A stretch of DNA of 64,000 nucleotides from assembly GCA_015069575.1 (NCBI GenBank), contig SVIH01000003.1, positions 62,001 to 126,000 of the forward strand. The letters are read 5' to 3'. Positions 1 to 64,000 of this stretch are shown in pieces. Both the position numbers and the translations under genes were made by a program. This DNA is from Clostridiales bacterium (GTDB lineage: Bacteria; Bacillota; Clostridia; Christensenellales; QALW01). The notes below the pieces were generated by a model. That model had not been told where the DNA came from and did not search any database. It worked only from the letters and a program-made list of their open reading frames with translations. The first letter of the stretch is position 1, and each line of letters starts with the position of its first letter.

Positions 1-384
1 AGGCATCGTTAATGCAATAGCGCAGGCAAAGTATGCGCGCCTATCGGTTATGCCTTCCATATTTTTAAGTAATAAATCGCGGTTTGCCTGATCAGAAGCG
101 TTATTATCATCTACAGAAGCATATCTTGCAGACATAACGCCCGGTTCACCATTAAGGGCAAGCACGCAAAGACCACTATCATCAGCCAATGCAGGAAGCC
201 CTGTGATTTCAGTAATTTCCCTTGCTTTTTTCAGGGCATTTTCTTTAAAGGTTAAACCATCTTCAACAGTTTCGTGGTTAATATTTGCTTCTTTTAAGGT
301 AATCATTTCTTCAAAATAATTTCCTAAAATTTGCTTAAATTCCCTTACCTTATGCTCATTGTTTGTTGCTAGTATCAGTTTCAA
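1..384 (-). CDS. rdgB: XTP/dITP diphosphatase (RdgB/HAM1), 3' end cut by window edge
   Basis: Translating the minus strand from 384 gives MKLILATNNEHKVREFKQIL, then LADDSGL, GEPGV and SARYAS, the signature blocks of the HAM1/RdgB nucleoside triphosphate pyrophosphatases. These enzymes hydrolyse non-canonical XTP, ITP and dITP in the cytosol and so keep damaged purines out of DNA and RNA. About 128 of the usual 195-205 residues are present; the C-terminus lies beyond position 1. The start is a TTG, chosen because an AGGGGG Shine-Dalgarno sits 9 nt upstream and the family N-terminus begins exactly here. It is divergent from comF. Identity is secure; only the length is unknown. Confidence 0.93.
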   Translation of the reverse strand, partial: MKLILATNNEHKVREFKQILGNYFEEMITLKEANINHETVEDGLTFKENALKKAREITEITGLPALADDSGLCVLALNGEPGVMSARYASVDDNNASDQANRDLLLKNMEGITDRRAYFACAIALTMP

Positions 385-484
385 TGCCTTATGCCCCCTG
401 AAATTTTAATTTTCACTTATGATATTATATGATATAATTGTTTTGATTTCAATAGTTTTTTAATGAAAAAGGACGATTTTTACT

Positions 485-1177
485 GTGTTTAAATTATTAA
501 AAGAAATTTTATTTCCAAATGATGTAAAATGCATAATATGTGACAATGAAATAACTGAAAAATATAGCATTTGTAATGAATGTTTGAATAAATTAAAACT
601 TATTAACGGACAAAGGTGTCCCATTTGTTTAGACAAAGTTAAAACTGACGGTTATTGTGCTGATTGCCTTAAAAAGAAACCCTTTTATACCAAACTTTTT
701 TGCGTATATGTTTATGATTCACCTATAAAAGAACTTATTCTTAAATTTAAATCGGGAAAAAATCAGTTTTTAAGAGAATATTTTGCACGAATTGCTGTTG
801 ATACTGTTCCAAAGGAAATTTTTGAAAAATGCACTTTAATTACTTTTGTGCCTTGTTCAGATGAAAAAATAGCCATCAGAGGCTATGATCAGGCAGAGGC
901 TATTGCAAAGGCTGTTTCTGAAAAAACAGGAATTCCTTATAAAAAAACCATTGTAAGATTAAACGGAAATAAAACTGCAAAACTTAATAAATCAAAACGC
1001 TTAGAAAGTGTTAAGGACAGATATATTTTTTGTGAAAATGTTTTTGGCGAAACAGTTTTGATTATTGATGATGTTTGCACCACTTCTGCTACTTTGCGTT
1101 ATTGCTCTGAGCAATTACAAATTGCAGGCGCTAAAGAAGTTTTTTGTTTTACCGTTGCACGAACAGATAAGCATTAA
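485..1177 (+). CDS. ComF family phosphoribosyltransferase-like protein
   Basis: A 230-residue protein with two N-terminal zinc-ribbon CxxC pairs (C16/C19 with C30/C33, and C45/C48 with C58/C61) followed by a type I phosphoribosyltransferase fold. The PRPP-binding loop VLIIDDVCTTSATL lies near residues 190-203. ComF proteins are cytosolic; in competent bacteria they help process incoming single-stranded DNA, but most Clostridia keep the gene without known competence, so the role here is open. The start is a GTG with AAGGA about 10 nt upstream. It stands alone between divergent rdgB and the radical SAM operon. Confidence 0.85.
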   Translation: MFKLLKEILFPNDVKCIICDNEITEKYSICNECLNKLKLINGQRCPICLDKVKTDGYCADCLKKKPFYTKLFCVYVYDSPIKELILKFKSGKNQFLREYFARIAVDTVPKEIFEKCTLITFVPCSDEKIAIRGYDQAEAIAKAVSEKTGIPYKKTIVRLNGNKTAKLNKSKRLESVKDRYIFCENVFGETVLIIDDVCTTSATLRYCSEQLQIAGAKEVFCFTVARTDKH

Positions 1178-1182
1178 TAACC

Positions 1183-1212
1183 TTGACACAATATATAAAT
1201 ACATAATATAAT
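1183..1212 (+). promoter_or_regulatory. Sigma-A-like promoter of the radical SAM-rng-sua5 operon
   Basis: TTGACA at 1183-1188 and TATAAT at 1207-1212 are separated by 18 nt, just downstream of the comF stop codon and 31 nt before the start of the radical SAM gene. Confidence 0.7.
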
Positions 1213-1243
1213 ATATAATATTCAAATTTACAGAGGTATTGTA

Positions 1244-3055
1244 ATGACACTTGATGAAATTTTAATAAAAGTTGATAAGCCCGCCAGATATACAGGTGGC
1301 GAACTTAATATGTGTTTAAAGGAAAATGCAGAAGTTAATTTTGTGTTTTCTTATCCTGATACTTATGAAATGGGTATGTCACATTTAGGTGGAAAAATAA
1401 TTTATCATTTATTAAATGAGCGTGAAGATACTTTTTGCCAGAGATGTTACGCGCCTTGGGTTGATATGGAAGACCTTATGCGCAAAAATAACATTCCCCT
1501 TTTTACTTTAGAAACAAAAATGCCTGTAAAAAATGCTGATATATGGGGTTTTACTCTGCAGTATGAATTAAGTTATACAAATATTTTAAATATGCTTGAT
1601 TTAGGCGGTGTGCCGTTAAGGACAAGCCAAAGAAATGAAAGCGATCCATTAATTGTTGCAGGCGGACCTTGCGCTACCCATGCCCAGATGCTTGCTGATT
1701 TTGTTGATTGCTTTTTGCTTGGTGACGGTGAGGAATCACTTAACGAACTTATTGATATTTATAAATTATGGAAAAATTCAAAATCAAGCAAAAAGGAATT
1801 GTTAAAAATGCTGTCCCAAAACGAAGGTTTCTTTGTGCCTTCGTTATATCAGCATACAATAGACGAAAACGGAAAACTTACAATAACTCCTTTAGAAAAC
1901 GCCCCAAGCACTGTGAAAAGGCGTGTTGTTAAAGATTTTGAAAACACCTTTGCACCTACAAAACTTATCGTACCGTTAATTGAAGTTGTGCATGACCGAA
2001 TTATGCTTGAAATTTTCCGCGGTTGCACAAGAGGTTGCAGATTCTGTCAGGCAGGATTTTTGTACAGACCTATCCGTGAAAGGTCTGTTGATAATCTTAT
2101 TAAAATTGCACGGGCATCAAGCGACGCAACAGGATATGATGAGATTTCTTTAACTTCCCTTTCAAGTGGCGATTACCCACATATTGAAGAACTTATGGAA
2201 CGCCTTAGTTGTGAATTTAAGGACGAGCATATGGATGTTTCATTGCCTTCTTTACGCATTGATTCATTTAATCCTGACCTTGTAAGTACGCAAATGCGTA
2301 AATCTTCGCTTACCTTTGCCCCTGAAGCAGGAAGCCAGCGAATGAGAAATATTATTAATAAAAATGTTTCTGAGGAAGACTTATTAAGAACTGTGCGCGG
2401 TGCTTTTGATGCAGGCTACAGGGCAATAAAACTTTATTTTATGATTGGTTTGCCTTTTGAAACAATGGATGACATTAAAGGCATTTATGAACTTGCAAAA
2501 AAATGCAGTGATATTTACAGGGAAATTCACGGTAATACAAAAAATATGCGTATTACCGTAAGCACATCTGTGTTTATTCCTAAACCATTTACGCCTTTTC
2601 AATGGATAAATCAGGATTCAGAAGAAAGCATTAAAGAAAAACAAAAGTATCTTTCTGACCTTATTCGCACCTTAAGGGGTGTTGATTATAAATATCACGA
2701 CAGCACTGCATCCAAATTGGAGGTTGCATGTGCACGCGGTGGCAGAGAAATGTGTGCTGTTTTATATTCAGCATGGCAAAATGGCGCTAAATTAGATGCT
2801 TGGAACGAGCATTTTAAAATTGATGCATGGGAAAAGGCGTTTAGCGAAAACGGACTTTCTATGGAAGAAATGGCGCAAAGGCTATACGATGTTGATGAAG
2901 TTTTACCTTGGGATACTGTTGATGTTGGCGTTACCAAATCATATTATAAAAAAGAACTTGAACGGGCCAAGAATGAGCAAACTACACATGATTGCAGAAA
3001 CGGTTGTACAGGCTGCGGTATGATGGCACTTTGCAAAAAGGAGGAAACTATTTAA
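1244..3055 (+). CDS. B12-binding-type radical SAM protein, TIGR03960 family
   Basis: The protein has 603 residues. The radical SAM cluster motif CTRGCRFC lies near residues 260-267, so a 4Fe-4S cluster and S-adenosylmethionine radical chemistry are expected. The region before it matches the degenerate B12-binding-like domain of the TIGR03960 family, and the C-terminus ends in a Cys-rich tail (HDCRNGCTGCGMMALC). The substrate of this family is not established. The next gene, a DUF2344 protein, is its constant partner and overlaps it by one nucleotide; in many bacteria a single fused protein carries both. The ATG start at 1244 follows an AGAGG Shine-Dalgarno. Confidence 0.85.
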   Translation: MTLDEILIKVDKPARYTGGELNMCLKENAEVNFVFSYPDTYEMGMSHLGGKIIYHLLNEREDTFCQRCYAPWVDMEDLMRKNNIPLFTLETKMPVKNADIWGFTLQYELSYTNILNMLDLGGVPLRTSQRNESDPLIVAGGPCATHAQMLADFVDCFLLGDGEESLNELIDIYKLWKNSKSSKKELLKMLSQNEGFFVPSLYQHTIDENGKLTITPLENAPSTVKRRVVKDFENTFAPTKLIVPLIEVVHDRIMLEIFRGCTRGCRFCQAGFLYRPIRERSVDNLIKIARASSDATGYDEISLTSLSSGDYPHIEELMERLSCEFKDEHMDVSLPSLRIDSFNPDLVSTQMRKSSLTFAPEAGSQRMRNIINKNVSEEDLLRTVRGAFDAGYRAIKLYFMIGLPFETMDDIKGIYELAKKCSDIYREIHGNTKNMRITVSTSVFIPKPFTPFQWINQDSEESIKEKQKYLSDLIRTLRGVDYKYHDSTASKLEVACARGGREMCAVLYSAWQNGAKLDAWNEHFKIDAWEKAFSENGLSMEEMAQRLYDVDEVLPWDTVDVGVTKSYYKKELERAKNEQTTHDCRNGCTGCGMMALCKKEETI

Positions 3056-3711
3056 TGCGACTTTTAATGCGGTTTGAAAAAAATGAAGAAGTTAAATATA
3101 TTTCACACCTTGATATGCAAAGACTTTTTCAGCGTGCATTAAGGCGCGCAAAATTACCTTGCGAATATTCAAAAGGTTTTAACCCCCATCTTTTAATTAG
3201 TTTTGCATGCGCATTGCCCGTTGGTGTTTGTTCCTGCGCAGAATATGTTGAAGTACAACTTGAAAAATTTGTGCACCCATCAGAGTGTAAAAACAGGCTT
3301 AACGAAGTTCTGCCCATTGGCGTTAAAATATTAGATGCTGTTGAACCTGCTGATGATTTTCCTACCGTTGCAAGCGTTATTTGTTTAGCAGAATATACAT
3401 TTCTTCCTTTTACAAATGATGATTACAATGATATTTTAAAGGATATTACTTTAAGAGAAGAAATTACAATAGAAAAGAAAACAAAAAAAGGTTTTAAAGA
3501 TATTAATGTACGCCCTATGATACACCGTTTAAAACAGGTTGACGGTGTAATTAAGGCTACGCTTTCTTGTAGCAACAGCGAAAATTTGAGGGCTGATAAA
3601 TTACAGGAAATTCTTGAACAAAACGGAATAAAAATTAAAAAAGTTTTGCGCAACTCTATTTTTATTGAAAACAAAAACAAAATAGAGGAGCCTTTGGGGG
3701 CAACAAAATGA
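3055..3711 (+). CDS. Radical SAM-associated protein, TIGR03936/DUF2344 family
   Basis: A 218-residue protein starting MRLLMRFEKNEEVKYISHLD, the typical DUF2344 opening, with the SKGFNPHLLISFACALPVGV block after it. An upstream in-frame start at 2992 was rejected because it lies inside the radical SAM gene; ATG 3055 has a GGAGG 12 nt upstream and shares one base with the preceding TAA. The family is found fused to, or directly after, TIGR03960 radical SAM proteins and is followed by RNase G, exactly as here. The biochemical function is unknown; an RNA- or tRNA-related role is only inferred from the neighbours. Confidence 0.85.
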   Translation: MRLLMRFEKNEEVKYISHLDMQRLFQRALRRAKLPCEYSKGFNPHLLISFACALPVGVCSCAEYVEVQLEKFVHPSECKNRLNEVLPIGVKILDAVEPADDFPTVASVICLAEYTFLPFTNDDYNDILKDITLREEITIEKKTKKGFKDINVRPMIHRLKQVDGVIKATLSCSNSENLRADKLQEILEQNGIKIKKVLRNSIFIENKNKIEEPLGATK

Positions 3712-5168
3712 AGGAAATTTTAATTGATTCAGGTCTTGTTTCCAAAACTGCCGTTGTATTAAATAATGGTGAACTTGAAGATGTTTTTGTTGAGCATCCT
3801 GCCAGTAGTTCAGGCACTGTTGGAAGCATCTACAAAGGTATCGTTGATAATATTGTTCCCGGTATGCAATCTGCTTTTATAAATATTGGTCTTGATAAAA
3901 ATGCATTTTTATTTTTAGATGATATTGTTAACGAAAATAAAGAAACTGATATTCGTAAACTATTAAAAAAAGGTCAGGAAATTATAGTTCAGATAACTAA
4001 AGAAGCCCACGGTGTAAAAGGGGCAAGAGTTACAACTGCTATTACCCTACCCTGTCATAGCCTTGTTTTAATGCCCTGTTACGATTATGTTGGTGTTTCT
4101 AAAAAAATTGAAGACGAGCAGGAAAAGGAACGCCTTAAAAATTTAGTTTCATCTATAAAAAACAAAGAACACGGATATATTATCCGCACAGATGCACAAG
4201 GTTTAGAAGAAGACGCCCTAAAAAAAGAAATGAATTACCTGCTTGAGCGTTGGAATTATATTCAAAATGATGCTAAAACAAAAAATGCCCCCTCTATTTT
4301 ATCAGGGGAAGATAATCTTTTAACAACAATATTAAGAGATTATTTTGATGATTCAGTTAAAAAAATTATTTTGAATAATGAAAATGATTATGAAGAAGCA
4401 AAAAATATTGCATCTTTTATGACGCCTTTATTAACAGACAGAATTCTATATAATGACGGTGATATCTTCGCTTTAAAGGGTATTGAATCCAAACTTAAAA
4501 AGTTGCTTGGAAGACATATTTGGCTTGATAATGGCGCATATCTTGTTATAGATTACACTGAAGCATTAACTGTTATTGATGTTAACACCGGTAAATTTAC
4601 AGGCGATAATGATTTGCAAAAGACTATTCTTAAAACAAACATTATGGCTGCAAAAGAAATTGCAAAACAATTACGCTTAAGGGCTATTGGCGGTATAATT
4701 ATTATCGATTTTATTGATATGGAATCTGAAGATGACCGTAAAGAAGTTCTTTTAACCCTTGAAAACGCTACACAAAATGACAAAATCAAAACAAATGTTT
4801 TAGGTTTTGTTCCCCTTGGGCTTTGCCAGTTAACAAGAAAGAAAACAAGATTAGGTCTTTCTTCAGTAATGCAAATGACCTGCCCATACTGTGATGGCGA
4901 TGGCAGAATTTATAATGTTAACTCAATTTTAAATAATCTTTCAAACGAATTAAAAAGAATCAAGGATAATAACATTGCCCCAAATATTATATTACGCCTT
5001 AATCCTTATGTGCTTACACAACTAAAGAAACATTCAACCAAACTAAAAGATATTTTAACTGATAAGCATCTTTTTGTTCGCGAAGATGCGCAGATGCACA
5101 TTGAAGATTATAATATCAGTATGGTAAACGATATTGTTGACCAAGAGGGATTGATTAAATTAATATGA
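3708..5168 (+). CDS. rng: Ribonuclease G / Rne-Rng family endoribonuclease
   Basis: The 486 residues have the family layout: an S1 RNA-binding domain near residues 37-125 (GSIYKGIVDNIVPGMQSAFINIG), an RNase H-like core with the magnesium-binding VIDVNTGKF segment near residue 285, and the zinc-link CPYCDGDGR near residue 395. It cleaves single-stranded RNA at 5'-monophosphorylated ends and takes part in rRNA maturation and mRNA decay. Its length is that of RNase G, with no long RNase E tail. ATG overlaps the previous stop by 4 nt (ATGA), and its own stop overlaps the next gene in the same way, indicating translational coupling. Confidence 0.95.
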   Translation: MKEILIDSGLVSKTAVVLNNGELEDVFVEHPASSSGTVGSIYKGIVDNIVPGMQSAFINIGLDKNAFLFLDDIVNENKETDIRKLLKKGQEIIVQITKEAHGVKGARVTTAITLPCHSLVLMPCYDYVGVSKKIEDEQEKERLKNLVSSIKNKEHGYIIRTDAQGLEEDALKKEMNYLLERWNYIQNDAKTKNAPSILSGEDNLLTTILRDYFDDSVKKIILNNENDYEEAKNIASFMTPLLTDRILYNDGDIFALKGIESKLKKLLGRHIWLDNGAYLVIDYTEALTVIDVNTGKFTGDNDLQKTILKTNIMAAKEIAKQLRLRAIGGIIIIDFIDMESEDDRKEVLLTLENATQNDKIKTNVLGFVPLGLCQLTRKKTRLGLSSVMQMTCPYCDGDGRIYNVNSILNNLSNELKRIKDNNIAPNIILRLNPYVLTQLKKHSTKLKDILTDKHLFVREDAQMHIEDYNISMVNDIVDQEGLIKLI

Positions 5169-6229
5169 CAACAGAATTACTTAAAATAAATAAGGATTCA
5201 CTTAAAAAAGCTGCTGAACTTATAAAACAAGGGCAGATTGTTGCTTTTCCAACAGAAACAGTTTACGGTTTAGGTGCTGATGTTTTTAACGAAAATGCCG
5301 TTAAAAGTATTTTTGTTGCAAAAGGCAGACCTGATGATAACCCATTAATTGTTCATGTTGCGAAAAAGGAAGATATCAAGAAAGTTGCTAGAGAAATACC
5401 TTTATCTGCACAGTTGCTCATAGATAAATTTATGCCCGGCCCTATTACAATAGTGTTGCCTAAGCGAAAAGAAATTCCTGATTGCGTAACGGGAAATATG
5501 GATACTGTTGGTATACGCATACCTGAACACATTGGCGCAAGGGAATTTATTGAGGCATGCGGTTGCCCTATACCTGCCCCAAGTGCGAATTCTTCAGGAA
5601 AGCCTTCACCTACAAGCGCAATGCATGTTTTTGATGATCTTGAAGGAAAAATTCCTTTAATACTTGATGGCGGTGATTGTGATAAAGGTGTTGAATCAAC
5701 TGTAATTTCTCTTTGTACAAAAACTCCCCTTTTACTGCGCCCCGGTGTTATTACATATGAAATGCTTACAGATGTTTTAGGTAAGGTTGATATTCACCCG
5801 TCTGTTTTAAATGACGGCTTAGTTGATAAAGCAGCAAGTCCTGGCATGAAATACAAACATTATTCACCAAAGGCTAGAGTTATTATTGTTGATGCCCCTG
5901 TTGATACAGCCTGCAGATTTTATGATTTTGCTTTAAAAAATAATAAAAAACCCATTATTATCTGGAAAGAAGAAGAACTTGAAAATGTTTTAAACCGCAA
6001 ATGTATTTCTCTTTATAAAAACAGTGATACATTAATTGCTGCAAAAAACCTTTTTAACATATTAAGGCAAGTTGATAAAGATGGGTTTGATACAGTTTTT
6101 ATAACCAGTGTTCCAACTTCTGATGCAGGGCTTTCGGTTATGAACAGAATGCTTCGTGCCTCTGCTTTCACGGTTATTGATAAAAATACTGATGAAAACA
6201 AGCTAAAAACCATTTTACAATTAAATTGA
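5165..6229 (+). CDS. sua5: Threonylcarbamoyl-AMP synthase, Sua5 type
   Basis: A 354-residue, two-domain Sua5/YwlC enzyme. The YrdC-like catalytic domain fills residues 1-205 (PTETVYGLGAD, KGRPDDNPLIVHV, PAPSANSSGKPSPT); the linker SPGMKYKHYSPKA leads into the C-terminal Sua5 domain. It makes threonylcarbamoyl-AMP from threonine, bicarbonate and ATP, the first step of the t6A37 modification of ANN-decoding tRNAs. Sharing an operon with rng and radical SAM genes fits an RNA-processing unit. The ATG at 5165 overlaps the rng stop codon. A hairpin terminator follows the gene. Confidence 0.95.
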   Translation: MTTELLKINKDSLKKAAELIKQGQIVAFPTETVYGLGADVFNENAVKSIFVAKGRPDDNPLIVHVAKKEDIKKVAREIPLSAQLLIDKFMPGPITIVLPKRKEIPDCVTGNMDTVGIRIPEHIGAREFIEACGCPIPAPSANSSGKPSPTSAMHVFDDLEGKIPLILDGGDCDKGVESTVISLCTKTPLLLRPGVITYEMLTDVLGKVDIHPSVLNDGLVDKAASPGMKYKHYSPKARVIIVDAPVDTACRFYDFALKNNKKPIIIWKEEELENVLNRKCISLYKNSDTLIAAKNLFNILRQVDKDGFDTVFITSVPTSDAGLSVMNRMLRASAFTVIDKNTDENKLKTILQLN

Positions 6230-6310
6230 AAATTTGGTTTTTATATCTATAATCATATATTTTTACCTTTAATATTAATAAAAAAACATAAAAAATTATC
6301 AAAAAAGAAA

Positions 6311-6343
6311 AAACGGTTTTCCTTTACGGAAATCCGTTTTTTT
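6311..6343 (+). terminator. Rho-independent terminator after sua5
   Basis: Arms AAACGGTTTTCC and GGAAATCCGTTT with a 5-nt loop and one T-T mismatch, followed by a T-run. Confidence 0.85.
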
Positions 6344-6369
6344 GTTAACATTTTTTTGAGGTGATTTTT

Positions 6370-7029
6370 TTGAGAGCAGGGATCGTTTATATAAAAGTTC
6401 CCATCAGTTCAATAACTTTTGAAAAAACCGATAAAGATGTTACTTTTTTAAAAGAAAGCATCAAAATGTATGGTCTTTTACAACCTATCGGCATAAAACC
6501 ATCAGGAAACGGTTACAAACTTTTATTTGGAAAAAACAGAATAAAAGCCTGCCTTGAATTAGGTTATAAATACATTCATTCGGTTTTAATTTCAGTTAGA
6601 GAAGATGAGGAGAAATACATAAACTATATTGAAAATATTCACCGGACAAACGACGATTTTTTATTTTTAGCGCAAAAAAATCTGATTGGAACAGATATTA
6701 AAGAAGCGCTATGTCTTTCGCCAACAAATATGAACTATATTCAAAATATCTCAATGCTTAACGATTTTTGTTTAGAAAAAATAACACAGAAAACAAAAAA
6801 TTTTGTTGTTGACGCACAAGGTGACAGTAACTATTTTTTAAGAATGTGTTCTATAATTGATAACATTCCCCTTACTGCAAAGGAGAAGGTAAGGCTTTCA
6901 TTTTTAACTGATAAAAGAATTTTTTTAAATGAAATTGAAAAAATTGTTGACCTGATGCGCGTTTATGGGCATAACGACAGTTTTATTGAAGATAAAGATA
7001 AAATTATTATTAAAAAAAGCGCAGTTTAA
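6370..7029 (+). CDS. ParB N-terminal-domain protein, function unknown
   Basis: A protein of about 219 residues whose first half resembles the ParB/Spo0J nuclease-like (CTPase) domain: VPISSI, LKESIKMYGLLQPIGIKP, YKLLFGKNRIKACLELGY. No parA, gidAB or other chromosome-partition gene lies nearby, and the second half shows no HTH that I can recognise with confidence, so it is more likely a stand-alone ParB-like regulator than the true partition protein. I prefer the TTG at 6370: GAGGTG at 6358-6363 lies 6 nt upstream of it, whereas the GTG at 6361 would itself be part of that Shine-Dalgarno. Convergent with spoIID across a shared terminator. Confidence 0.65.
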   Translation: MRAGIVYIKVPISSITFEKTDKDVTFLKESIKMYGLLQPIGIKPSGNGYKLLFGKNRIKACLELGYKYIHSVLISVREDEEKYINYIENIHRTNDDFLFLAQKNLIGTDIKEALCLSPTNMNYIQNISMLNDFCLEKITQKTKNFVVDAQGDSNYFLRMCSIIDNIPLTAKEKVRLSFLTDKRIFLNEIEKIVDLMRVYGHNDSFIEDKDKIIIKKSAV

Positions 7030-7053
7030 AGAAGTGCAATTTTGCACTTCTTT
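7028..7053. terminator. Bidirectional terminator between parB-like gene and spoIID
   Basis: A near-perfect palindrome, AAAGAAGTGCAA pairing with TTGCACTTCTTT, with T-rich tails on both strands, lies between convergent genes. Confidence 0.85.
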
Positions 7054-8021
7054 TATATTTTATCAACAACTGTTCCGGTATAATAATGCGTTAATATTTC
7101 TTTATAGTTTTTACCTTCCTTCGCCATTTCCTGCGCGCCAACTTGCGAAAGACCAACCCCGTGGCCATAGCCTTTCATGGTAAAGGTTATTTCGTTTTGC
7201 GTTTTTTCAAATGTAAAATCCGTTGACCTTAAGCCTAAAGCCTTTCTTAATGCAGTTGCTTTAACGGTTTTTTCACCTATTTTCAAGTTTGAAACCCTGC
7301 CTGCAGAAGTATAAGATATTATCTTTATATCAATTTGCTTTAAATCAGTTGAAAATGCTTCATTTACTTTTTTTAAAAAATCCTGTTTTGAAAAAGTGAT
7401 TGTTTTAGTGAATTCGTTGTTTTCTTCACTTACAGTTGTTGTTACGCTTTGAAGATAAGGTTGATTTCCGCCAAATACTTCAACACAATTTTCTGTTTTT
7501 CCTACACTTGAAGAATGATATAAAGCACAAATTGGATTGCCGTTATATTTTACAATTTCACCTTTTGTCTGATATACAGCATCCTTTATTGCACTATAAT
7601 AATTTTCATAATTATTACCCCATTGCAAAAGCATTTTTTCATTGGATTTGTATGCTTGGCAATGGGTACTTTCTGTGCAGATATCTCCCCCATTATTACA
7701 TCCGCCGCCTGAAATTTTATACATTAAATACGTTCTTGCAGCAACTGCCTGTGCTTTTATGGCTTCAGGCAAATATGTTGGGTAAATTTCACCTGCAACA
7801 ACGCAGATTATGTATTCTTCCATATCCATTTTAACAGTTTTATCACCTAAATTAACATTGATAGTTTGTCCCTTTTTTATAGCAGTTGTTTCCATAGTAA
7901 TATCAGGTGGCGTAATAGTGATGTTGTTTTGTTCTGTTGGTTTGTTAAAGACTATAATGCATAAACTTAGCATTATTAATGCAACAAAGAATGCAACCAA
8001 AATTTTTATTTTATCAAGCAC
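7053..8021 (-). CDS. spoIID: Stage II sporulation protein D, SpoIID
   Basis: About 322 residues: an N-terminal membrane anchor, then the SpoIID core with EEYICVVAGEIYPTYLPEAIKAQAVAARTY (shown here in two parts: EEYICVVAGEI and EAIKAQAVAARTY), GGNQPYLQSV and a C-terminal GYGHGVGLSQVGAQ motif. SpoIID is a lytic transglycosylase that, with SpoIIM and SpoIIP, thins septal peptidoglycan so the mother cell can engulf the forespore; those partners are not in this window. I prefer the GTG at 8021, because AAGGTGA at 8033-8027 sits 5 nt upstream and overlaps the previous stop codon; an ATG at 8045 also opens the frame but has no ribosome site. It shows that the organism can sporulate. Confidence 0.93.
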   Translation of the reverse strand: MLDKIKILVAFFVALIMLSLCIIVFNKPTEQNNITITPPDITMETTAIKKGQTINVNLGDKTVKMDMEEYIICVVAGEIYPTYLPEAIKAQAVAARTYLMYKISGGGCNNGGDICTESTHCQAYKSNEKMLLQWGNNYENYYSAIKDAVYQTKGEIVKYNGNPICALYHSSSVGKTENCVEVFGGNQPYLQSVTTTVSEENNEFTKTITFSKQDFLKKVNEAFSTDLKQIDIKIISYTSAGRVSNLKIGEKTVKATALRKALGLRSTDFTFEKTQNEITFTMKGYGHGVGLSQVGAQEMAKEGKNYKEILTHYYTGTVVDKI

Positions 8022-8031
8022 TTTTTTCACC

Positions 8032-8376
8032 TTAATCAATAACATAAGGTAATCCGCACACCCACTTTTCCCCGGATAAAATCAGTTGCATAAACGGATT
8101 ATCCGTTTTAATGTTATGCTCAGCATAAAAGGTGTATTCTTTAATTATTTTTCCATTTGGTATTTTTTTTGCGATCTTTTCTTCGTTTAATGCTATTTTA
8201 TAAACATAATAATCATTTGCCTGCCATTTTTCACTTTTAACTAAAATTTTATCTGCTAAATCATCATCATTAATTACAAGATACATTTGATCCAATGTTT
8301 TGGAAAACACAGGAAAAGTGCACAAACAAAAAACAAGCATACTTAAAACTATCAGAACAATAATATATTTTTCCAT
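8032..8376 (-). CDS. Small membrane-anchored or secreted protein, unknown
   Basis: A 114-residue protein I do not recognise. Residues 5-22 form one hydrophobic segment (signal anchor or uncleaved signal peptide); the rest is soluble and mixed-charge, without cysteines except one in the N-terminal segment and one near the end. It ends just before spoIID, whose Shine-Dalgarno (AAGGTGA) overlaps this gene's TAA, so the two are almost certainly translated from one message. A role with SpoIID in engulfment is inferred from position only. Its own AGGAGG Shine-Dalgarno is the 3' arm of the terminator-like hairpin that follows yfcE. Confidence 0.6.
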   Translation of the reverse strand: MEKYIIVLIVLSMLVFCLCTFPVFSKTLDQMYLVINDDDLADKILVKSEKWQANDYYVYKIALNEEKIAKKIPNGKIIKEYTFYAEHNIKTDNPFMQLILSGEKWVCGLPYVID

Positions 8377-8382
8377 AAAAAA

Positions 8383-8410
8383 ACCTCCTGCTTGATTATT
8401 AGCAGAAGGT
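8383..8410 (-). terminator. Hairpin after yfcE whose 3' arm is the next gene's Shine-Dalgarno
   Basis: On the minus strand ACCTTCTGCT pairs with AGCAGGAGGT (10 bp, one G-U) around an 8-nt loop and is followed by TTTTTTT and directly by ATG at 8376. The AGGAGG of the downstream gene lies inside the stem. Confidence 0.75.
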
Positions 8411-8417
8411 GTTTTTT

Positions 8418-8963
8418 TTATTCAGCGATTTTTATCATATCTTTAATTTCATTTTCAAAAGATTTAAGGCTAAAAGTACCATCGCGATATATTATATATC
8501 CCCTGAAATCGTTTTTAGGTAATGATACGGAACCGGGATTAAGATAAATAAATTCATCAGTTTCTTTTATTTCACCAATATGAAAATGACCGTTTATCAA
8601 AACATCACCCTTATTTAAAAGCGGTGGTTTTTCTAACGAAAACAGATGCCCGTGAGTAATGAACACTTGTCTTTTATCTAAAAACAGCATTAAACTATCT
8701 TGCATAATAGGAAACTCAAGCACCATCTGATCAACTTCAGAATCGCAATTTCCCCTTACTGCAATAATATTTTGCTTATTTTCATTAAGCATTTTAGCAA
8801 CTTTTTGCGGATCGTATTCCCTTGGCAATGGATTTCTTGGGCCGTGATACAAAAGATCACCTAGCAATATAAGTTTATCTGCCTGTTCGTTAACAAAGGC
8901 GTCTAAAACCTTTTGCATATAATATGCTGAACCGTGAATATCTGATGCAAACATTAATTTCAT
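8418..8963 (-). CDS. YfcE-family metallophosphodiesterase
   Basis: The 181 residues carry the calcineurin-like metal ligands in order: ASDIHG (residues 5-10), LGDLLYHGPRN (about 35-45), VRGNCDSEVD (about 70-79), THGH (near 105) and NGHFHIG (near 124-130). YfcE-type enzymes hydrolyse phosphodiesters such as bis-p-nitrophenyl phosphate in vitro; physiological substrates are not settled. It is the first gene of a unit continuing to the small membrane protein and spoIID, though a terminator hairpin separates it from them. A good vegetative promoter precedes it. Confidence 0.85.
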   Translation of the reverse strand: MKLMFASDIHGSAYYMQKVLDAFVNEQADKLILLGDLLYHGPRNPLPREYDPQKVAKMLNENKQNIIAVRGNCDSEVDQMVLEFPIMQDSLMLFLDKRQVFITHGHLFSLEKPPLLNKGDVLINGHFHIGEIKETDEFIYLNPGSVSLPKNDFRGYIIYRDGTFSLKSFENEIKDMIKIAE

Positions 8964-8995
8964 TGTAATATCACCTCGGAATTTATGCTTGGTTT

Positions 8996-9024
8996 AGTAT
9001 AAATTAAAAATTTCTTGTTGTCAA
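8996..9024 (-). promoter_or_regulatory. Sigma-A-like promoter of the yfcE-like gene
   Basis: On the minus strand TTGACA (9024-9019) and TATACT (9001-8996) are 17 nt apart, about 33 nt before the start codon. Confidence 0.75.
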
Positions 9025-9100
9025 TCTAAAAATATAATGCAAATTAAATTATATTGTGATATAATATTAAAATAATTATATTACTGCGAGGTGCACTTTT

Positions 9101-10312
9101 ATGAAATATCTTGTTTTATTAGGCGACGGAATGGCTGATATGCCATTAAACGAATTAAATGGCAAAACTCCTATGGAAGAAGCAAAAAAACCTTTAATTG
9201 ATTATATGGCTTCAAAGGGTGAAGTTGGTATGGTTAATATTACGCCTGATGGTTTAAAAGGCGGAAGTGATGTTGGTAATCTTGCGGCAATGGGTTATGA
9301 CCCCCGTATTTATCTTACAGGCCGCGCTCCCCTTGAAGCTGCCGCAATGGGTATAAAAATGAACGAAACAGATATTGCTTTAAGATGTAATCTTGCTTGC
9401 GTTAGTGATGAAGAAAACTATGAAGACAAAACCATGATTGATTATTCAAGTGATGAAATCACCACGGACGAAGCAAGCCAATTAATTGAAACACTTAACG
9501 AAGAACTTTCAAGCGACATTCTGGAATTTTATGCAGGTATCTCATACAGGCACATTTTGATTATCCATGGCGGTGACGCTTTACTTACCCTTACACCGCC
9601 CCATGATATTACAGGCAAAAAAGTTAAAGATTATCTGCCTAAAGGCAATATGGAAAAAACTCTTTTGGATTTAATGAAAAAGAGCCATGAAATTTTAAAA
9701 AATCATCCTGTAAACCTTAAGCGTAAAGCTCAGGGAAAGCGTATGGCTAACACCTGTTGGTTCTGGGGCGTTGGTTCAAAGCCCGGTCTTTCACCTTTTG
9801 AAGAAAAGTACGGCTTAACAGGTGCTGCAGTTACCGCTGTTGACTTGGTTCGCGGTATTGCACGCCTTGCAGATATGGATACTTACGATGTTGATGGCGC
9901 AACAGGTACCCTTGAAACTAATTTTATGGGCAAAGCAAAAGCAACTTTAACTGCTTTTGATGAAGGCCATGATTTTGTTTATCTTCACTTTGAAGCGCCT
10001 GACGAGTGCGGACACAGAGGTGAAGTGAACAGAAAAGTAAGATCAATAGAAATGCTTGATACGGTATTAACCTTTGTTGTTAACGGATTAAGGGCAAGGC
10101 AGGAAGATTACGGCGTTTTGATTATGCCTGACCATCCTACACCGATTCCTACAGGAACACATTCAAGTGCACCTGTTCCTTTTGCAATATATTACAGCAA
10201 CAACGAAAAAGAAAGCGGTGTTACAAATCTTTGCGAAAGAACTGCCCAGAATACAGGTAATGTTCAGGAATTTGGGTTTGACCTTTTAGGCAGGTTTTTA
10301 AAAGGAGTTTAA
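9101..10312 (+). CDS. apgM: Cofactor-independent phosphoglycerate mutase, ApgM type
   Basis: The 403 residues belong to the alkaline-phosphatase-like ApgM family: LLGDGMAD at residues 6-13 (metal ligand), GGSDVGNLAAMGYDP with the nucleophilic Ser near residue 63, FEAPDECGHRGE near 300 and MPDHPTP near 350 (metal ligands). It interconverts 3- and 2-phosphoglycerate in glycolysis and gluconeogenesis without bisphosphoglycerate. The archaeal-type ApgM differs from the longer bacterial GpmI and is common in Clostridia. The start follows a GAGGTG site. It leads an operon with a CPBP protease, rlmH and tadA. Confidence 0.93.
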   Translation: MKYLVLLGDGMADMPLNELNGKTPMEEAKKPLIDYMASKGEVGMVNITPDGLKGGSDVGNLAAMGYDPRIYLTGRAPLEAAAMGIKMNETDIALRCNLACVSDEENYEDKTMIDYSSDEITTDEASQLIETLNEELSSDILEFYAGISYRHILIIHGGDALLTLTPPHDITGKKVKDYLPKGNMEKTLLDLMKKSHEILKNHPVNLKRKAQGKRMANTCWFWGVGSKPGLSPFEEKYGLTGAAVTAVDLVRGIARLADMDTYDVDGATGTLETNFMGKAKATLTAFDEGHDFVYLHFEAPDECGHRGEVNRKVRSIEMLDTVLTFVVNGLRARQEDYGVLIMPDHPTPIPTGTHSSAPVPFAIYYSNNEKESGVTNLCERTAQNTGNVQEFGFDLLGRFLKGV

Positions 10313-10316
10313 TTTA

Positions 10317-11339
10317 ATGGAAAACAAAATTGTTTTACCTGAAAGTGCACAAGCAAAATACGATAATTTACGCTTTCCTAAAATATGGCACGCGGTTTTA
10401 GGTTCGGCTTTGATGTATGTACCCGTTTATGCAGTTGTTTTTTTAATTACCCTTACTTTAGGAGTAAACTATACATCATACTTTAAAACTGAATTCGGTG
10501 CAGATATGTTTTCTGCAGTTTTGAGCCAGTTTTTTGCTGTGCTTATTATCCCCGTTTTTATTCTTCTTGTTTCAAAACGGGATATATCCGCTACCGTAAG
10601 GCTTAAGAAAAATCTTAACGTGATTCAGATTTTGCTTTTGGTGGTATTTTCTATCAGTGCATTTTTGCTTTTGCAAACAATAAACAGTTTTTTTATAATG
10701 TGGCTTTCTTCTTTTTTAGGTGAGCCAAGCGACATAAGCAATATTACCGATGCATCAAATATTCCCCAATTATTATTTGAAATTGTTATAGTTGGCGGAT
10801 TGCCTGCAATTTGCGAAGAACTTTTTTTCCGTGGATTCGTTATGCGCGCATTCGAAAGAAAATCCCGCGTTTTTGCAGTTTTAATGTCTTCATTTATATT
10901 CGCGGTTATGCATGGCAACTTGCAACAACTTTCATATGCCTTTTTATGCGGTATTATCTTAGGAACTGTTGTTATGATTACAGATTCACTTTTAGCAGGA
11001 TGTATGATTCACTTTACATTCAACACTCTTTCAGTAATAATTTCATACCCGCCAATTAGTGAAATTTATACTCATTACGCAACAAACTATGTATATATAT
11101 TTTCTGCAGTAGTTATGCTTGTTTTACCTATTATTGCTGTTTCTTCTTTAGTACTCTTTATTATGCACTCATTAAAAAGAAATAGAAATAAGTATAATTG
11201 TTCCGTTCCAACAGATTTAAAATATGCCCATCTTATGCCCTTAGAAAAGCCATGGGAAAAAGCAATAAAATCTGTTTCATGGATAATTTTTATTGGCGTA
11301 AATGTGCTATTTATGATAGCAAATTGGTATATGGTATGA
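10317..11339 (+). CDS. CPBP family intramembrane glutamic protease
   Basis: A 340-residue membrane protein with about eight hydrophobic segments. The CPBP (Rce1/Abi) motif 1 EELFFRGF is near residues 165-172, and later conserved positions include FAVMHGN (near 198) and HFTFN (near 232), giving the catalytic Glu-Glu/His set of intramembrane proteases. Substrates are unknown; in other bacteria such proteins act in bacteriocin immunity, signalling or prenyl-protein processing. It lies 4 nt after apgM, with an AAAAGGAG site at that gene's end, and overlaps rlmH by 4 nt. Confidence 0.85.
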   Translation: MENKIVLPESAQAKYDNLRFPKIWHAVLGSALMYVPVYAVVFLITLTLGVNYTSYFKTEFGADMFSAVLSQFFAVLIIPVFILLVSKRDISATVRLKKNLNVIQILLLVVFSISAFLLLQTINSFFIMWLSSFLGEPSDISNITDASNIPQLLFEIVIVGGLPAICEELFFRGFVMRAFERKSRVFAVLMSSFIFAVMHGNLQQLSYAFLCGIILGTVVMITDSLLAGCMIHFTFNTLSVIISYPPISEIYTHYATNYVYIFSAVVMLVLPIIAVSSLVLFIMHSLKRNRNKYNCSVPTDLKYAHLMPLEKPWEKAIKSVSWIIFIGVNVLFMIANWYMV

Positions 11340-11806
11340 CAGTGAAGATTATAGCAGTTGGCAAACTGCAGAAGATGTATGCTCAAATACAGGATGAGTT
11401 TCAAAAGCGTATGCAACACTACAGTAAACTTTCAATTATTGAGGTTAATGATGAACAGGCGCCTGAAAAACTTACAGATGCGCAAAAAAAAGCAGTTCAA
11501 TTAACCGAATGGAAAAAAATTGAAAAAAAGCTTAATGAAAATGATTTTCTGATTGTGCTTGATTCAACAGGTGCACAACTAACAAGTGAAAACCTTGCAA
11601 GAAACATAGAAAAATGGCAGGAAAACAAAAATATCGTTTTTGCGTTAGGCGGTTCACTTGGTTTTCATGAAAACGCTTTAAAAAGGGCAAATTACGTACT
11701 TTCTCTTTCTGATATGACGTTTACTCATTCAATGGCAAGAATTATTCTTCTTGAACAAATATACAGAGGTTATAAAATTTTAAATAAGGAGCCTTATCAC
11801 AAGTGA
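11336..11806 (+). CDS. rlmH: 23S rRNA pseudouridine-1915 N3-methyltransferase RlmH
   Basis: The 156 residues form a SPOUT methyltransferase: MTVKIIAVGKL start, ALGGSLGFHE S-adenosylmethionine-binding knot near residue 105-114, and the C-terminal LLEQIYRGYKILNKEPYHK typical of RlmH. It methylates pseudouridine 1915 in helix 69 of 23S rRNA on the assembled 70S ribosome. A longer frame opens at 11198 inside the previous gene; ATG 11336 was chosen because it gives the family N-terminus and overlaps the previous TGA (ATGA). Its end overlaps tadA by 4 nt. Confidence 0.95.
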   Translation: MTVKIIAVGKLQKMYAQIQDEFQKRMQHYSKLSIIEVNDEQAPEKLTDAQKKAVQLTEWKKIEKKLNENDFLIVLDSTGAQLTSENLARNIEKWQENKNIVFALGGSLGFHENALKRANYVLSLSDMTFTHSMARIILLEQIYRGYKILNKEPYHK

Positions 11807-12267
11807 TTTTTAAAGACGACCATTATTTTATGGAAAAAGCCTTGTTACAGGCTCATATTGCCTATAAAAAAGGCGAAGTGCCTGTTGGTGCGGTTGTGGT
11901 TAAAGACGGCCAAATTATTGCACGCGGTCATAATTTAAGGGAATCTACGAATGACCCGTGCGCCCACGCTGAATTATTGGCGATGAAAAAGGCTTCTAAA
12001 AAATCAAATTCATGGCGCCTTTCAGGGTGCACACTTTATGTTACCCTTGAGCCTTGCCCCATGTGTACGGGGTTAATTATTAATTCACGCATTGACAGAG
12101 TTGTGTTTGGCGCATATGACCAAAAGGCAGGTTGTTGCACCACTCTTTATCATCTTGCTAACGATGAGCGTTTTAATCACCGCGCAGAAGTTTTAGGCGG
12201 TGTTATGGAAGAAGAATGCGCTAAAATTCTTTCTGATTTTTTTAAAGAAAAAAGAAATAACCGATGA
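11803..12267 (+). CDS. tadA: tRNA-specific adenosine deaminase TadA
   Basis: The 154 residues carry the cytidine/deoxycytidylate deaminase zinc site: H55-A-E57 and PCPMC with C85 and C88. TadA converts A34 to inosine in tRNA-Arg(ACG) so that it reads CGU, CGC and CGA. The start is a GTG overlapping the rlmH stop (GTGA), supporting coupled translation in an RNA-modification operon. A strong bidirectional terminator overlaps the stop codon. Confidence 0.94.
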   Translation: MIFKDDHYFMEKALLQAHIAYKKGEVPVGAVVVKDGQIIARGHNLRESTNDPCAHAELLAMKKASKKSNSWRLSGCTLYVTLEPCPMCTGLIINSRIDRVVFGAYDQKAGCCTTLYHLANDERFNHRAEVLGGVMEEECAKILSDFFKEKRNNR

Positions 12268-12288
12268 GAAAAATCTCATCGGTTTTTT
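12261..12288. terminator. Bidirectional terminator between tadA and the isomerase gene
   Basis: CCGATGAGA pairs with TCTCATCGG around AAAA, followed by TTTTTT on the plus strand; the two genes converge on it. Confidence 0.88.
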
Positions 12289-13066
12289 ATTCATATAATT
12301 CTTTTAATTTATGATAACTTTCCAAAAGTTCATCTGCTTTATTAAAGCAACCATCATACACTTCTATCATAACGGGAACATCTATGTTTCCAATTTTATT
12401 AAACAAACTTTGATAATCGTAAAAGCCTTTTGTGGGAAGCACCATATTGCCATGTTCATCGTAATCCACAATATGAATATTTTTGATTTTTCCTTGCATA
12501 TCCAAAATATATTTATCAACTGTGGTATCGCTTTGTTTTGCCTGTTTAATATCTAATGTGCAACCAATTTCTTCACTTAAATATGGCATAATATTTTTCA
12601 TAAAATCAGGGTGATTATAATGGGTCCAATGCACATTTTCCCAAGTAAGTAACATATCATATTTTTGTGTTAAATAAGCAAGTTCGCTTGTTCTTTCACC
12701 GAAAAACTTATAGTCCGTTACATATTTTGTATACTTCATCTGTTGCGGACCGTGAAGCACATAAATTTCAGCACCAAGCCTCTGCCCCGTTTTTAATGCT
12801 GAAGTAAATATCTTTTTTGCATCTTCATACTGCCTTGCGGATTTGGAAAAAAGCTGACCCTCAAACTGTGAGTTTAATGTATGTATTGAATGAACATTTG
12901 TTCTGCCTTGTACTTTTTTTAAAGTTTCTCCAAAATTATCATCGTATTCTGAAAACGAAGAAAGAAAAACTTCACAGTTTTTAACACCATTTTTATTAAA
13001 AAATTCCAATGCCTGTTCTGTATACATTTTTCCGTATAGTGATGCTGTAGAAATACCAATTTTCAT
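12287..13066 (-). CDS. Sugar phosphate isomerase/epimerase-like TIM barrel
   Basis: A 259-residue xylose-isomerase-like TIM barrel (AP endonuclease family 2 fold). Visible family elements are IGISTASLYGK at the start, VLHGPQQ near 105, LTWENVHWTH near 140 with the metal-ligand Glu, GCTLDIKQAK near 168, IHIVDYD near 198 and MIEVYDG near 234. Members act on sugars, inositols or hydroxypyruvate-like compounds; the substrate here cannot be told from sequence. The gene follows yfbR by 3 nt and must share its message, but no pathway link is evident. Confidence 0.75.
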   Translation of the reverse strand: MKIGISTASLYGKMYTEQALEFFNKNGVKNCEVFLSSFSEYDDNFGETLKKVQGRTNVHSIHTLNSQFEGQLFSKSARQYEDAKKIFTSALKTGQRLGAEIYVLHGPQQMKYTKYVTDYKFFGERTSELAYLTQKYDMLLTWENVHWTHYNHPDFMKNIMPYLSEEIGCTLDIKQAKQSDTTVDKYILDMQGKIKNIHIVDYDEHGNMVLPTKGFYDYQSLFNKIGNIDVPVMIEVYDGCFNKADELLESYHKLKELYE

Positions 13067-13069
13067 AAA

Positions 13070-13642
13070 TTACCTCAATTTATCAAGTGTTAAATCAAAA
13101 CCGCCTGCAAAATTTTCCATAAAATATTTAACTTCAGGTGAATCGATAGAATCAATATCTTTTTTAATAGATTCTTTAGCATCAGTAAATTCATTGTTAC
13201 CGGCATTAACTTCCTCAACACATTTTAAATATGCGCAAATTCTGTCAGCATACTTAACAAGCATCTTTTCTTCTTTATCCTGAATGTTTAAAACAGGTAA
13301 AAAATCATCTTTAAATTCATCGGGAAGAAGTTTAAATATCTGTTGTGTTGCAACATTTTCTATTTGCTTATATGCCGATTTAATTTCATCATTATAATAT
13401 TTTATGGGTGTTGGAAGGTCCCCTGTTATTATTTCGCTTGCTTCATGATACATTGCTTTTACTGCAACTGAATCAGCATTATATTTTTTATCATAAAATT
13501 TATTACCAATCAATGCAAGCATATGGGCTATCATTGCTGTTTGTAAAGAATGCTCCTGTATATTTTCTTCCCTGACCGAGCGCATAAGCCCCCATCGGCG
13601 AATATATTTCATTCTTGCCATTAATGCGAAAAAATTACTCAT
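13070..13642 (-). CDS. yfbR: 5'-deoxynucleotidase YfbR-like HD phosphohydrolase
   Basis: A 190-residue HD-domain protein: RRWGLMRSVREENIQEHS near residues 15-32 contains the first His, HEASEIITGDLPTPIKY near 66-82 gives the HD-type metal ligands and the conserved substrate loop, and YADRICAYLKC near 130 holds the last Asp. YfbR hydrolyses deoxynucleoside 5'-monophosphates, taking part in dCTP-to-dUMP salvage and nucleotide pool control. The long transcribed leader of this gene (13643-13790) contains four consecutive hairpins. It is first in a two-gene operon with the isomerase. Confidence 0.85.
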   Translation of the reverse strand: MSNFFALMARMKYIRRWGLMRSVREENIQEHSLQTAMIAHMLALIGNKFYDKKYNADSVAVKAMYHEASEIITGDLPTPIKYYNDEIKSAYKQIENVATQQIFKLLPDEFKDDFLPVLNIQDKEEKMLVKYADRICAYLKCVEEVNAGNNEFTDAKESIKKDIDSIDSPEVKYFMENFAGGFDLTLDKLR

Positions 13643-13667
13643 AAAAACCTCGTAAAATATTTTTTAT

Positions 13668-13804
13668 TATTATATCATAAGTAAAAATGCTTGCTTGCAA
13701 GGGCATTTTTACGCCTTGATTCAATAAACTGCTGTGCAAAGCACAGTGTACACGAAGTGTAAATTCTTGCCTTTTGCAAGAATTTATATGTTTATTATAT
13801 CATA
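13668..13804. repeat. 12-nt direct repeat flanking a hairpin-rich insert
   Basis: TATTATATCATA occurs at 13668-13679 and identically at 13793-13804. On the minus strand each reads TATGATATAATA, a consensus -10 element. The 113 nt between them is almost entirely palindromic, so the arrangement looks like an insertion that duplicated a -10 region. Confidence 0.6.
13681..13785. repeat. Cluster of four perfect hairpins in the yfbR leader
   Basis: Four palindromes follow one another: GTAAAAATGC/GCATTTTTAC (13681-13712, with an inner CTTGC/GCAAG), CTGTGC-AAA-GCACAG (13732-13746), TACAC-GAA-GTGTA (13749-13761) and AAATTCTTGC/GCAAGAATTT (13761-13785). No ORF or known riboswitch is visible. Confidence 0.7.
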
Positions 13805-13821
13805 TTTTTTGTTGACATCAA
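13794..13821 (-). promoter_or_regulatory. Likely promoter of yfbR, overlapping the thiT promoter
   Basis: On the minus strand TTGATG (13821-13816) and TATAAT (13799-13794) are 16 nt apart. The -35 shares the palindromic TTGACATCAA with the plus-strand thiT promoter, giving divergent overlapping promoters. Confidence 0.55.
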
Positions 13822-13839
13822 CACTTTTTGTGATATAAT
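13812..13839 (+). promoter_or_regulatory. Sigma-A-like promoter of the thiT leader
   Basis: TTGACA at 13812-13817 and TATAAT at 13834-13839 with a 16-nt spacer, about 18 nt before the TPP aptamer. Confidence 0.75.
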
Positions 13840-13856
13840 TTAATAAAACTGTATAT

Positions 13857-13950
13857 CTGCTTGGGGAGTCCTTTAAAAAAGGGCTGAGATTGCAAAAATG
13901 CTAAACCCATTAAACCTGTGTAGATAATCCTACCGTAGGGAAGCTTTAAG
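13857..13950 (+). ncRNA. TPP riboswitch (THI element)
   Basis: The conserved THI-box blocks are present in order: GGGGAGTCC, GGGCTGAGAT, AACCC, AACCTG, and the downstream block TACCGTAGGGAAGC. The aptamer binds thiamine pyrophosphate. It is followed 15 nt later by a hairpin with a T-run and then by thiT, so ligand binding is expected to promote transcription termination and shut off thiamine uptake. Confidence 0.95.
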
Positions 13951-13964
13951 CCTGAAATTTTTGG

Positions 13965-13998
13965 CCGTATATCCCTATGATATACGGTTTTAATTTTT
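13965..13998 (+). terminator. Riboswitch-controlled terminator before thiT
   Basis: CCGTATATC pairs perfectly with GATATACGG around a 5-nt loop and is followed by TTTTAATTTTT. It is the expression platform of the TPP riboswitch. Confidence 0.85.
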
Positions 13999-14016
13999 CA
14001 GAAAGGAAGTGTTTAT

Positions 14017-14691
14017 ATGTCACTTCAAATTTTGTCACTAAGTTCCTATTTTCAACAGATGAAAGACAAGTTTTTAGAATTAGACTTAACGCTTACAGTT
14101 ATTTCAGTTTTAATTGCTTTGTTTATTGTGCTTGCCCTTGCTTTCATCAACAGAAAAACAGGCGGACTTAAATGGGATACACGTAAACTTACTTACGGCG
14201 CTGTTTGTATTGCTTTATCGTTTGTTCTTTCTTATATCCGCTTATGGAAGATGCCTAACGGTGGTTCAGTCACTGCGGCAAGTATGTTGCCAATGCTTGC
14301 TTATGGATTTATGGCAGGTCCGCTTTGGGGTACTGTAACAGGTATTGCTTATTCAGTTTTGCAATTTTTACAGGAATCATATTTTCTATCATTACCCCAA
14401 TTTTTATTTGATTATATTTTTCCCTTTGTTGCAATAAGCGGTCTTTCAGGCGTATTTAAAACAAAATATAAAAAGTTAAATCTTTATTCGGGGTTTGCAT
14501 TGGCTGTTGTAGTAAGATACGCCTGTCATGTTATTGCAGGCATCGCTTTTTGGGCTGAATCTGCGCCTTATAACCCTATTTTATACAGTTTTGTTTATAA
14601 TTCATTTGTATTTATTGATGCTATTCCCTGTTTTATCCTTATTTCAATCCCCGCAATTCAAAGATTGTTTAAAAGAATACCAAAGAAATAA
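14017..14691 (+). CDS. thiT: Thiamine-specific ECF transporter S component ThiT
   Basis: A 224-residue, six-helix membrane protein. The ThiT substrate-binding region is recognisable: YIRLWKMPNGGSVTAASMLPM near residues 70-90 (given in part: KMPNGGSVTAASMLP), FMAGPLWGTVTG, QFLFDYIFPF and a late RYACHVIAGIAFWAE segment. ThiT captures thiamine outside the cell and works with the shared EcfA1-EcfA2-EcfT energising module, which must be encoded elsewhere. An upstream TPP riboswitch with terminator fits the assignment. The N-terminus is about 35 residues longer than many ThiT proteins, adding one hydrophobic segment. AAAGGAAG precedes the ATG. Confidence 0.93.
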   Translation: MSLQILSLSSYFQQMKDKFLELDLTLTVISVLIALFIVLALAFINRKTGGLKWDTRKLTYGAVCIALSFVLSYIRLWKMPNGGSVTAASMLPMLAYGFMAGPLWGTVTGIAYSVLQFLQESYFLSLPQFLFDYIFPFVAISGLSGVFKTKYKKLNLYSGFALAVVVRYACHVIAGIAFWAESAPYNPILYSFVYNSFVFIDAIPCFILISIPAIQRLFKRIPKK

Positions 14692-14700
14692 CTATTTTTA

Positions 14701-14722
14701 CCCCGTTTCTACGGGGTTTTTT
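14701..14722 (+). terminator. Terminator after thiT
   Basis: CCCCGT-TTCT-ACGGGG followed by TTTTTT. Confidence 0.88.
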
Positions 14723-14783
14723 GTTGCACAAATTCTGTTTTCATTTTATAATACTATTATATTAATATTTTAAGGTGTTATTT

Positions 14784-16514
14784 ATGAAGATCAAAACATT
14801 ATTTAAAAACTTTTTTCCGTTTTACAAACCTTATATTCCTACACTTATTATAGATTTATTTTGCGCCATATTAACAACAGGCTGTGAACTTATTTTCCCT
14901 TTAATCGTGCGCGAAATAACAGGCAGGGCAACCAATACCCCTGAATCCCTTACTGTGCATTTTGTATTAAATGCAGGAATTTTATATCTTGTTTTAAGAT
15001 TAATTGATACTTTTGCAAACTATTATATGGCTTCAATCGGTCATATTATGGGTACAAAAATTGAAACAGATATGCGCTCAGCCTTTTTTGCGCATCTTGA
15101 AAAACTTTCTTTTAATTTTTTTGATAACACTAAAGTGGGTCAGATAATGTCAAGAATAACAAGTGACCTTTTTGACATTACTGAGTTTGCTCACCACTGC
15201 CCTGAAGAATTTCTTATTGCAGGCATTAAAATTGTAGTTTCTTTTATTATTCTTTGCAAGTTTAGTATCCCTCTTACCCTTATTTTGTTTGCTTGTTTAC
15301 CTATAATGATTGCTGTGCTTATGTATTTTAACGGAAAAATGAAATCAGGATTCAGGGAATCAAGAAAGACTGTTGGTGAATTAAATGCCCAGGTTGAAGA
15401 TAGTCTTTTAGGCATTCGTGTAGTTAAATCCTTTGCCAATGAGGAAATTGAAAAAGAAAAGTTTGAAAAAGGTAACAACCGCTTTTTAACTGTTAAAAAA
15501 CAAGTTTATCATTATATGGCAGGATTTTTATCTTCAACACGCTTTTTTGAAGGCTTTATGTATATCGTTATTATTTTTGCCGGCGCGTTATTTCTTATAA
15601 ACGGACATATTGAAATTTCTGATTTTGTTGCTTATATTTTATATGTTTCTACATTGCTTGTTTCTGTACGCAGAATTGTTGAGTATGCTGAACAGTTTCA
15701 GCGTGGTATTACAGGTATTGAACGCTATAGTGAAATTATGAATATTGAGCCTGACATAAAAAACAAGCCCGATGCTAAAAAACTTAAAAATATTCAGGGC
15801 GAAATTGAATTTAAAAATGTTTCTTTTAAATATGGAACAGAACTTGATAATGTTTTAACTGATATTAACATTAAAATAAAAAAAGGTGAGAATATTGCGT
15901 TGGTTGGTCCTTCTGGTTCAGGAAAAACCACCATATGCAACCTTATCCCCCGTTTTTATGAATTAACACAAGGTGCTATATATATTGACGGCGAAGATAT
16001 AAATGATGTTACCCTTGAATCATTAAGGCGTAATATAGGAATTGTACAACAAGATGTATACTTGTTTTCAGGCTCGGTTAAAGAAAATATTCTTTATGGC
16101 TTACCCGGTGCAAATGATGAAGATATAATAAATGCCGCTAAACTTGCAGGTGCGCACGAATTTATTCTTAGTTTGCCAAATGGATACGATACCTATGTTG
16201 GCGAAAGAGGTGTTAAACTTTCAGGTGGCCAAAAACAAAGAATTTCTATTGCCCGCGTTTTCTTAAAAAATCCGCCTATCCTTATTCTTGATGAAGCCAC
16301 AAGCGCTTTAGATAACGAAAGCGAACACCTTGTTCAAAAATCACTTGAAACCTTAGCAAAAGGCAGAACAACATTAACCATCGCACACCGCCTTACAACC
16401 GTAAAAAATGCTGATCGAATTGTTGTTTTAACTGATGATGGAATTAAAGAAGAAGGCACCCATGACCAACTTATGAAATTAAACGGTATATATGCTTCGC
16501 TTTATTTAATGTAA
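14784..16514 (+). CDS. ABC transporter, fused permease and ATPase (multidrug/lipid exporter type)
   Basis: A 576-residue ABC half-exporter with six transmembrane helices in residues 15-315 and a nucleotide-binding domain after about 335. The NBD has Walker A GPSGSGKTT, signature LSGGQKQR, Walker B ILILDEATSALD and the H-loop AHRLTT, all intact. Such proteins homodimerise and export lipids, drugs or peptides; the substrate cannot be deduced. The ATG at 14784 is preferred over the GTG at 14775, which lies within the AAGGTG ribosome-binding site. It is a single-gene unit. Confidence 0.88.
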   Translation: MKIKTLFKNFFPFYKPYIPTLIIDLFCAILTTGCELIFPLIVREITGRATNTPESLTVHFVLNAGILYLVLRLIDTFANYYMASIGHIMGTKIETDMRSAFFAHLEKLSFNFFDNTKVGQIMSRITSDLFDITEFAHHCPEEFLIAGIKIVVSFIILCKFSIPLTLILFACLPIMIAVLMYFNGKMKSGFRESRKTVGELNAQVEDSLLGIRVVKSFANEEIEKEKFEKGNNRFLTVKKQVYHYMAGFLSSTRFFEGFMYIVIIFAGALFLINGHIEISDFVAYILYVSTLLVSVRRIVEYAEQFQRGITGIERYSEIMNIEPDIKNKPDAKKLKNIQGEIEFKNVSFKYGTELDNVLTDINIKIKKGENIALVGPSGSGKTTICNLIPRFYELTQGAIYIDGEDINDVTLESLRRNIGIVQQDVYLFSGSVKENILYGLPGANDEDIINAAKLAGAHEFILSLPNGYDTYVGERGVKLSGGQKQRISIARVFLKNPPILILDEATSALDNESEHLVQKSLETLAKGRTTLTIAHRLTTVKNADRIVVLTDDGIKEEGTHDQLMKLNGIYASLYLM

Positions 16515-16620
16515 TAATGCCCTGATAAGAGAATATTTTTTTAACAAAACTGCATTTTTCGATTATTATGAGAATCTATTAGTTTTTATGGATTTATTCC
16601 TATCAAATTTTACATTTTGC

Positions 16621-16649
16621 TTGTAAAATCAAAAAAAACATATTATAAT
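16621..16649 (+). promoter_or_regulatory. Sigma-A-like promoter of the aldolase gene
   Basis: TTGTAA (16621-16626), 17-nt spacer, TATAAT (16644-16649); the start codon is 35 nt downstream. Confidence 0.75.
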
Positions 16650-16683
16650 ACCTGTAGTTTTAAAGAAACGGAGAAACAAAATT

Positions 16684-17613
16684 ATGTTAGTAACAATGAA
16701 TGAAATATTGCCTCAAGCAAAAAAAGGTCATTATGCTGTTGGCTTATTTAATGCAGTTACATTAGAATTAGCACAAGGTATTATTGCTGCAGCTGAAGAA
16801 ACAGGTTCTCCTGTTATTTTCGGTACTGCTGAAGTTCTTTTACCTTATAACTCTTTAGAAGATCTGGCAATGATTTTAATCCCTATGGCAAAACGCGCAA
16901 AAGTTCCTGTTGTTGTGCATCTTGACCATGGTTTGAATAAAGAAACTTGCTTAAAAGCATTAAAGCTTGGTTTTTCTTCTATTATGTACGATTGTTCAAC
17001 TGACACATATGAGAATAACTGTGCGCGCGTAAAGGAAATGGCAGATATTGCCCACTCATACGGCGCTTCAATTGAAGGTGAAATCGGTCATGTTGGCGGT
17101 GCTGAAGGCGCTGCTACTGCTGAACAGCAACAAGATGCTTCAAAGTTTTATACAACACCTGAAGAAGCAAAAGATTTTGTTGAACGCACAGGTGTTGACG
17201 CACTTGCTATTGCTGTTGGCACTGCTCACGGCGCTTATAAATTACCACCTAAATTAGACTTTGACCGTATTAAGAAAATTGCAAATACCGTTTCTACCCC
17301 ACTTGTTTTACACGGTGGTTCAGGTTTAACTGATGAAGATTTCCGCAAATGTATTGAAATGGGTATTTCAAAGGTTAATATCTTTACTGATATTAATGTT
17401 GCGGCTGTTTCTGCAGCGCTTGCACACTTTACAGATATGGGCAAAGGTATTATTGATTTATTACCTTCCATTCGCGAAGCAATTAAATTATCCGTTAAAG
17501 AAAAAATGGAATTGTTTGGTTGTTGCGGAAAAGTTCCCGTTAATCAGAACAATGTTGACGAAGCACTTGTTCGTAAAATTGTAGAAGAAATTCTTCGTGC
17601 ACGCAAGGGTTAA
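16684..17613 (+). CDS. fba: Class II fructose-bisphosphate (ketose-bisphosphate) aldolase
   Basis: A 309-residue class II aldolase. Zinc ligands are seen in HLDHG (residues 79-83), EGEIGHVGG near 133 and LHGGSGL near 209; phosphate-binding GTAHGAY and NIFTDIN also fit. The reaction is the zinc-dependent cleavage of fructose 1,6-bisphosphate to triose phosphates in glycolysis. Tagatose-bisphosphate aldolases have the same motifs, so substrate is not fully settled, although a monocistronic gene with a strong promoter suggests the housekeeping enzyme. It has its own promoter and terminator. Confidence 0.88.
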   Translation: MLVTMNEILPQAKKGHYAVGLFNAVTLELAQGIIAAAEETGSPVIFGTAEVLLPYNSLEDLAMILIPMAKRAKVPVVVHLDHGLNKETCLKALKLGFSSIMYDCSTDTYENNCARVKEMADIAHSYGASIEGEIGHVGGAEGAATAEQQQDASKFYTTPEEAKDFVERTGVDALAIAVGTAHGAYKLPPKLDFDRIKKIANTVSTPLVLHGGSGLTDEDFRKCIEMGISKVNIFTDINVAAVSAALAHFTDMGKGIIDLLPSIREAIKLSVKEKMELFGCCGKVPVNQNNVDEALVRKIVEEILRARKG

Positions 17614-17630
17614 TAAAATACAAACTTAAA

Positions 17631-17657
17631 AAGAGCCTTAAAAAAGGCTCTTTTTTT
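17631..17657 (+). terminator. Terminator after fba
   Basis: AAGAGCCTT pairs with AAGGCTCTT, followed by a T-run. Confidence 0.88.
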
Positions 17658-17661
17658 ACTA

Positions 17662-17708
17662 TTGACATTGATTTTCTCGTAAAGTATAATACTTAATAGA
17701 AAGTATTA
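17662..17708 (+). promoter_or_regulatory. Promoter with overlapping palindromic operator
   Basis: TTGACA (17662-17667) and TATAAT (17685-17690) are exactly 17 nt apart. A perfect palindrome TAATACTT-aataga-AAGTATTA covers 17687-17708, spanning the end of the -10 and the expected transcription start, as a repressor operator would. Confidence 0.7.
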
Positions 17709-17725
17709 GAAACGGAGGGCTATTT

Positions 17726-19111
17726 ATGAAAAAATTACTTTCTTTAATACTTGTAATAAGTATGTTTGTTACCAGTTGTATTCTTTTTACCGGTTGCGAC
17801 AAGGTCAAATTAAAAGACATTGAATCAAAGCCATACGAAACAATAACCGTCGCTACACAAAAAACCTTCTCACAGTTTTTTACTGATGATACTAAAATCG
17901 GCAAAACAATTAAGCAAACAATGTATAAAGGCGCTACAACGGTTTCATTTGAATCTAAATCACTTTTAGAAGATATCGGTATTAAGAAAATCAGCGATAC
18001 CGTTTATACCGATATTTCCAATAAAAAAACAGCACACGATATTTTTGTTAATTACTATGACGAAAATCTTTCTGCACGTTTGTTTGCTGATAAAAACGGA
18101 ATTATAATTAATAGCGAAGATATTCTTAATAATAAAAACGCATACGGCATTTACCCTGAAACACTTGCAAGCAAGTTTAAAACAAGTGTTTTTGCTTCAA
18201 CTCTTTTTGAAGGACAGAATCTTGACGAAATAGAAGATGTCCTTGAACAATTCCGTGACGTTTATAAAGAAGCCTTTGAAAATAATGAAGAAAATGAAAA
18301 AGAAGAATTCATTAAACTTACAGGCTTATTGAAGCAGGAATTTGCCGAAGAAGAAATTGACAAAAATAACTATATTGTTATTAAATATACAATAAATAAT
18401 CAAACTATTAAGGCTGTTGTTGACGAATATAAAAACGATTTAATTGAAAACACTTCAGAAATTAACGACGTTATTAACGATCTTGATGAGTCTATTGATA
18501 TTAACCTTACGGTTAAATCTTATCTTAACAAAAAAACCTCTCTTTATGAAAAAACAGTTATCAGCGGTTCACTTACCCAGAACGATATTAAAGGCGATAT
18601 TAATTGCAACATCACTTATGGTGCTGATAAGATAACCTTTGATTTTAAGGCTGAGGCAGATGGTGACGAAGCAACACTTACTGCTACACTTTCTAATGAA
18701 ACCACAGATTCATCAGTTAAATACGCTTTGGATTTAACTGTTGGTGAAAATGATGTTTCAAAAGAATTAAAGTTATTTACATACACCTATAATAAATCCA
18801 ACGGTGATCTTGTTGTTGACCTTGACCTGCGCCAATTAGTGAACGATGACGACGCACTTATAACGGTATCGGGTACTTTAAAAACTTCTGCAACAGATGC
18901 AGAAATTACAGTTAAATCTGTTAAATATAATGATACCACCATCAGCTTTGACTTAACCTGTAAGTTTGAGCCTAATAAATCAATGCCTGAAACACCAAGT
19001 GAAACAAAGGATATTATTGATCTTACTGAAGACGACTTAGTAAGCATTATGGAAGGTATTCAAAACAGCAAATTAGGCAAAGCAATAGAAAAATCATTGG
19101 AAAAATATTAA
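17726..19111 (+). CDS. Large lipoprotein of unknown function
   Basis: A 461-residue protein with a lipoprotein signal peptide: basic MKKLL start, hydrophobic stretch and lipobox LFTGC with the acylated Cys at residue 24, so it should be anchored outside the cytoplasmic membrane. The mature part is acidic and beta-rich, with repeated segments of the form AEADGDEATLTATLSN in its second half that suggest stacked beta repeats. I do not recognise the family. Monocistronic, behind a consensus promoter with an adjacent palindrome, hence probably a regulated and well-expressed gene. Confidence 0.7.
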   Translation: MKKLLSLILVISMFVTSCILFTGCDKVKLKDIESKPYETITVATQKTFSQFFTDDTKIGKTIKQTMYKGATTVSFESKSLLEDIGIKKISDTVYTDISNKKTAHDIFVNYYDENLSARLFADKNGIIINSEDILNNKNAYGIYPETLASKFKTSVFASTLFEGQNLDEIEDVLEQFRDVYKEAFENNEENEKEEFIKLTGLLKQEFAEEEIDKNNYIVIKYTINNQTIKAVVDEYKNDLIENTSEINDVINDLDESIDINLTVKSYLNKKTSLYEKTVISGSLTQNDIKGDINCNITYGADKITFDFKAEADGDEATLTATLSNETTDSSVKYALDLTVGENDVSKELKLFTYTYNKSNGDLVVDLDLRQLVNDDDALITVSGTLKTSATDAEITVKSVKYNDTTISFDLTCKFEPNKSMPETPSETKDIIDLTEDDLVSIMEGIQNSKLGKAIEKSLEKY

Positions 19112-19138
19112 AAAAAGAGCCTTAAAAGGCTCTTTTTT
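19111..19138. terminator. Bidirectional terminator between lipoprotein and tspO
   Basis: AAAAAAGAGCCTT-aa-AAGGCTCTTTTTT, between convergent genes. The core arm matches the terminator after fba. Confidence 0.85.
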
Positions 19139-19598
19139 AATTTAATAATATTGTTGAATAATTTAATATTAAAGCGATTATAAGCCATATTCCCTGTGGA
19201 ATGAAAAGATATGCGCCTATTTTTGAATAATCATAAAGTTTTCTTGCAGTTAAATAAGTTACTACAAGATATGCAATTATTATAGCCAGACCGCTGTAAA
19301 GCAAATGCAAAGTAAAATAAAACAGGCACCAACTAATATTAAGTACCGACTGCAGCAAAAATAATCCATATACTTTTGATGATGCAGTGTTTATTTGCGC
19401 TAATGTAAGCGTTACGCCATAGAGAATATACAAAATACCCCAAACTACACCAAACACCCAACCGCGCGGCTGAAAAGACGGTTGGTTTAATGAAAGATAC
19501 CAATCACTTTTAGTATCAACAAACAACATGGCGATTCCCGCAGTTAAAAGCGTTGCCAATACGGAAATCATAATACTATCAATTAATTTCTTTTTCAT
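19137..19598 (-). CDS. tspO: TspO/MBR family membrane protein
   Basis: A 153-residue protein with five transmembrane helices, matching the TspO family: WYLSLNQPSFQPRGWVFGVVW near residues 34-54 (PSFQPRGWVFGVVW is the key part) and a later SWCLFYF. TspO binds porphyrins, haem or steroids and acts in stress responses; the bacterial function remains debated. A longer frame starts at 19619, but the ATG at 19598 follows GGGGTGA at good spacing. That Shine-Dalgarno is inside the stem of the hairpin that terminates glnN. Confidence 0.88.
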   Translation of the reverse strand: MKKKLIDSIMISVLATLLTAGIAMLFVDTKSDWYLSLNQPSFQPRGWVFGVVWGILYILYGVTLTLAQINTASSKVYGLFLLQSVLNISWCLFYFTLHLLYSGLAIIIAYLVVTYLTARKLYDYSKIGAYLFIPQGIWLIIALILNYSTILLN

Positions 19599-19603
19599 AA
19601 AAA

Positions 19604-19644
19604 AATCACCCCTACACAAAACATATGTGTATTCAGGGGTGATT
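19604..19644 (-). terminator. glnN terminator that sequesters the tspO Shine-Dalgarno
   Basis: On the minus strand AATCACCCCT pairs with AGGGGTGATT; an inner ACACA/TGTGT pair extends the stem past a 4-nt bulge. A T-run follows and the tspO ATG comes immediately after it. Confidence 0.78.
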
Positions 19645-19650
19645 ATGTTT

Positions 19651-21741
19651 TTATCTTACGCCAAAGAGTAATTCGCCAATTGATGGATATGGCCATACAT
19701 CAGAAGAAACAATAGTTTCAAGCTCATCAATATCATCGCGGAGTTTTGCCATTAAAGGCAAGATTACATCTTTACAATGATATGCGCGCTGTTTATTATC
19801 CTTAATAGCCTTCATACTTTCAACCGCAACCCACAATTCTTCTAAAAGCATATTTGCGCTGTTTAAAAGTACAGAAATACGGTTAACATTTTCTTCTTCA
19901 TAAGTACAATCAATTTTTTTAGAAAGAGTCTTTTTGCTGATTGCAGTATCGGCAAGCACTTTTGAATATGCACTTACGCAAGGCAAGATATCCTTACGAA
20001 CCATATTTACCATTGTACGTGATTCAATGTTAATAAGCTTGTTATAGTTATCAAGCATAATCTCAAAACGGGATTCCATTTCTTCAGCACTGAATACCTT
20101 ATGAAGCGTAAAAAGTTCAACATTTTCTTTATCAAGATAATGGCTGACAGCTTCAGGGGTAGTTCTGTAATTTTTTAAGCCCCTGTTTTGTGCTTCATTA
20201 ACCCATTTATCATCATAACCGTTGCCATTAAAGATAATTGCTTTATGCTTCTTTATAGTTTCGCGGATTAAAAGGTTAAGTTCACTTTCAAAATCAGTTG
20301 CATTTTCAAGCCTATCGGCAAACTGCCTCAAACTTTCGGCAACTGCAGTATTAATTACGATATTTGAATCAGAAACCGATTGAGAAGCGCCAAGCATACG
20401 GAACTCAAACTTATTACCTGTAAATGCAAAGGGGCTTGTACGGTTACGGTCAGTTGTATCTTTAGGGAATCTTGGAAGCGTATGAACGCCAACTTTAAGA
20501 TTTTCCTTTTCCTTGGTTGAATAACTTGTACCCGTTTCAATAGCATCTAAGATTGCAGTTAATTCATCACCTAAAAACATCGAAACGATTGCAGGCGGTG
20601 CTTCTGATGCGCCAAGACGATGATCATTACCTGCGCTTGCAATAGATATACGCAGTAAGCCCTGATATTCGTGTACCGCTTTAATAACTGCACAAAGGAA
20701 CAAAAGGAATTGTGCATTCTCGTGGGGCGTTTCACCGGGATTTAAAAGGTTTACGCCTGTATCTGTGGTAATTGACCAGTTATTATGCTTACCGCTGCCA
20801 GAAACCCCTTCAAATGGCTTCTCGTGCAAAAGACATTCTAAATCGTGTTCACGGGCAATCTTCTGCATCATTTCCATTGTAAGCTGATTGTGGTCAACAG
20901 CAATATTTGCAGTAGTAAATATTGGTGCAAGCTCATGCTGTGCAGGTGCGGCTTCATTATGCTCGGTTTTAGCATAAACGCCAAGTTTCCATAATTCTTT
21001 ATCCAAATCTTTCATAAATGCGTGAACGCGGGGTTTGATAGAACCAAAATAATGGTCATCAAGTTCCTGACCTTTTGATGGCATTGCGCCAAAAAGTGTT
21101 CTGCCTGTATAAATAAGATCCTTACGCTTATCAAACAGTTCTTTTGGAATTAAGAAATATTCCTGTTCAGGACCAACGGTTGTTTTAACGCTTGATGCAT
21201 CTGAACCAAACAGTTTTAAAACACGCATTGCCTGACGGTTAATGGCTTCCATTGACCTTAAAAGTGGGGTCTTTTTATCTAATGCCTGTCCGCCAAAGGA
21301 ACAGAATGCAGTTGGGATACACAAAACCCCATCTTTAATAAAGGCATAGCTTGTAGGGTCCCATGCAGTATAGCCCCTTGCTTCAAATGTAGCACGCAAA
21401 CCACCGTTGGGAAAACTTGATGCATCAGATTCGCCCTTAATAAGCTCTTTACCTGAAAAATCCATAATTATTTTACCTTCACCTGAGGGTGAGATAAAAC
21501 TATCGTGCTTTTCTGCGGTAATACCCGTCATAGGCTGGAACCAATGAGTATAGTGGGTTGCACCCTTTTCGATTGCCCATTCTTTCATTGCTGATGCAAT
21601 TTCATTTGCAATACTGATGTCAAGACGATGACCGTGTTTAGTTGTCCATTGAAGCGCATCATAAACTTCCTTAGAAAGCATTTTGCGCATTACATCATCG
21701 TTAAAAACATTTGATGCAAAAATTTCGGTTACCTTTTCCAT
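19651..21741 (-). CDS. glnN: Glutamine synthetase type III
   Basis: At 696 residues this is the long GSIII class, not the 440-residue GSI. Family blocks include [17 protein letters not shown] near 91-107, GPEQEYFLI near 165, [17 protein letters not shown] near 256-272, GSGKHNNWS near 313 and [17 protein letters not shown] near 433-449. It makes glutamine from glutamate, ammonia and ATP, the main ammonium assimilation step. The gene is monocistronic, with a vegetative promoter. That promoter shares a 20-nt stretch with the promoter of the wall hydrolase at 55663. Confidence 0.96.
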
Positions 21742-21787
21742 AAAGCACTCTCCTGTAAAAATTAAAAGAAAAAATTTTTCTACATAA

Positions 21788-21817
21788 ATTATACAATCTT
21801 TATGCGTATTTTGTCAA
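21788..21817 (-). promoter_or_regulatory. glnN promoter
   Basis: On the minus strand TTGACA (21817-21812), 18-nt spacer, TATAAT (21793-21788). The -35 and spacer read TTGACAAAATACGCATAAAG, identical to 55572-55591 on the plus strand. Confidence 0.78.
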
Positions 21818-21825
21818 TCAATAAT

Positions 21826-21853
21826 AAAAAGCCGTTATAATAAAACGGCTTTA
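21826..21853 (-). terminator. Terminator after the aconitase X operon
   Basis: AAAGCCGTT pairs with AACGGCTTT on the minus strand, followed by T-rich sequence, 6 nt beyond the small-subunit stop codon. Confidence 0.82.
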
Positions 21854-21858
21854 AAAAA

Positions 21859-22308
21859 TTATTCAACTGTAACGGTACCATCTTCATCTATAGAAACGGT
21901 CATTCCTGTTTTTACATATTCAAGGAATTCTTCGCCTAAAGAATCAATTACAGGCATATTTGAGCCTTCGTCTTCAAGCCAGACGTCAGCTAAAATTGCG
22001 CCTGCGCCTGCTAAAGAATCAATGGGAAGTGAAAAGAGTAAGCATGCAGGCTGACGCTTCATTGAACATGCGCAATATAACACGAGACCGCCTGTTGTTG
22101 AACCGATAGTTTGCGGTAAACAAAGTGCCTTACCTGCCATCTGATGACCAAACAAATCAGGGTTATTCTGATCACCACAGGTTGCGTTTTTATCCCCGAA
22201 CTGCAACGCTTTCTGGAAAGAAGCAAGTGTGTTAAGACCATAGTGGGAAACAAGAGCTTCTGCTTTTAATTTGCCTGGAGTTACAACTCTGCCTTTAAAC
22301 TGTCTCAT
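21859..22308 (-). CDS. Aconitase X swivel-domain (small) subunit, DUF126
   Basis: The 149 residues match the DUF126 swivel domain: GRVVTPGKLKAEALVS at the start, HQMAGKALCLPQTIGSTTGG near residue 54-73, and PIDSLAGAGAILADVWL near 95-111. In aconitase X enzymes this piece pairs with the catalytic large subunit, here encoded directly upstream with a one-base stop/start overlap (TAATG). Characterised aconitase X proteins are cis-3-hydroxy-L-proline dehydratases in some bacteria and phosphomevalonate dehydratases in archaea. Which applies here, or whether it is something else, cannot be read from the sequence. Confidence 0.88.
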   Translation of the reverse strand: MRQFKGRVVTPGKLKAEALVSHYGLNTLASFQKALQFGDKNATCGDQNNPDLFGHQMAGKALCLPQTIGSTTGGLVLYCACSMKRQPACLLFSLPIDSLAGAGAILADVWLEDEGSNMPVIDSLGEEFLEYVKTGMTVSIDEDGTVTVE

Positions 22309-23585
22309 TACTTTTTGCCTCCTTTTGTAATTTGCTGAAGAATTTCATCATCAGTATAATATCTTGCGGTAGTATAAGTACGCAATTTGTTACTTGAAGT
22401 TATTACAGGCATCTTACCGCTTAATGGGTTGTTCATATACATTAACGGGCAGATATATGAAGTAATTACGCCTGTTTCTTTTAATCTTTTTGCGTAATCG
22501 GTTTTTTCAAATTCTTTTAAAACCTGAGGTGATGCAGTAAACACAGTTGGAACAATAACTTTTTTGTTTCCGCTTTCTTTTAAAGAATTTTCAACATTAT
22601 CAGTCCATGTTTTTAACTGTTCTAAACTCATATGCGGGCAACCAATAAAGCAAAGTTTTGGTTTAGCATCAGCATTTTTCCACATCATTGGATAATTATC
22701 ATAAACCCTTTGAAGTTCTTCATCATCAATAACATAAACCTGCGCTTTTTTATTAATTAAGCTTTCGCCCATTTCCTTGGCTTCGGGGGTAAGGTTTTCG
22801 ATATGATAAAGACCTACTGCACCGTTTGAAGCAGTTGCGGCGCCAAAATCCTTTAAGTAGGTGCAAGTTGCATCGTCAAGTTCTTCACCAAGCCATTTGT
22901 CAAGGCCTTTAATATATGGAACGGCTTCCATAACCTTCATACCGATTGCTGAGCCTAAAAGCTGTGCTTCGGGCTTTTTAGTAGTTTTGATTTCAATAAT
23001 CCAACTTGCTTTTCTGCCTTTATCGGTTAAAAGGCCAAAGTATGGAACATAACCTAAAATTGAACCCATAATATCCATAATACCTGAGTTACGGTTACAT
23101 TTTGCACCAAGAACAGAGTTTGCATAAACTACTGCAGAAGATTCTGCCCAGGAAAGCACTTCGCCCTTCTGTGGCTTGTTGCCTACTTCAGCCATATAAC
23201 AAGTGCAAGTGAATACATCTTTATCCATCAAGCCAAGTTCCTTAAGCTGACCTTCATAGAAATCCTGGCGTGAATACATAAAGTTATTAAAAATAAAGTT
23301 CTGTAAAAAAGAAGCAGGCACATTTTTATCAAGCGGTCTTGGATCACAGGAAAACTGTTGTTTGGAAACTGCGCCTTCTTTAATAAGTTTATCCATTAAA
23401 TCATAAACAGGACCTAATGCTTTTAAGCCAAACGAAGTTACAAGGTGATTATATTTACTTGTTACAGGCACAAGTTTTGTTGCGCCAAATAATTCACCGT
23501 AGCGAACAAGGGTTTCCATTACTTTTTTTAAAGTTTCGCCCTTTTCACCATCTAAAATTTGTTGTTGTGCTTTTGTTAATTTCAT
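22308..23585 (-). CDS. Aconitase X catalytic (large) subunit, DUF521
   Basis: A 425-residue protein of the DUF521/AcnX family: LTKAQQQILDGEKGE start, VTSKYNHLVTSFGLKAL with the conserved early block, EVLSWAESSAVVYANSVLGAKCNRN (key part: SSAVVYANSVLGAKCNR) near 145-160 and IGCPHMSLEQL near 335. The family dehydrates a hydroxy-acid using a metal or iron-sulfur centre bound by conserved cysteines. It sits between the flavin oxidoreductase gene (18 nt upstream) and the swivel subunit, forming a three-gene operon under one promoter. The substrate is unknown; the pairing with an enoate-reductase-like enzyme points to an unsaturated-acid intermediate. Confidence 0.88.
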   Translation of the reverse strand: MKLTKAQQQILDGEKGETLKKVMETLVRYGELFGATKLVPVTSKYNHLVTSFGLKALGPVYDLMDKLIKEGAVSKQQFSCDPRPLDKNVPASFLQNFIFNNFMYSRQDFYEGQLKELGLMDKDVFTCTCYMAEVGNKPQKGEVLSWAESSAVVYANSVLGAKCNRNSGIMDIMGSILGYVPYFGLLTDKGRKASWIIEIKTTKKPEAQLLGSAIGMKVMEAVPYIKGLDKWLGEELDDATCTYLKDFGAATASNGAVGLYHIENLTPEAKEMGESLINKKAQVYVIDDEELQRVYDNYPMMWKNADAKPKLCFIGCPHMSLEQLKTWTDNVENSLKESGNKKVIVPTVFTASPQVLKEFEKTDYAKRLKETGVITSYICPLMYMNNPLSGKMPVITSSNKLRTYTTARYYTDDEILQQITKGGKK

Positions 23586-23603
23586 AACTATTCCACCCCG
23601 CTG

Positions 23604-25664
23604 TTAAATTTTCATTGCAACATCCCAGGCTTGCCATATAACAGTACGAAGATTGCCAACCTGTTTTGCATCGCCGATAACATGAATTTTTCTTCCTTTT
23701 TTGCAAACAGGATCCGGCTTATAGCCAACAGAAAGAATTACATCATCTTTTTCAATATCTTTTACAGTGCCATCTTTCATTACGATAGTAACAGTATCTT
23801 CGTTTATCTTCTGAACCTTGCTTTCAAGATAAACAGGTACTTTATTGGCATTAAAGAAATCACGCAAGAAACTTGTGTTTGCAAGGCAAATCTTATCTGA
23901 AACAATTAAATCGTTTTTCATTTCAACAATAACGGGTTTTTTGCCCTGAAGGTAAAGATCGTATGCAATTTCGCAACCTGTAAGGCCGCCGCCAACAACA
24001 ACTACATTTTCCCCTACAACTTTATTGCCAAGCAAGTAATCAATGGCTTCAACACCTGTTTCTACACCCTCGATATTAGGAATAATAGGTTTTGCGCCTG
24101 TTGCAATAATAACTTCATCAGCACCTAATGAACTAACATCTGTTACTTCACAGTTAAGTTTTACCAAAATTGGATATTTAGTAATTTCACGCCTGTACCA
24201 AGCAATTAACTCTTTATCCTTTTCCTTAAAAGAAGGCGCAGCAGCAGCAATGAACACACCGCCTAATTTATCGGTTTTTTCGTAAATAGTGACATTATGA
24301 CCGCGCTTTGAACAAACGATTGCCGCTTCCATACCGCCAATACCGCCACCGATAATTGCGATGTTCTTTTTCTTTTTAGCCGGTACTATCTTATATTTAT
24401 CTGACTGCATTACCTGTGGATCAAGGGCACAACGGCCAATATGACTTGCATCGTAAATGCTTTGTGCATTAGCAACACCTTTATAATGCGCCATATTAAA
24501 GCAAGCATTGTGGCAACAGATACAAGGACGGATATCCTCTAACCTATCTTCAATTAATTTGGTTACCCAAGAAGCATCTGCAAGGAACTGCCTTGCAATA
24601 CCAACACCGTCAATAAGACCGTCTTCAACTGCTTTAGCGCCAATATCGGCTTCCATTCTGCCTGCGCAGACTACGGGAATATCAACATATTTTTTAATGT
24701 GAGCAACATCTTCCAAATTGCAGTTTTGCGGCATATACATTGGTGGATGTGCCCAGTACCAAGAATCGTATGTTCCGTTATCGCAGTTAAGCATATCATA
24801 GCCTGCTTCTTCTAAATACTTTGCTGCTTTTTCGCTTTCTTCCATATCGCGACCAATTTCAGTAAATTCTTCACCGGGAACTGCGCCAACACACAAATCC
24901 TTTACATATGAACGAACTGAATATCTTAACGAAACAGGATAATCTTTACCGCATTCTTCCTTAATTGCTTTTACAATATCGGTTGCAAAACGGTAACGGT
25001 TTTCAAAACTGCCACCATAATTATCTGTTCTTTTATTTGTATAATTAAGTGTAAACTGATCTAAAAGATAGCCTTCGTGAACGGCGTGAACTTCAACACC
25101 ATCAACCCCTGCTTCCTGCAAGAGTTTTGCAGTTTTTCTAAAGGCATCAACGATTTCTTCAATTTCCTTAACGGTTATTGCACGCGTTGTAACTTTATCA
25201 GACCATCTTGAAGGTAATTCGCTTGGGCTTGCCGACTGATAAGGAACATTAATAATTGGCTTAATAATATCCCTTACAACAGGGGTATTATGAATCATAA
25301 CAAGTGGTGTAGGGATTGCCCAACTTCTGCCCATACCTGCGGTAATCTGAACAAAAAGTTTTGCGCCTGTTTTATGAATTTCATCCATAAATTCTTTCAA
25401 TTCTTTAAACATCTTCTTGTTTTCGTAAAGCCATTGGTTCATAAAGGTGCTTTTGATTGGCGCAATACCGGGAATAATTAATCCTACATTATTCTGCGCT
25501 TTTTCTAAAAAGAATTTTGCCGCTTCTTTATCAAAATGATTACCTGTATGCTCCATCCAACCAAACAAACTTGTGCCACCCATGGGGCAAAGTACGATTC
25601 TATTTTTAATTTCCACATTACCTATTTTCCAAGGCGTAAAAAGGGCTTCGTATTTTTTATCCAT
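23604..25664 (-). CDS. NADH:flavin oxidoreductase, 2,4-dienoyl-CoA reductase/BaiCD-like
   Basis: A 686-residue fusion. Residues 1-385 form an Old Yellow Enzyme TIM barrel (KNRIVLCPMG; VHAVHEGYLLDQFTLNYTNK; TDNYGGSFENR). An iron-sulfur motif CICCHNAC with a later GRCALDP Cys follows near 390-415. The C-terminal half has two Rossmann motifs, IIGGGIGGMEAA near 440 and VVVGGGLTGCEIA near 566, for FAD and NAD(P)H. Relatives include FadH, trimethylamine dehydrogenase and bile-acid BaiCD/BaiH enzymes, which reduce conjugated C=C bonds. It heads the operon with the aconitase X subunits; its substrate is not known. Confidence 0.88.
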   Translation of the reverse strand: MDKKYEALFTPWKIGNVEIKNRIVLCPMGGTSLFGWMEHTGNHFDKEAAKFFLEKAQNNVGLIIPGIAPIKSTFMNQWLYENKKMFKELKEFMDEIHKTGAKLFVQITAGMGRSWAIPTPLVMIHNTPVVRDIIKPIINVPYQSASPSELPSRWSDKVTTRAITVKEIEEIVDAFRKTAKLLQEAGVDGVEVHAVHEGYLLDQFTLNYTNKRTDNYGGSFENRYRFATDIVKAIKEECGKDYPVSLRYSVRSYVKDLCVGAVPGEEFTEIGRDMEESEKAAKYLEEAGYDMLNCDNGTYDSWYWAHPPMYMPQNCNLEDVAHIKKYVDIPVVCAGRMEADIGAKAVEDGLIDGVGIARQFLADASWVTKLIEDRLEDIRPCICCHNACFNMAHYKGVANAQSIYDASHIGRCALDPQVMQSDKYKIVPAKKKKNIAIIGGGIGGMEAAIVCSKRGHNVTIYEKTDKLGGVFIAAAAPSFKEKDKELIAWYRREITKYPILVKLNCEVTDVSSLGADEVIIATGAKPIIPNIEGVETGVEAIDYLLGNKVVGENVVVVGGGLTGCEIAYDLYLQGKKPVIVEMKNDLIVSDKICLANTSFLRDFFNANKVPVYLESKVQKINEDTVTIVMKDGTVKDIEKDDVILSVGYKPDPVCKKGRKIHVIGDAKQVGNLRTVIWQAWDVAMKI

Positions 25665-25695
25665 TGTTCCACTTCCTTTATTAAAATTCAGTTTT

Positions 25696-25725
25696 ATTAT
25701 ACCTAAAAAACACTGTTTTTGTCAA
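25696..25725 (-). promoter_or_regulatory. Promoter of the oxidoreductase-aconitase X operon
   Basis: On the minus strand TTGACA (25725-25720), 18-nt spacer, TATAAT (25701-25696); AAGGAAG precedes the first gene. Confidence 0.72.
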
Positions 25726-25739
25726 TATTGGAATAAAAA

Positions 25740-25763
25740 AAGACTGTTGTAAAACAACAGCCT
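25740..25763 (-). terminator. Terminator after the 214-residue lipoprotein gene
   Basis: On the minus strand AGGCTGTTGT pairs with ACAACAGTCT (one mismatch), followed by TTTTTT. Confidence 0.82.
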
Positions 25764-25773
25764 TTTAATTAAT

Positions 25774-26418
25774 TTAAATTGTGGTTTCTGTTACTATAAT
25801 TTTATCACTGAAAGTTGCGAAATTATATTCCGGAGCAGTATTGATAACATCAAATAATACTTTTTCAACTTCAATTGTTTTTGTAATAACTGCACCTGTA
25901 TGATCTGTCTTTTCATCAACGAACTTAAGAGTCATACCTGAAGCTTTAAAGGACTCATCAACATATAAATGATATTTGAAAAGACCGTTTTTGAAGAAAT
26001 AATGTGTACATTCTTTACCTGCAACTGTTTCTGTACCCTGATTTTCGAACTGGCTCTTTTCATAACGCAAATGTGCTGAGAATACGCCTAAATCAGAAGC
26101 TGCATCTGTAATAGTAAAGCTTGATGCTGCTGAAGGAACAACTGAGAATGTTTCACCGTTATCTTCACTTCTTAAAATAACTGCTGAATAACCAACTTCG
26201 ATATACTCTTTTTTGGTATCACCTTCAGTAACTGTAAACTTAACATAATAGTTGTTAAGCTGATCCTGATCAACATCACAAACAAGAAGTGCAGGAGTGG
26301 GCTTTGGTGTTGGTGTAGCATCACTATTTTTGTCGCTAGGATCTTTGTCACAAGCTACCATTGAAAATACCATGATTGCTGCAAGAGCAAATAAAACTAT
26401 TTTCTTAAAAAGTTTCAT
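25774..26418 (-). CDS. Lipoprotein of unknown function with Thr-Pro linker
   Basis: A 214-residue protein with a lipoprotein signal peptide (MKLFKKIVLFALAAIMVFSM, then VAC with the lipidated Cys at residue 23), a short ATPTPKPTPA linker and a globular domain rich in beta-strand sequence. No family is recognised. A longer frame opens at 26448, but the ATG at 26418 follows a perfect AGGAGG. It has its own consensus promoter and a terminator, so it is a single-gene unit. The Thr-Pro linker recurs in lipoproteins at 49233 and 59396. Confidence 0.7.
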   Translation of the reverse strand: MKLFKKIVLFALAAIMVFSMVACDKDPSDKNSDATPTPKPTPALLVCDVDQDQLNNYYVKFTVTEGDTKKEYIEVGYSAVILRSEDNGETFSVVPSAASSFTITDAASDLGVFSAHLRYEKSQFENQGTETVAGKECTHYFFKNGLFKYHLYVDESFKASGMTLKFVDEKTDHTGAVITKTIEVEKVLFDVINTAPEYNFATFSDKIIVTETTI

Positions 26419-26458
26419 ATTAAATCCTCCTAAATATGTAAAATTCATTTACCATTAA

Positions 26459-26487
26459 ATTATATAGGCTTTTTTTAAGTTTGTCAA
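26459..26487 (-). promoter_or_regulatory. Sigma-A-like promoter of the lipoprotein gene
   Basis: On the minus strand TTGACA (26487-26482), 17-nt spacer, TATAAT (26464-26459). Confidence 0.8.
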
Positions 26488-26559
26488 CAATTCTTTTTAT
26501 TGTATATCAAAATTTAAAGATTACGATATCTTTTGTTAACATTATTAATCGGGTATGTT

Positions 26560-27297
26560 TCAAAAACCTTTAATACTTACTTCACCGCTTATAAGTGTTG
26601 TTATAACACCATCTTTAGAAACCACAAGCGCGCAGTCATCGTTAATATCGATTACTTTTGCAATATACATTTTTTCATCTTTTAAATATGTAACAGTTTT
26701 GCCTGTTAAATACGAATTTTCACGATATTCACCGATAAAATTGCCGTTTTTATATACATTATAAAATTGGTTAATTATCTCACTTACAAATTCATTGGCG
26801 ATGCCTGTATCTTGTTCAAATAAATATCCTGCAATATTTTTTATGCTTTCATCAAGATCATTTTCAGGTTTAACAAGATTTACACCGATGCCTAAAACAA
26901 GATATTCTAACTTGTTGCCAAAAAACACCGCTTCTGTTAAAATGCCTGCTACTTTTAAATGGTTTACATAAATATCGTTTACCCATTTGATTTTTGCATC
27001 TTTTTTTGTAAATTTCTTCACTGCCCTTAAAACTGCAACTGCAGCCATCGCAGTTATTTTTGTTAAATCATCATTATCAGGTTTTAACAAAAGGCTCATA
27101 TATAAACCGTTTTTTTCAGAAACAAATGTTCTGTTAAGCCTGCCTCTGCCATTTGTTTGTCTTTTGGCAATAACAAGCGCGCCTTCTTTTCTATCCTTTA
27201 AATTGTTTTTTAAAAAGGTGTTGGTGGAATCCACTTCCTCCAACACCAAAACATCTGTTAATTGAGTTAATTCTTTTATTCTTTCAGCATTAAACAT
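26560..27297 (-). CDS. birA: Biotin--[acetyl-CoA-carboxylase] ligase
   Basis: About 245 residues of the biotin protein ligase class II fold: EEVDSTNTFLKN near residue 20-31, QTNGRGRLNRTF near 46-57 (biotinyl-AMP loop), KWVNDIYVN near 103 and LGIGVNL near 135. It activates biotin as biotinyl-AMP and transfers it to carrier lysines of carboxylases. The protein begins at the catalytic domain, so it lacks the N-terminal DNA-binding domain of E. coli BirA and cannot act as a repressor by that route. ATG 27297 comes one nucleotide after the mrp stop, with AGGAAAT as ribosome site. Confidence 0.93.
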   Translation of the reverse strand: MFNAERIKELTQLTDVLVLEEVDSTNTFLKNNLKDRKEGALVIAKRQTNGRGRLNRTFVSEKNGLYMSLLLKPDNDDLTKITAMAAVAVLRAVKKFTKKDAKIKWVNDIYVNHLKVAGILTEAVFFGNKLEYLVLGIGVNLVKPENDLDESIKNIAGYLFEQDTGIANEFVSEIINQFYNVYKNGNFIGEYRENSYLTGKTVTYLKDEKMYIAKVIDINDDCALVVSKDGVITTLISGEVSIKGF

Positions 27298-27298
27298 A

Positions 27299-28117
27299 TT
27301 ATATTTCCTGTAAAACATCTGCAATCATTTTAAGATCAGATGAATCAATTTCTTCAACCAAACCATTATCAACCTTACGGGCATTTTCAGGTTTAATAGG
27401 AAGTGTTGCATATGCTTTTATATCAAATCCTTTTGCAACATCTTCTGCTTTTGTTTGGCCAAATATATAATGCTTTTTATCACATTCGTCACAAACAAAA
27501 TATGCCATATTTTCAACGATACCAAGCACTTTAACATCCATCATTTTTGCCATATTAACTGCCTTTTCAACAATCATTGAAACTAAATCCTGTGGTGATG
27601 TAACAATAACGATGCCATCAAGAGGCAATGACTGAAATACAGTTAACGGAACATCGCCTGTTCCAGGAGGCATATCAACAAACATATAATCTACATTATC
27701 CCAGATAACTTCTGTCCAGAACTGTTTAACTGCGCCTGCAATAACAGGACCGCGCCAAACAACAGGGTCAGTTTCGTTTTCAAGCATAAGGTTTACTGAC
27801 ATTATATCAATACCTGTATCGCTTTTTGCAGGAATAATGCCGTCTTCACTGCCTGTTGCCTTTTCGTGAACACCAAATGCTTTGGGAATCGACGGACCTG
27901 TAATATCCGCATCTAAAATTGCGCTGTGAAAACCGCGTTTATTCATTTCACATGCTAAAAGCGAGGTAACAAATGATTTACCTACACCGCCTTTGCCTGA
28001 AACAACGCCGATTACTTTTTTAATGTTGCTTAATTTATTTGCTTCTTCAATAAAGCTTTGTTTATCCTTGCTTGAACAATTTGATGAACAAGTAGAACAG
28101 TTATGTGTGCATCCCAT
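27299..28117 (-). CDS. mrp: Mrp/Nbp35-family Fe-S cluster carrier ATPase
   Basis: About 272 residues of a deviant Walker A P-loop ATPase: GVVSGKGGVGKS near residue 37, MPPGTGDVPLT near 147, and C-terminal CDECDKK with the paired cysteines that bind a bridging 4Fe-4S cluster. The short N-terminus has four further cysteines (C3, C7, C10, C14) of the Nbp35-like type. It is expected to assemble or transfer iron-sulfur clusters in the cytosol. ATG 28117 is preferred over the GTG at 28126, which is part of the AAGGTG ribosome site. Followed by birA in the same operon. Confidence 0.92.
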   Translation of the reverse strand: MGCTHNCSTCSSNCSSKDKQSFIEEANKLSNIKKVIGVVSGKGGVGKSFVTSLLACEMNKRGFHSAILDADITGPSIPKAFGVHEKATGSEDGIIPAKSDTGIDIMSVNLMLENETDPVVWRGPVIAGAVKQFWTEVIWDNVDYMFVDMPPGTGDVPLTVFQSLPLDGIVIVTSPQDLVSMIVEKAVNMAKMMDVKVLGIVENMAYFVCDECDKKHYIFGQTKAEDVAKGFDIKAYATLPIKPENARKVDNGLVEEIDSSDLKMIADVLQEI

Positions 28118-28150
28118 AAAATTCACCTTTTATAAAAAATTTCTGTGTTT

Positions 28151-28179
28151 ATTATACCACTTTTTTTGATGTTTATCAA
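28151..28179 (-). promoter_or_regulatory. Promoter of mrp-birA
   Basis: On the minus strand TTGATA (28179-28174), 17-nt spacer, TATAAT (28156-28151). Confidence 0.72.
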
Positions 28180-28190
28180 CCAAAAGAAAA

Positions 28191-28208
28191 GCGCTTTTTA
28201 TAAAGCGC
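28191..28208 (-). terminator. Terminator of the dTDP-rhamnose operon
   Basis: GCGCTTT pairs with AAAGCGC on the minus strand, then TTTTCTTTT; the hairpin overlaps the rfbD stop codon. Confidence 0.7.
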
Positions 28209-29055
28209 CTTGTTCTTTTAATTCTTCAATATATCTTTTTAATGCATCCTGCCATGAAGGTAAAAGCATAAAGCCGTTTTCAGTAAGTTTTTCTTTTGAC
28301 ATTCGGGAATTTTTTGGCCTTTTTGCTTTTTGAGGATACTGATCGCTTGTGATATAGTTTATTTTACAGTTTCTGTTACCTAAAAGCATAATTTCCTTTG
28401 CAAAATCCGCCCATGAGCAAACACCTTCGTTTGTAGCGTGGTAAATACCATATTTTTCAGTTTTTGCCATTTCAACAAGAAGATATGCAAGATCAAAGGT
28501 ATAAGTGGGTGAACCTATCTGATCAGAAACAACGTTAAGTTCTTCCCTATCTTTTCCCAATTTAAGCATAGTTTTAACAAAGTTATTGCCATTAATGCCA
28601 AACACCCACGAAATACGCACTATAAAATATTTGTTTAATGCGCTTGTAACTTCATCTTCACCTAAAGATTTAGTTAAACCGTAATAAGACTGTGGATTTT
28701 TTTTGTGTTCAGGCTCATAAAAAGCCTCACCATTGCCTTCAAAAACATAATCAGTGCTTATATAAATAAGTTTTGCATCAAGTTTTTTGGCAGTATTTAC
28801 AATATTCTTTGTACCAAGAACATTTACTTTATAGCAAAGTTCTTTATCTTCTTCTGCCCTATCAACTGCAGTAAATGCAGCACAATGAACAATAACATCA
28901 GGATTATATTGGCTGATGCACTTATCAACCTGTGCTTCTTCTGTTAGATCAAAATCATCAATATCTACGCCAAGGCAATCAATATTCTGCTTGTTTAACT
29001 GTTTAACAACATCATAGCCAAGTTGACCTTTTGCACCGGTAACAAGTACCTTCAT
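28198..29055 (-). CDS. rfbD: dTDP-4-dehydrorhamnose reductase RfbD
   Basis: A 285-residue short-chain dehydrogenase: Rossmann VTGAKGQLGYDV at residue 4-15, HCAAFTAVDRAEED near 61-74, ISTDYVFEG near 97, and the catalytic YGLTKSLGE (Tyr-x3-Lys) near 125. It performs the last step in dTDP-L-rhamnose synthesis, the NADPH-dependent reduction of dTDP-4-keto-L-rhamnose. It follows rfbB by 3 nt. dTDP-rhamnose feeds surface polysaccharide or glycoprotein assembly. Confidence 0.95.
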   Translation of the reverse strand: MKVLVTGAKGQLGYDVVKQLNKQNIDCLGVDIDDFDLTEEAQVDKCISQYNPDVIVHCAAFTAVDRAEEDKELCYKVNVLGTKNIVNTAKKLDAKLIYISTDYVFEGNGEAFYEPEHKKNPQSYYGLTKSLGEDEVTSALNKYFIVRISWVFGINGNNFVKTMLKLGKDREELNVVSDQIGSPTYTFDLAYLLVEMAKTEKYGIYHATNEGVCSWADFAKEIMLLGNRNCKINYITSDQYPQKAKRPKNSRMSKEKLTENGFMLLPSWQDALKRYIEELKEQGAL

Positions 29056-29058
29056 TTT

Positions 29059-30078
29059 TTACCTCTTAGAATACATTCTTTCATAATAGTTCTGATAATC
29101 GCCTTTTAAGATGTTTTCCCACCAGGATTTATTATCAAGATACCATTCAACTGTCTTTTTAATGCCATCATCAAACTTGGTTGCAGGAAGCCAGCCAAGT
29201 TCATTATGAATCTTTGTTGGGTCGATAGCATAACGCATATCGTGACCGGGACGGTCAGTTACATATGTAATAAGACTTTCAGGCTTATCAAGTTCCTTAA
29301 GAATTGTTTTAACAACCTGAAGGTTTGTTCTTTCGTTATGGCCGCCGATATTATAAACTTCACCAACCCTGCCGTTGCGGATAACAAGGTCAATAGCTGA
29401 GCAATGGTCTTCAACATAAAGCCAATCGCGAACATTTTCGCCCTTACCGTAAACAGGAAGGTTTTCATCAGCCAATGCCCTTGAAATAATTAAAGGAATA
29501 AGTTTTTCAGGGAAATGGTAAGGACCGTAGTTATTTGAACAACGGGTAATTGAAACAGGAAGTTTAAATGTGCGGTGATATGCAAGTACCAATAAATCTG
29601 CCGCTGCTTTTGATGCAGAATATGGGCTTGATGTATGAATTGGTGTATCTTCTGTAAAGAAAAGTTCAGGTCTATCTAAAGGAAGATCGCCATAAACCTC
29701 ATCAGTTGATACCTGATGATAACGCTTGATACCATACTTACGGCAAGCATCCATTAATACTTGTGTGCCTAAAATATTTGTGCGAAGGAAAATTTCCGGA
29801 TTTTCAATAGAACGGTCAACATGGCTTTCTGCCGCAAAATTTACGATAATATCAGGTTTTTCTTCTTCAAAAAGTTTGAAAACACATTCCCTATCGGCAA
29901 TATCACCTTTTACAAAACGGAAGTTATCATTCTTCATTGCTTCATCAAGAGTTTGAAGGTTGCCTGCATAAGTTAATGCGTCAAGACAAACTATCCTGTC
30001 CTCAGGATGATTTTTTAACTGATAGTAAACGAAATTGCTACCGATAAATCCGGCGCCGCCTGTAACTATAATTGTCAT
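29059..30078 (-). CDS. rfbB: dTDP-glucose 4,6-dehydratase RfbB
   Basis: A 339-residue extended SDR enzyme with TGGAGFIGSNF at residue 6-16, FAAESHVDRSIENP near 80-93, STDEVYGDL near 124 and YSASKAA near 153 (catalytic Tyr and Lys). It dehydrates dTDP-glucose to dTDP-4-keto-6-deoxyglucose. Its start overlaps the rfbC stop codon by 4 nt. The thymidylyltransferase RfbA that supplies dTDP-glucose is not in this window. Confidence 0.96.
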   Translation of the reverse strand: MTIIVTGGAGFIGSNFVYYQLKNHPEDRIVCLDALTYAGNLQTLDEAMKNDNFRFVKGDIADRECVFKLFEEEKPDIIVNFAAESHVDRSIENPEIFLRTNILGTQVLMDACRKYGIKRYHQVSTDEVYGDLPLDRPELFFTEDTPIHTSSPYSASKAAADLLVLAYHRTFKLPVSITRCSNNYGPYHFPEKLIPLIISRALADENLPVYGKGENVRDWLYVEDHCSAIDLVIRNGRVGEVYNIGGHNERTNLQVVKTILKELDKPESLITYVTDRPGHDMRYAIDPTKIHNELGWLPATKFDDGIKKTVEWYLDNKSWWENILKGDYQNYYERMYSKR

Positions 30079-30644
30079 AAATTTTTCTCCTTTTTATATA
30101 TAAAATTGCAATCGCTGTCCTTAAGAAGCGGTGCATCCATATCCTTTTGTGAAACGATAGGTTCTGTTATACCCCAATTAATTCCGATAGAAGCATCATC
30201 AAACCGTACTGAACGGTCGTGTTCCTTTGAATAAAAGTTATCGCATTTATACACAAACTCAACATTATCCGTCAATGTTAAAAATCCGTGAGCAAAACCC
30301 TTTGGAATAAAGAACTGTTTTTTATTTTCACTTGATAATTCAACTGCTACCCATTTTAAATATGTTGGTGAGTTTTTTCTAAAATCTACAGCGACATCAA
30401 GCACTGCACCTTGAACAACACGCACAAGTTTTGCCTGTGCATATGGTGACATTTGAAAATGAAGCCCTCTTAACGTGCCTTTTTTTGCAGTAAAACTTTG
30501 GTTATCCTGCACAAAATCAACAGTTATTCCGATATCTTCATATTTCTTTTTAGACCAACTTTCCATAAACCAACCGCGGTTATCACCAAACACATCAGGT
30601 TCTATTATCAAGACGCCTTCAAGTTCAGTTTTGGTAACTTTCAT
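30075..30644 (-). CDS. rfbC: dTDP-4-dehydrorhamnose 3,5-epimerase RfbC
   Basis: A 189-residue cupin epimerase: FGDNRGWFMESW near residues 18-29, RGLHFQ near 60 (catalytic His region), VVQGAVLDVAVDFRK, and PKGFAHGFLTL near 115. It inverts C3 and C5 of dTDP-4-keto-6-deoxyglucose. A longer frame starts at 30710, but ATG 30644 follows GGAGG at good spacing and matches the family N-terminus. It heads the rfbC-rfbB-rfbD unit and has its own promoter after the FkbM gene. Confidence 0.95.
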   Translation of the reverse strand: MKVTKTELEGVLIIEPDVFGDNRGWFMESWSKKKYEDIGITVDFVQDNQSFTAKKGTLRGLHFQMSPYAQAKLVRVVQGAVLDVAVDFRKNSPTYLKWVAVELSSENKKQFFIPKGFAHGFLTLTDNVEFVYKCDNFYSKEHDRSVRFDDASIGINWGITEPIVSQKDMDAPLLKDSDCNFIYKKEKNL

Positions 30645-30681
30645 AAGTAATCCTCCATATATATCGCTATATACTTTTATT

Positions 30682-30710
30682 ATTTTACTACATATAACTT
30701 TTTTTTGCAA
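30682..30710 (-). promoter_or_regulatory. Promoter of the rfbCBD operon
   Basis: On the minus strand TTGCAA (30710-30705), 17-nt spacer, TAAAAT (30687-30682). Confidence 0.6.
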
Positions 30711-30723
30711 GAACTATTATTTT

Positions 30724-31734
30724 TTATATAAAACAATAGTTGGTATCCCATGCAGGAATGTATTTTAAATGCCTTAAATATACCTTATAATTTGGGTTTA
30801 TACTATGAACAAGTAATGGAATTTCAAAAATATCTTCACTTCTGTGATAGGCAGAAATAAGCATTTTTGCGCCCTTTTGTATCTGTTTTTTTGCCCCAAG
30901 AACAGCATTTGCTTCCTGACCTTCAACATCCATTTTAATAAAAGAAAATTCTTTATTCAAACTGTCAACATTAATACATTCTATAAGTGTTTTGCCGCCT
31001 TCGCGAGAGTTTCTGCCGCCTTTTTGAGAAAATAGCATTTCCCCCGTTTTATCACTGACTGCTTTGTTTAAATAAGTTATATCTTTTAAATGCTGTGTGT
31101 TTCTGACTAGTTTATTATAGTTTTTTATATCAGGTTCAATGGCAAAAATTTCTCTATAATTATTAACAAATGATGTGAATTTTATTACTGTATCACCGTT
31201 ATATGCACCTAAATCGAGAAACATTTCGTTACTGTTTAAATTAAACAGGCTGATCATCTCATTTTCGGTGCTTTCAGCATTAATTAAATGCCTTATTTCG
31301 CCATCAAGTTTATATTCGATTATTTCTTTGAAAACTTTTTTAGATTGTTCATCACTTAAAAGCGAGTATGCTTTTTCAATTTTCTCTTTGTTTGATTTTG
31401 CAAATTCATAAGTAAACAACGGTCCTTCAACAACAGGAACTTCGGGGGCAAAAACAGGAATATCAAGTGAAAGTATATTATCAATAACTTCCTGCCTTTG
31501 AGTGCCAAATGAAACTAATGCAATCATATCAGGGTAAAGTGTTTTTGCTTCTTTAAACGAAAGCACTTTTTTGCCTTTAAAATAGTGGCCGCGAACAAAA
31601 CCGTCACTTGCAAAAAATCCAACCGGAGTAATGGAATGTTCACTTAATGCCTGCAACATAAGTTCTGCCCCTAAACCCATACCGTAAAGAAGTATTGGGC
31701 GGGTTTCCCTTTTAAGTTTTTGCCATATATCCAT
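30724..31734 (-). CDS. FkbM-family SAM-dependent methyltransferase
   Basis: A 336-residue protein. Residues 1-110 form a Rossmann-like segment (ILLYGMGLGAELMLQAL) of the kind found in nucleotide-sugar or CoA-binding-like domains. The rest is an FkbM methyltransferase: MFLDLGAYNGDTVIKF near residue 171-186 (SAM motif I), AIEPD near 200, and IKMDVEGQEANAVLGA near 266-281. FkbM proteins O-methylate sugars or polyketides. Its position between a MATE transporter and rhamnose genes suggests modification of a surface glycan, by inference only. It lies 12 nt downstream of the MATE gene. Confidence 0.78.
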   Translation of the reverse strand: MDIWQKLKRETRPILLYGMGLGAELMLQALSEHSITPVGFFASDGFVRGHYFKGKKVLSFKEAKTLYPDMIALVSFGTQRQEVIDNILSLDIPVFAPEVPVVEGPLFTYEFAKSNKEKIEKAYSLLSDEQSKKVFKEIIEYKLDGEIRHLINAESTENEMISLFNLNSNEMFLDLGAYNGDTVIKFTSFVNNYREIFAIEPDIKNYNKLVRNTQHLKDITYLNKAVSDKTGEMLFSQKGGRNSREGGKTLIECINVDSLNKEFSFIKMDVEGQEANAVLGAKKQIQKGAKMLISAYHRSEDIFEIPLLVHSINPNYKVYLRHLKYIPAWDTNYCFI

Positions 31735-31746
31735 AAAAACACCAAA

Positions 31747-33123
31747 TCACACGATATTTTTTACCCATACGCCTTTTTTAACGAAAATTCCGCCAATGAT
31801 ACATTTAAGAACTGAAAGCATTTGCCCGATAAAATAAAGTGGCAAAATCGGAAGCGCAGTAAACTGACTTAAAATAAATATTACAGGCACGCATACTGCC
31901 CAAACAAAACCACTATCAAATAAGAACGTAATAAAACTTTTTCCGCCGGATCTTAATGTAAAATATGTGGCGTTTGCAAATGCATCAACAGGCATGGCTA
32001 TTGCGGTAATCTTCATTAAATCAGTAGCAAGCGATTTTACAGTATCGGTTGTTTCGTAAACTGAGGGAATAAAATTTGCACAAATGAAATATGCGCTTGC
32101 AACTACTAAGCTGATAAACACAGAAAAAGCGATAAGTTTATAACTTGCTTCGTGGGCTTCATTGGTTTTATTTGCACCAAGAAGCTGACCTAAAATAATA
32201 CCGATAGCTGCGCCAACAGCCATAAATGCAACAGAAAAGACATTGAAGAAAGTTGAAGAAATATTTACGCCTGCAACAACATCAAGCCCGCGTACTGAAT
32301 ATCTTTGAGTTAAAAATGCCATTCCCGCTGCCCAAAGAGTTTCGTTAAGCATTAACGGAATTCCTTTTAAAGCAATTTGTTTGATTAATTTAATAGGTAC
32401 ATACATACTTTTGTATGCGCCGATAATAAAACGGTTTTCGCTTTCGTGAAGTTTAGTCCACAAAGCAATAAAAATAAGTTCAACAAATCTGGAAGTTACT
32501 GTTGCAATTGCTGCGCCCTTTACGCCTAAACGAGGCGCGCCAAATTGCCCAAATATCAAAACATAATTTAAAACAAGATTTACTAATACCGCAACAATGC
32601 CTGCATACATAGGCACTTTAGGTTTACCTGTTTCCCTTAATGTGCTTGAGTATCCTTGCACTAATGATGCGGGAATAAGACCGATAAGCATTATAAATAG
32701 ATATTCTTTTGCATAACCAAGGGTTAAAATTGCATCTTCGGGACTACCCTCGCCTGTTAAATACGCACTTAATAACGGTTGATTAAAAAGCAAAAATATA
32801 AGAATTCCTATTACTGAAATCAAAAAGCAAAAAATAAGTTTAAAGCGGAATGTAAATCTTACACCCTCATCATCTTTTTTGCCTGCATATTGTGCACCGA
32901 ATATCCCTGCACCTGAAACTGCACCAAAGATACAAAGATTAAATACAAAAATAAGCTGATTAGCAATAGAAACACCTGACATTTCTACTGTACCAAGCCT
33001 GCCTACCATAATATTATCAAGCATATTTACAAATTGCATTATGCCGTTTTGTATCATTATGGGAACCATCAACGATATTATTTTTTTGTAAAAATCTTTA
33101 GTGCCAATCAGTTTTTTAAACAT
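31747..33123 (-). CDS. MATE family efflux transporter
   Basis: About 458 residues with twelve hydrophobic helices in two homologous halves. MATE landmarks include IMIQNGIMQFVNMLDNIMVGRLG near residue 19-40 (key part: FVNMLDNIMVGRLG), VSGAGIFGAQYAGKKD near 60-75 and, in the second half, AVGAAIGIILGQLLGA near 300. MATE proteins export drugs or metabolites in exchange for sodium or protons. The TTG at 33126 also opens the frame, but ATG 33123 is better spaced from GGGG. A 37-residue peptide gene ends 90 nt upstream on the same strand. Confidence 0.9.
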   Translation of the reverse strand: MFKKLIGTKDFYKKIISLMVPIMIQNGIMQFVNMLDNIMVGRLGTVEMSGVSIANQLIFVFNLCIFGAVSGAGIFGAQYAGKKDDEGVRFTFRFKLIFCFLISVIGILIFLLFNQPLLSAYLTGEGSPEDAILTLGYAKEYLFIMLIGLIPASLVQGYSSTLRETGKPKVPMYAGIVAVLVNLVLNYVLIFGQFGAPRLGVKGAAIATVTSRFVELIFIALWTKLHESENRFIIGAYKSMYVPIKLIKQIALKGIPLMLNETLWAAGMAFLTQRYSVRGLDVVAGVNISSTFFNVFSVAFMAVGAAIGIILGQLLGANKTNEAHEASYKLIAFSVFISLVVASAYFICANFIPSVYETTDTVKSLATDLMKITAIAMPVDAFANATYFTLRSGGKSFITFLFDSGFVWAVCVPVIFILSQFTALPILPLYFIGQMLSVLKCIIGGIFVKKGVWVKNIV

Positions 33124-33187
33124 CAATATACCCCATTATAATTTTGTAATTTTATTATTACATAATATACAAAAAATGTCAAACAAA

Positions 33188-33209
33188 AAGCCCCGTTATA
33201 ACGGGGCTT
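33188..33209 (-). terminator. Terminator of the 37-residue peptide gene
   Basis: AAGCCCC pairs with GGGGCTT around an 8-nt self-complementary centre, followed by TTTTTG on the minus strand, 4 nt after the small ORF's stop codon. Confidence 0.85.
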
Positions 33210-33212
33210 AAT

Positions 33213-33326
33213 TTAATTTAAAAAGAATGGATCAAAAGGAAGATTAACATCACCACTTGAAGTTAAAACTTCCGGTTTCTTAATATTTATTATTTCAATT
33301 TCAGGCGCTGAGTATTGTGTTTTCAT
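33213..33326 (-). CDS. Autonomous 37-residue peptide gene
   Basis: A complete small transcription unit: consensus promoter (33387-33359), AAGGATG ribosome site, ATG at 33326, 37 codons, TAA, then a strong terminator. The peptide starts MKTQYSAPEIEIINIKKPEV and continues LTSSGDVNLPFDPFFLN. It has no hydrophobic signal, no Cys, and a C-terminal half rich in Ser, Gly, Asp and Pro after an LTSSG motif. I have the impression that short proteins of the layout PEIE-x-LT-S-SG occur in gut Clostridia, where their function is unknown. A RiPP precursor or signalling peptide is possible but no modifying enzyme is adjacent; only a MATE exporter follows. Confidence 0.75.
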   Translation of the reverse strand: MKTQYSAPEIEIINIKKPEVLTSSGDVNLPFDPFFLN

Positions 33327-33358
33327 AAAACAACATCCTTTATATTCAATATAAAAAT

Positions 33359-33387
33359 ATAATACCATAAATCTTCTGTTTAGTCAA
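33359..33387 (-). promoter_or_regulatory. Promoter of the 37-residue peptide gene
   Basis: On the minus strand TTGACT (33387-33382), exactly 17 nt, TATTAT (33364-33359). The -35 begins 3 nt after the trpB stop codon. Confidence 0.8.
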
Positions 33388-33389
33388 CA

Positions 33390-34607
33390 TTACCTTATGC
33401 CATATTTTTCAATAATATAATCCATATCTTTATCGCCACGGCCTGAAAGATTAATTAAAACTGAGCCTCTGCCCATTTTTTTGGCTAATTTCATACCATA
33501 AGCAACAGCATGGGCACTTTCAATAGCAGGAATAATGCCTTCAAGACGGGAAAGTGTAAAAAATGCATCTATAGTTTCTTCATCGTTTACAACATCGTAT
33601 TTAACCCTGCCTAAATCATGTAAAAATGCATGTTCAGGGCCTGAAGAAGGATAATCAAGACCGCTTGCAACAGAATAAACAGGTGCAGGCTCGCCATTTG
33701 TATCTTTTAACATTATACTGTTAAATCCATGCATAATTCCTTCGGTGCCATATTTTAAACTTGCTGCATGATCACCTAATTTTTCGCCCCTGCCTAAAGG
33801 TTCAACGCCGTAAAGCTCAACAGGGTCATTCAAGAAGCCTGAAAACATTCCCATTGCGTTTGATCCGCCACCAACACAAGCAACAACTGCATCGGGTAAT
33901 TCGCCTGTCATTGATACAAACTGTTCCCTTGCTTCAATGCCTACAACGCTTTGAAAATCGCGAACCATCATTGGAAATGGATGTGGGCCTAAAACTGAAC
34001 CGATGCAATAAATCGCATCTTTATATTCCTTGCAGTATGCATCAAATGCTGCATCAACTGCTTCTTTTAATGTGGCAAGGCCGTGAGTAACTTCAACAAC
34101 ATTTGCCCCTAAAATCTTCATTCTTGCAACGTTTGGCGCCTGTTTTTTAATATCAACAGAACCCATATAAATATCACATTCAAGACCAAAATATGCTGCG
34201 GCAGTAGCTAAAGCAACACCGTGCTGACCTGCGCCTGTTTCGGCAATAACTTTCTTTTTGCCCATATATTTGGCTAAAAGTGCCTCACCCATGCAGTGAT
34301 TAAGTTTGTGAGCACCTGTATGATTCAGATCTTCCCGTTTAACATAAAGTTGAACATTACCTAAACTTGTAGAAAGCCTTTCAAGATGAGAAATAGGAGT
34401 AGGTCTGCCTTGAAAATCCCTGCGAATCTGACGAAGTTCATTGATAAACTTTGTGGATTTACAGATAGTAAAATAGGCTTCGGTAATTTCCATCATAGCC
34501 TTTTTTAAATCTTCATTTACAAATGCACCGCCATATTTACCAAAAAATCCTTTATCATCAGGATAATTTTTAAAGTATGTATCAAAATCAATGTTATTAA
34601 ATTTCAT
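33390..34607 (-). CDS. trpB: Tryptophan synthase beta chain
   Basis: The 405 residues match Trp[13 protein letters not shown] near the start, [12 protein letters not shown], and [20 protein letters not shown] with the PLP-binding Lys at residue 101; [10 protein letters not shown] and [11 protein letters not shown] (phosphate binding) follow. TrpB condenses indole and serine to tryptophan. No trpA or other trp gene is adjacent, so this copy may use free indole, or work with a TrpA encoded elsewhere. The gene is controlled by a tryptophan T-box and preceded by a 10-residue leader ORF containing a Trp codon. Confidence 0.95.
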
Positions 34608-34645
34608 AATTATATTCTCCTTAAAAATCCTTTATTTATAAAAAT

Positions 34646-34678
34646 TTAAAAGAATTTACGCCATCGTTTTGTTTTCAT
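34646..34678 (-). CDS. 10-residue Trp-containing leader ORF before trpB
   Basis: Between the T-box terminator and trpB an ATG at 34678 opens MKTKRWRKFF and stops at TAA (34648-34646). AAGGAAG lies 6 nt upstream, so it should be translated. A single Trp codon at position 6 and a basic composition are suggestive of a trp leader peptide, though no alternative hairpin pair is evident in the 38 nt that separate it from trpB. It could also be a spurious mini-ORF. Confidence 0.5.
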   Translation of the reverse strand: MKTKRWRKFF

Positions 34679-34704
34679 TTTTATCTTCCTTTTAAAATAA
34701 AAAA

Positions 34705-34965
34705 ATCCTATCCCACTATTAGTTATGGGACAGGATGTTCATTTTATCCTGCGGTGCCACCCAAATTGAATTACTTCCGCTCTTTTTTCACACTTTTTAA
34801 TGTGATTCGCACTGTAACGGTTGCGCTCCGTCAGAAACTACTAACCTTTCGGCTTTCGGCTGCCCTCATAAGCCCATTCATTTAATACGCCCTTATTGCC
34901 TTACACCAAACGGCAACTCTCTTTAAAGTTTGTAAAAAACTACTATCCTTAATCACAGGTTTATT
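34705..34965 (-). ncRNA. T-box leader, tryptophan specifier
   Basis: On the minus strand the T-box sequence GGGTGGCACCGC is at 34762-34751, followed by a terminator (ATCCTGTCCCA pairing with TGGGATAGGAT, then a T-run, 34736-34700). Stem I has the AGAGAG and GGTG elements, and the specifier loop reads GAA-TGG-G with TGG at 34876-34874, matching tRNA-Trp. Uncharged tRNA-Trp should pair with the specifier and T-box and stabilise the antiterminator, switching trpB on when tryptophan is scarce. Confidence 0.93.
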
Positions 34966-34976
34966 TTATTGGTTAA

Positions 34977-35005
34977 ATGCTATCACACAAAAAGGTAGTT
35001 GTCAA
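34977..35005 (-). promoter_or_regulatory. Promoter of the T-box/trpB transcript
   Basis: On the minus strand TTGACA (35005-35000), 17-nt spacer, TAGCAT (34982-34977). The -35 overlaps the end of the yitT gene. Confidence 0.6.
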
Positions 35006-35844
35006 GGGTTTTTTATCTTAAACCCTTCACCAAAAACTTCGTGGGCATCGTTTATTATAATAAACGCATTTGCATCCTTCTTCTTTATATACTCGGTTAT
35101 TAAAGGAACTTCTTTAGGAGTAACAACAGATAAAAGCATTGTGTTATCTCGATTTTTATACATTCCTTTTGCCTTAATTCCTGTAACACCGCGCTGAAAT
35201 TTTTCCATAATCCCCGCTGCAATTTCATTACAATTATCAGATAAAATAAAAAGCGTTTTTGCCCTATCGCCTATTATTAAAATTCCATCGGCTAATTTTG
35301 ACGAAATAAACAATGAAATTAATGAATATATGCCTACCGTAACGCTTTTAAAAATCAATGCAGAAATACTTACAATAATTATATCCACCGTTAAAATTAT
35401 TTTGGCAATACTGATATGTGGAAAATATTTATAAAGCATTAATGCTAAAAAATCACTTCCGCCGGTGGACGCGCCCTGCCGGATAACTAAACCTAATCCG
35501 ATACCAACCAATATTCCGCCTAAAATTGAAGATGCAAGCATATCTTCCCTATATATTGGAATAAAAGATGTTATTTCTAAAAAAAGCGATAAGCTAACTA
35601 TACCAAGCACAGTTTTTATTAACGCTTTTTTACCTAAAATTTTTACGCCAAACAAAAACAGAATTCCGTTTAAAATAATAATTGTTAAAGACAATGGCAC
35701 ATTAAAAAGATGCTTAAGAATTGTTGCTATACTACTTATTCCGCCTGTTGAAATTTTTTGGGGAACAAGAAAAACATTCAAACCTAAACTAAGAAAAAAT
35801 GCACCAAATATAATAACAAAATACTGTTTTAATTTTGAAAACAT
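35002..35844 (-). CDS. YitT family membrane protein (DUF161/DUF2179)
   Basis: A 280-residue protein: five or six transmembrane helices in residues 1-195 with the family sequence GLNVFLVPQKISTGGISSIATIL (key part: VPQKISTGGISSIA) near residue 22-45 and RQGASTGGSDFLA near 122-134, then a soluble DUF2179 domain with KGMYKNRDNTMLLSVVTPKE near 220-240. YitT proteins are widespread in Bacillota and proposed as transporters or regulators; no substrate is established. It is a single gene upstream of the T-box leader. Confidence 0.88.
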   Translation of the reverse strand: MFSKLKQYFVIIFGAFFLSLGLNVFLVPQKISTGGISSIATILKHLFNVPLSLTIIILNGILFLFGVKILGKKALIKTVLGIVSLSLFLEITSFIPIYREDMLASSILGGILVGIGLGLVIRQGASTGGSDFLALMLYKYFPHISIAKIILTVDIIIVSISALIFKSVTVGIYSLISLFISSKLADGILIIGDRAKTLFILSDNCNEIAAGIMEKFQRGVTGIKAKGMYKNRDNTMLLSVVTPKEVPLITEYIKKKDANAFIIINDAHEVFGEGFKIKNP

Positions 35845-35912
35845 ACTATCACCATTTTTATTATTCCCAAAAATAAAAAATTAAAAGCGCCAAAGATTCG
35901 GCGCTTAAAAAT

Positions 35913-36581
35913 TTAATTGCAACAACAATCGTTAATTGCAGGTGGGAAAATAGGCAGGTTAAAGAATTCATCGCAGACTTCGCTTGCAAATTCTTCGCAA
36001 GGGGGAATTCTGCAGAAACCATAAGCAGGAACAAGCAGTTCAACTTCAGCAACAATTTTAAGTATTACCGTTACACAGGCTGTTAAGCAGAATGTGTTTT
36101 CGCCACTATAACAACCCAGAACGCAGATGGCACTTACGATATTATCCACTTCATAGGGAATGATAGATTCATCAGGCACAAACAAAACCACATCTTTACA
36201 TACTGTAATTACACCTCTGCCACTACCTTCTTTGCCGCAGTTATCTTCAAAAAGAATTTCTACAGGAATATCTATTTTGCAACGAACACGGGCAAAATTA
36301 GGGCGATCACAGATACGCTCAATGCTTAAATCTCTTATTCTTCCCTTTGTGGATGTAGAACGGCAACTGATAAATGTTACAGGAGCTTCAAACTTGGTGT
36401 TGCCTGGGCAGATGTCTGTTAAACGGACACTTATGTTATCAAGTTGTTCCTGTTGCATACAGGAATCGTATATTTTTTTTACTTGTATGCAAACACGTTC
36501 GGTAAGCCCGTTTAAAGAGTCGCCGCTTATTCTGCCGGGGCATACCTCGTTTTCACTATTTCTGTATGAGTAAAACGACAT
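35913..36581 (-). CDS. Cys-rich protein, candidate spore-coat component
   Basis: A 222-residue protein with 19 cysteines, including CCC close to the C-terminus and CRIPPC near residue 192. There is no signal peptide and no membrane segment, so such a cysteine content suits a cross-linked structural protein. The promoter region has an exact sigma-K consensus (AC, 17 nt, CATAAGATA), which directs mother-cell genes such as coat proteins late in sporulation. I do not recognise a named family; spore coat is inferred from composition and promoter. AAAGGAGG precedes the ATG. Confidence 0.65.
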   Translation of the reverse strand: MSFYSYRNSENEVCPGRISGDSLNGLTERVCIQVKKIYDSCMQQEQLDNISVRLTDICPGNTKFEAPVTFISCRSTSTKGRIRDLSIERICDRPNFARVRCKIDIPVEILFEDNCGKEGSGRGVITVCKDVVLFVPDESIIPYEVDNIVSAICVLGCYSGENTFCLTACVTVILKIVAEVELLVPAYGFCRIPPCEEFASEVCDEFFNLPIFPPAINDCCCN

Positions 36582-36624
36582 ATATTATCCTCCTTTTAAA
36601 AATTATATTTCCTTGGTACATTTA

Positions 36625-36652
36625 TATCTTATGCTAGAATGTTGTGTTATGT
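36625..36652 (-). promoter_or_regulatory. Sigma-K-like promoter
   Basis: On the minus strand AC (36652-36651), exactly 17 nt, then CATAAGATA (36633-36625), which matches CATANNNTA. It lies in the 74-nt gap between the amidase stop and the Cys-rich gene. Confidence 0.6.
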
Positions 36653-36655
36653 GAA

Positions 36656-37645
36656 TTAAAATGACAGAAAATCTCCTAAAACATATCCTGTAGCACCCAT
36701 ATAATTTACCCTGTACCATGATCCCTGGTTACCTAAAACCGTTACAGTTGAGTTGTTTGGTATTCTGCCTATAACTGCAGAATTAAGATTTGGTTGAGCA
36801 CGCAAATTCAAATTACCACCCTGTGTATTTACTCTTGCTCTTTGCTGATTTGTATCAACGCATACACATAAAAAATCACCAAACGCATAACCTTCTATAG
36901 CGTTATACCTTATTTTTGCCCAACCATTTGTTTCTTTTTGAAGTAAAATTGCTTTCTGCCCTGAAGGTATCTGCCCTAACACTTCGCTTTGTGTATTTGG
37001 TTGTGAGCGTATATTTAATGAACTTCCATCATTTGTACATATGTTTATATATGCATTTAATTGTACATTACTTGTTGCATTTATATTTGTTCCTACTTGT
37101 GTACATACTTCACTGAACGGTATATTAAAATAAGTTGTAAGTCCTTTAGCTAAAGCAGCTGCAATATTTTGTATGTTTGCTTTTATCCATATAGCATCTT
37201 CTAAATTATCATGATAACCTATTTCCATTAAAACTGCAGGCGCTTTTGTTCTTCTTAACTCGGCAATAGTAGTTGAAGGCACTGTATAAACAAGGTCCGG
37301 CAACGGATAGATAGGTTTAAGGCTATCAGTAAGATCCTGCGCCGCACGCCTGCCCTGAACACTTGTTGGATAATAATATCCCTGAATTCCACGAAACTGT
37401 CCTTCTTTTCCAACAGGTGCTGCATTTGAATGAAGGGCAAGATGTAAATCGTAATTTCCTTGATTTGATGTATTTATTGCATTTATTAATGTATTTGGCA
37501 TACGAGAACGGGTGTATGTAATATTATTTTTAGTAAGATATGGCTCCAGCGCATCAGCAAGATAGCCCATATACTGTGCTTCGTTTCCACCGTTTATATA
37601 TTGATTAAACGGCTGAAGAGACGGTGATAAAAAAATATTAGGCAT
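36656..37645 (-). CDS. N-acetylmuramoyl-L-alanine amidase with two SH3b domains
   Basis: A 329-residue protein: Amidase_3 domain in residues 1-175 (LHLALHSNAAP holds a zinc His; PAVLMEIGYHDNLEDA the catalytic Glu and another ligand) and two bacterial SH3 domains near 200-260 and 268-329 (LNIRSQPNTQSEVLGQI; LNLRAQPNLNSAVIGRI). It cleaves the amide between muramic acid and the stem peptide. There is no signal peptide, as in B. subtilis CwlC, which lyses the mother cell after sporulation. A GCAC, 17 nt, CATATAGAT sequence upstream resembles a mother-cell promoter only partly. The role in mother-cell lysis is inferred. Confidence 0.85.
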   Translation of the reverse strand: MPNIFLSPSLQPFNQYINGGNEAQYMGYLADALEPYLTKNNITYTRSRMPNTLINAINTSNQGNYDLHLALHSNAAPVGKEGQFRGIQGYYYPTSVQGRRAAQDLTDSLKPIYPLPDLVYTVPSTTIAELRRTKAPAVLMEIGYHDNLEDAIWIKANIQNIAAALAKGLTTYFNIPFSEVCTQVGTNINATSNVQLNAYINICTNDGSSLNIRSQPNTQSEVLGQIPSGQKAILLQKETNGWAKIRYNAIEGYAFGDFLCVCVDTNQQRARVNTQGGNLNLRAQPNLNSAVIGRIPNNSTVTVLGNQGSWYRVNYMGATGYVLGDFLSF

Positions 37646-37779
37646 ATTCTTCCTCCTTTATTTGTGCTACTTAATCTATATGTTAAGAAAATAAATTTTG
37701 TGCAACAAAATTCTTGCTATAAATTATAAATTTTTATATAATATGGATATATAGACATTATTAAAAGGAGCAATATTTT

Positions 37780-38274
37780 ATGTATAATTTTAGTGATTTT
37801 TCAAAAGAAACTCTTGAACAGTTATCTTCAAAAGGTGTGTTTTTTACTGTAAAAGACGGTGAAAAAGTAAATACCATGACTATTGGCTGGGGTTCATTAA
37901 GTCAATACTGGGGACAGGAAATCTTTATTGCACCTATCCGCCATTCAAGATACACTTTTGAACTTTTAAAGAATACCCATGAATTTACTATCAGTGTTCC
38001 AATGAACAATCAATTTGACGAAGCATTAAAAATCTGCGGAACCGTTTCAGGCAGAGATGAAGATAAATTTAAAAAAGCTAATTTAAAATTAAAAGATGCA
38101 AAAGAAATCAGCACACCTGTAATTGAAGGTTGCGATATTTATTACGAATGCAAAATTCTTTCTTTTACAGATTTAAAGAAGGAAGATTTAGATAAAGAAG
38201 TACAGGAAAAGTGGTATCCAACAGGTGATATGCACCGCCTTTATTTTGCAAAAATTGTTGCCTGTTATAAATAA
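37780..38274 (+). CDS. Flavin reductase-like FMN-binding protein
   Basis: A 164-residue split-barrel protein of the flavin reductase family: MTIGWGSLSQYWGQEIFIAPIRHSRYTFELL near residues 30-60 (key part: NTMTIGWGSLSQYWG) and EFTISVP near 68. Members bind FMN and use NAD(P)H or another donor for reduction or for flavin supply, but cannot be assigned a substrate from sequence. The gene stop overlaps the dinB start by one base, so they are co-translated. AAAAGGAG lies upstream of the ATG. Confidence 0.83.
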   Translation: MYNFSDFSKETLEQLSSKGVFFTVKDGEKVNTMTIGWGSLSQYWGQEIFIAPIRHSRYTFELLKNTHEFTISVPMNNQFDEALKICGTVSGRDEDKFKKANLKLKDAKEISTPVIEGCDIYYECKILSFTDLKKEDLDKEVQEKWYPTGDMHRLYFAKIVACYK

Positions 38275-39455
38275 TGGACAGAGTTATTTTACATTCTGAC
38301 TGCAACGGCTTTTTTGCTTCCTGCGAAACGCTTTTGAACCCTGAATTAAAAGACATTCCTATGGCAGTTTGCGGTAATCCTGAAAACAGGCACGGCATTA
38401 TTTTAGCCAAAAACGAACTTGCCAAAAAGTTTGATATTAAAACTGCAGAAACTATCTATCAGGCAAAAAGAAAATGCCCTCAATTAGTTCTTGTTCCGCC
38501 CCACCACGATTTTTATGAAGAAATATCAAAAAAGTGCAACGATATTTATAAGGATTACACAGATATGGTTGAGCCCTTTGGTATCGATGAATCTTGGCTT
38601 GATGTAACGGCAAGCCAGCGTCTTTTTGGCACAGGTATTGAAATTGCCAACAAAATAAGAAATCGTTTTAAAAATGAGATAGGTATAACCTGTTCTATAG
38701 GTGTTTCATTTAACAAAGTTTTTGCAAAACTTGGCAGTGATTACAAGAAACCTGATGCAGTAACGGAAATAACAAAAGAAAATTTCAAAAGCATTGTATG
38801 GCCTTTAAAAGTAGATAATCTTTTATATGCCGGCAAAAGCGCCACAAAAGAATTAAACAGATTAAATATTTTTACTATTGGCGATCTTGCCCAAAGCAAC
38901 AAAAACACTATTATTAAACATCTTGGTAAATTAGGCAGTCAACTTCACGATTATGCTTGCGGGATTGACGATTCCCCTGTTGAAGACATATATAAAGAAA
39001 ATATGCCTAAATCAATTTCCAACGGTGAAACATTTCCTAAAGACCTTAAAACAGACGAAGAATTTAAAATTAATATTATGGCGCTTGCTGACAGCCTTCA
39101 TTTAAGAATGAAAAAGCATCACCTTAAATGTTCTGTTTTGCATATTCAGATAAAATATTCTGATTTTACTGTTTGTTCAAGGCAAAGGCAACTGTCATAT
39201 TCAACAAATCTTATGCACGATATATTTTCTGTTTGCCATGAACTTTTTTATGAAATATATAATGGCAAACCTGTGCGTGCTTTAACATTAGGCGGCTCTA
39301 ACATATCAGATGAAAGCGATAATTTTATGCAGTTTTCGTTTTTTGATGATGGTAAAAAGGAAAAACAGGAAAATCTTGAAAATGCACTTGATAATATCAG
39401 AAGTAAATATGGTTCTGATGCGGTAAATGTAGGAACGCTAATAAACAAAAAATAA
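38274..39455 (+). CDS. dinB: Y-family DNA polymerase IV
   Basis: The 393 residues show the Y-family catalytic residues: HSDCNGFFASCE near residues 7-18 (first Asp) and GIDESWLDVT near 102-111 (Asp-Glu pair), followed by CSIGVSFNKVFAKLGSDYKKP and helix-hairpin-helix DNA binding near 180. It performs error-prone synthesis past lesions. The finger loop has Cys-Asn-Gly-Phe-Phe instead of the usual Asp-Asn-Phe-Phe-Ala, common in clostridial DinB. Monocistronic with the flavin reductase gene; no LexA-type SOS box is obvious upstream. Confidence 0.93.
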   Translation: MDRVILHSDCNGFFASCETLLNPELKDIPMAVCGNPENRHGIILAKNELAKKFDIKTAETIYQAKRKCPQLVLVPPHHDFYEEISKKCNDIYKDYTDMVEPFGIDESWLDVTASQRLFGTGIEIANKIRNRFKNEIGITCSIGVSFNKVFAKLGSDYKKPDAVTEITKENFKSIVWPLKVDNLLYAGKSATKELNRLNIFTIGDLAQSNKNTIIKHLGKLGSQLHDYACGIDDSPVEDIYKENMPKSISNGETFPKDLKTDEEFKINIMALADSLHLRMKKHHLKCSVLHIQIKYSDFTVCSRQRQLSYSTNLMHDIFSVCHELFYEIYNGKPVRALTLGGSNISDESDNFMQFSFFDDGKKEKQENLENALDNIRSKYGSDAVNVGTLINKK

Positions 39456-39483
39456 AAGACGGAAAATTTCCGTCTTTTTATTT
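39454..39483. terminator. Bidirectional terminator between dinB and aminotransferase
   Basis: AAAAGACGGAAA pairs with TTTCCGTCTTTT, with T-rich tail, between convergent genes. Confidence 0.86.
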
Positions 39484-40644
39484 TAATATTCCGCTTTTAT
39501 CAATAATATCAACAACTTCTTTTAACTGTTCAGGCGGTAAAACAAGAGCAAAACGAACATAGCCTTCACCCATTGGACCAAATGCGGTGCCGGGGGTACA
39601 GATTACACCTGTTTTATCAACTAATTCATTCCAGAATTCCATTGAAGAAGAAAAATTTTGTGGTATTGACGCCCAGACAAACATAGTTCCTTTTGAATCA
39701 GGCACATTCCAACCGATTTTTCTTAATCCGCCACAAAGTGTATCACGGCGTTTTTGGTATTCGGCACACTGTTTTAAAACTTCTTCCCTTGGTGTTTTTA
39801 AGGCGGTGATTGCGGCTTTTTGGATTGGCATAAACATACCAAAATCATATTGTGAGCGTATAATTCTTAAGCCATTTACAATATCTTTATTGCCAATGCA
39901 AAAAGAAATTCTTGCGCCTGTTGTGTTAAAGGATTTGGAAAGTGAGAAAAACTCAACGCCAACTTCCTTTGCGCCGGGGATACTTAAAAATGAAAAACCT
40001 TCTAACCCATCAAAGATTATATCGCTGTATGCGTTATCGTTGATTATGTAAAAGCCGTACTTTTTGGCTTTTTCAATTAAATCAATATACATCTTTTTAT
40101 TTGCTACTGCGCCACAGGGGTTTGATGGATATGAAACTATCATATACTTAACTTGCTTAAGGGTTTCTTCGTTTATATCCGATAAATCGGGCAAAAAGCC
40201 GTTTTCCTTTTTCAAAGGGTAATAAACAACTTCACCACCTGCTAAAAGCACACCTGCTTCAAAAACAGGATACCCAGGGTCAGGCAAAAGCGCTTTATCA
40301 CCTTCATCTAAAAGTGCAAGACCAAGGTGACCGATACCATCCTGCGAGCCGTTTACTGAACAGATTTCATCGGTTTCAATATCTGTTTGATACCGCGCCT
40401 TATAATATTCTTTAACCGCCTGAAGCATTTCAGGAGAATCAATTAAGGAATACTTAAAGTTTTCAGGGTCCTTTGCCTCTTTTGAAACTGTTTCACGAAT
40501 ATTTTCATTAATTTTAAAATCAGGTGTACCAACATAGAGGTTATATACTTTTTTGTTTTGCTTTATAAGTTCGTTCCTTTTATGCGTTAAGGAAGCAAAT
40601 ATTCCCGTTTGGAAATGATTTAGCCTTTTAGATAATTTTTGCAT
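39478..40644 (-). CDS. PLP aminotransferase, LL-diaminopimelate aminotransferase-like
   Basis: A 388-residue class I/II aminotransferase: SVNGSQDGIGHLGLALLDEGD near residues 94-114 (key part: NGSQDGIGHLGLALLDEGD), YPSNPCGAV near 172, NDNAYSDIIF near 203-212 and FFSLSKSFNTTGARISF with the PLP Lys near 236. The order and spacing resemble DapL and related enzymes that make LL-diaminopimelate from tetrahydrodipicolinate; clostridia often use this shortcut to lysine and peptidoglycan. Substrate is not certain, and alanine or aspartate aminotransferases of this subgroup look alike. Confidence 0.75.
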   Translation of the reverse strand: MQKLSKRLNHFQTGIFASLTHKRNELIKQNKKVYNLYVGTPDFKINENIRETVSKEAKDPENFKYSLIDSPEMLQAVKEYYKARYQTDIETDEICSVNGSQDGIGHLGLALLDEGDKALLPDPGYPVFEAGVLLAGGEVVYYPLKKENGFLPDLSDINEETLKQVKYMIVSYPSNPCGAVANKKMYIDLIEKAKKYGFYIINDNAYSDIIFDGLEGFSFLSIPGAKEVGVEFFSLSKSFNTTGARISFCIGNKDIVNGLRIIRSQYDFGMFMPIQKAAITALKTPREEVLKQCAEYQKRRDTLCGGLRKIGWNVPDSKGTMFVWASIPQNFSSSMEFWNELVDKTGVICTPGTAFGPMGEGYVRFALVLPPEQLKEVVDIIDKSGILK

Positions 40645-40701
40645 ACTTTCACCTATATAATATTTTTTATTAGTATAGCACTTAATCTTCTTTTAAGCAA
40701 G

Positions 40702-40730
40702 TTGACATTTAATAAATAAAGATTTATAAT
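40702..40730 (+). promoter_or_regulatory. Promoter of the PHP phosphatase gene
   Basis: TTGACA (40702-40707), 17-nt spacer, TATAAT (40725-40730). Confidence 0.8.
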
Positions 40731-40766
40731 ATTTTTTGTTTTTAATTTTAAAAGGAAGTGAAAATA

Positions 40767-41573
40767 ATGTTCGTTGATATGCATACCCATTCGGAATTTT
40801 CAACAGATTCTGTTTGCCCTATTTTAGATATGGCAAAAGCGCAGAAAGAAATGGGTACTAACATTTTTGCAGTAACGGATCATTTTGATATGTCCACTTA
40901 CGTTGAAAAAAAATCAATACAAGCCATAAAAAATTGCCACAATAAAATTGACGGACTGCAACTTAACGATATTGAAATTCTTAAAGGTATTGAGTTTGGC
41001 GAAGCAAACTGGGATATAAAACTTGCTAATAATTTAATTAAAGAATTACAGCCTGACGTTGCAATATGTTCAACACATGCTATACTTATTAAAAGTTCTT
41101 TATGTATACATATACATAATACCAATTTTTCCACTTTTACAAAGGAAGAAATCAACAATTTTTTTCTTCTTTATTTTAAAGGAGTGCAAGAAAATATTAA
41201 AATGGACTGCGATATTTTAGCACATTTAACCTTGCCTTTAAGATATTTTAAAGCCAAATATGATATAGACGTTGACATCACGCATTACAATGAACAAATT
41301 AACTTAATTTTAGATTACATAATTAAAAACAATATTGCCTTAGAAATTAACACATCTGCTTTAAAAACGGGCATTAAGGATTTTTTACCTGATAAAGAAA
41401 TTGTAAATCGTTATCTTGATATGGGTGGAAAAATGCTAACATTAGGCTCTGACGCCCACGCAAGTGAAAATGCATCTTACGGTTTTATTAAAGCAAAAGA
41501 AATGCTGAATTCTTTAGGAATAACAGAAGCTTATTATTTTAAAAATAGACAACCTGTTAAATATGAATTGTAA
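40767..41573 (+). CDS. PHP-domain histidinol-phosphatase-like enzyme
   Basis: About 268 residues of the PHP metallophosphatase fold: MHTHSEFSTDS near residue 5-15, VTDHFD near 40, KGIEFGE near 77, CSTHAI near 100, LAHLTLPLRY near 153 and GSDAHA near 227, which supply the trinuclear metal site. HisJ/HisK-type PHP proteins dephosphorylate histidinol phosphate in histidine synthesis. No his genes are nearby, so another phosphate monoester could be the substrate. ATG 40767 is preferred over GTG 40758, which belongs to the AAGGAAGTG ribosome site. Confidence 0.78.
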   Translation: MFVDMHTHSEFSTDSVCPILDMAKAQKEMGTNIFAVTDHFDMSTYVEKKSIQAIKNCHNKIDGLQLNDIEILKGIEFGEANWDIKLANNLIKELQPDVAICSTHAILIKSSLCIHIHNTNFSTFTKEEINNFFLLYFKGVQENIKMDCDILAHLTLPLRYFKAKYDIDVDITHYNEQINLILDYIIKNNIALEINTSALKTGIKDFLPDKEIVNRYLDMGGKMLTLGSDAHASENASYGFIKAKEMLNSLGITEAYYFKNRQPVKYEL

Positions 41574-41575
41574 AA

Positions 41576-41602
41576 AAAACCGCCTGAAAAGGCGGTTTTT
41601 TC
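41576..41602. terminator. Bidirectional terminator between PHP gene and rhaB
   Basis: AAAACCGCCT-gaaa-AGGCGGTTTT followed by TTC; the flanking genes converge. Confidence 0.86.
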
Positions 41603-41605
41603 TAA

Positions 41606-43081
41606 TTATTTACCTAAGCAAGCTTTTTTAAAGGTTTCATAGGCTTCATCCCAGCCTTTATCGCCTGATGGTGTATAAACTGCTGTATCGGTTGAAGCTT
41701 TAATAACTTCACGAATACCGTTAAGGTCTTTAATATCACCTAATGCCATAAACTGAACTGCGATATTTCCCATAGCAGTTGCTTCAACGGGGCCTGCAAC
41801 AACCTTTCTGCCTGTTGCATCGGCTGTCATCTGGCAAAGGAACTTATCCTTAATACCGCCGCCAACCATATGGATAGTATCAATTTTAGTGCCCATCATT
41901 TCTTCCATAGCTTCGGTTACATAGCGATATTTAAGTGCAAGGCTCTGATAGATACAAAGCACAACTTCGCCCATAGTTTCAGGAACTTTAAGACCTGCGT
42001 TTTTGTTGAATTCCTTAATTCTTGAAGGCATATCCCCAGGAGGTGTAAAGCCATCAAAATCGGGGTTAATAAAGGATTTGAATGGTTCAGACGCTTTTGC
42101 AGCGTTTTCCATATCGTTAAAGGAATAATCTAAGTTTTCCCTTTTCCACTGCCTACGGCTTTCCTGAATAAGCCAAAGACCCATAATATTTGATAAGAAA
42201 CGGGTTGTGCGGTTTACGCCACCTTCGTTTGTAAAGTTAAATGCCATTGACTGATCGTTGATTAAGGGCTTTTCAAGTTCAGTACCCATTAATGACCAGG
42301 TACCGCAGGAAATGTAAAGGCTTGTTTTAGGATCATCAAAAGGAACGGAAGCTACTGCTGAACCTGTATCATGGGATGCAACGCAGATTACAGGAACTTC
42401 AGGCATCTGTAATTCCTTTGCAAGTTCAGGCTTAAGTGTGCCTAAAACCGTACCTGCATCAACAATATCTTTAAAAATCTTGCGATCAATACCAAGAGCA
42501 TCAGTTAATGAGAATTCCCAATCGCCTTTAACGGGATTAAGGATCTGTGTTGTTGAAACATTTGAATATTCAGCAGCCATCTTACCTGTTAAGAAATAGT
42601 TGAAAAGATCAGGAATTAAAAGAAGATGTTCTGCCCTTTCTATTAGTTCAGGTCTGTTCTTTTTAAGGTTGCGAAGCTGATAAAGTGTGTTAAATGCAAG
42701 GAACTGAAGACCTGTTTTTGCATAGATATTTTCTTTGCCAAGTTCAATGAAAGTTGCTTCCATATTTTCTACCTTTGCATCGCGGTAGTGGTATGGGTTT
42801 GCAAGCATTTCACCGTGTTTATCGATTAAAGCAAAGTCAACGCCCCAGGTATCAATACCGATTGCTGAAATATCCTTGTGACCTGCTGCCGAACACTTTA
42901 AAATGCCCTGTTTAATTTCATGGAATAATCTTAAAACATCCCAATAAAAGTGACCGTTTACTTCAACGGGATCATTTGAAAAACGATGAAGCTCTTCCAA
43001 AGTAATTTTGCCATCTTCAAGCGTACCTAAAATTGCACGACCTGATGATGCACCAAAGTCAAATGCTAAAACTTTTTTCAT
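41606..43081 (-). CDS. rhaB: Rhamnulokinase
   Basis: A 491-residue FGGY-family sugar kinase. The N-terminal phosphate loop is LAFDFGASSGRAI (residues 4-16), with IGIDTWGVDFALID near 74-87 containing the catalytic Asp region, CVASHDTGSAVASVP near 230 and MVGGGIKDKFLCQMTADATG near 402-421 (key part: GGGIKDKFLCQM). RhaB phosphorylates L-rhamnulose in rhamnose catabolism. The isomerase, aldolase and rhamnose transporter genes are not next to it, so the pathway must be completed elsewhere. It has its own promoter. Confidence 0.9.
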   Translation of the reverse strand: MKKVLAFDFGASSGRAILGTLEDGKITLEELHRFSNDPVEVNGHFYWDVLRLFHEIKQGILKCSAAGHKDISAIGIDTWGVDFALIDKHGEMLANPYHYRDAKVENMEATFIELGKENIYAKTGLQFLAFNTLYQLRNLKKNRPELIERAEHLLLIPDLFNYFLTGKMAAEYSNVSTTQILNPVKGDWEFSLTDALGIDRKIFKDIVDAGTVLGTLKPELAKELQMPEVPVICVASHDTGSAVASVPFDDPKTSLYISCGTWSLMGTELEKPLINDQSMAFNFTNEGGVNRTTRFLSNIMGLWLIQESRRQWKRENLDYSFNDMENAAKASEPFKSFINPDFDGFTPPGDMPSRIKEFNKNAGLKVPETMGEVVLCIYQSLALKYRYVTEAMEEMMGTKIDTIHMVGGGIKDKFLCQMTADATGRKVVAGPVEATAMGNIAVQFMALGDIKDLNGIREVIKASTDTAVYTPSGDKGWDEAYETFKKACLGK

Positions 43082-43112
43082 AAAAGCACCTCTTAAAATA
43101 AACTATAATTAT

Positions 43113-43141
43113 ATAATACACTAAATGACACGAACAGTCAA
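43113..43141 (-). promoter_or_regulatory. Promoter of rhaB
   Basis: On the minus strand TTGACT (43141-43136), 17-nt spacer, TATTAT (43118-43113). Confidence 0.72.
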
Positions 43142-43145
43142 TTAT

Positions 43146-45284
43146 TTAAACCGGTTTTTTCATAGTTAAAGCAATACGTTTTTTATTTACATCAACGCTT
43201 ATAACCCATACCGTAACAACCTGCCCTACTTTTAAAACTTCCATAGGATGCTTTATATAGCGGTCAGTAATCTGTGAGATATGTACTAATCCATCCTGAT
43301 GTACGCCTATATCCACAAAAGCGCCAAAATCAATTATATTACGGACTGTACCCTTTATTTCCATACCAGGCTTTAAATCTTCCATGCCTAAAACTTCTCT
43401 TTTTAACATTGGCGGAGGAAGTTCATCACGAATATCTCTGCCCGGTTTTTCAAGTTCTTTAATAATATCCAGAAGGGTTGGTTCGCCCATCTGAAGTTTT
43501 TGGGCAATATTTTTTATTCCTATATTTTCAGCCTTTTCATAAAGCCCTTTAAATTCTTTATCCTTTTTTATATCATAACCGCAAATTTCAAGCAGACTTT
43601 GTGCAGCCTCATAACTTTCAGGGTGAACGGCAGTGTTTTCAAGCACATTTTTGCTTTCAGCAATACGCAAGAAGCCTGCACACTGTTCAAAGGCTTTAGG
43701 ACCAAGTTTCTGTATTTTTTTAAACTGTGCGCGTGATGTGAATTTACCGTTTTCTTCCCTGTACGCTACAATATTTTTTGCTAAGGTTTCACCTATTCCT
43801 GCAACAAAAGAAAGTAATCTTGGCGATGCAGTATTTACATCAACACCAACATTATTAACGCAGTCTTCAACAACGCCTTCTAATGTATTATCAAGCTGTG
43901 CGGGGGGCATATCATGTTGATACTGACCAACACCTATAGCTTTAGGTTCAATTTTAACAAGTTCTGCTAAGGGATCCTGCAATCTTCTTGCAATACTTAC
44001 TGCACTTCTTAAAGAAACATCATAATCAGGGAATTCTTTTGCTGCCAAAGGTGAAGCAGAATATACTGATGCACCTGCTTCTGAAACAACCATATAAGAA
44101 AGGTCACTACCTTTCATTTCACCTAAAATATCAGCAACAAGAACTTCGGTTTCATGGCTTGCAGTACCGTTACCTATTGCAATAACATTTACTTTATGCT
44201 TTAAAATAAGTTCCTTTAATATGGTTTTTGCTTTTTCTTTATCGTGGTTTGGAAGCGTTGCATAAATAACGCTTGTATCTAAAACTTTTCCCGTTTCATC
44301 TACAACTGCAACCTTACAGCCTGTGCGATAACCAGGGTCAAGCCCTAAAGTTATTTTATTCTTAATTGGCGGTTGCATTAAAAGTTGCCTTAAATTAACA
44401 CCAAACACTTTTATGGCGCTTTCGGTTGCCTTTTCAGTTAATTCATTACGGATTTCCCTTTCAATAGCAGGGAAAATAAGCCTTTTATATGCATCTTCAG
44501 CTGCAATTAAAACTTGTTTTGAACAAAGATTTTCGCCTAAAATATGTATGCTTTTAATAATATTTAAAGCTTTTTGTTCATTAAAATCAACAGATACTTT
44601 TAAAAATTCTTCTTTTTCGCCACGGTTAAGCGCTAAAACCCTATGCCCTGCTATTTTTGAAACAGGTTCAGAAAATTCCTTATACATTTCATAAACGCCT
44701 GAATCTTCTTTTGTTGAACGGGAAACAACATCACCGTTATGATAGCAAACATATCTGATTCGTTTTCTTACTTCGGCATCATCGGAAATTTTTTCTGCAA
44801 TAATATCCCTTGCACCCTGAAGAGCATCTTCTTCAGTTTCAACGCCTTTTTCCTGATTAATATAGTTTTTGGCTTCTTCATAAGGGTTAAGTTCAGTTTG
44901 AAGATATATTTTTTCTGCTAACGGTTCAAGCCCTTTTTCTTTTGCTACGCTTGCCCTTGTTTTGCGTTTTGGTCTGAAAGGACGGTAGATATCTTCAATT
45001 TCAGTTAAAGTCTGAGCATTTTCAAGTGCAACAGATATTTCTTCAGTAAGATTCCCCTGTTTTTCTATAGCATCAAGCACTTTTTGGCGCATTTCTTCTA
45101 ATTTTCTTAAAAAAATAAGGCGTTCAGAAAATTCGCGTAAGATTTGATCGTCTAGTGAGCCTGTTTTTTCTTTTCGGTAACGGGCAATAAAGGGAATTGT
45201 GTTACCTTCATCAATTAAATCTATTACATTTTCTGCCTGCCAGATTTGAATATTAAACTGTTCTGCTAATCTTTTTGCTTCCAT
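43146..45284 (-). CDS. tex: Tex-family RNA-binding transcription accessory protein
   Basis: The 712 residues follow the Tex layout: N-terminal helical domain with IPFIARYRKEKTGSLDDQ near residue 31-48, YqgF/RNase H-like fold with LGLDPGYRTGCKVAVVD near 315-331, helix-hairpin-helix pair (ASPRLLSFVAGIGETLAKNI near 485), and a C-terminal S1 domain (GTVRNIIDFGAFVDIGVHQDG near 640). Tex binds nucleic acid and contributes to transcription fidelity and to expression of toxins and stress genes in several bacteria. Single gene, convergent with nothing and 62 nt from rhaB. Confidence 0.95.
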   Translation of the reverse strand: MEAKRLAEQFNIQIWQAENVIDLIDEGNTIPFIARYRKEKTGSLDDQILREFSERLIFLRKLEEMRQKVLDAIEKQGNLTEEISVALENAQTLTEIEDIYRPFRPKRKTRASVAKEKGLEPLAEKIYLQTELNPYEEAKNYINQEKGVETEEDALQGARDIIAEKISDDAEVRKRIRYVCYHNGDVVSRSTKEDSGVYEMYKEFSEPVSKIAGHRVLALNRGEKEEFLKVSVDFNEQKALNIIKSIHILGENLCSKQVLIAAEDAYKRLIFPAIEREIRNELTEKATESAIKVFGVNLRQLLMQPPIKNKITLGLDPGYRTGCKVAVVDETGKVLDTSVIYATLPNHDKEKAKTILKELILKHKVNVIAIGNGTASHETEVLVADILGEMKGSDLSYMVVSEAGASVYSASPLAAKEFPDYDVSLRSAVSIARRLQDPLAELVKIEPKAIGVGQYQHDMPPAQLDNTLEGVVEDCVNNVGVDVNTASPRLLSFVAGIGETLAKNIVAYREENGKFTSRAQFKKIQKLGPKAFEQCAGFLRIAESKNVLENTAVHPESYEAAQSLLEICGYDIKKDKEFKGLYEKAENIGIKNIAQKLQMGEPTLLDIIKELEKPGRDIRDELPPPMLKREVLGMEDLKPGMEIKGTVRNIIDFGAFVDIGVHQDGLVHISQITDRYIKHPMEVLKVGQVVTVWVISVDVNKKRIALTMKKPV

Positions 45285-45402
45285 TTTTTACACCTGTTCT
45301 TTTTGTTTTAATAATTTTATCATATAAAAATGTTATTTGCAAGTTTTAAAGCGTTGAATTTTTTAATATATTGTGTTACAATATTTTTTGAGGTGTATAT
45401 TA

Positions 45403-46038
45403 ATGGATTTTATAAAGATACGAAACGACCTTTTAGGTAAAACTTTGGTTGAAAATTTTAACAAAAGATTTTTTGAGAGTTACTACTGCAGTACTAAGGA
45501 AGAAGCAAAAGACAAGGCTCTTTCTTTAATTAAGGAAGGTTCTTCTGTTTCCTTTGGCGGAAGTATGAGTTTATCCCAATGCGGTCTTTTAGATGCAGTT
45601 AAATCAGGTAACTTTACTGTTTATGACCGCAATCTTGCAAAAACGCCTGAAGAACGCGAAGAAATTATGCGCAAGGCTTTTATTGCTGACACTTTTTTAA
45701 TGAGTGCTAACGCTGTTAGCCAGGAAGGCGAATTAGTTAATATTGACGGGCTTGGCAACCGCGTAAGCGCATTATGTTTTGGGCCAAAACAAATAATTGT
45801 TATTGTTGGCCTTAATAAAGTTGCCCCTGATCTTGATTCGGCAATAGTTCGTGCAAGAAATGTGGCTTCACCAATAAACACACAGCGTTTTAATCTTGAT
45901 ACCCCTTGCACAAAAAAAGGCGCGTGCTATGATTGTAAGGCTTCAGATTGCATATGCGCACAGATAGTTATAACACGTATCTGCAGGCCAAAGGGAAGAA
46001 TTAAAGTTATCTTTTGCGGCGAAGATTTAGGTTTTTGA
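45403..46038 (+). CDS. LUD-domain protein (lactate utilisation-like)
   Basis: About 211 residues of the LUD fold: VSFGGSMSLSQCGLLDAV near residues 49-66, GNRVSALCFGPKQIIVIVGLNKVAPDLDSAI near 117-147 (key part: GPKQIIVIVGLNKVAPDLD), and a Cys-rich stretch PCTKKGACYDCKASDCIC near 167-184 that could hold an iron-sulfur cluster or metal. The family includes LutC/LldG of lactate oxidation, but stand-alone clostridial members are uncharacterised. The GTG at 45373 also opens the frame; ATG 45403 has GAGGTG upstream. Four paired cysteines are typical of the clostridial subgroup. Confidence 0.8.
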   Translation: MDFIKIRNDLLGKTLVENFNKRFFESYYCSTKEEAKDKALSLIKEGSSVSFGGSMSLSQCGLLDAVKSGNFTVYDRNLAKTPEEREEIMRKAFIADTFLMSANAVSQEGELVNIDGLGNRVSALCFGPKQIIVIVGLNKVAPDLDSAIVRARNVASPINTQRFNLDTPCTKKGACYDCKASDCICAQIVITRICRPKGRIKVIFCGEDLGF

Positions 46039-46088
46039 TTTTACTTGAACAAAAAACAAATTAATGATATAATACGCTTGGTGATTTT

Positions 46089-46508
46089 ATGTTGAAAAAA
46101 CTTTTTAAAAATCAAAAGTTTTGGGAAATATTTCGTTTTGGCGTTAATGGTGGTATTTGTTTTTTAGTTGATGCCTTTATAATGTCTATTTTAATGGACT
46201 ATACCCCATTACCTGACTGGCTAAGTATCGGTATCGGATTTACGGTTTCTGTAATATTAAATTATATTTTATGCTTGGTTTGGGTTTTTAAAGGCGCAGG
46301 CAAGCAAGACTTAAAATCACAAATTGTGTTTATCGGTTCAAGCATTGTTGGGCTTGGCTTAACTGAAGTTTTAATGCTTTTTGCGTTAAATGTGCTTTTT
46401 ATGCATAAATTAATTGCAAAAATTATCGTTACACTGATAGTAATGGTATGGAATTATTTTATGAAACGCCTTGCTATCTACGGTTTCAAAAATAAAAAAA
46501 GCGATTAA
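46089..46508 (+). CDS. GtrA family membrane protein
   Basis: A 139-residue protein with four transmembrane helices: FRFGVNGGICFLVDAFIMSIL near residue 15-35 (the GtrA opening), GFTVSVILNYILCLVWVF near 55-72 and a C-terminal basic FMKRLAIYGFKNKK. GtrA proteins are small flippase-like or accessory proteins for glycosyl transfer, e.g. lipid-linked glucose translocation. Partner glycosyltransferases are not adjacent. Its stop codon lies within the terminator hairpin, and tRNA-Leu begins 6 nt past that hairpin. Confidence 0.83.
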   Translation: MLKKLFKNQKFWEIFRFGVNGGICFLVDAFIMSILMDYTPLPDWLSIGIGFTVSVILNYILCLVWVFKGAGKQDLKSQIVFIGSSIVGLGLTEVLMLFALNVLFMHKLIAKIIVTLIVMVWNYFMKRLAIYGFKNKKSD

Positions 46509-46520
46509 TAATCGCTTTTT
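46496..46520 (+). terminator. Terminator overlapping the end of gtrA
   Basis: AAAAAGCGATT-aat-AATCGCTTTTT; it ends 6 nt before the tRNA-Leu 5' end. Confidence 0.8.
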
Positions 46521-46525
46521 ATAAT

Positions 46526-46609
46526 GCGGATATGGCGGAATTGGCAGACGCGCTAGACTTAGGATCTAGTGTTTTTGACGTGCAGGTTCAAGTCCTGTTA
46601 TCCGCACCA
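46526..46609 (+). tRNA. tRNA-Leu (anticodon TAG), CCA encoded
   Basis: An 84-nt class II tRNA: acceptor GCGGATA with TATCCGC, anticodon stem CTAGA/TCTAG around CTTAGGA with anticodon TAG, short variable arm, T-arm CAGGTTCAAGTCCTG, discriminator A and CCA. The gene sits directly after the gtrA terminator and is followed by a repeated copy of its own 3' end 199 nt downstream. Confidence 0.95.
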
Positions 46610-46808
46610 AATTAAAACAGACGGTTTTTACCGTCTTTTTTAATTTTATAACAGGACTTGAAACTTAAGAAGGTGCGTAGCGTAAAAAAACAGTACGGTG
46701 TACTGTTTTTTAGCGAAGCAGTGCGAAGACGGGTACCGAATGCGCAAGCATTGGGTCGGCAAGCACGAAAGATTTGCAAAGCAAAGCTTTGTCCTGTTAT
46801 CCGCACCA
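46610..46808 (+). repeat. tRNA-3'-end repeat unit A (terminator + 161-nt core)
   Basis: Between the tRNA-Leu CCA and a second copy of its 3' end. First a terminator (46620-46647), then a 161-nt core (46648-46808). The core starts with an inverted copy of the tRNA T-arm (ATAACAGGACTTGAA, complement of 46588-46602) and ends with a direct copy GTCCTGTTATCCGCACCA. The 33-nt direct repeat 46592-46624 / 46791-46823 is exact and includes 15 nt beyond CCA. Inside are a long hairpin (AAAAAACAGTAC/GTACTGTTTTTT) and blocks GTGCGA (46721), GGGTAC (46731) and GGTC (46754), which recur in unit B next to tmRNA. Confidence 0.7.
46620..46647 (+). terminator. Terminator directly after tRNA-Leu
   Basis: GACGGT-tttt-ACCGTC followed by TTTTTTAATTTT. 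Confidence 0.8.
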
Positions 46809-46819
46809 AATTAAAACAG

Positions 46820-46852
46820 ACGGCAAAAAGATATTATCTTTTTGCCGTTTTA
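46820..46852. terminator. Bidirectional terminator after repeat unit A
   Basis: ACGGCAAAAAGAT pairs with ATCTTTTTGCCGT, then TTTATT; also serves the convergent kinase gene. Confidence 0.8.
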
Positions 46853-47911
46853 TTCATTGATATTAATAATTAATTTGCATCTTTTTTTAATATCTGTATT
46901 ATCAAAATACATTTTTTCAAGCGGAATCCATTCATTAAAAAAGCGTTGTGCCATTTCAGGTGTATTTCTTTTTAATATTCTTTGTTTTTGTATTTTGTCA
47001 GATACATTTAAGAACACAGAAAAATCATAGTATTTTTCAAGTTCAACATGCATAGAATATGCGCCTTCAATTACCGTTAGATTTTTAGGCTTAACAGTTA
47101 TTGTTTCGCCTAAACACATAGTTGAACAATCAAATTTTTCATATGTTATATCTTGCCCATTATTAAGGGGAACAAGCACTTGTTGTAAAAAGCGTTCCCA
47201 ATCAATATTTCCACCAATTTCTTTATAACGCGCCTTTGTTCGTTGATGCATTTGTAAAAAGAAATCATCCATATGAAACACGGTGCAATCATATATGTTT
47301 TCTAACATTTGGCTTAATGTTGTTTTACCGCTTGCACTACCGCCTTCAAGCGCAATTTTAACATTGCCACATTTAAGCATTTTATCAAGTTCTAAAAATA
47401 TGGGCAGATATCTTGCATATTCTTTTGATATAACGCGATATGAAGGATTATAGGCTTTTCGGTAATTTTCAGAATGGTGAACGGGCGGATAACCTTTTTT
47501 TTGCCAAGTAATTTTTTCTTTTATAAAATCTTCCTTTGAAAACGGAATCAGGTTTTCTTCTGCAAGTTGCCCAGCTATCTTTAATTTATTTTCTAAATTT
47601 TCTGATCCATCAACTTCTTTTTTGGCTGAAAGCATAAACAGTTTGCATAAAGTTTTTATTGAAAGTCCCCTATCAATATATGTGAGCGGAACTCTGACAT
47701 AATTACCATCAAGCTTATCTATTTCATCATCTTCATAAAAAACGCTATGGGTATATTCTTCAAAAATACGTTCCGTTACTTTTTCACAAGATGCAACCAG
47801 ATGCTCGCACCCAAAGGCGCTTTGATAAAGAAATTTAAATATATCCTGCACTTGAAGTTCAGGATAGCGTTTGCAATAATCTATAAGTAATCTGCGGGTA
47901 TTTTCTTCCAT
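46850..47911 (-). CDS. Two-domain P-loop kinase, uridine/pantothenate-kinase-like
   Basis: A 353-residue fusion. Residues 1-175 are a helical domain I cannot name (with FLYQSAFGCEHLVASCE and VPLTYIDRGLS blocks). Residues 185-350 are a uridine-kinase/phosphoribulokinase-type kinase: Walker A GGSASGKTT at 190-198, VFHMDDFFLQM near 212, GGNIDWERFLQQV near 231 and VIEGAYSMH near 280. It follows the ECF S-component gene by 4 nt, so it may phosphorylate whatever that transporter brings in, trapping it in the cell. The substrate (a nucleoside-like or vitamin molecule) is unknown. Confidence 0.75.
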   Translation of the reverse strand: MEENTRRLLIDYCKRYPELQVQDIFKFLYQSAFGCEHLVASCEKVTERIFEEYTHSVFYEDDEIDKLDGNYVRVPLTYIDRGLSIKTLCKLFMLSAKKEVDGSENLENKLKIAGQLAEENLIPFSKEDFIKEKITWQKKGYPPVHHSENYRKAYNPSYRVISKEYARYLPIFLELDKMLKCGNVKIALEGGSASGKTTLSQMLENIYDCTVFHMDDFFLQMHQRTKARYKEIGGNIDWERFLQQVLVPLNNGQDITYEKFDCSTMCLGETITVKPKNLTVIEGAYSMHVELEKYYDFSVFLNVSDKIQKQRILKRNTPEMAQRFFNEWIPLEKMYFDNTDIKKRCKLIININE

Positions 47912-47915
47912 AATT

Positions 47916-48452
47916 TTATTCTTCTATCTGTAAAATATTTTTATTTTGAGCAAGCATAACAACAATGGGTATTAATAAAATCTGAACAATTATACCGGGA
48001 ATCGCATTAATAAACGCGCCTGAAATAAACGCCATAAAGGTAAAAGGTATATCTTTTATACCCATACAAATACACATTGCCACACCCCAAACAATTCTGC
48101 CAATAATCATAGCAGTAATTAAAGAGACATAAATATATGGCTTTTTTTGTGGAAGTATTTTATGCATTAAGCCTGCAACCAAACCATAAGCAGCAAGTTC
48201 AAACGCCATGGCAACAGATGCAGGGAAAATTGGTGGCATACCAAGTGTAAAAGAACGAAAAAGCGGTGCAATAAAACCAACAGTTAATCCCCACTGCCAA
48301 CCGCAAATAAATCCGCATATTAAAACAGGAATATGTAACGGGCAAAGCATTGAGCCGATTTCCGCTATCTGCCCTGTTAAAAAAGGCATTACATAGGCAA
48401 GTGCTAAAAAAAGCGCCGCAAGAATCATTTTAGTCAGGTTGTGTTTTTTCAT
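47916..48452 (-). CDS. ECF transporter S component, substrate unknown
   Basis: A 178-residue membrane protein with six hydrophobic helices. The LCPLHIPVLICGFICGWQWGL segment near residues 37-57 (key part: LCPLHIPVLICGFICG) and GMPPIFPASVAMAFELAAYG near 74-93 are typical of a common clostridial ECF substrate-binding subunit. It would use the shared ECF energising module. Position upstream of a P-loop kinase suggests uptake of a vitamin or nucleoside that is then phosphorylated. Unlike thiT it has no visible riboswitch. Confidence 0.82.
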   Translation of the reverse strand: MKKHNLTKMILAALFLALAYVMPFLTGQIAEIGSMLCPLHIPVLICGFICGWQWGLTVGFIAPLFRSFTLGMPPIFPASVAMAFELAAYGLVAGLMHKILPQKKPYIYVSLITAMIIGRIVWGVAMCICMGIKDIPFTFMAFISGAFINAIPGIIVQILLIPIVVMLAQNKNILQIEE

Positions 48453-48509
48453 TTTTTACTCCTTTAATACATATAATCGCCACTATAATAAAATCGTCAA
48501 AAACGGTCT

Positions 48510-49103
48510 TTATTCAAAAATCATTAAACCAAATTTGCTTGGATTATGGAAAGCAGAAACCTGCGGTGTAACGGGACACCATGTTAAATAGTGAGGCTGA
48601 ACACAATAATCACCGCATTTATAAAGGTTTGCCCGTATCATTTTACCGCTTTCAAGTTTAAACTCAGGGAAAAATCTTGTAATAAATTCTACAGGCACTT
48701 TATAGAAAACTTCCCAACCTTCTGAGGTATAATTGATTTTAATATCAAAAAGTTCTTTGGGATCAACAACAAGCCTTGTAATCCTTTGTACATTTGTTAC
48801 ACCAAACCCCAAAAACATACATCCGTTTGGATTGAATTCAATGTTAAAGTATCTGTCTTCTTCTGGATTTGGGCAGAAGAAAAACTCAAGACAACTATCA
48901 TGACAAGGCATACCTAATACATCAGTTTCTTCTTTTCTTATATCCTTTTCTTTTGCAAAAAGATGCACTAAAATTTCATCGGAAGTATATGCTATTTGCG
49001 CTGCTGCTTCAATACCTTCAACATTATATTTATACGGAGTATCAATTTTTACTACAGGTACGCTTTCCCAATTTTTAAATTTTGTAATTGTATATTGTTT
49101 CAT
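48510..49103 (-). CDS. Carbohydrate-binding family 9-like protein
   Basis: A 197-residue beta-sandwich protein resembling CBM9-like domains: a WESVPVVKI opening, AQIAYTSDEILVHLFAKEKD, DSCLEFFFCPNP near residue 80, YFNIEFNPNGCMFLGFG near 95-111 and WEVFYKVPVEF near 140. CBM9-like single-domain proteins bind sugars or act near glycan degradation; there is no signal peptide, so this one should be intracellular. Gene neighbours give no further clue. ATG 49103 follows AAGGAGA; an upstream frame extension to 49145 was rejected. Confidence 0.7.
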   Translation of the reverse strand: MKQYTITKFKNWESVPVVKIDTPYKYNVEGIEAAAQIAYTSDEILVHLFAKEKDIRKEETDVLGMPCHDSCLEFFFCPNPEEDRYFNIEFNPNGCMFLGFGVTNVQRITRLVVDPKELFDIKINYTSEGWEVFYKVPVEFITRFFPEFKLESGKMIRANLYKCGDYCVQPHYLTWCPVTPQVSAFHNPSKFGLMIFE

Positions 49104-49232
49104 AATTTCTCCTTGATTTTTTACTGCCATAATAATTACAGGCATAAAAATGGACTAATGTGGAATTGGAAACTTCAACAGTTTCACCTAAATCAAAAAT
49201 ATTTTATAAAATCTTTCATTTTATCTCTGCTT

Positions 49233-49991
49233 TTATTTATAGTTAAAACTTAAGAATGAAGAAAACATTTTTTCTCCTGTTTCTAAAGTGTTTGTGACAA
49301 TTCGCATTGTAGCCTTAACATCACTATCATAAAAGCTAACGCTTATATTGGTTTGTTCAGTGCCATTATATAATTTTTCTAATTCATTTTGAGGAATATC
49401 TTCCAATTTAGAATAATACTGATTGTTAAAACCGATAGATATGGCATCTACACCTGTAAATGCTTTCATTTTATTAATATCGCGAATCAATGCATTTTTT
49501 ACAAATTCGCTTGTTTTGTACTGAACATTAAAATTCAGATCAAAGCGTTCTAATTCTTCGTTATTATCATCGGTAAAATTATCGCTTTGTGTAAGCCACA
49601 ACGCATTGATTTCGGTAAAGCAATTGTTTTCATAAATATCCTGCATGGAACTACAATATCCTAAAATGCTTACTTCCTGATATTTATCACGCATATCATA
49701 GGTCATCCCCGGAGGTGTGCCGTATGTAAATTCGTTAGTTATTATGTACTGTTCAAGATATGCTTTAAAACTCTGATAATTATAAGCGGTTTCAAAAATC
49801 TGAAGATCTTCGGCGTAAATAACCGGCCTTGGTGTTGGGTTTGGTGTTGGCGTTGGCGTTACGACTTCAATCGTTGCAGTACTGTTTTCGGTAGAAATGG
49901 GTGTTTCTACCCCATTTTCTTCCTGCTCACAAGCAACGGCAAATGTTAATAAAATCACAACCAAACAAACAATTAATATCTTTTTAAACAT
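49233..49991 (-). CDS. Lipoprotein of unknown function with Thr-Pro linker
   Basis: A 252-residue lipoprotein: hydrophobic signal, lipobox FAVAC (lipidated Cys at residue 21), then an acidic stretch and a VTPTPTPNPTPRP linker near 44-56, leading to a globular domain of about 190 residues that I cannot assign. Like the proteins at 25774 and 59396 it is probably displayed on the outer face of the membrane with the linker crossing the wall. It lies upstream of a Cys-free region; no operon partner is evident. Confidence 0.7.
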   Translation of the reverse strand: MFKKILIVCLVVILLTFAVACEQEENGVETPISTENSTATIEVVTPTPTPNPTPRPVIYAEDLQIFETAYNYQSFKAYLEQYIITNEFTYGTPPGMTYDMRDKYQEVSILGYCSSMQDIYENNCFTEINALWLTQSDNFTDDNNEELERFDLNFNVQYKTSEFVKNALIRDINKMKAFTGVDAISIGFNNQYYSKLEDIPQNELEKLYNGTEQTNISVSFYDSDVKATMRIVTNTLETGEKMFSSFLSFNYK

Positions 49992-50012
49992 AGTTTTTTA
50001 CCTCTTTTTTAA

Positions 50013-50240
50013 TTATACAGTTAGAATATCATAAAATTGACAATTTTTCAAGGGGTTTACCATTATAAAACACAAAAAACAGGTTTTAATAAGCCTGTTT
50101 TTTATTTTTTTATTTTTTAATTGATAAGCACACAAAATGCCTGCAATTCCGCCACCGATTATTAAAACATCAGTATTTTTGTTACCGTTAAGGGTTTTGA
50201 AATTTATTTTTTGCGTCGTTTGTTCCCAAACAGATTTCAT
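50013..50240 (-). pseudogene. Truncated FAD-dependent oxidoreductase remnant
   Basis: The first 45 codons (MKSVWEQTTQKINFKTLNGN, then DVLIIGGGIAGILCAYQL) are the N-terminus of a DAO-type FAD oxidoreductase, with an intact dinucleotide-binding GxGxxG. After a lysine-rich junction the frame runs into unrelated sequence containing a terminator hairpin and stops at 75 codons. The family is normally 370-510 residues long. AGGAGG still precedes the ATG, so the 5' end is undamaged and the rest was deleted. Its oxidoreductase activity must be lost. Confidence 0.75.
50074..50105 (-). terminator. Terminator inside the oxidoreductase remnant
   Basis: AAAAAACAGG pairs with CCTGTTTTTT around a short AT loop; the T-run ends the remnant's transcript. 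Confidence 0.65.
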
Positions 50241-50287
50241 AAAAAAGCCTCCTAAAATTGTTTAAATTATTGCTTGTTCCTATTTTT

Positions 50288-50316
50288 ATATTCAACGCAA
50301 AAAAATGCATAAAAAT
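50288..50316 (+). promoter_or_regulatory. Sigma-E-like promoter of the manganese catalase gene
   Basis: ATATT (50288-50292), 15 nt, CATAAAAAT (50308-50316) resembles the mother-cell sigma-E layout (ATATT then CATA-type -10). It lies 50 nt before the gene start. Confidence 0.45.
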
Positions 50317-50365
50317 TTTTAAATTGAAAAAAAATATTTATGAAAAAATTTCAGGAGGTAAAGAT

Positions 50366-51031
50366 ATGTTTAAACACGAAAAAGCGCTTTTTCATCCCGT
50401 AGCGGTTGAAAAGCCCAATCCTCAATATGCCGTACTTTTACAGGAACAGCTTGGTGGTGGTAACGGTGAACTTAAAGCGGCTATGCAGTATATGTCACAA
50501 AGTTTCAGAATCAGAGACCCTGAAATCAAAGATTTATTCCTTGATATTGCCGCTGAAGAATTAGGGCATATGGAAATGGTTGCCCAAACCATCAATCTTT
50601 TAAACGGGCACGATGTTGATGCTGAAAAAGTTCCGTTTGGTGAAATTCAATCACACGTACTTTTAGGGCTGAACCCCGGTTTAATTAATGCTTCAGGCTA
50701 TTCCTGGACAGGTGATTACGTAACGGTTACAGGTGATCTTTGTGCAGATTTATTAAGTAATATTGCTTCTGAACAGCGCGCAAAGGTTGTATACGAATAT
50801 TTATACCGCCAGATTGACGATAAAAAGGTGCGGGAAACCATTGACTTTTTATTAAACCGCGAAGAAGCGCATAATCAGATGTTCCGTGATGCGTTTAACA
50901 AGGTGCAGAATTCAGGTTCTAACAGAGATTTTGGAACAACTAAGGCTGCAAAAATGTATTTTTCAATGTCTGACCCCGGACCCAACACTTTTGCAAATAA
51001 CGACACACAGCCTGTTTCGTTTAATAAGTAA
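50366..51031 (+). CDS. Manganese catalase family protein, CotJC-like
   Basis: A 221-residue ferritin-like protein. The dimanganese ligands are visible: GGGNGELKAAMQY near residue 28-40 (Glu), AAEELGHMEM near 60-69 (Glu and His), SEQRAKVVYEY near 134 (Glu) and NREEAHNQMF near 160 (Glu, His). It should decompose hydrogen peroxide. In Bacillus the shorter relative CotJC is a spore coat protein, and the sigma-E-like promoter agrees with a spore role, by inference. The frame opens at 50258, but ATG 50366 follows a perfect AGGAGG. A terminator follows. Confidence 0.88.
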   Translation: MFKHEKALFHPVAVEKPNPQYAVLLQEQLGGGNGELKAAMQYMSQSFRIRDPEIKDLFLDIAAEELGHMEMVAQTINLLNGHDVDAEKVPFGEIQSHVLLGLNPGLINASGYSWTGDYVTVTGDLCADLLSNIASEQRAKVVYEYLYRQIDDKKVRETIDFLLNREEAHNQMFRDAFNKVQNSGSNRDFGTTKAAKMYFSMSDPGPNTFANNDTQPVSFNK

Positions 51032-51032
51032 C

Positions 51033-51060
51033 AAAAAAGGCATCACAAGATGCCTTTTTT
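51033..51060 (+). terminator. Terminator after manganese catalase gene
   Basis: AAAAAAGGCATC-acaa-GATGCCTTTTTT. Confidence 0.88.
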
Positions 51061-51065
51061 AGTTT

Positions 51066-51277
51066 TGGTGGAGGCGAGGGGTACGCGTGCAGGCACGCTA
51101 TCTGCTCGTTGACCGTTCCGCTTGCTACCGCAATGCTCACAGTACCCAACTCGCACAACAATCCTAAAAACGATTATCAATCGTTTTCTTGACGGATTGT
51201 TCCCTCTCAGGGTTCGACTCCCCTTGCTATACTACTGAATAGTAAAACACACCGCATTTTTGCGGTGTGTTTTCTAT
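51066..51277 (-). repeat. tmRNA-3'-end repeat unit B (terminator + 162-nt core)
   Basis: Downstream of tmRNA on the minus strand: a terminator (51273-51244), then a 162-nt core from 51227 to 51066. The core starts with an inverted copy of the tmRNA T-arm region (51227-51208; one substitution and one deletion) and ends with a direct copy of the CCA end (CCCCTCGCCTCCACCA; 17 nt identical with flank, 51065-51081 against 51277-51293). Inside are a nested hairpin (AACAATCC/GGATTGTT enclosing AAAACGAT/ATCGTTTT) and the blocks GTGCGA, GGGTAC and GGTC at offsets 72, 81 and 114, close to offsets 74, 84 and 107 in unit A. Confidence 0.7.
51244..51273 (-). terminator. Terminator directly after tmRNA
   Basis: AAAACACACCGCA pairs with TGCGGTGTGTTTT, the T-run following the 3' arm on the minus strand. 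Confidence 0.85.
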
Positions 51278-51632
51278 TGGTGGAGGCGAGGGGAGTCGAA
51301 CCCCTGTCCAAAGAAGCGGAAATATGGTTTTCTACGAGTGTAGCCGATGATTAAAGATTCCCCTTTAAGCTTGCACAACGGCACGCTTGCTTATTGGGTA
51401 GCTTCATTTTTCATCGCAATCGCAAAGCTTAGATTGCTGACGTGCACTGCGTGTTTTGGCGCTGAGATCTAAGCCCGCAGTAAGCTTAGGTCAGCGGAAA
51501 CTGCATTAAGCAGCTACTAAATTAGTTCTGTTATTAGCGTTTATATTTACGCTTGGGTTTTTTGCGTGCGCCCCAAAATCACGACTCGCTTACCGTACCA
51601 CCGAACAACCCTGTCGAAACCTTTACGCCCCC
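51278..51632 (-). ncRNA. ssrA: Transfer-messenger RNA (tmRNA)
   Basis: A 355-nt RNA. The 5' end GGGGGCGTAAAGGTTTCGAC and 3' end CGCCTCCACCA pair as a tRNA-like acceptor (seven pairs, one G-U); T-arm GGGGTTCGACTCCCC and encoded CCA are present. The tag reading frame ends GCT AAT AAC AGA ACT AAT TTA GTA GCT GCT TAA, i.e. a tag finishing ANNRTNLVAA; the resume codon was not proven. It lies close to smpB, whose product is its protein partner in rescuing stalled ribosomes. Confidence 0.95.
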
Positions 51633-51654
51633 ATATTTTAAGGCTTTTTAAGCC

Positions 51655-52491
51655 TTATTTATACCATATGCTATATAAGAACTTTATGGATTCACTGATC
51701 CAAGGTGCTGTATAGTGATCGTTTGTTATATCGTTTGATGCATAATCGCTTGTTGCAAGGCCATGCTGACCATAAGGATAGATATGCATTTCAAAAAGCA
51801 CTTTATTATTTGTTAAAGCATTTGCAAATTTTAAACTGTTCTGAACGGGAACAACCGCATCTTCTACCGTATGCCACAAGAATGTTGGCGGTGTGCTTTC
51901 GTTAACACTATTTTCCAAAGACATTTTTTTGTATACAGGCGAATTTACATCATTGGTGCCTGAAACATTTATAATCGAGCCCCTATGACTGATGTTTTCA
52001 TCAGCTGAAATAACAGGATATCCTAATATTAAAGCATCAGGGCGGATATCTTCTGCTTTGGTTTTTAATGTATCAAGCACACATTCATCGTTCCACCAAA
52101 CACCAAGGCTTGCGGCAAGATGGCCGCCTGCAGAGTATCCGTTAACTACCACTTTATTAATATCAATGTTCCACTTTTTTGCATTGTTCCTTATGAATTT
52201 TATAGCAGCGGCGGCTTCAATAAGCTGTTGAGGGTATTTTTCCGGATGAACGCTGTAATTAAGCACAAACGCACTAAATCCTTTTGAAAGGTATTTAAAT
52301 GCCATACTTTCACCTTCGCGCTGCATACTTACATTTGCATAAGCACCGCCCGGAATGATCAATATACAAGGATTTAACCTATCTTTGTTAACTTCTTTAT
52401 AATTATCGTTAATGTAGCATGTAAGTTCCGGTTCCTGTGTTGTTTTTAAACAAGGAAACTCTTTTTTTAAATTTACTTTAAAAAATTCCAT
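51655..52491 (-). CDS. Alpha/beta hydrolase, esterase/lipase-like
   Basis: A 278-residue hydrolase: oxyanion-hole LIIPGGAYANVS near residues 44-55, nucleophile elbow GYSAGGH near 118-124, acidic residue in HTVEDAVVP near 212 and catalytic His in QHGLATSDY near 245. The layout is that of BD-FAE/acetyl-esterase-like enzymes that remove acyl groups from sugars. No signal peptide, hence cytoplasmic. It overlaps smpB by one base. A hairpin (AAGGCTT/AAGCCTT, 51640-51656) at its stop may attenuate read-through into ssrA. Confidence 0.8.
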   Translation of the reverse strand: MEFFKVNLKKEFPCLKTTQEPELTCYINDNYKEVNKDRLNPCILIIPGGAYANVSMQREGESMAFKYLSKGFSAFVLNYSVHPEKYPQQLIEAAAAIKFIRNNAKKWNIDINKVVVNGYSAGGHLAASLGVWWNDECVLDTLKTKAEDIRPDALILGYPVISADENISHRGSIINVSGTNDVNSPVYKKMSLENSVNESTPPTFLWHTVEDAVVPVQNSLKFANALTNNKVLFEMHIYPYGQHGLATSDYASNDITNDHYTAPWISESIKFLYSIWYK

Positions 52492-52952
52492 TATTCTCCC
52501 CTATTCTTTGTAGCGCGATCAATGGCGCGATTAATATCTTTAATTGCTTGATCTTGCCTTTTATCGTGAAGTTTTTTACCTTTACAAAGGGCAACTTCAA
52601 TTTTAACAAAGCCACTTTTAAAATATGCTTTTAAAGGTATAAGAGTGTAACCATCTATTTTCATTTTGCCAAACAGACGGTCTATTTCGCGGCGATGCAT
52701 TAAAAGTTTTCTGGTGCGCATTGGATCCTTATTAAAAATATTTCCTTTTTCATAAGGTGAAATATGCATACCGATAACAAACATCTCTCCACCGCGGATG
52801 ATTATATGGCTATCCTTCAGATTAGTTTTGCCCTGACGCAGTGATTTAACTTCTGTGCCAAATAATTGAATGCCTGCCTCAAAAGTATCTTCAACAAAAT
52901 AATCGTGGCGTGCCTTTTTATTTTCAGTTATTATCTTTATACCTTTTTCCAT
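52491..52952 (-). CDS. smpB: SsrA-binding protein SmpB
   Basis: The 153 residues match SmpB: NKKARHDYFVEDTFEAGIQLFGTEVKSLR near residues 11-39 (key part: EAGIQLFGTEVKSLR), LLMHRREIDRLFGKM near 83-97, and the C-terminal KGKKLHDKRQ tail that mimics a codon-anticodon helix. SmpB delivers tmRNA to ribosomes stalled at the end of broken messages. It follows rnr by a 53-nt gap and lies close to ssrA on the same strand, the normal clostridial arrangement. Confidence 0.97.
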   Translation of the reverse strand: MEKGIKIITENKKARHDYFVEDTFEAGIQLFGTEVKSLRQGKTNLKDSHIIIRGGEMFVIGMHISPYEKGNIFNKDPMRTRKLLMHRREIDRLFGKMKIDGYTLIPLKAYFKSGFVKIEVALCKGKKLHDKRQDQAIKDINRAIDRATKNRGE

Positions 52953-53005
52953 TATTTTCTCCAGGATAAATTACTTTTAAATATTACCTTTTTTTTATTA
53001 AAAAG

Positions 53006-55060
53006 TCAAGCCAAAAGAGTAAAATCAACTTTTCCTTCAAGGGTATCTGCACTAAATACCCTTATTTTTACATTATCCCCTAAACGATAGCATTTGCTGT
53101 CACTTTTAAGGCGATAATTTGCTTCATCAAAATCAAAATAACCGTCCATTGTGCTGATAGGAACAAATCCTTCAACGGTGTTTGGCAATTCAACAAAAAT
53201 ACCGTACGCTGTAACCCCTGAAACTATACCAAAAAATTCCTCTCCGATGTGTTTGGACATATACTGCGCTTTACGAATATCGGTTACATCCCTTTCGCAC
53301 ATTGCCGCATTAATTTCTTGTAATGTTGAAACATTTGCTGTGTTTTCAAGCCTTTGTTTAAGGGATTTTAATCCACCCTGATTATTTAAAAACCACATAT
53401 TAAGCGCGCGATGAACCATTAAATCAGGATATCTGCGGATAGGTGAAGTGAAATGCAGATAGTATTCATATGCCAAGCCAAAGTGTCCGTCATTTGTAGG
53501 CTTGTATTTTGCCTTGCTCATGGAACGAAGCATCGTTTTTTTAATCAGTGCTTCTTCGGGAGTATCCTTAACCTTATTTAATATATCATTAAAATCCTGT
53601 GGTTTAGGATCATCCTTTAAAAAGATATTAAATGGCTTTAGTACTTCTTTAAATGATTCTAATTTTTTCTCATCCGGTTTTTCATGAACCCTGTATATTG
53701 AAGGCAATGCTTTATTTACCATATGTTTGGCAACAGTTTTATTAGCAAGAAGCATAAATTGTTCTATAATTTTATTGGAAATTCCAATTTCATATTCCTG
53801 AATATCCACTGGAAAATCATTTTCATCTAAAATTACTTTGGCTTCAGGTAAATCAAAATCAATACTGCCCCGTTTTTTTGCACCATTAATTAAAATAAGG
53901 GCAAGTTCCTTCATCAAAAGCAACATACCTAATATATCCTTATATTCCTTGCGTTTTGGGCTTTTGGAGTTTTCTAATATATCAGTTACATCACTATAAT
54001 TCATTCGATGCTTACTGTTTATAACTGAAGGTTGAATTGAATAATCCACGACTTTGCCTTGTTTTGAAACGAGCATAAAACAAGAAATAGTAAGCCTGTC
54101 CACTTTTTCGTTCAAAGAGCATATTCCATTTGAAAGTTCTTTAGGAAGCATTGGATATACAGTGCCGGGAATATATACACTGGTTGCCCTTAAGCATGCC
54201 TGTTTATCAATAGGGCTATCCATTAAAACATAATGGGATACATCTGCAATATGAACGCCTAAAAGATATTCACCTTTTTCTGTAATTTCCAAAGAAACAG
54301 CATCATCAAGGTCTTTAGCATCTTCCCCATCAATAGTAATAACCGTAAGTTTTCTTAAATCAAGACGGTTATATAAATCTTCTTCACTTACGCTTTTGGG
54401 TATATCCCTACAAGCATCAATAACTTCTTTGGGAAAGTTTTGTTCTATACCGTATTTATAAAGCACTGAAAGAATAGCTGTACTTTCATTTTCGCTTGAG
54501 CCTAAATTTTTTAAGACCTTACACACACCATAACTTTTATTTGTTGGATAAGATGTTATCTGGCAAACTGCCTTATCGCCTACCTGTACTTGACCGCCAT
54601 TACTTTTAGGCAAAATAAAAACAGTGTGAAGTTTTTTTTCATCAGGAACTAAAAAATATGTGCTACCTTCTTTAACAACTGTGCCTACAATTTCTGTGTA
54701 TGCACGCCTTATTACCTTTATAACACGGCAATTTTTACCTAAAACCTTTACTAAAACCCTATCATTATGCATTAACATAAATTCACGGCTATGAACAATT
54801 TTTAAATCTTCTTTTAATCCTTCTGCCATAAAGAAATCGGCGCCTGATATAGTAGAACAAACTACACCTTCCATTAGCCCTTCGCTTTGCGGTAAACAAT
54901 ATAACCCTTTCTTTTTTATAAGTTTACCTTCATTACTTAACCTTTCAAGAAGGGTTTTTACCATTTTTTGCTGCGATGGATGTAAATTCATTCTTCTTGT
55001 TATTTCTTTTACGCCCATTAGTTTATCTGCCTTTTTTATAATGTTAATTATATTTTCCAT
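53006..55060 (-). CDS. rnr: Ribonuclease R
   Basis: At 684 residues: N-terminal winged-helix region (KEITRRMNLHPSQQKMVKTLLERL), cold-shock-like segments, RNB catalytic domain with TIDGEDAKDLDDAVSLE near residues 239-255 carrying the four catalytic aspartates, and HFTSPIRRYPDLMVHRALN near 543-561, then C-terminal S1 (GIVSGVTAYGIFVELPNTVEGFV). It degrades structured RNA 3' to 5' and acts on tmRNA-tagged messages. The C-terminal basic tail found in many RNase R enzymes is missing, since the protein ends soon after S1. Part of a secG-rnr-smpB run. Confidence 0.96.
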   Translation of the reverse strand: MENIINIIKKADKLMGVKEITRRMNLHPSQQKMVKTLLERLSNEGKLIKKKGLYCLPQSEGLMEGVVCSTISGADFFMAEGLKEDLKIVHSREFMLMHNDRVLVKVLGKNCRVIKVIRRAYTEIVGTVVKEGSTYFLVPDEKKLHTVFILPKSNGGQVQVGDKAVCQITSYPTNKSYGVCKVLKNLGSSENESTAILSVLYKYGIEQNFPKEVIDACRDIPKSVSEEDLYNRLDLRKLTVITIDGEDAKDLDDAVSLEITEKGEYLLGVHIADVSHYVLMDSPIDKQACLRATSVYIPGTVYPMLPKELSNGICSLNEKVDRLTISCFMLVSKQGKVVDYSIQPSVINSKHRMNYSDVTDILENSKSPKRKEYKDILGMLLLMKELALILINGAKKRGSIDFDLPEAKVILDENDFPVDIQEYEIGISNKIIEQFMLLANKTVAKHMVNKALPSIYRVHEKPDEKKLESFKEVLKPFNIFLKDDPKPQDFNDILNKVKDTPEEALIKKTMLRSMSKAKYKPTNDGHFGLAYEYYLHFTSPIRRYPDLMVHRALNMWFLNNQGGLKSLKQRLENTANVSTLQEINAAMCERDVTDIRKAQYMSKHIGEEFFGIVSGVTAYGIFVELPNTVEGFVPISTMDGYFDFDEANYRLKSDSKCYRLGDNVKIRVFSADTLEGKVDFTLLA

Positions 55061-55100
55061 ATAAATATAGTATTACCTCTTAAAAATAAACAAATTCACA

Positions 55101-55136
55101 AAAAAACCGTGTCCTCGCTTAAAGCGAAAACACGGC
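55101..55136 (-). terminator. Terminator after secG
   Basis: On the minus strand CCGTGT with ACACGG and inner CGCTT with AAGCG form a two-part stem, followed by TTTTTTT. Confidence 0.82.
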
Positions 55137-55155
55137 ATTAAAACAAACGGTTTTA

Positions 55156-55470
55156 TTAAAGGGTATTTACAATGGCATTGATCGCTGATGTTGTAGTTTC
55201 ACTATCAGCTTTCGCTGCTGAATCCATTGCAAAAAGAATTGTAAGAATTACGCTTATTATAACAAATAAAACAACACATATCTTTGTTATCTTTGCAAGT
55301 TTTGCATCATTACCTAATTCTTTACCCTTGCCGAAATAATTATCGCTTTCACTGTTTGCGGTAACACCTGTAATTCCTTCGCTTTTGCTCTTCTGAAGTG
55401 CTACTGCAACTATAATAATAAGTGCTAATATAATAATCAATATTTCAAGAATAAGTTGAATAACAGTCAT
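55156..55470 (-). CDS. secG: Preprotein translocase subunit SecG
   Basis: A 104-residue protein with two transmembrane helices (about residues 5-27 and 60-83) separated by the conserved ALQKSKSEGITGV cytoplasmic segment and GKGKELGNDAKLAKIT. SecG assists the SecYE channel in protein export. A longer frame starts at 55494; ATG 55470 was chosen for its GGAGG site and because the extra N-terminal residues are not typical. It is monocistronic with a terminator separating it from rnr. Confidence 0.93.
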   Translation of the reverse strand: MTVIQLILEILIIILALIIIVAVALQKSKSEGITGVTANSESDNYFGKGKELGNDAKLAKITKICVVLFVIISVILTILFAMDSAAKADSETTTSAINAIVNTL

Positions 55471-55571
55471 TTGAATAACCTCCGTCAAATTCAATCAAAA
55501 CAGATTATAACACACTTATGTTTTTTCCGCAAGCATATTTTTGAAAGTTTTTACATTTTACAATTTATAGG

Positions 55572-55600
55572 TTGACAAAATACGCATAAAGTGTTAACAT
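55572..55600 (+). promoter_or_regulatory. Promoter of the wall-hydrolase gene
   Basis: TTGACA (55572-55577), 17 nt, TAACAT (55595-55600). The first 20 nt, TTGACAAAATACGCATAAAG, are identical to the glnN promoter. TGTTAC/GTAACA inverted repeats follow between here and the start codon. Confidence 0.65.
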
Positions 55601-55662
55601 ATTACAAAAGTGTTACATATTCCTTCTTGTGTAACAAAAAACTACGAAAGCGGTTATTTTAA

Positions 55663-57480
55663 ATGAAGCGTATTATAGCATTTTTGCTTACAATTTTATT
55701 AATATTGCCTTTATTAACATTTTTGGATGTTGGGGCGGAACCTATAGATCAGGAATCCCAGGGCTATGACGTATATGAAATTCAGTACATACTTAAAAAG
55801 TTTGGTTATTTCACCCACGATTGTACCGGATATTTTGGCGAAGCTACCGCACAGGCTGTTAAACAGTTCCAAAAAGACAAGGGTTTTGAAGCCACCGGTA
55901 TTGCTGATGATGATACTGTTGCAGTATTACGCAACGCAAACTGCGCAGAAGCAACAGTAACCATTAAAACTCAACTTAATGTTCGCGAAAACTCTGATTC
56001 ATCAAGTGAAGTTATTGATTCACTTGCACGTAATTCAAAAGTATATATTTATTCTGAAAAAGATGATTGGTATCATGTTGAAACTGAAAATGGCATTTTA
56101 GGATTTATTTTAAAGAAATATCTTACACCCGGTGATATCCAAGGTTTAGTAGGAAAAATTACCGGTGTAACAGATGCAGTTAATGTTCGCACAAAACCTG
56201 AAATTGATGCAGTTGTTGCCTTTAAAATAACAAATGATAATGAAGTAAATATTACAGGTGGTAGTGGCGACTGGTTTAAAATTACCCACGAAGGTAAAAC
56301 AGGTTACATTTTCAGGCAGTATATTTCCATCGGCGCTGAAGGTGGCTCATCCACAATTTTAGGCGAAGTTGTAGATCCTTTTAAGGCAAGCATCAAATCT
56401 TCTTCACTTAAGGTTCGTTCAGGCCCAAGCACAGGATATGATACTGTTTCAACCATTAATAAAGGTACGACTTTTACCGTTTTAGGCAAAAGCGGAAATT
56501 GGTATTATATTGAACTTTCAAACGGCACAAAAGGTTATGCAAGCGCAGATTATATTCAAAAAGGCAGCGGTTATTCAACATGTACGGTTAATGCAAGCGG
56601 TTCGGTAAATGTACGCAAAGGCCCCGGTACTACTTACGATATTGTTGCAACCGCTAAAAAAGGCGAAGTTGTTACACTTTTAGACGATTCAAGTTCATGG
56701 TATAAAATCAAAACTGCTTCAGGCAAAGAAGGTTATATTTCAGGTGAATATGTTAAACTTGGCGGAAATATCAATTCAAATGATCCTTCAGTTTTAAAGC
56801 CTGACGGTACCTTTAAATCAGGTTCACAGGGCAACGATGTTGTTACCATTCAGAACCGCCTTAAAAAGCTTGGTTACTTTACAGCTTCTGCCACAGGTTA
56901 TTATGGTTCTGCAACAGTTTCTTCCGTTAAGGCTTTCCAGAAAGCCAACGGATTAAGCGCTGACGGTAACTGTAACAAAAAGACACTTGATAAGTTATTT
57001 TCTTCTTCTGCTATTTCAAAATCTTCTTCATCAAGCAGTAGTAACGGTGGTGGCGGCGGTGATACCAGCGGTCCTGCAGGTAACACAGGCACCGATTTAG
57101 GCAGGCAGATCGCTGAATATTCAAAGAACTTCCTTGGCGTACCGTATGTTTTAGGTGGAAACGGTCCTAAAACTTTTGACTGTTCAGGCTTTACCAAATA
57201 CGTTTATGCTCACTTTGGAATTTCAATTCCCCGTACTGCATACACACAGGGTTATTGGAACAAGGGTACAAAGATCACTTCAATTTCTGCCCTGCAGATA
57301 GGTGACCTTGTATTCTTTAACACAATGGGTGACAGTGACCTTTGCGACCACGCAGGTATATATTTAGGTAACGGACAGATAATCCATGCTTCGTCAGGTT
57401 CTGCAAGAAAGGTTGTTATATCTAATTTCAGCCAGTCCTACTATAAATCAAATTTCTCTTGGGGAAGGCGTGTTATCTGA
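55663..57480 (+). CDS. Secreted NlpC/P60 endopeptidase with SH3b and PG-binding repeats
   Basis: A 605-residue exported wall hydrolase. Order: signal peptide (1-25), peptidoglycan-binding domain (about 30-90; YDVYEIQYILKKFGYF), four SH3b domains (about 94-155, 163-220, 233-297, 303-363), a second peptidoglycan-binding domain (about 383-445), a Ser/Gly linker (450-475) and the NlpC/P60 catalytic domain (480-605) with DCSGFTKYVY (Cys nucleophile), GDLVFF and CDHAGIYLG (His). It cleaves gamma-D-Glu-meso-DAP bonds. No clear ribosome site precedes the ATG, only a weak GAAAGCGG. Confidence 0.93.
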   Translation: MKRIIAFLLTILLILPLLTFLDVGAEPIDQESQGYDVYEIQYILKKFGYFTHDCTGYFGEATAQAVKQFQKDKGFEATGIADDDTVAVLRNANCAEATVTIKTQLNVRENSDSSSEVIDSLARNSKVYIYSEKDDWYHVETENGILGFILKKYLTPGDIQGLVGKITGVTDAVNVRTKPEIDAVVAFKITNDNEVNITGGSGDWFKITHEGKTGYIFRQYISIGAEGGSSTILGEVVDPFKASIKSSSLKVRSGPSTGYDTVSTINKGTTFTVLGKSGNWYYIELSNGTKGYASADYIQKGSGYSTCTVNASGSVNVRKGPGTTYDIVATAKKGEVVTLLDDSSSWYKIKTASGKEGYISGEYVKLGGNINSNDPSVLKPDGTFKSGSQGNDVVTIQNRLKKLGYFTASATGYYGSATVSSVKAFQKANGLSADGNCNKKTLDKLFSSSAISKSSSSSSSNGGGGGDTSGPAGNTGTDLGRQIAEYSKNFLGVPYVLGGNGPKTFDCSGFTKYVYAHFGISIPRTAYTQGYWNKGTKITSISALQIGDLVFFNTMGDSDLCDHAGIYLGNGQIIHASSGSARKVVISNFSQSYYKSNFSWGRRVI

Positions 57481-58220
57481 TGGAGCTTGTTAAACCAAAC
57501 GAAAGAATAGATGATTTACAATTCAGGGGTCTGAAGATTATTCAGAACCCTGAATATTTCTGTTTTGGCACTGATGCGGTACTGCTTGCTGACTTTGCAA
57601 CCGTTAAAAAGAATGCTTATATCTGTGATTTAGGAACAGGTACAGGTATTTTGCCTATTCTTTTATACGGCAGGCACGAATATACACATTGTGATGCGGT
57701 GGAAATTCAAGATTTTATGGCAGAAATGACTACCCGCACAGTTAAACTTAATAATTTAGAAGGTAAAATTACTGTTCATAATAATGATTTAAGGAAAGTA
57801 AAAGAGTTTTTGCCTAACGCTAAGTATTCTACCGTTGTTTGTAATCCCCCATATAAAAAGGAAAACAGCGGTGAATTTAATAAAGATGATGCCCACACAA
57901 TTTCCAAGCACGAAGCCACTTGCACATTAGATGATATTTGCATTGCGGCAAACCATCTTTTAAAAAACGGCGGAAGGCTTGCCATGGTGAACCATAGCGA
58001 CAGGCTTGTTGATATATTTTTAACTATGCGAAAATATAACATTGAACCAAAGCGTGTTCGTCCTGTTCAGGCGCGCCCTAACACCCCTGCTTATATTGTT
58101 TTAGTTGAAGGTGTTAAGGAAGGTAAACCCTATATGAACTTTGAGCCTACCCTTAATATTTATAATGATGACGGCACGATAAACCAAGAAATTAACCGTA
58201 TTTATCATATGGAGGAATAA
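57480..58220 (+). CDS. tRNA1(Val) A37 N6-methyltransferase-like (TrmN6/YabB)
   Basis: A 246-residue SAM methyltransferase: ERIDDLQFRGLKIIQNP near the start, CFGTDAVLLADFA near 30-42, DLGTGTGILPILL near 53-65 (motif I) and VVCNPPYKKENS near 117-128 (catalytic NPPY). TrmN6 methylates N6 of A37 in tRNA-Val. A longer frame begins at 57459; ATG 57480 shares one base with the preceding TGA and begins at the family N-terminus. Forms an RNA-methylation pair with rsmI. Confidence 0.85.
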   Translation: MELVKPNERIDDLQFRGLKIIQNPEYFCFGTDAVLLADFATVKKNAYICDLGTGTGILPILLYGRHEYTHCDAVEIQDFMAEMTTRTVKLNNLEGKITVHNNDLRKVKEFLPNAKYSTVVCNPPYKKENSGEFNKDDAHTISKHEATCTLDDICIAANHLLKNGGRLAMVNHSDRLVDIFLTMRKYNIEPKRVRPVQARPNTPAYIVLVEGVKEGKPYMNFEPTLNIYNDDGTINQEINRIYHMEE

Positions 58221-58222
58221 TA

Positions 58223-59038
58223 ATGCCCCTTTACATTTGCGCTACGCCTATTGGCAATTTAGAAGATATAACTTTGCGCGCATTACGTATTTTAAAAGAA
58301 TGTGATGCTATTTACTGCGAGGATACACGCCATAGCGCTTCTTTGTTTTTTAAATATGAAATTAATAAGCCGTTGATTTCTTATCACGAACATAACGAGC
58401 AGTCACGCTCACAACAGATTTTAGACCGGGTTGAAAAAGGCGAAAGTATCGTGCTTGTTTCTGATGCAGGTATGCCCTGTATTTCTGACCCTGGGTACAT
58501 TGTAGTTAAAAATGCACGCGAAAGAAACTTGCCTGTTACAGTTTTGCCCGGCGCTAATGCAGGGCTTTGTGCGTTGGTGCTTTCAGGCTTTAAGTGTGAC
58601 CGTTTTGTGTTTGAAGGCTTTTTGCCTAAAACAAACAAAGAAAGAAAACTTCGTTTTGAATTTTTAAAAAAAGAAGAACGCGCTATTATTCTTCACGAAA
58701 GTCCCCACCATCTTGAAAAAACCTTACAGGAGATGGCAGAATACTTTGGCAACAGAAAAATCGCAGTTGTCAGGGAAATTACAAAAATTCACGAAGAAAC
58801 CGTTATCTTCCCAATAAACGCCTGGCAAGAAAATCTACCTACCATAAAAGGCGAGTTTGTTCTTGTTTTAGAGGAAAAAAAAAATATAGAAAAAGAAGAA
58901 TATGAGCATCTTTCATTAAAAGAACAGGTTAAACTTTTGCTCGATCAGGGCGTTGACAAAAAAGACGCAATTAAACAGGTTGCAAAAAGAATGAATGTGC
59001 CTAAAAATGATGTTTATATGGAAGCGATGGAATTGTAG
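58223..59038 (+). CDS. rsmI: 16S rRNA C1402 2'-O-methyltransferase RsmI
   Basis: The 271 residues match the tetrapyrrole-methylase-fold RsmI: LYICATPIGNLEDITLRALR near residue 3-22, DTRHSASLFFKY near 35-46, SDAGMPCISDPG near 80-91 and PGANAGLCALVLSG near 108-121. It methylates the 2'-hydroxyl of C1402 in 16S rRNA, near the decoding site. It starts 3 nt after the upstream methyltransferase gene stops, with GGAGG at the overlap. The two lie in a wall-hydrolase/RNA-methylation operon. Confidence 0.95.
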   Translation: MPLYICATPIGNLEDITLRALRILKECDAIYCEDTRHSASLFFKYEINKPLISYHEHNEQSRSQQILDRVEKGESIVLVSDAGMPCISDPGYIVVKNARERNLPVTVLPGANAGLCALVLSGFKCDRFVFEGFLPKTNKERKLRFEFLKKEERAIILHESPHHLEKTLQEMAEYFGNRKIAVVREITKIHEETVIFPINAWQENLPTIKGEFVLVLEEKKNIEKEEYEHLSLKEQVKLLLDQGVDKKDAIKQVAKRMNVPKNDVYMEAMEL

Positions 59039-59046
59039 AAAACTAA

Positions 59047-59072
59047 AAAAGGCTTGCAAATGCAAACCTTTT
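59047..59072. terminator. Terminator between rsmI and the XRE gene
   Basis: AAAAGGCTTGCA with TGCAAACCTTTT, close to the end of both convergent genes. Nearly identical to the terminator at 59805. Confidence 0.8.
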
Positions 59073-59295
59073 ATTTATATGTTTTTTGCGGGTTATCAGT
59101 TAAACCCAATATATAATCGGTGGTAGTATTATAGTATTTTGCAAGGGTTATTAAAATGTCTGTGGGAATATCCCTTATTCCCCGTTCATATCTGCTGTAC
59201 TGGGATTGCTTCATATTTAATATTTCCGCAATTTTTTGTTGAGTAAGATCGTGATCTTCCCTTAAATCCCGTAGCCTTTTATAATATACCGTCAT
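59071..59295 (-). CDS. XRE-family helix-turn-helix regulator
   Basis: A 74-residue lambda-repressor-like protein: LREDHDLTQQKIAEILNMKQSQYSRYERGIR (residues about 8-38; key part: LTQQKIAEILNMKQSQYSRYE) is the HTH, with TDYILGLTD at the end. Too short to hold an effector domain. It is divergent from a lipoprotein gene, with an inverted repeat TGGTAT-N7-ATACCA (59321-59339) over that gene's -35, the natural candidate operator. Confidence 0.88.
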   Translation of the reverse strand: MTVYYKRLRDLREDHDLTQQKIAEILNMKQSQYSRYERGIRDIPTDILITLAKYYNTTTDYILGLTDNPQKTYK

Positions 59296-59320
59296 TTATT
59301 GTACCACCTTAATAACCGTT

Positions 59321-59354
59321 TGGTATTGACACTATACCATAATTATGATATAAT
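59321..59354 (+). promoter_or_regulatory. Promoter and candidate XRE operator
   Basis: TTGACA (59326-59331), 17-nt spacer, TATAAT (59349-59354). The palindrome TGGTAT-TGACACT-ATACCA (59321-59339) covers the -35 box. Confidence 0.72.
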
Positions 59355-59395
59355 TTTATTGTTATATAACTATTTGGTTATAATAGGAGGTATTT

Positions 59396-59800
59396 ATGAA
59401 AAAATTTCTTTTATACGGCGGTATTGGTCTATTAACGTTAATACTTTTGTTCAGCAGTTGCGGTAGCGAACCAAGTACTAATGACGATGTATCACCTACA
59501 AATCAGGTAACCGAGCATATTGAATTAACACCCACACCAGTACAAACGCCTACACCTACTGAAAAACCTACGCCTACACCTACTGAAAAACCTACGCCTA
59601 AACCAACGGCAAAACCTACTGAAAAACCAACCGTAGCACCTACCGTAAAACCCGAAAATAACACGGAAATGGTTTGGATAACAAAATCAGGCAAAAAATA
59701 TCATAGCCATTCAGGTTGTAGTAATATGAAAGCACCTTATCAGGTAAGCAAAGAAGATGCTATAAACGGTGGCAGGGGTCCTTGCAGTAAATGTTATTAA
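59396..59800 (+). CDS. Small lipoprotein with Thr-Pro repeats and a Cys/His C-terminal module
   Basis: A 134-residue protein: signal peptide with lipobox LFSSC (lipidated Cys near 22), a long linker of TPTP/TEKPTP repeats (residues about 45-90; the DNA is a tandem repeat of CCTACTGAAAAA-type units), and a C-terminal domain VWITKSGKKYHSHSGCSNMK...GPCSKC with paired Cys/His, resembling the zinc-binding tail attached to several secreted nucleases. Function unknown. It is divergent from an XRE regulator and sits between two almost identical terminators. Confidence 0.75.
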   Translation: MKKFLLYGGIGLLTLILLFSSCGSEPSTNDDVSPTNQVTEHIELTPTPVQTPTPTEKPTPTPTEKPTPKPTAKPTEKPTVAPTVKPENNTEMVWITKSGKKYHSHSGCSNMKAPYQVSKEDAINGGRGPCSKCY

Positions 59801-59804
59801 AATT

Positions 59805-59833
59805 AAAAAGGCTTGCAAATGCAAGCCTTTTAT
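59805..59833. terminator. Terminator after the lipoprotein gene
   Basis: AAAAGGCTTGCA with TGCAAGCCTTTT; bidirectional between convergent genes. About 35 nt match the terminator at 59047. Confidence 0.82.
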
Positions 59834-60595
59834 TTATGTAGTTTTTTGTTTTTTTCGGATTATGTAGCCTACAAAATATATTATTGCCGATGCGATAGTG
59901 ATGCCAAGCATCAACAAAAACATATTTACAAGCCAACCGCAAGAGGCGTATATATTTTTAAATACTGCCAAGGGACTTTGCACAAAAGGTGAAATATAAA
60001 AGCAATTTATCTTTCCTTTAAAAATTATATTAAACACTTGTGCAACAATGCAGGCAACATAATATGAGATAATACCTTTTTTATATGATGCAATATCAAG
60101 ACACACGCGCTTTGACATATAAAGATAAAGACCAAGAAAAATTAAAAGTGCGTGCCAGATATATGCGTGCAGGGTAAGTGTAAGATAACCGTGATTTATT
60201 CCGCTTGGTTCAATAAACGCCATAAGACCGCCAAACATATTAACGCTAAACATAAATTCATAAAGCCACGCGTTTATTTTTTTGTTCTTGCAAAGTGCAC
60301 AAAACAGGCTTAAATACATAGGCACTGAACACAACTGAAATGGAAAGGTTCCAAAAAATCCCCAATTATACGGATTAACATAAATATGAAACAGTATTTT
60401 ATAAACTTCGGTTAAAAGAAGAAATCCGCCAACTGAAAAAAGCACAATTCGGTTTTGTTTATCATTAGTATTTTTTAAAAGGTACGCGCAAATAAACACA
60501 AGCGCCATAAGAATAACCGTTGCAATTAAATGAAACGCGCCATAAGACGCGGGTTTTTCCATTAGCCATGCAGTTTTTTCTAAAAATTCTTGCAT
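59834..60595 (-). CDS. TIGR02206-type (YwaF-like) integral membrane protein
   Basis: A 253-residue protein with seven hydrophobic helices. Features of the YwaF/TIGR02206 family are FGTFPFQLCSVPMYLSLFCAL near residues 83-103, FGGLMAFIEPSG near 128-139 and AYIWHALLIFLGLYLY near 151-166. Function of the family is unknown. A frame extending to 60646 was trimmed: ATG 60595 follows GAGG at suitable spacing. It has a divergent neighbour gene of GH4 type. Confidence 0.75.
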   Translation of the reverse strand: MQEFLEKTAWLMEKPASYGAFHLIATVILMALVFICAYLLKNTNDKQNRIVLFSVGGFLLLTEVYKILFHIYVNPYNWGFFGTFPFQLCSVPMYLSLFCALCKNKKINAWLYEFMFSVNMFGGLMAFIEPSGINHGYLTLTLHAYIWHALLIFLGLYLYMSKRVCLDIASYKKGIISYYVACIVAQVFNIIFKGKINCFYISPFVQSPLAVFKNIYASCGWLVNMFLLMLGITIASAIIYFVGYIIRKKQKTT

Positions 60596-60706
60596 AAACA
60601 AACCTCGCTTATATAAATTTACAGATATTTTAACATAATACGACAAAGTTTACAATACGTATTTAACGTGACAACGGATTATTTACAAAACTTACATAAA
60701 ATTGTG

Positions 60707-60735
60707 TTGAACTTGTATAAAAATTGTTGTATTAT
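60707..60735 (+). promoter_or_regulatory. Promoter of the GH4 gene
   Basis: TTGAAC (60707-60712), 17 nt, TATTAT (60730-60735). The start codon lies 107 nt downstream, leaving a long leader without a recognised riboswitch. Confidence 0.6.
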
Positions 60736-60841
60736 GTTGTCAGATAAATTGAAATAGAAACTAAAAAATGGCAAAAGTTAAACACCTTATAAATAATATG
60801 ATTTGGTTAATTATATTCTTTTACGAAAGAGAGGCAATTTT

Positions 60842-62152
60842 ATGAAAAAGATCAGTTTTATTGGTGCAGGCAGTGTGGGGTTCACAACTGCTGTTATAAA
60901 AGATATTACTACATTTCCTGCTTTGGACTCTGCCAAAATCTGTTTAATGGATATTGATGAGTACAGGCTTAATAAAATCACACAATGTATACACCGCATT
61001 AAAAAGGAAATGAATTCGAATATTACAATTATTTCTACCACATCCCGAGAAGAAGCACTTACTGACGCAGATGCTGTAATTATAACTGTTTTTAACGGAG
61101 ATGTGGATATCTGGCGCCACGAAATTGAAATTCCAATGAAATATGGCGTTGATATCAACATTGGCGATACCCGAAGTGTTTCAGGTATTTTTAGAACATT
61201 GCGAAGCATTCCTCTTATGCTGGATATTTGTCATGACATTGAAAAGTACTGCCCAAACGCAGTGGTATTAAATTACACTAACCCTATGGCAATGCTTTGT
61301 AAAGCCATGCAAACATACACCACGGTTGATGTAACCGGTCTTTGTCACAGTGTACAGGGTACTGCTAAAATGTTGGCAGATTGGGCTGAGGTTGATGCTG
61401 AAACACTACAATATACCTGCGTAGGCATTAACCATCTGGCGTTTTTTACTTTGCTTAAATCCGGTGAAACTGACCTTTATCCATTGTTGCAGAAAAAAAT
61501 TGAAACTGATGAATTCTACAATAAAGAAAAGGTTCGCAACGAGATTTTTAAAACCTTTGGATACTATGTTACCGAGTCTAGCGGACATAATTCCGAATAC
61601 ACTCCATGGTTCCGCAAACGCCCTGATCTTATCCGCAAATACTGTTCTCCTGAAGGCGCTAACTGGAATCCGGGAGAACACGCATATTCTTTAAAATTGC
61701 GTCAGGATCCGCATAGGTTTGATAATCTTGTTAAAGAGTTTATGGAAAACCCATTAAGCAAAGAACGCGGAAATGAGTATGCCGCAAATATTATAAATGC
61801 ACGAATTGGCGATGGCACACCGTTTGATTTTAATGCGAATGTATTAAATAAAGGCAGCGTGGAAAATTTACCTTTTGATGCTTGCGTAGAAATCCCCGTT
61901 ACTGCAACAAAAGACGGTTATATCCGTCGTTTTAATGGAAAGTTACCGGATAACATTGCGCCGTTAGTTGCTTATACCGCCACAATTGAAAATATGACAG
62001 TTGACGCATGGGAAAAGAAATCCAAAGCGTTAGTATATCAAGCAGTATCGTTAGATCCACTTTGTTCAGCAGTTTTAAGCCTTGAAGAAATTCGGTTGAT
62101 GTGCGATGAATTGTTTAACATAAATAAAGAATATTTAGGCGATTTTAAATAA
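60842..62152 (+). CDS. melA: GH4 family alpha-galactosidase (MelA-like)
   Basis: A 436-residue NAD-dependent glycosidase: Rossmann FIGAGSVGFTTAVIKDI near residue 5-21, VIITVFNGDVDIWRHE near 75-90, NYTNPMAM near 145, VTGLCHSVQGTAKM near 161-174 (metal Cys-His site typical of MelA) and GHNSEYTPWFRKR near 243-255. GH4 enzymes cleave by oxidation-elimination using NAD+ and Mn2+. The substrate is most likely an alpha-galactoside, though close relatives act on alpha-glucosides. ATG 60842 was chosen over a frame opening at 60803 because AGAGAGG precedes it. Confidence 0.85.
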   Translation: MKKISFIGAGSVGFTTAVIKDITTFPALDSAKICLMDIDEYRLNKITQCIHRIKKEMNSNITIISTTSREEALTDADAVIITVFNGDVDIWRHEIEIPMKYGVDINIGDTRSVSGIFRTLRSIPLMLDICHDIEKYCPNAVVLNYTNPMAMLCKAMQTYTTVDVTGLCHSVQGTAKMLADWAEVDAETLQYTCVGINHLAFFTLLKSGETDLYPLLQKKIETDEFYNKEKVRNEIFKTFGYYVTESSGHNSEYTPWFRKRPDLIRKYCSPEGANWNPGEHAYSLKLRQDPHRFDNLVKEFMENPLSKERGNEYAANIINARIGDGTPFDFNANVLNKGSVENLPFDACVEIPVTATKDGYIRRFNGKLPDNIAPLVAYTATIENMTVDAWEKKSKALVYQAVSLDPLCSAVLSLEEIRLMCDELFNINKEYLGDFK

Positions 62153-62164
62153 AAACTAAAATTT

Positions 62165-62197
62165 TAAAAGGCTTGACCGAACAGATCAAGCCTTTTG
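62165..62197. terminator. Bidirectional terminator between GH4 and spoVAC
   Basis: AAAAGGCTTGA pairs with TCAAGCCTTTT, between convergent genes. Confidence 0.83.
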
Positions 62198-62199
62198 TG

Positions 62200-62652
62200 T
62201 TAGAATAATGTGGTTGTCCAATAAATTAACCCGTACACCACACTTGCGAGCGTTCCGTAAACGATTACAGGCCCTGCAATTGTGAACATCTTTGCAGCCA
62301 AGCCTAAGACAAAACCTTCTGTTTTAAATTCCATAGCAGGAGAGGTTACACCGTTTGCAAAGCCTGTAATAGGCACCAAACTGCCTGCGCCACCATACTT
62401 GCCTATTTTATCATATATTCCTATTCCTGTTAAAGTTGCGCCAAGGAACACCATAATAATACAGGTCCAGTTTGCAGCGGCGGTTTTTTCTAAATTTAAC
62501 CCATCTTTTAATATTGTACTTACTATTTCACCTATTAAGCAGATTGTTCCGCCAACCCAGAATGCTTTGAAGCAATCGTATAAAAGTTTACTTTTAGGCG
62601 CTTTTTTATCAACAAGTTTTTGATACTGTTTTTGTTCTTCCGTTTTTGTCAC
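62200..62652 (-). CDS. spoVAC: Stage V sporulation protein AC
   Basis: A 150-residue membrane protein with four helices: YDCFKAFWVGGTICLIGEIVS near residues 24-45, GAGSLVPITGFANGVTSPAMEF near 88-109 (key part: VPITGFANGVTSPAMEF) and GLAAKMFTIAGPVIVYG near 117-133. SpoVAC is a mechanosensitive channel in the spore inner membrane that releases dipicolinic acid at germination. SpoVAD and SpoVAEb, its usual neighbours, are absent from this window. The GTG start overlaps the stop of a 31-codon ORF, and a sigma-G-like promoter lies upstream. Confidence 0.94.
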   Translation of the reverse strand: MTKTEEQKQYQKLVDKKAPKSKLLYDCFKAFWVGGTICLIGEIVSTILKDGLNLEKTAAANWTCIIMVFLGATLTGIGIYDKIGKYGGAGSLVPITGFANGVTSPAMEFKTEGFVLGLAAKMFTIAGPVIVYGTLASVVYGLIYWTTTLF

Positions 62653-62744
62653 CTTATTATCTCTCCTTTTGTTTTATAATAGATTTCGTTTTCGCCTGGA
62701 TTATTTAATAGCATATTATTTGTTTTAATTGAACTTTTTTCCAT
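62649..62744 (-). CDS. 31-residue ORF translationally coupled to spoVAC
   Basis: ATG at 62744 with an AAAGGAG site, 31 codons and a TGA that overlaps the spoVAC GTG start (GTGA). The peptide begins MEKSSIKTNNMLLNNPGENE and ends YYKTKGEIIR. It has no signal or membrane segment. It may be a genuine small forespore peptide or an ORF whose job is to couple translation. No family is recognised. Confidence 0.5.
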   Translation of the reverse strand: MEKSSIKTNNMLLNNPGENEIYYKTKGEIIR

Positions 62745-62764
62745 AAATTAAATCTCCTTTTTAT

Positions 62765-62794
62765 TAGTTTAGCCTGAATGTTTTTGATTATTCA
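62765..62794 (-). promoter_or_regulatory. Sigma-F/G-like (forespore) promoter of the spoVAC unit
   Basis: On the minus strand TGAATA (62794-62789) and TAAACTA (62771-62765) are 17 nt apart, close to the sigma-G pattern. Read as GGCTAAACTAA the -10 also fits the sigma-F/G GGNNANANT form. This agrees with spoVAC being forespore-specific. Confidence 0.55.
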
Positions 62795-62828
62795 GTAAAT
62801 ACTACCAATGAAAAAGGAGGTTGAAAAA

Positions 62829-63062
62829 ATGAAAAAATTTATTTTATTATTAACTGTTTGCGCACTTTTTACAGGTTGCGGTATGATGAATGATATTAAG
62901 GATGATATTAGCCCAAGCCCTGATAATTCACCTATAAATTCACCCTTAACTTCACCATTACCTGATATTTTACCTGATACAACTGACGGTTTAAGACCTG
63001 AAAATACTCAGGCGCCTGACAACGCAACAAACAATAACAATCCTAATAGCGCACTGCAGTAA
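62829..63062 (+). CDS. Small acidic lipoprotein, unknown
   Basis: A 77-residue lipoprotein: MKKFILLLTVCALFTGCG signal with lipidated Cys at residue 17, then a Ser/Pro-rich and Asn-rich mature part (SPSPDNSPINSPLTSPLPD and NATNNNNPNS) with no Cys and no predicted fold. ATG 62829 is used because GGAGG sits at 62815-62819; the ATG at 62808 lies upstream of that site. It probably acts as a disordered, wall-spanning or surface-decorating protein; function unknown. It is divergent from spoVAC. Confidence 0.7.
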   Translation: MKKFILLLTVCALFTGCGMMNDIKDDISPSPDNSPINSPLTSPLPDILPDTTDGLRPENTQAPDNATNNNNPNSALQ

Positions 63063-63110
63063 AAATTGCTGATGTTTGATATTGGCAGGTTAATTATTTA
63101 TTACAAAACA

Positions 63111-63138
63111 AAAAAGCACCACATTGGGTGCTTTTTTT
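63111..63138. terminator. Bidirectional terminator between lipoprotein and tRNA-Leu
   Basis: AAAAAAGCACC-acatt-GGGTGCTTTTTT. Confidence 0.84.
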
Positions 63139-63140
63139 GT

Positions 63141-63229
63141 TGGTGCCGAAGACCGGGGTCGAACCGGTACGGGTATTACTACCCACGGGATTTTAAGTCC
63201 CGGGCGTCTGCCTATTCCGCCACTCCGGC
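63141..63229 (-). tRNA. tRNA-Leu (anticodon TAA), CCA encoded
   Basis: An 89-nt class II tRNA on the minus strand: acceptor GCCGGAG with CTTCGGC, anticodon stem GGGA/TCCC around CTTAAAA with anticodon TAA, long variable arm GGGTAGTAATACCC, T-arm ACCGGTTCGACCCCGGT and CCA. Unlike the tRNA-Leu(TAG) at 46526 it has a plain terminator and no repeated 3' end. Confidence 0.95.
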
Positions 63230-63308
63230 ATTGATTTTAATCAACGAAGTTATTATACTTTAAAACTTTTTATTAGTCAACCAATATTTTATTGATTTTT
63301 AAAAAAAT

Positions 63309-63335
63309 TTCCGACCCCTTAAAAAGAGGTCGGAA
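63309..63335 (-). terminator. Terminator after ftsZ
   Basis: TTCCGACC pairs with AGGTCGGAA in minus orientation, with T-rich tail. Confidence 0.83.
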
Positions 63336-63344
63336 TAAATTTAA

Positions 63345-64000
63345 TTAATCTCTGCGATGCCTTCTTGTGATTGCGGGCATATCAAAATCGATATCATCGT
63401 AATCATCTTCTTCATCTTCATCAGTATTCCTGAATGATGAAAACAGACCGCTTTTTTTAGGTGCTTCGTCTTCATCCATTACAGGACGGCGTCTTTCTTC
63501 CCTGCGTGGCATAAAAATCTCATCATCATCAACTTCTTCCATATCCATCTGAGGTTTTTGTGCACGGGCATTTTTAGGTGTAAAATCAGTCATAACAAGA
63601 CCATCTTCATCATCTTCATCCTCAGTAGGACGAACAACGCGTTCAGTCATTCTTTGAGGTTTATTTGAACGCTTGTGGTCTTTTTCAAAGCCTGTTGCAA
63701 TGATTGTGATACGAACTTCATCATCAAGACTTTCATCAACACCTGCGCCAAAGATAATGTTTGCATCTGGTGAAACTGCTTCATGAACAAGGTAAGCGGC
63801 TTCGTTAATTTCATTAAGTGAAAGGCTTGCATCACCCATGATACTAAGAAGAACGCCTGTAGCACCTGAAATTGTTGTTTCAAGAAGAGGTGAAGAAATT
63901 GCATGTTTTGCAGCATCGATAGCACGGTTTTCGCCTGTGCCGATACCAATGCCCATATGTGCAATACCTTTATCTTTCATAATTGTGCGAACGTCAGCAA
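63345..64000 (-). CDS. ftsZ: Cell division protein FtsZ, 5' end cut by window edge
   Basis: The frame runs off the window at 64000. Visible parts are the end of the GTPase domain and the C-terminal domain: DVRTIMKDKGIAHMGIGIGTGENRA (key part: IAHMGIGIGTGENRA), SPLLETTISGATGVL, GASLSLNEIN region, DANIIFGAGVDESLDDEVRITIIATGF. A long acidic, low-complexity linker follows, then MPAITRRHRRD, the conserved C-terminal peptide that binds division partners. FtsZ polymerises into the cytokinetic ring. About 218 residues are present; the N-terminal GTP-binding signature lies outside. Confidence 0.96.
   Translation of the reverse strand, partial: ADVRTIMKDKGIAHMGIGIGTGENRAIDAAKHAISSPLLETTISGATGVLLSIMGDASLSLNEINEAAYLVHEAVSPDANIIFGAGVDESLDDEVRITIIATGFEKDHKRSNKPQRMTERVVRPTEDEDDEDGLVMTDFTPKNARAQKPQMDMEEVDDDEIFMPRREERRRPVMDEDEAPKKSGLFSSFRNTDEDEEDDYDDIDFDMPAITRRHRRD

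Follow-up and report, generated by a model that had tools for sequence, protein, structure and literature searches.

To our knowledge, the rtT repeats of Escherichia coli (RtT RNA, Rfam RF00391, gene rttR) are known from one operon and have no accepted role. In strain K-12 the 178-bp repeats reproduce 19 nt of the tRNA-Tyr 3' end exactly, three times. They also carry an antisense T-arm at matching spacing, agreeing at 14 of 17 positions (the best matches of 200 shuffles averaged 10.3, with a maximum of 12). This is followed by AAGGTTCG, the T-stem and T-loop again. The tyrT-tyrV spacer of K-12 is one more unit; in strain SK1144 (L303) the same spacer is 33 bp long and starts with the sequence that comes after the K-12 unit, a precise empty site. 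The RF00391 model finds all four units in K-12, and a RtT unit match is found in 4680 of 5426 E. coli genomes. Two other described kinds of sequence are relevant for comparison. These are mobile elements integrated at tRNA genes, whose att identity blocks often start at the T-loop and run to the tRNA end, and intergenic repeats of the REP, BIME or MITE type, which are short, structured and present in many copies.

The DNA studied here, referred to as the window, is the whole stretch of 64,000 nucleotides analysed from contig SVIH01000003.1 of a Clostridiales bacterium (assembly GCA_015069575.1). It encodes tRNA-Leu(TAG) at 46526-46609 (+), found by ARAGORN and by an Rfam tRNA match. In brief, the gene is followed by a terminator, an antisense T-arm, a structured core, the sense tRNA 3' end with CCA and a second terminator. 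The 33 nt at 46592-46624 (+), which cover the T-stem 3' strand, the acceptor, CCA and 15 nt of trailer, are repeated exactly at 46791-46823 (+) as a copy of the tRNA 3' end. The spacing is 199, and the match is far above chance expectation. A terminator-like stem at 46619-46636 (+) separates the tRNA from the unit and another is found at 46818-46850 (+); in this region there are five terminator-like sites compared with a shuffle mean of 0.6. The antisense T-arm copy at 46648-46665 (+) is 94% complementary to 46584-46601 over 18 nt. The rtT-like unit, from antisense T-arm to CCA copy, is located at 46651-46808 (+) and scores 110.2 bits with covariance model R2 (described below), of which it is itself a seed. 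Its core hairpin, AAAAAACAGTAC / GTACTGTTTTTT, lies at 46685-46711 (+) and is recognized from an inverted repeat and covariation.

A sequence-only reading of the window had described a module placed precisely 3' of the tRNA, with the exact direct repeat, the inverted T-arm and a terminator between the repeat copies, and all of its coordinates hold. It had also held that the module is not a normal integrative element. This agrees with the period of 199 bp and with the five neighbouring proteins scanned: LUD, GtrA, a PRK-like kinase, an ECF transporter and Tex are all ordinary, and no integrase or recombinase domain is found in them. For the + strand of 46610-46860 the folding energy is -88.6 kcal/mol (z = -7.97 relative to 200 shuffles), and in the predicted fold the antisense T-arm pairs with the tRNA 3' copy in a stem that encloses the inner part. 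Elsewhere in the window, Rfam finds a T-box leader at 34723-34965 (-) and a TPP riboswitch at 13852-13958 (+), both of them ordinary.

A second unit is located behind the tmRNA gene, ssrA, at 51278-51632 (-) (ARAGORN and Rfam). The unit itself spans 51066-51224 (-). It matches R1, a covariance model of the core, at 51146-51218 (-) with an E-value of 0.016, and scores 74.8 bits with R2, the unit being among the 24 seeds of that model. By reading of the sequence, the order is tmRNA 3' end, terminator, antisense T-arm GGGGAGTCGAACCC at 51211-51224 (-), core, CCCCTCGCCTCCACCA again at 51066-51081 (-) and a terminator. The copied tmRNA 3' end is 16 nt long and the native copy is at 51278-51293. Thus the tRNA-Leu(TAG) unit is no peculiarity of one locus, since the same build is found at other tRNA genes and at the tmRNA of the window. 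The sequence-only reading was right about the placement of the tRNA-Leu unit, its likeness to rtT and its non-integrative nature, and overlooked both the tmRNA unit in the same window and the family-wide extent. No unit was seen by reading at tRNA-Leu(TAA), 63141-63229 (-). In a set of 30 tmRNA loci of relatives, 29 had no R2 match on either strand at an E-value of 0.05, and the one that matches is the window's own. The unit is absent from the tmRNA locus of the sister species, genome G001, but the flanks cannot be aligned by eye, and we therefore count this as absence and not as a precise empty site.

Across loci the build can be read as three passes over the host gene. The first, along the tRNA strand, is the intact gene with its terminator. 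The second is an antisense stretch back through the T-arm, followed by a short loop such as TGAGA, GAGA or AAG; in L105, L183, L187, L193 and L219 this stretch also covers the acceptor or CCA. The third consists of the T-stem 5' strand, the core in place of the T-loop, the T-stem 3' strand, acceptor, CCA and terminator. At four loci (L110 and L142 at tRNA-Ala, L139 and L149 at tRNA-Pro) a mirror version using the D-arm lies upstream of the tRNA. Here the core sits in the D-loop of a duplicated tRNA 5' part: the leader and the tRNA 5' part as far as the D-loop come before it, and it is followed by the D-stem 3' strand, an antisense D-arm, the leader again and the whole tRNA. Versions using the anticodon arm are found in L141 and L156. 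The ends of each unit match its own host gene. In 64 units (65 rows merged to 64), the copy after the core has a mean score of 15.7 with the tRNA end of its own host and of 7.2 with those of other tRNAs; the own end outscores every different tRNA end in 48 of the 64. For the antisense part the corresponding scores are 13.8 and 8.3, with the own tRNA winning in 36 of 64; here ties are expected because the T-loop is common to all tRNAs.

Model R1 was built from 15 core seeds. Model R2 was built from alignment A5, which holds 24 units, all from these clostridial units; they were picked by hand for length and completeness, and all except L009 come from a 33-unit set selected for a tRNA 3' copy matching at 14/20 or better and an antisense part matching at 10/14 or better. 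The sequence-only reading had proposed a covariance-model search, and such models detected related units behind many tRNAs and behind tmRNA. Within the own genome, a second related unit was found behind tRNA-Leu(AAG), opening with the antisense T-arm of that tRNA. The sister species has a unit behind tRNA-Pro(TGG), and genome G035 has two in tandem behind tRNA-Leu(AAG). R1 matches 127 of 396 genomes of the order at an E-value of 0.01, and 34 of 291 genomes of a class sample, which includes the own genome and part of the order, at 1e-4. By hand count, ARAGORN placed a tRNA in range of 51 of 80 listed R1 matches, some of these loci having been found via tRNAs in the first place. In Clostridia the hosts are tRNA genes for Leu, Ser, Pro, Thr, Glu, Gly, Lys, Arg and others, and tmRNA. 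The units are unlikely to be assembly artefacts, as they recur in many independent assemblies and the same build is found in complete E. coli genomes. A unit is also found in one contig with no MAG label in its title, from Lachnoclostridium sp. MSJ-17 (L214, tRNA-Pro).

In a collection of named genomes the core pattern was found in at least 118 stretches with at least 127 units, most of them labelled Clostridia or its families. Among the matches listed, 54 of 127 units have an intact tRNA gene no more than 300 nt away, compared with 6.3% of random positions in the same loci. Among the same listed matches, 47 of these 54 are 3' of the tRNA and on the same strand, five are 3' on the opposite strand and two are 5'. 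The remaining 73 of the 127 listed have no intact tRNA within 300 nt. These include tandem second units, split tRNAs and contig ends, and by eye the units in L161, L171, L175, L201 and L229 adjoin partial tRNA ends; others of the 73 sit in other palindromic repeats (G135, G242). In L135 and L136 (G242) and in L092, L132 and L133 (G135), the same core is found off tRNAs, inside intergenic palindromes of the CCTCCC..GGAGGG type. The core pattern also occurs on contigs labelled Rhodobacterales, Eggerthellaceae, Gastranaerophilales, Treponema and Alphaproteobacteria (L173, L217, L222, L223, L224), which may reflect wrong binning or transfer.

In L024 (Leu CAA, TAG), L034, L036 and L039 an antisense T-arm and a tRNA 3' copy are present and the R1 match to the core is absent or weak, the weak match at L024 having an E-value of 0.011. 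These loci came from a de novo test for 3'-end copies, which was positive for 11 of 110 tRNAs against 4 of 110 upstream controls; four of the 11 are neighbouring tRNA genes. A phage origin was considered and set aside: the window unit gave no match in a phage collection, and three stretches with the core pattern were found in viral contigs. Apart from tRNA and tmRNA, no Rfam 15 family matched the units at gathering score, and all unit matches obtained at permissive thresholds stayed below it. A strong match to the Gut-1 RNA adjoins the tRNA-Ser unit of L063, at 1320-1396 (-). It is a separate, different repeat, and Gut-1 was rejected as the identity of the units.

A study that reportedly presents 224 candidate structured RNAs may have mentioned the units earlier. 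Literature searched by phrase, which returned mostly unrelated papers, gave no description of such units outside enterics. PMC8040213 puts the number of candidate structured RNAs from human microbiomes in the thousands, and the units could be among them.

The seven units that R2 finds in the own genome occupy six of 41 tRNA genes, Leu(TAG), Leu(AAG), Leu(CAA), Ser(CGA), Ser(GGA) and Glu(CTC), and ssrA. The sister species G001, with 41 tRNA matches, shares three of these occupied host genes, Leu(CAA), Leu(AAG) and Ser(GGA), and also carries a truncated unit at Leu(TAG) and a unit at Pro(TGG). Ser(CGA) and ssrA are unoccupied in G001, as is Pro(TGG) in the own genome. The sequence-only reading had held that a defined element would be refuted if close relatives lacked the arrangement or resembled it only at random; the units of G001 show that this is not the case. 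R2 matches outside the seeds are found in G000:C15, G001:C27 (two) and G001:C34, with E-values of 6e-19 to 1e-12. At Glu(CTC) of G001 (L413) there are tandem tail repeats with an unrelated core, ending in the tRNA-Glu end GGGGGTGCCA, which indicates that other sequences too take up the tRNA-tail layout.

For the three host genes that carry whole units in both species, the core was nearest to a unit at another host gene of its own genome, and not to its orthologue, in six of six comparisons. The identities to the own-genome neighbour and to the orthologue were 0.89 and 0.83, 0.90 and 0.83, 0.83 and 0.70, 0.90 and 0.70, 0.84 and 0.61, and 0.77 and 0.61, respectively. It should be noted that the test covers three host genes, and that mean core identity is close within genomes (0.71) and between them (0.67), so that the signal lies in the nearest neighbours. 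Based on these six comparisons, we infer that cores move or are converted between host genes while the arms are rewritten.

In genus g42, tRNA-Ser(TGA) is followed by a unit in all five readable species, and the cores differ in sequence and even in orientation. The loci left out of this set were L294 and L296 (other strand), L298 (only tRNA-Ser(GGA), other strand), L290 and L302 (no usable tRNA) and L292 and L293 (none). Presence of a unit in all five species fits a useful element as well as it fits a hot spot.

In alignment A5 (24 units), pairing reaches 88.7% in the closing stem, where five of seven pairs show changes on both sides, and 95.1% in the core hairpin, where six of 12 pairs do. 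Covariation of the closing stem could be yielded by copying alone, and that of the core hairpin could not. The covariation score of the whole structure is 0.439, compared with 0.177 in shuffled alignments (0 of 500 reach it) and a maximum of 0.115 in slid ones. The number of pairs changed on both sides (11 against 8.6 shuffled, with 40 of 500 shuffles reaching it) and the number of further pair types (26 against 26.0, with 310 of 500 reaching it) are not above the shuffles. One pair of the core hairpin is G-U on the tRNA-sense strand in 15 of 24 units. In 31 of the 33 units the tRNA-sense strand has the more stable fold of the two strands, and the means are -58.0 kcal/mol for sense and -51.0 kcal/mol for antisense. 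Kinship among the units weakens both the covariation and the strand-folding counts. Taken together, core covariation and the sense-strand bias suggest an RNA made by read-through. The reverse orientation of the core in five of the 54 tRNA-near units among the matches listed fits selection on an RNA poorly.

We consider it somewhat probable that the units are rtT-like tRNA-tail elements, in which sequence copied from the host gene flanks a structured RNA core behind a tRNA or tmRNA gene. Comparison of the loci shows many hosts, host-specific arms, likeness of cores within a genome, tandem arrays and differing occupancy. New arms would be made by fold-back copying, in which the template is switched between the T-arm and the terminator, both of them palindromic; alternatively, an imperfect hairpin may be repaired to match the host tRNA. 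The resulting direct repeats would then let units multiply or drop out through ordinary recombination, and cores would move or convert between host genes as proposed above. A tRNA-sense RNA would probably arise from read-through of the tRNA terminator, with the copied ends forming its closing stem. We lean towards persistence mainly by hitch-hiking on essential genes that are left intact, with host use possible, in view of the patchy occupancy and of cores that fail to track their host genes. The wider proposition is that a minimal mobile RNA class exists across Clostridia behind tRNA and tmRNA genes, whose core moves and whose ends are re-made with the host unbroken, rtT being a stranded member of this class. 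On that we are evenly divided.

A different explanation is that the read-through unit is an RNA useful to the host, regulating or buffering the maturation of the tRNA or tmRNA, and that conversion does no more than keep it tuned. The antisense T-arm could pair with either the real T-arm or the downstream copy and act as a switch, or as a decoy in 3'-end processing. The tRNA-Ser(TGA) units of the five g42 species, present with a changing core, the more stable sense-strand folding and the 47 of 54 units lying 3' of the tRNA on the same strand, among the matches listed, speak for this. It is weakened by the low occupancy in the own genome, by the differing occupancy in the sister species, by the lack of an R2 match at 29 of the 30 tmRNA loci of relatives, and by the D-arm and anticodon-arm versions (L110, L139, L142, L149, L141, L156), which are unfit for a single T-arm mechanism. 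We regard it as rather doubtful. Reverse transcription of the unit RNA with its CCA end, self-primed at the terminator hairpin and followed by reinsertion beside tRNA genes, would explain why the antisense part in L105, L183 and L187 resembles a snap-back copy running from terminator to CCA, acceptor and T-arm. It would also suit tmRNA, which has a tRNA-like end, as a host. However, the D-arm versions in L110 and L142 hold upstream leader sequence that would be absent from a mature RNA, and a retro-element of this kind is in our opinion quite improbable.

That the unit is a tiny satellite or a scar of site-specific integration, with the 33-nt repeat as attL and attR, we judge more improbable still. 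The direct repeat does span the T-loop to the tRNA end, as att identity blocks do. In L052/L088 and L089, genes that resemble large serine recombinases when their translations are read end at an apparent tRNA CCA junction directly before a unit, and these loci look as if an integrated element had split the host tRNA from it; L052 and L089 can be counted in favour of the integration reading. Against it stands, besides the lack of a recombinase domain in the five neighbours, the same core with ends fitted to many tRNAs, which a fixed attP cannot give. We know of no inverted T-arm copies or D-arm versions among the products of tyrosine or serine recombinases. Local tandem duplication by chance followed by decay, with no element involved, could bring about a lone 33-nt direct repeat. 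The spread of R1 matches in the order, the recurrence of units behind many unrelated tRNA genes and their host-matched ends refute it, and its probability is negligible.

If the core travels and the ends are rewritten, this would be a form of spread that maybe needs no encoded protein and spares an essential target, and it would account for the direct and inverted repeats around tRNA ends in these genomes. Now that it is seen behind many tRNAs and tmRNA across a large class of bacteria, the shared build turns rtT from a curiosity into a testable class. There is also a consequence for annotation, since copies of tRNA 3' ends beside tRNA genes are usually taken for integration scars.

The units resemble islands and prophages at tRNA 3' ends in that a direct repeat of the tRNA 3' end, found also in the window, flanks the insert and the tRNA stays whole. 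They differ in having no integrase, in being shorter than 250 bp, in forming tandem arrays, in their inverted T-arm copy and in ends that are rewritten for each tRNA. The related core is found at many kinds of tRNA and at tmRNA, and not at one fixed target. With REP-, BIME- and MITE-like repeats the units share their short, structured and multi-copy nature, and the core is also found in the palindromes of G242 and G135. They are unlike such repeats in that many sit at tRNA genes and take their terminal arms from the host gene.

The rtT repeats are the closest match, and by sequence comparison they are of the same build as the clostridial units, which form a large and largely unnoticed family in gut bacteria. 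We do not claim membership in RF00391, as its model matches neither the window at gathering score, nor 46480-46900 at an E-value of 10, nor eight other unit loci at an E-value of 5. R1 finds nothing significant in rtT. In 3.3 kb of E. coli, the four RtT units are the four best R2 matches (21.6 to 13.8 bits), a score that comes partly from tRNA-like ends, as the window's own tRNA-Leu gene reaches 16.9 bits. Homology of the core with rtT was therefore rejected as a claim; the R1 null and the modest R2 scores mean that a shared build is claimed and common descent is not shown. PMC7657543 reports a tandem GA motif for RtT, and GA-rich internal loops are seen by eye in several clostridial cores. 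A table in PMC2658671 that covers Salmonella Paratyphi A and Typhi lists rtT with a 175-bp VNTR.

The parallel drawn by the sequence-only reading, which rested on the copied tRNA 3' end, is stronger than it had supposed, since the E. coli repeat has an antisense T-arm as well. In both systems the unit stands singly or in tandem behind a tRNA, and its last part copies the 3' end of the host tRNA, CCA included; in the window this copy is part of the exact 33-nt repeat. Both open with an antisense T-arm, have the T-stem 5' strand and part of the T-loop before the core, and are closed by a stem of the antisense part and the copy, present in the window unit and also in the Rfam structure. The rtT repeats have tRNA-Tyr as host in E. 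coli and, by eye, no terminator-like stem before the unit in K-12, whereas the window unit follows tRNA-Leu and the terminator at 46619-46636. The clostridial units are set behind many tRNAs and tmRNA, after a terminator, and carry a long AAAACAG/CTGTTTT hairpin.

Follow-up and report, generated by a model that had tools for sequence, protein, structure and literature searches.

The window, that is, the whole stretch of 64,000 nt analysed here, carries a tRNA-Leu (TAG) gene and a tmRNA gene, each followed by a short unit. Unit A (161 nt, 46648-46808, + strand) lies downstream of the tRNA-Leu (TAG) gene, and unit B (162 nt, 51066-51227, - strand) lies downstream of the tmRNA gene. The parts of the element follow one another on the same strand in the order tRNA-CCA, terminator, inverted T-arm copy, core, direct T-loop-to-CCA copy and terminator. 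The features, with the basis of each in brackets, are as follows.

46526..46609, + strand: host of unit A, tRNA-Leu (TAG), CCA encoded (ARAGORN; Rfam RF00005)
46610..46647, + strand: first terminator-like hairpin, from the tRNA to unit A; its first 15 nt are identical to the stretch beyond the unit (sequence)
46648..46664, + strand: inverted arm of unit A (5' strand of helix P0), reverse complement of the T-loop, the 3' T-stem strand and three acceptor bases (sequence, arm-host comparison)
46664..46673, + strand: helix P1 of unit A (consensus structure, pair counts)
46674..46720, + strand: helix P2 of unit A, a long hairpin with a conserved GUUAAG-type / UA internal loop (consensus structure, pair counts)
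46722..46765, + strand: helix P3 of unit A (GUGCGA..GGGUAC..GGUC..GCA, GA-rich internal loop) (consensus structure, motif comparison)
46770..46788, + strand: helix P4 of unit A, a small hairpin (consensus structure, pair counts)
46791..46808, + strand: direct arm of unit A (3' strand of P0 and free 3' end), tRNA copy from the T-loop end to CCA (sequence, arm-host comparison)
46809..46852, + strand: second terminator-like hairpin, beyond unit A, starting with a duplicate of the post-tRNA sequence (terminator comparison)
51278..51632, - strand: host of unit B, tmRNA with tag ANNRTNLVAA (ARAGORN; Rfam RF00023)
51230..51277, - strand: first terminator-like hairpin, from the tmRNA to unit B (sequence, terminator comparison)
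51210..51227, - strand: inverted arm of unit B, reverse complement of the tmRNA T-arm (sequence)
51202..51211, - strand: helix P1 of unit B (consensus structure)
51157..51201, - strand: helix P2 of unit B (consensus structure)
51103..51155, - strand: helix P3 of unit B (consensus structure)
51085..51098, - strand: helix P4 of unit B (consensus structure)
51066..51081, - strand: direct arm of unit B, copy of the tmRNA 3' end through CCA (sequence)
51028..51065, - strand: second terminator-like hairpin, beyond unit B (terminator comparison)

A first-pass annotation of this DNA had described lengths of 161 and 162 nt, inverted arms and direct arms ending in CCA, and all of these are present in A and B. 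The inverted arms, ATAACAGGACTTGAAAC in unit A and GCAAGGGGAGTCGAACCC in unit B, copy the host in reverse complement over its T-loop, the 3' strand of the T-stem and roughly three bases of the acceptor. The direct arms run from the T-loop end of the host to CCA. We also recovered in both units the words that had been named as shared, GTGCGA, GGGTAC and GGTC (0-based offsets in A/B of 73/71, 83/80 and 106/113, respectively), and the large hairpin in the first half of each. Comparing A with B alone gave weak, non-significant evidence for the kinship claimed for them: the local score of the two interiors was 20, which 40 of 500 dinucleotide shuffles reached. Performing BLAST searches in the own genome (G000, 1.59 Mb), we find that unit A detects the copy behind tRNA-Leu(AAG) at E=3e-9, and unit B detects the copies behind Leu(CAA) and Glu(CTC) at 2e-24 and 8e-17, respectively. 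Thus, the relation of A to B is proven because the wider family links both, not by the A-B comparison alone.

The own genome holds seven copies, all downstream of tRNA or tmRNA genes. Besides A and B, BLAST revealed those behind tRNA-Leu(AAG), Leu(CAA) and Glu(CTC), and a covariance model (R1) added those at Ser(CGA) and Ser(GGA). The first-pass annotation had held that a lack of further copies would speak against a family; five more were found in this genome. Searching G001, the sole other near-complete congener, with R1, we found four copies, after Leu(CAA), Leu(AAG), Ser(GGA) and Pro(TGG). R1 was built from five copies (A, B and three others), whose matches are therefore a matter of construction, unlike those of the remaining six. 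A census of the 42 tRNA/tmRNA genes of G000 showed seven of them occupied, tmRNA included, and neither arm at the rest.

In the order to which the source genome belongs, we sampled 396 genomes and obtained matches at E<=1e-3 in 90 of them. Among the best 28 loci (one per genome), 19 have an intact tRNA in the stretch fetched, about six more have a tRNA that runs off the contig, is truncated or lies further upstream, and at the remaining three no tRNA was seen. A phylum-wide sample gave matches in 6 of 398 genomes at E<=1e-5, and the majority of the loci re-read lie downstream of tRNA genes. The hosts include Leu, Ser, Pro, Val, Ala, Lys, Asn, Arg, Thr, Gly, Glu, Gln and Met tRNAs in addition to tmRNA. 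The distance from the tRNA end to the unit is 39-62 nt in most units, the core measures about 110 nt, and broken and partial units occur. Comparing the units with the Rfam 15 covariance models, we obtained weak chance matches only and no matching family; searches of the open-access literature by sequence words or by topic returned no description of it. The family is widespread among gut-type Clostridia and, as far as Rfam 15 and the open-access literature go, apparently undescribed.

In the consensus fold, P0 pairs arm with arm, P1 is formed by CC..GG, and P2, P3 and P4 follow. P2 combines a variable lower stem, a conserved GUUAAG / UA internal loop and an AAAAC..GUUUU hairpin. P3 contains a GA-rich internal loop, and its apex is either a UAUG-type loop or, as in A and B, a GGGUAC..GGUC domain. 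Looking for covarying stems in aligned relatives, as had been proposed, we found strong compensatory variation in the core. In the A3 alignment (59 copies, 58 distinct rows), 91.1% of cells are paired and 41 of 46 pairs show double-sided changes, in counts that come from an alignment fitted to the model. The double-changed cells number 550, as compared to 152 in the shuffled and 38-132 in the slid controls, so that compensatory base changes exceed both. A set of 95 matches gives the same covariation picture. Six pairs of the fold belong to P0, where covariation arises from the copying of both arms from a single tRNA; the evidence for selected structure thus comes from P1-P4 alone. Outside P0, and with one fixed pair omitted, there are 72 G-U cells against 24 A-C cells, and this excess identifies the tRNA-sense strand as the folding strand. 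The core is structured and non-coding. The GTGCGA frame, previously described as open, is indeed open in A and B and is broken in most other aligned copies read, and the unit is non-coding for this reason.

We compared the arms of 65 units that have a host gene with their own hosts, relabelling the hosts 2000 times as a permutation control. The inverted arm agrees with its own host at 12.6 of 15 positions (permutation maximum, 10.98) and the direct arm at 14.2 of 16 (permutation maximum, 9.97). The direct copy begins at about T-loop position 58 and often matches the tRNA exactly through CCA. The sharpest test of the origin of the arms is tRNA position 57, which is absent from the direct arm and lies outside P0. 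Here, the tRNA base and the inverted-arm base form the combinations G-C 30, A-T 24, G-T 7 and A-C 1 times (P=5.6e-10, a guide only since related units are not independent), and seven of the eight departures retain a G-U pair. Further copies, arms that track the host, covariation in the core and the lack of a match in Rfam together support the single undescribed family linked to tRNA and tmRNA genes that the first-pass annotation had claimed. We are nearly certain that A and B are members of a single genuine family, which is structured and linked to tRNA genes.

The cores follow the genome in which they lie. In G001, the Leu(CAA) and Leu(AAG) cores are 91% alike, and they are 80% and 67% alike, respectively, when compared with those at the same tRNAs in G000. 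Likewise, the Ser(CGA) and Ser(GGA) cores of G000 are 82% alike, whereas the Ser(GGA) cores of G000 and G001 are only 54% alike. A tree built from these short sequences left most branchings unresolved. The pattern would be explained if units spread inside a genome and had their arms remade, and the likeness within a genome is also compatible with gene conversion of cores; simple descent at each tRNA would not explain it.

Comparison of occupied and empty sites between G000 and G001 failed because the flanks behind their tRNA genes are unrelated, and we used the genus of G335 instead (20 draft genomes, one per species). At tRNA-Leu(TAA), G335, G290 and G808 have a unit, G379 has an inverted-arm remnant, and the other genomes of the genus lack the unit where the site is readable. 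The first terminator is common to G290, G379 and G271, the last of which is empty, and the unit or remnant starts directly past it. This shared terminator places the insertion point right behind it. In 16 of 35 units, the stretches that follow the tRNA CCA and the unit CCA are 80-100% identical, as compared to a 95th percentile of 70% for stretches of unrelated tRNAs. With its duplicated terminator and direct arm, such a unit thus sits between direct repeats of the tRNA 3' end and terminator, which represent either an extended duplication of the target or the repeating segment of a tandem array. Beyond the second terminator, 16 of 35 units have a second inverted arm, and arrays are thus common.

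We also searched 85,000 named genomes for the exact P2 pattern. Among the matches listed, there are tRNA-linked units in uncultured Clostridia, Oscillospiraceae and Acetanaerobacterium, as well as hairpins that have no tRNA gene nearby, in Oscillospiraceae, Flavobacteriia and Moraxellaceae. The cultured species Acetanaerobacterium elongatum carries its unit downstream of tRNA-Thr. Applied to these loci, model R2 gave E-values of 1e-12 to 1e-6 for many clostridial loci and mostly 1e-5 to 1e-2 for the others, values that are inflated because the loci were preselected by the P2 pattern. The distant hairpins among them are candidate relatives.

From these sequence comparisons, we suggest that the units are small mobile elements of the non-autonomous kind, which integrate directly downstream of tRNA and tmRNA genes, duplicate the tRNA 3' end and remake their arms from the target. 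We assign this reading a probability of about 0.55; the support for mobility comes from the comparison of draft genomes, one per species. Among the earlier functional guesses, a mobile hairpin element offers the best fit, and a non-coding RNA fits as regards structure. In the proposed mechanism, the element, folded as single-stranded RNA or DNA, would meet its target via the near-universal T-loop sequence (GGTTCRANYCC), which would allow one element to fit all tRNAs. An enzyme would join the folded element to the T-loop of the tRNA gene, and synthesis on the target would create fresh arms and the long duplication and keep the tRNA intact. Arrays would then grow and shrink through recombination between direct arms. 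We also put forward, tentatively and with some doubt, that the units might represent a new homing element: a folded RNA or ssDNA of about 110 nt that recognises tRNA/tmRNA genes via the universal T-loop, has both ends rewritten from the target at each insertion, and may thereby fit every tRNA harmlessly.

No unit carries a gene, and the enzyme must therefore act in trans. Performing profile searches, we did not find a Y1 transposase (PF01797) in G000 or G001, a reverse transcriptase (RVT_1, PF00078), as group II introns and other retroelements would require, in 9 of 13 carrier genomes (drafts, so that this absence is not absolute), or the DEDD transposase of IS110/IS1111 bridge-RNA elements (PF01548) in any of the 13. 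Y1/RAYT, reverse transcriptase and IS110 were thus set aside as mobilisers, being missing from all or most carriers checked. An autonomous version with a gene inside the unit was also rejected, as the genes near units are separate islands. Regarding vehicles, we dismissed phages, the core hairpin pattern being present in 2 of 2.9 million viral contigs, and plasmids, one plasmid search with an Acinetobacter copy having given no match.

The same arms could alternatively belong to a putative host RNA that is transcribed together with the tRNA. If transcription continued beyond the first terminator, the product would fold by means of P0 and have CCA at its 3' end, and its inverted arm would pair with the host T-arm or with its own direct arm. 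This switch would tune tRNA folding, processing or response, as proposed for rtT RNA of E. coli tyrT, and the arms would match because the pairing requires them to. The fold on the tRNA-sense strand, the match at position 57 even though it lies outside P0 (with G-U kept in seven of eight departures) and the many direct arms that copy the tRNA exactly through CCA all agree with such an RNA. It sits poorly, however, with a presence that is patchy between close species and at different tRNAs, with broken and partial units, with a terminator ahead of every unit and with multiple copies per array, and we consider it rather unlikely. We rate lower still a replication accident in which no dedicated element takes part. 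The palindromic T-loop (TTCGAA) and the terminator hairpin would provoke fold-back template switching and so create the inverted arm, and a core that arose by chance would then be spread by tandem duplication and gene conversion, for which the T-arm in common would serve as the route. Arms derived from the host, tandem growth via direct arms and cores homogenised within a genome would all follow. But a fold that is kept in many families while hundreds of compensatory changes accumulate needs selection for structure; moreover, the arrangement is constant, and related cores are also found away from tRNA genes.

The remaining two alternatives carry little weight. In a retroelement, a reverse transcriptase already present in the cell would copy the RNA of the unit, whose 3' end resembles a tRNA, at a nicked tRNA gene; the sense-strand fold and the pairing of the 3' arm with the target strand would suit target-primed copying, and G000 and G001 each encode one RVT_1 protein. 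The nine carriers without RVT_1, however, include G335 and G135, which have 7 and 8 unit matches, respectively, and make this very improbable. The basic, Tpr-like peptide of the first-pass annotation, encoded by a small gene behind the tRNA, finds its argument in the open frame of A and B; as most other copies have the frame broken, length differences are not confined to multiples of three and variation follows base pairs, we practically discount it. We thus retain the mobile element as our preferred reading. If it is true, the element would cope with residence in an essential gene by restoring the tRNA every time, and it would also account for the way in which tRNA 3' ends in these bacteria turn into hot spots of tandem repeats and islands. 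Its mobilising enzyme, once found, could give a new tool that writes short inserts at tRNA genes. If the units are instead host RNA, they would form a class of RNAs that is linked to tRNA genes and has a wide variety of tRNAs as hosts.

Several known systems resemble the units in part. At a single locus, tyrT (tRNA-Tyr), Escherichia coli carries tandem repeats of about 178 bp, each of which copies the tRNA 3' end through CCA, and rtT RNA was reported from these repeats. Both systems are repeats behind a tRNA gene with a copy of the tRNA 3' end through CCA. The units differ by their many tRNA hosts and tmRNA, their inverted T-arm copy, which to our knowledge the tyrT repeats lack, and a different conserved fold; we found no homology to rtT RNA, as the units match no Rfam family. 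Like REP/REPIN elements and their RAYT (Y1) transposases, the units would be small, folded, non-autonomous intergenic elements that are likely acted on in trans. REP elements have ends of their own, together with a GTAG/GTGG guide (PMC6006769). In contrast, the ends of the units derive from the target, and no Y1 transposase was found in G000 or G001.

In MITEs, the inverted repeats are owned by the element and the target duplications are short. The units share with them a small size, the lack of coding capacity, inverted ends and duplicated flanks. However, the ends of the units track the host tRNA, so that they do not have element-owned terminal inverted repeats; the inverted end would be remade from each target, and the duplication comprises the tRNA 3' end and terminator. 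Integron cassettes also form arrays of variable cores between fold-back sites, and their attC sites would have a counterpart in a hairpin composed of the T-arm, the terminator and the inverted T-arm; the units differ in having no cassette genes and in sites that are tRNA-derived. Integrative islands and prophages at tRNA genes likewise use the T-arm or 3' end as target and restore the tRNA 3' end, whereas the units have a core of about 110 nt without an integrase, an inverted arm and many tRNAs, and their pattern is nearly absent from viral contigs. In summary, the unit behaves like a mobile element, and we could not assign it to any known class compared. We know of no precedent for an insertion mode in which the ends are rebuilt from each target, and, if the suggested mobility is true, an end-rebuilding element would be the first case known to us.

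The unit behind tRNA-Lys(TTT) at locus L200 (- strand) is interrupted in P3, one of its core helices, by an insertion of about 330 nt. The ends of this insertion are inverted tRNA 3′ ends (GCCCGACGGGAGTCGAACTC..GTTCGACTCTCGTCGGGC), and TA apparently lies on both flanks. The insertion is a tRNA-armed element at a site that is not itself a tRNA.

Other repeats were found at tRNA genes. The TTACTTCTTCACTATTCACT.. repeat, which has an inverted copy and lies 3′ of the terminators of several tRNA genes (L083, L246, and L032), is a second family at tRNA terminators. Behind tRNA-Glu(CTC) of the near-complete congener G001 (L248), we observed a tandem repeat distinct from the unit, GGGGTCCCCGAAAAGCA..TGCTTTT.GGGG. 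This repeat bears a partial tRNA-Glu arm of its own, and a piece related to the repeat is placed between tRNA-Leu and the unit at L019 and L021.

Islands occur within unit arrays at L058:3543-8100 and L059:5657-9173. Between two units of genome G308, an island carries a protein of 1023 aa together with a fragment that may be Rep-like. An island between tRNA-Leu and the unit in genome G126 carries a probable serine recombinase (504 aa), as judged by eye.

Hairpins resembling the core helix P2 were seen at non-tRNA sites. Apparent mreB and ruvB genes (L074 of genome G303; L144 and L184 of Acinetobacter) carry them at their 3′ ends, and the final bases of the apparent mreB gene itself form the lower stem. 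At four loci of Flavobacteriia (L159, L169, L172, and L198), such a hairpin immediately follows, on the 3′ side, an apparent TPP riboswitch aptamer.

Searching Rfam, we also find these RNAs in the window:

13852-13958, + strand, TPP riboswitch
34723-34965, - strand, T-box leader

A Gut-1 RNA (RF01706, 85 bits; L069:1515-1591, - strand) lies just 3′ of a unit behind tRNA-Ser(GGA), and a sequence resembling it comes after tRNA-Ser(CGA) in G001 (L247).
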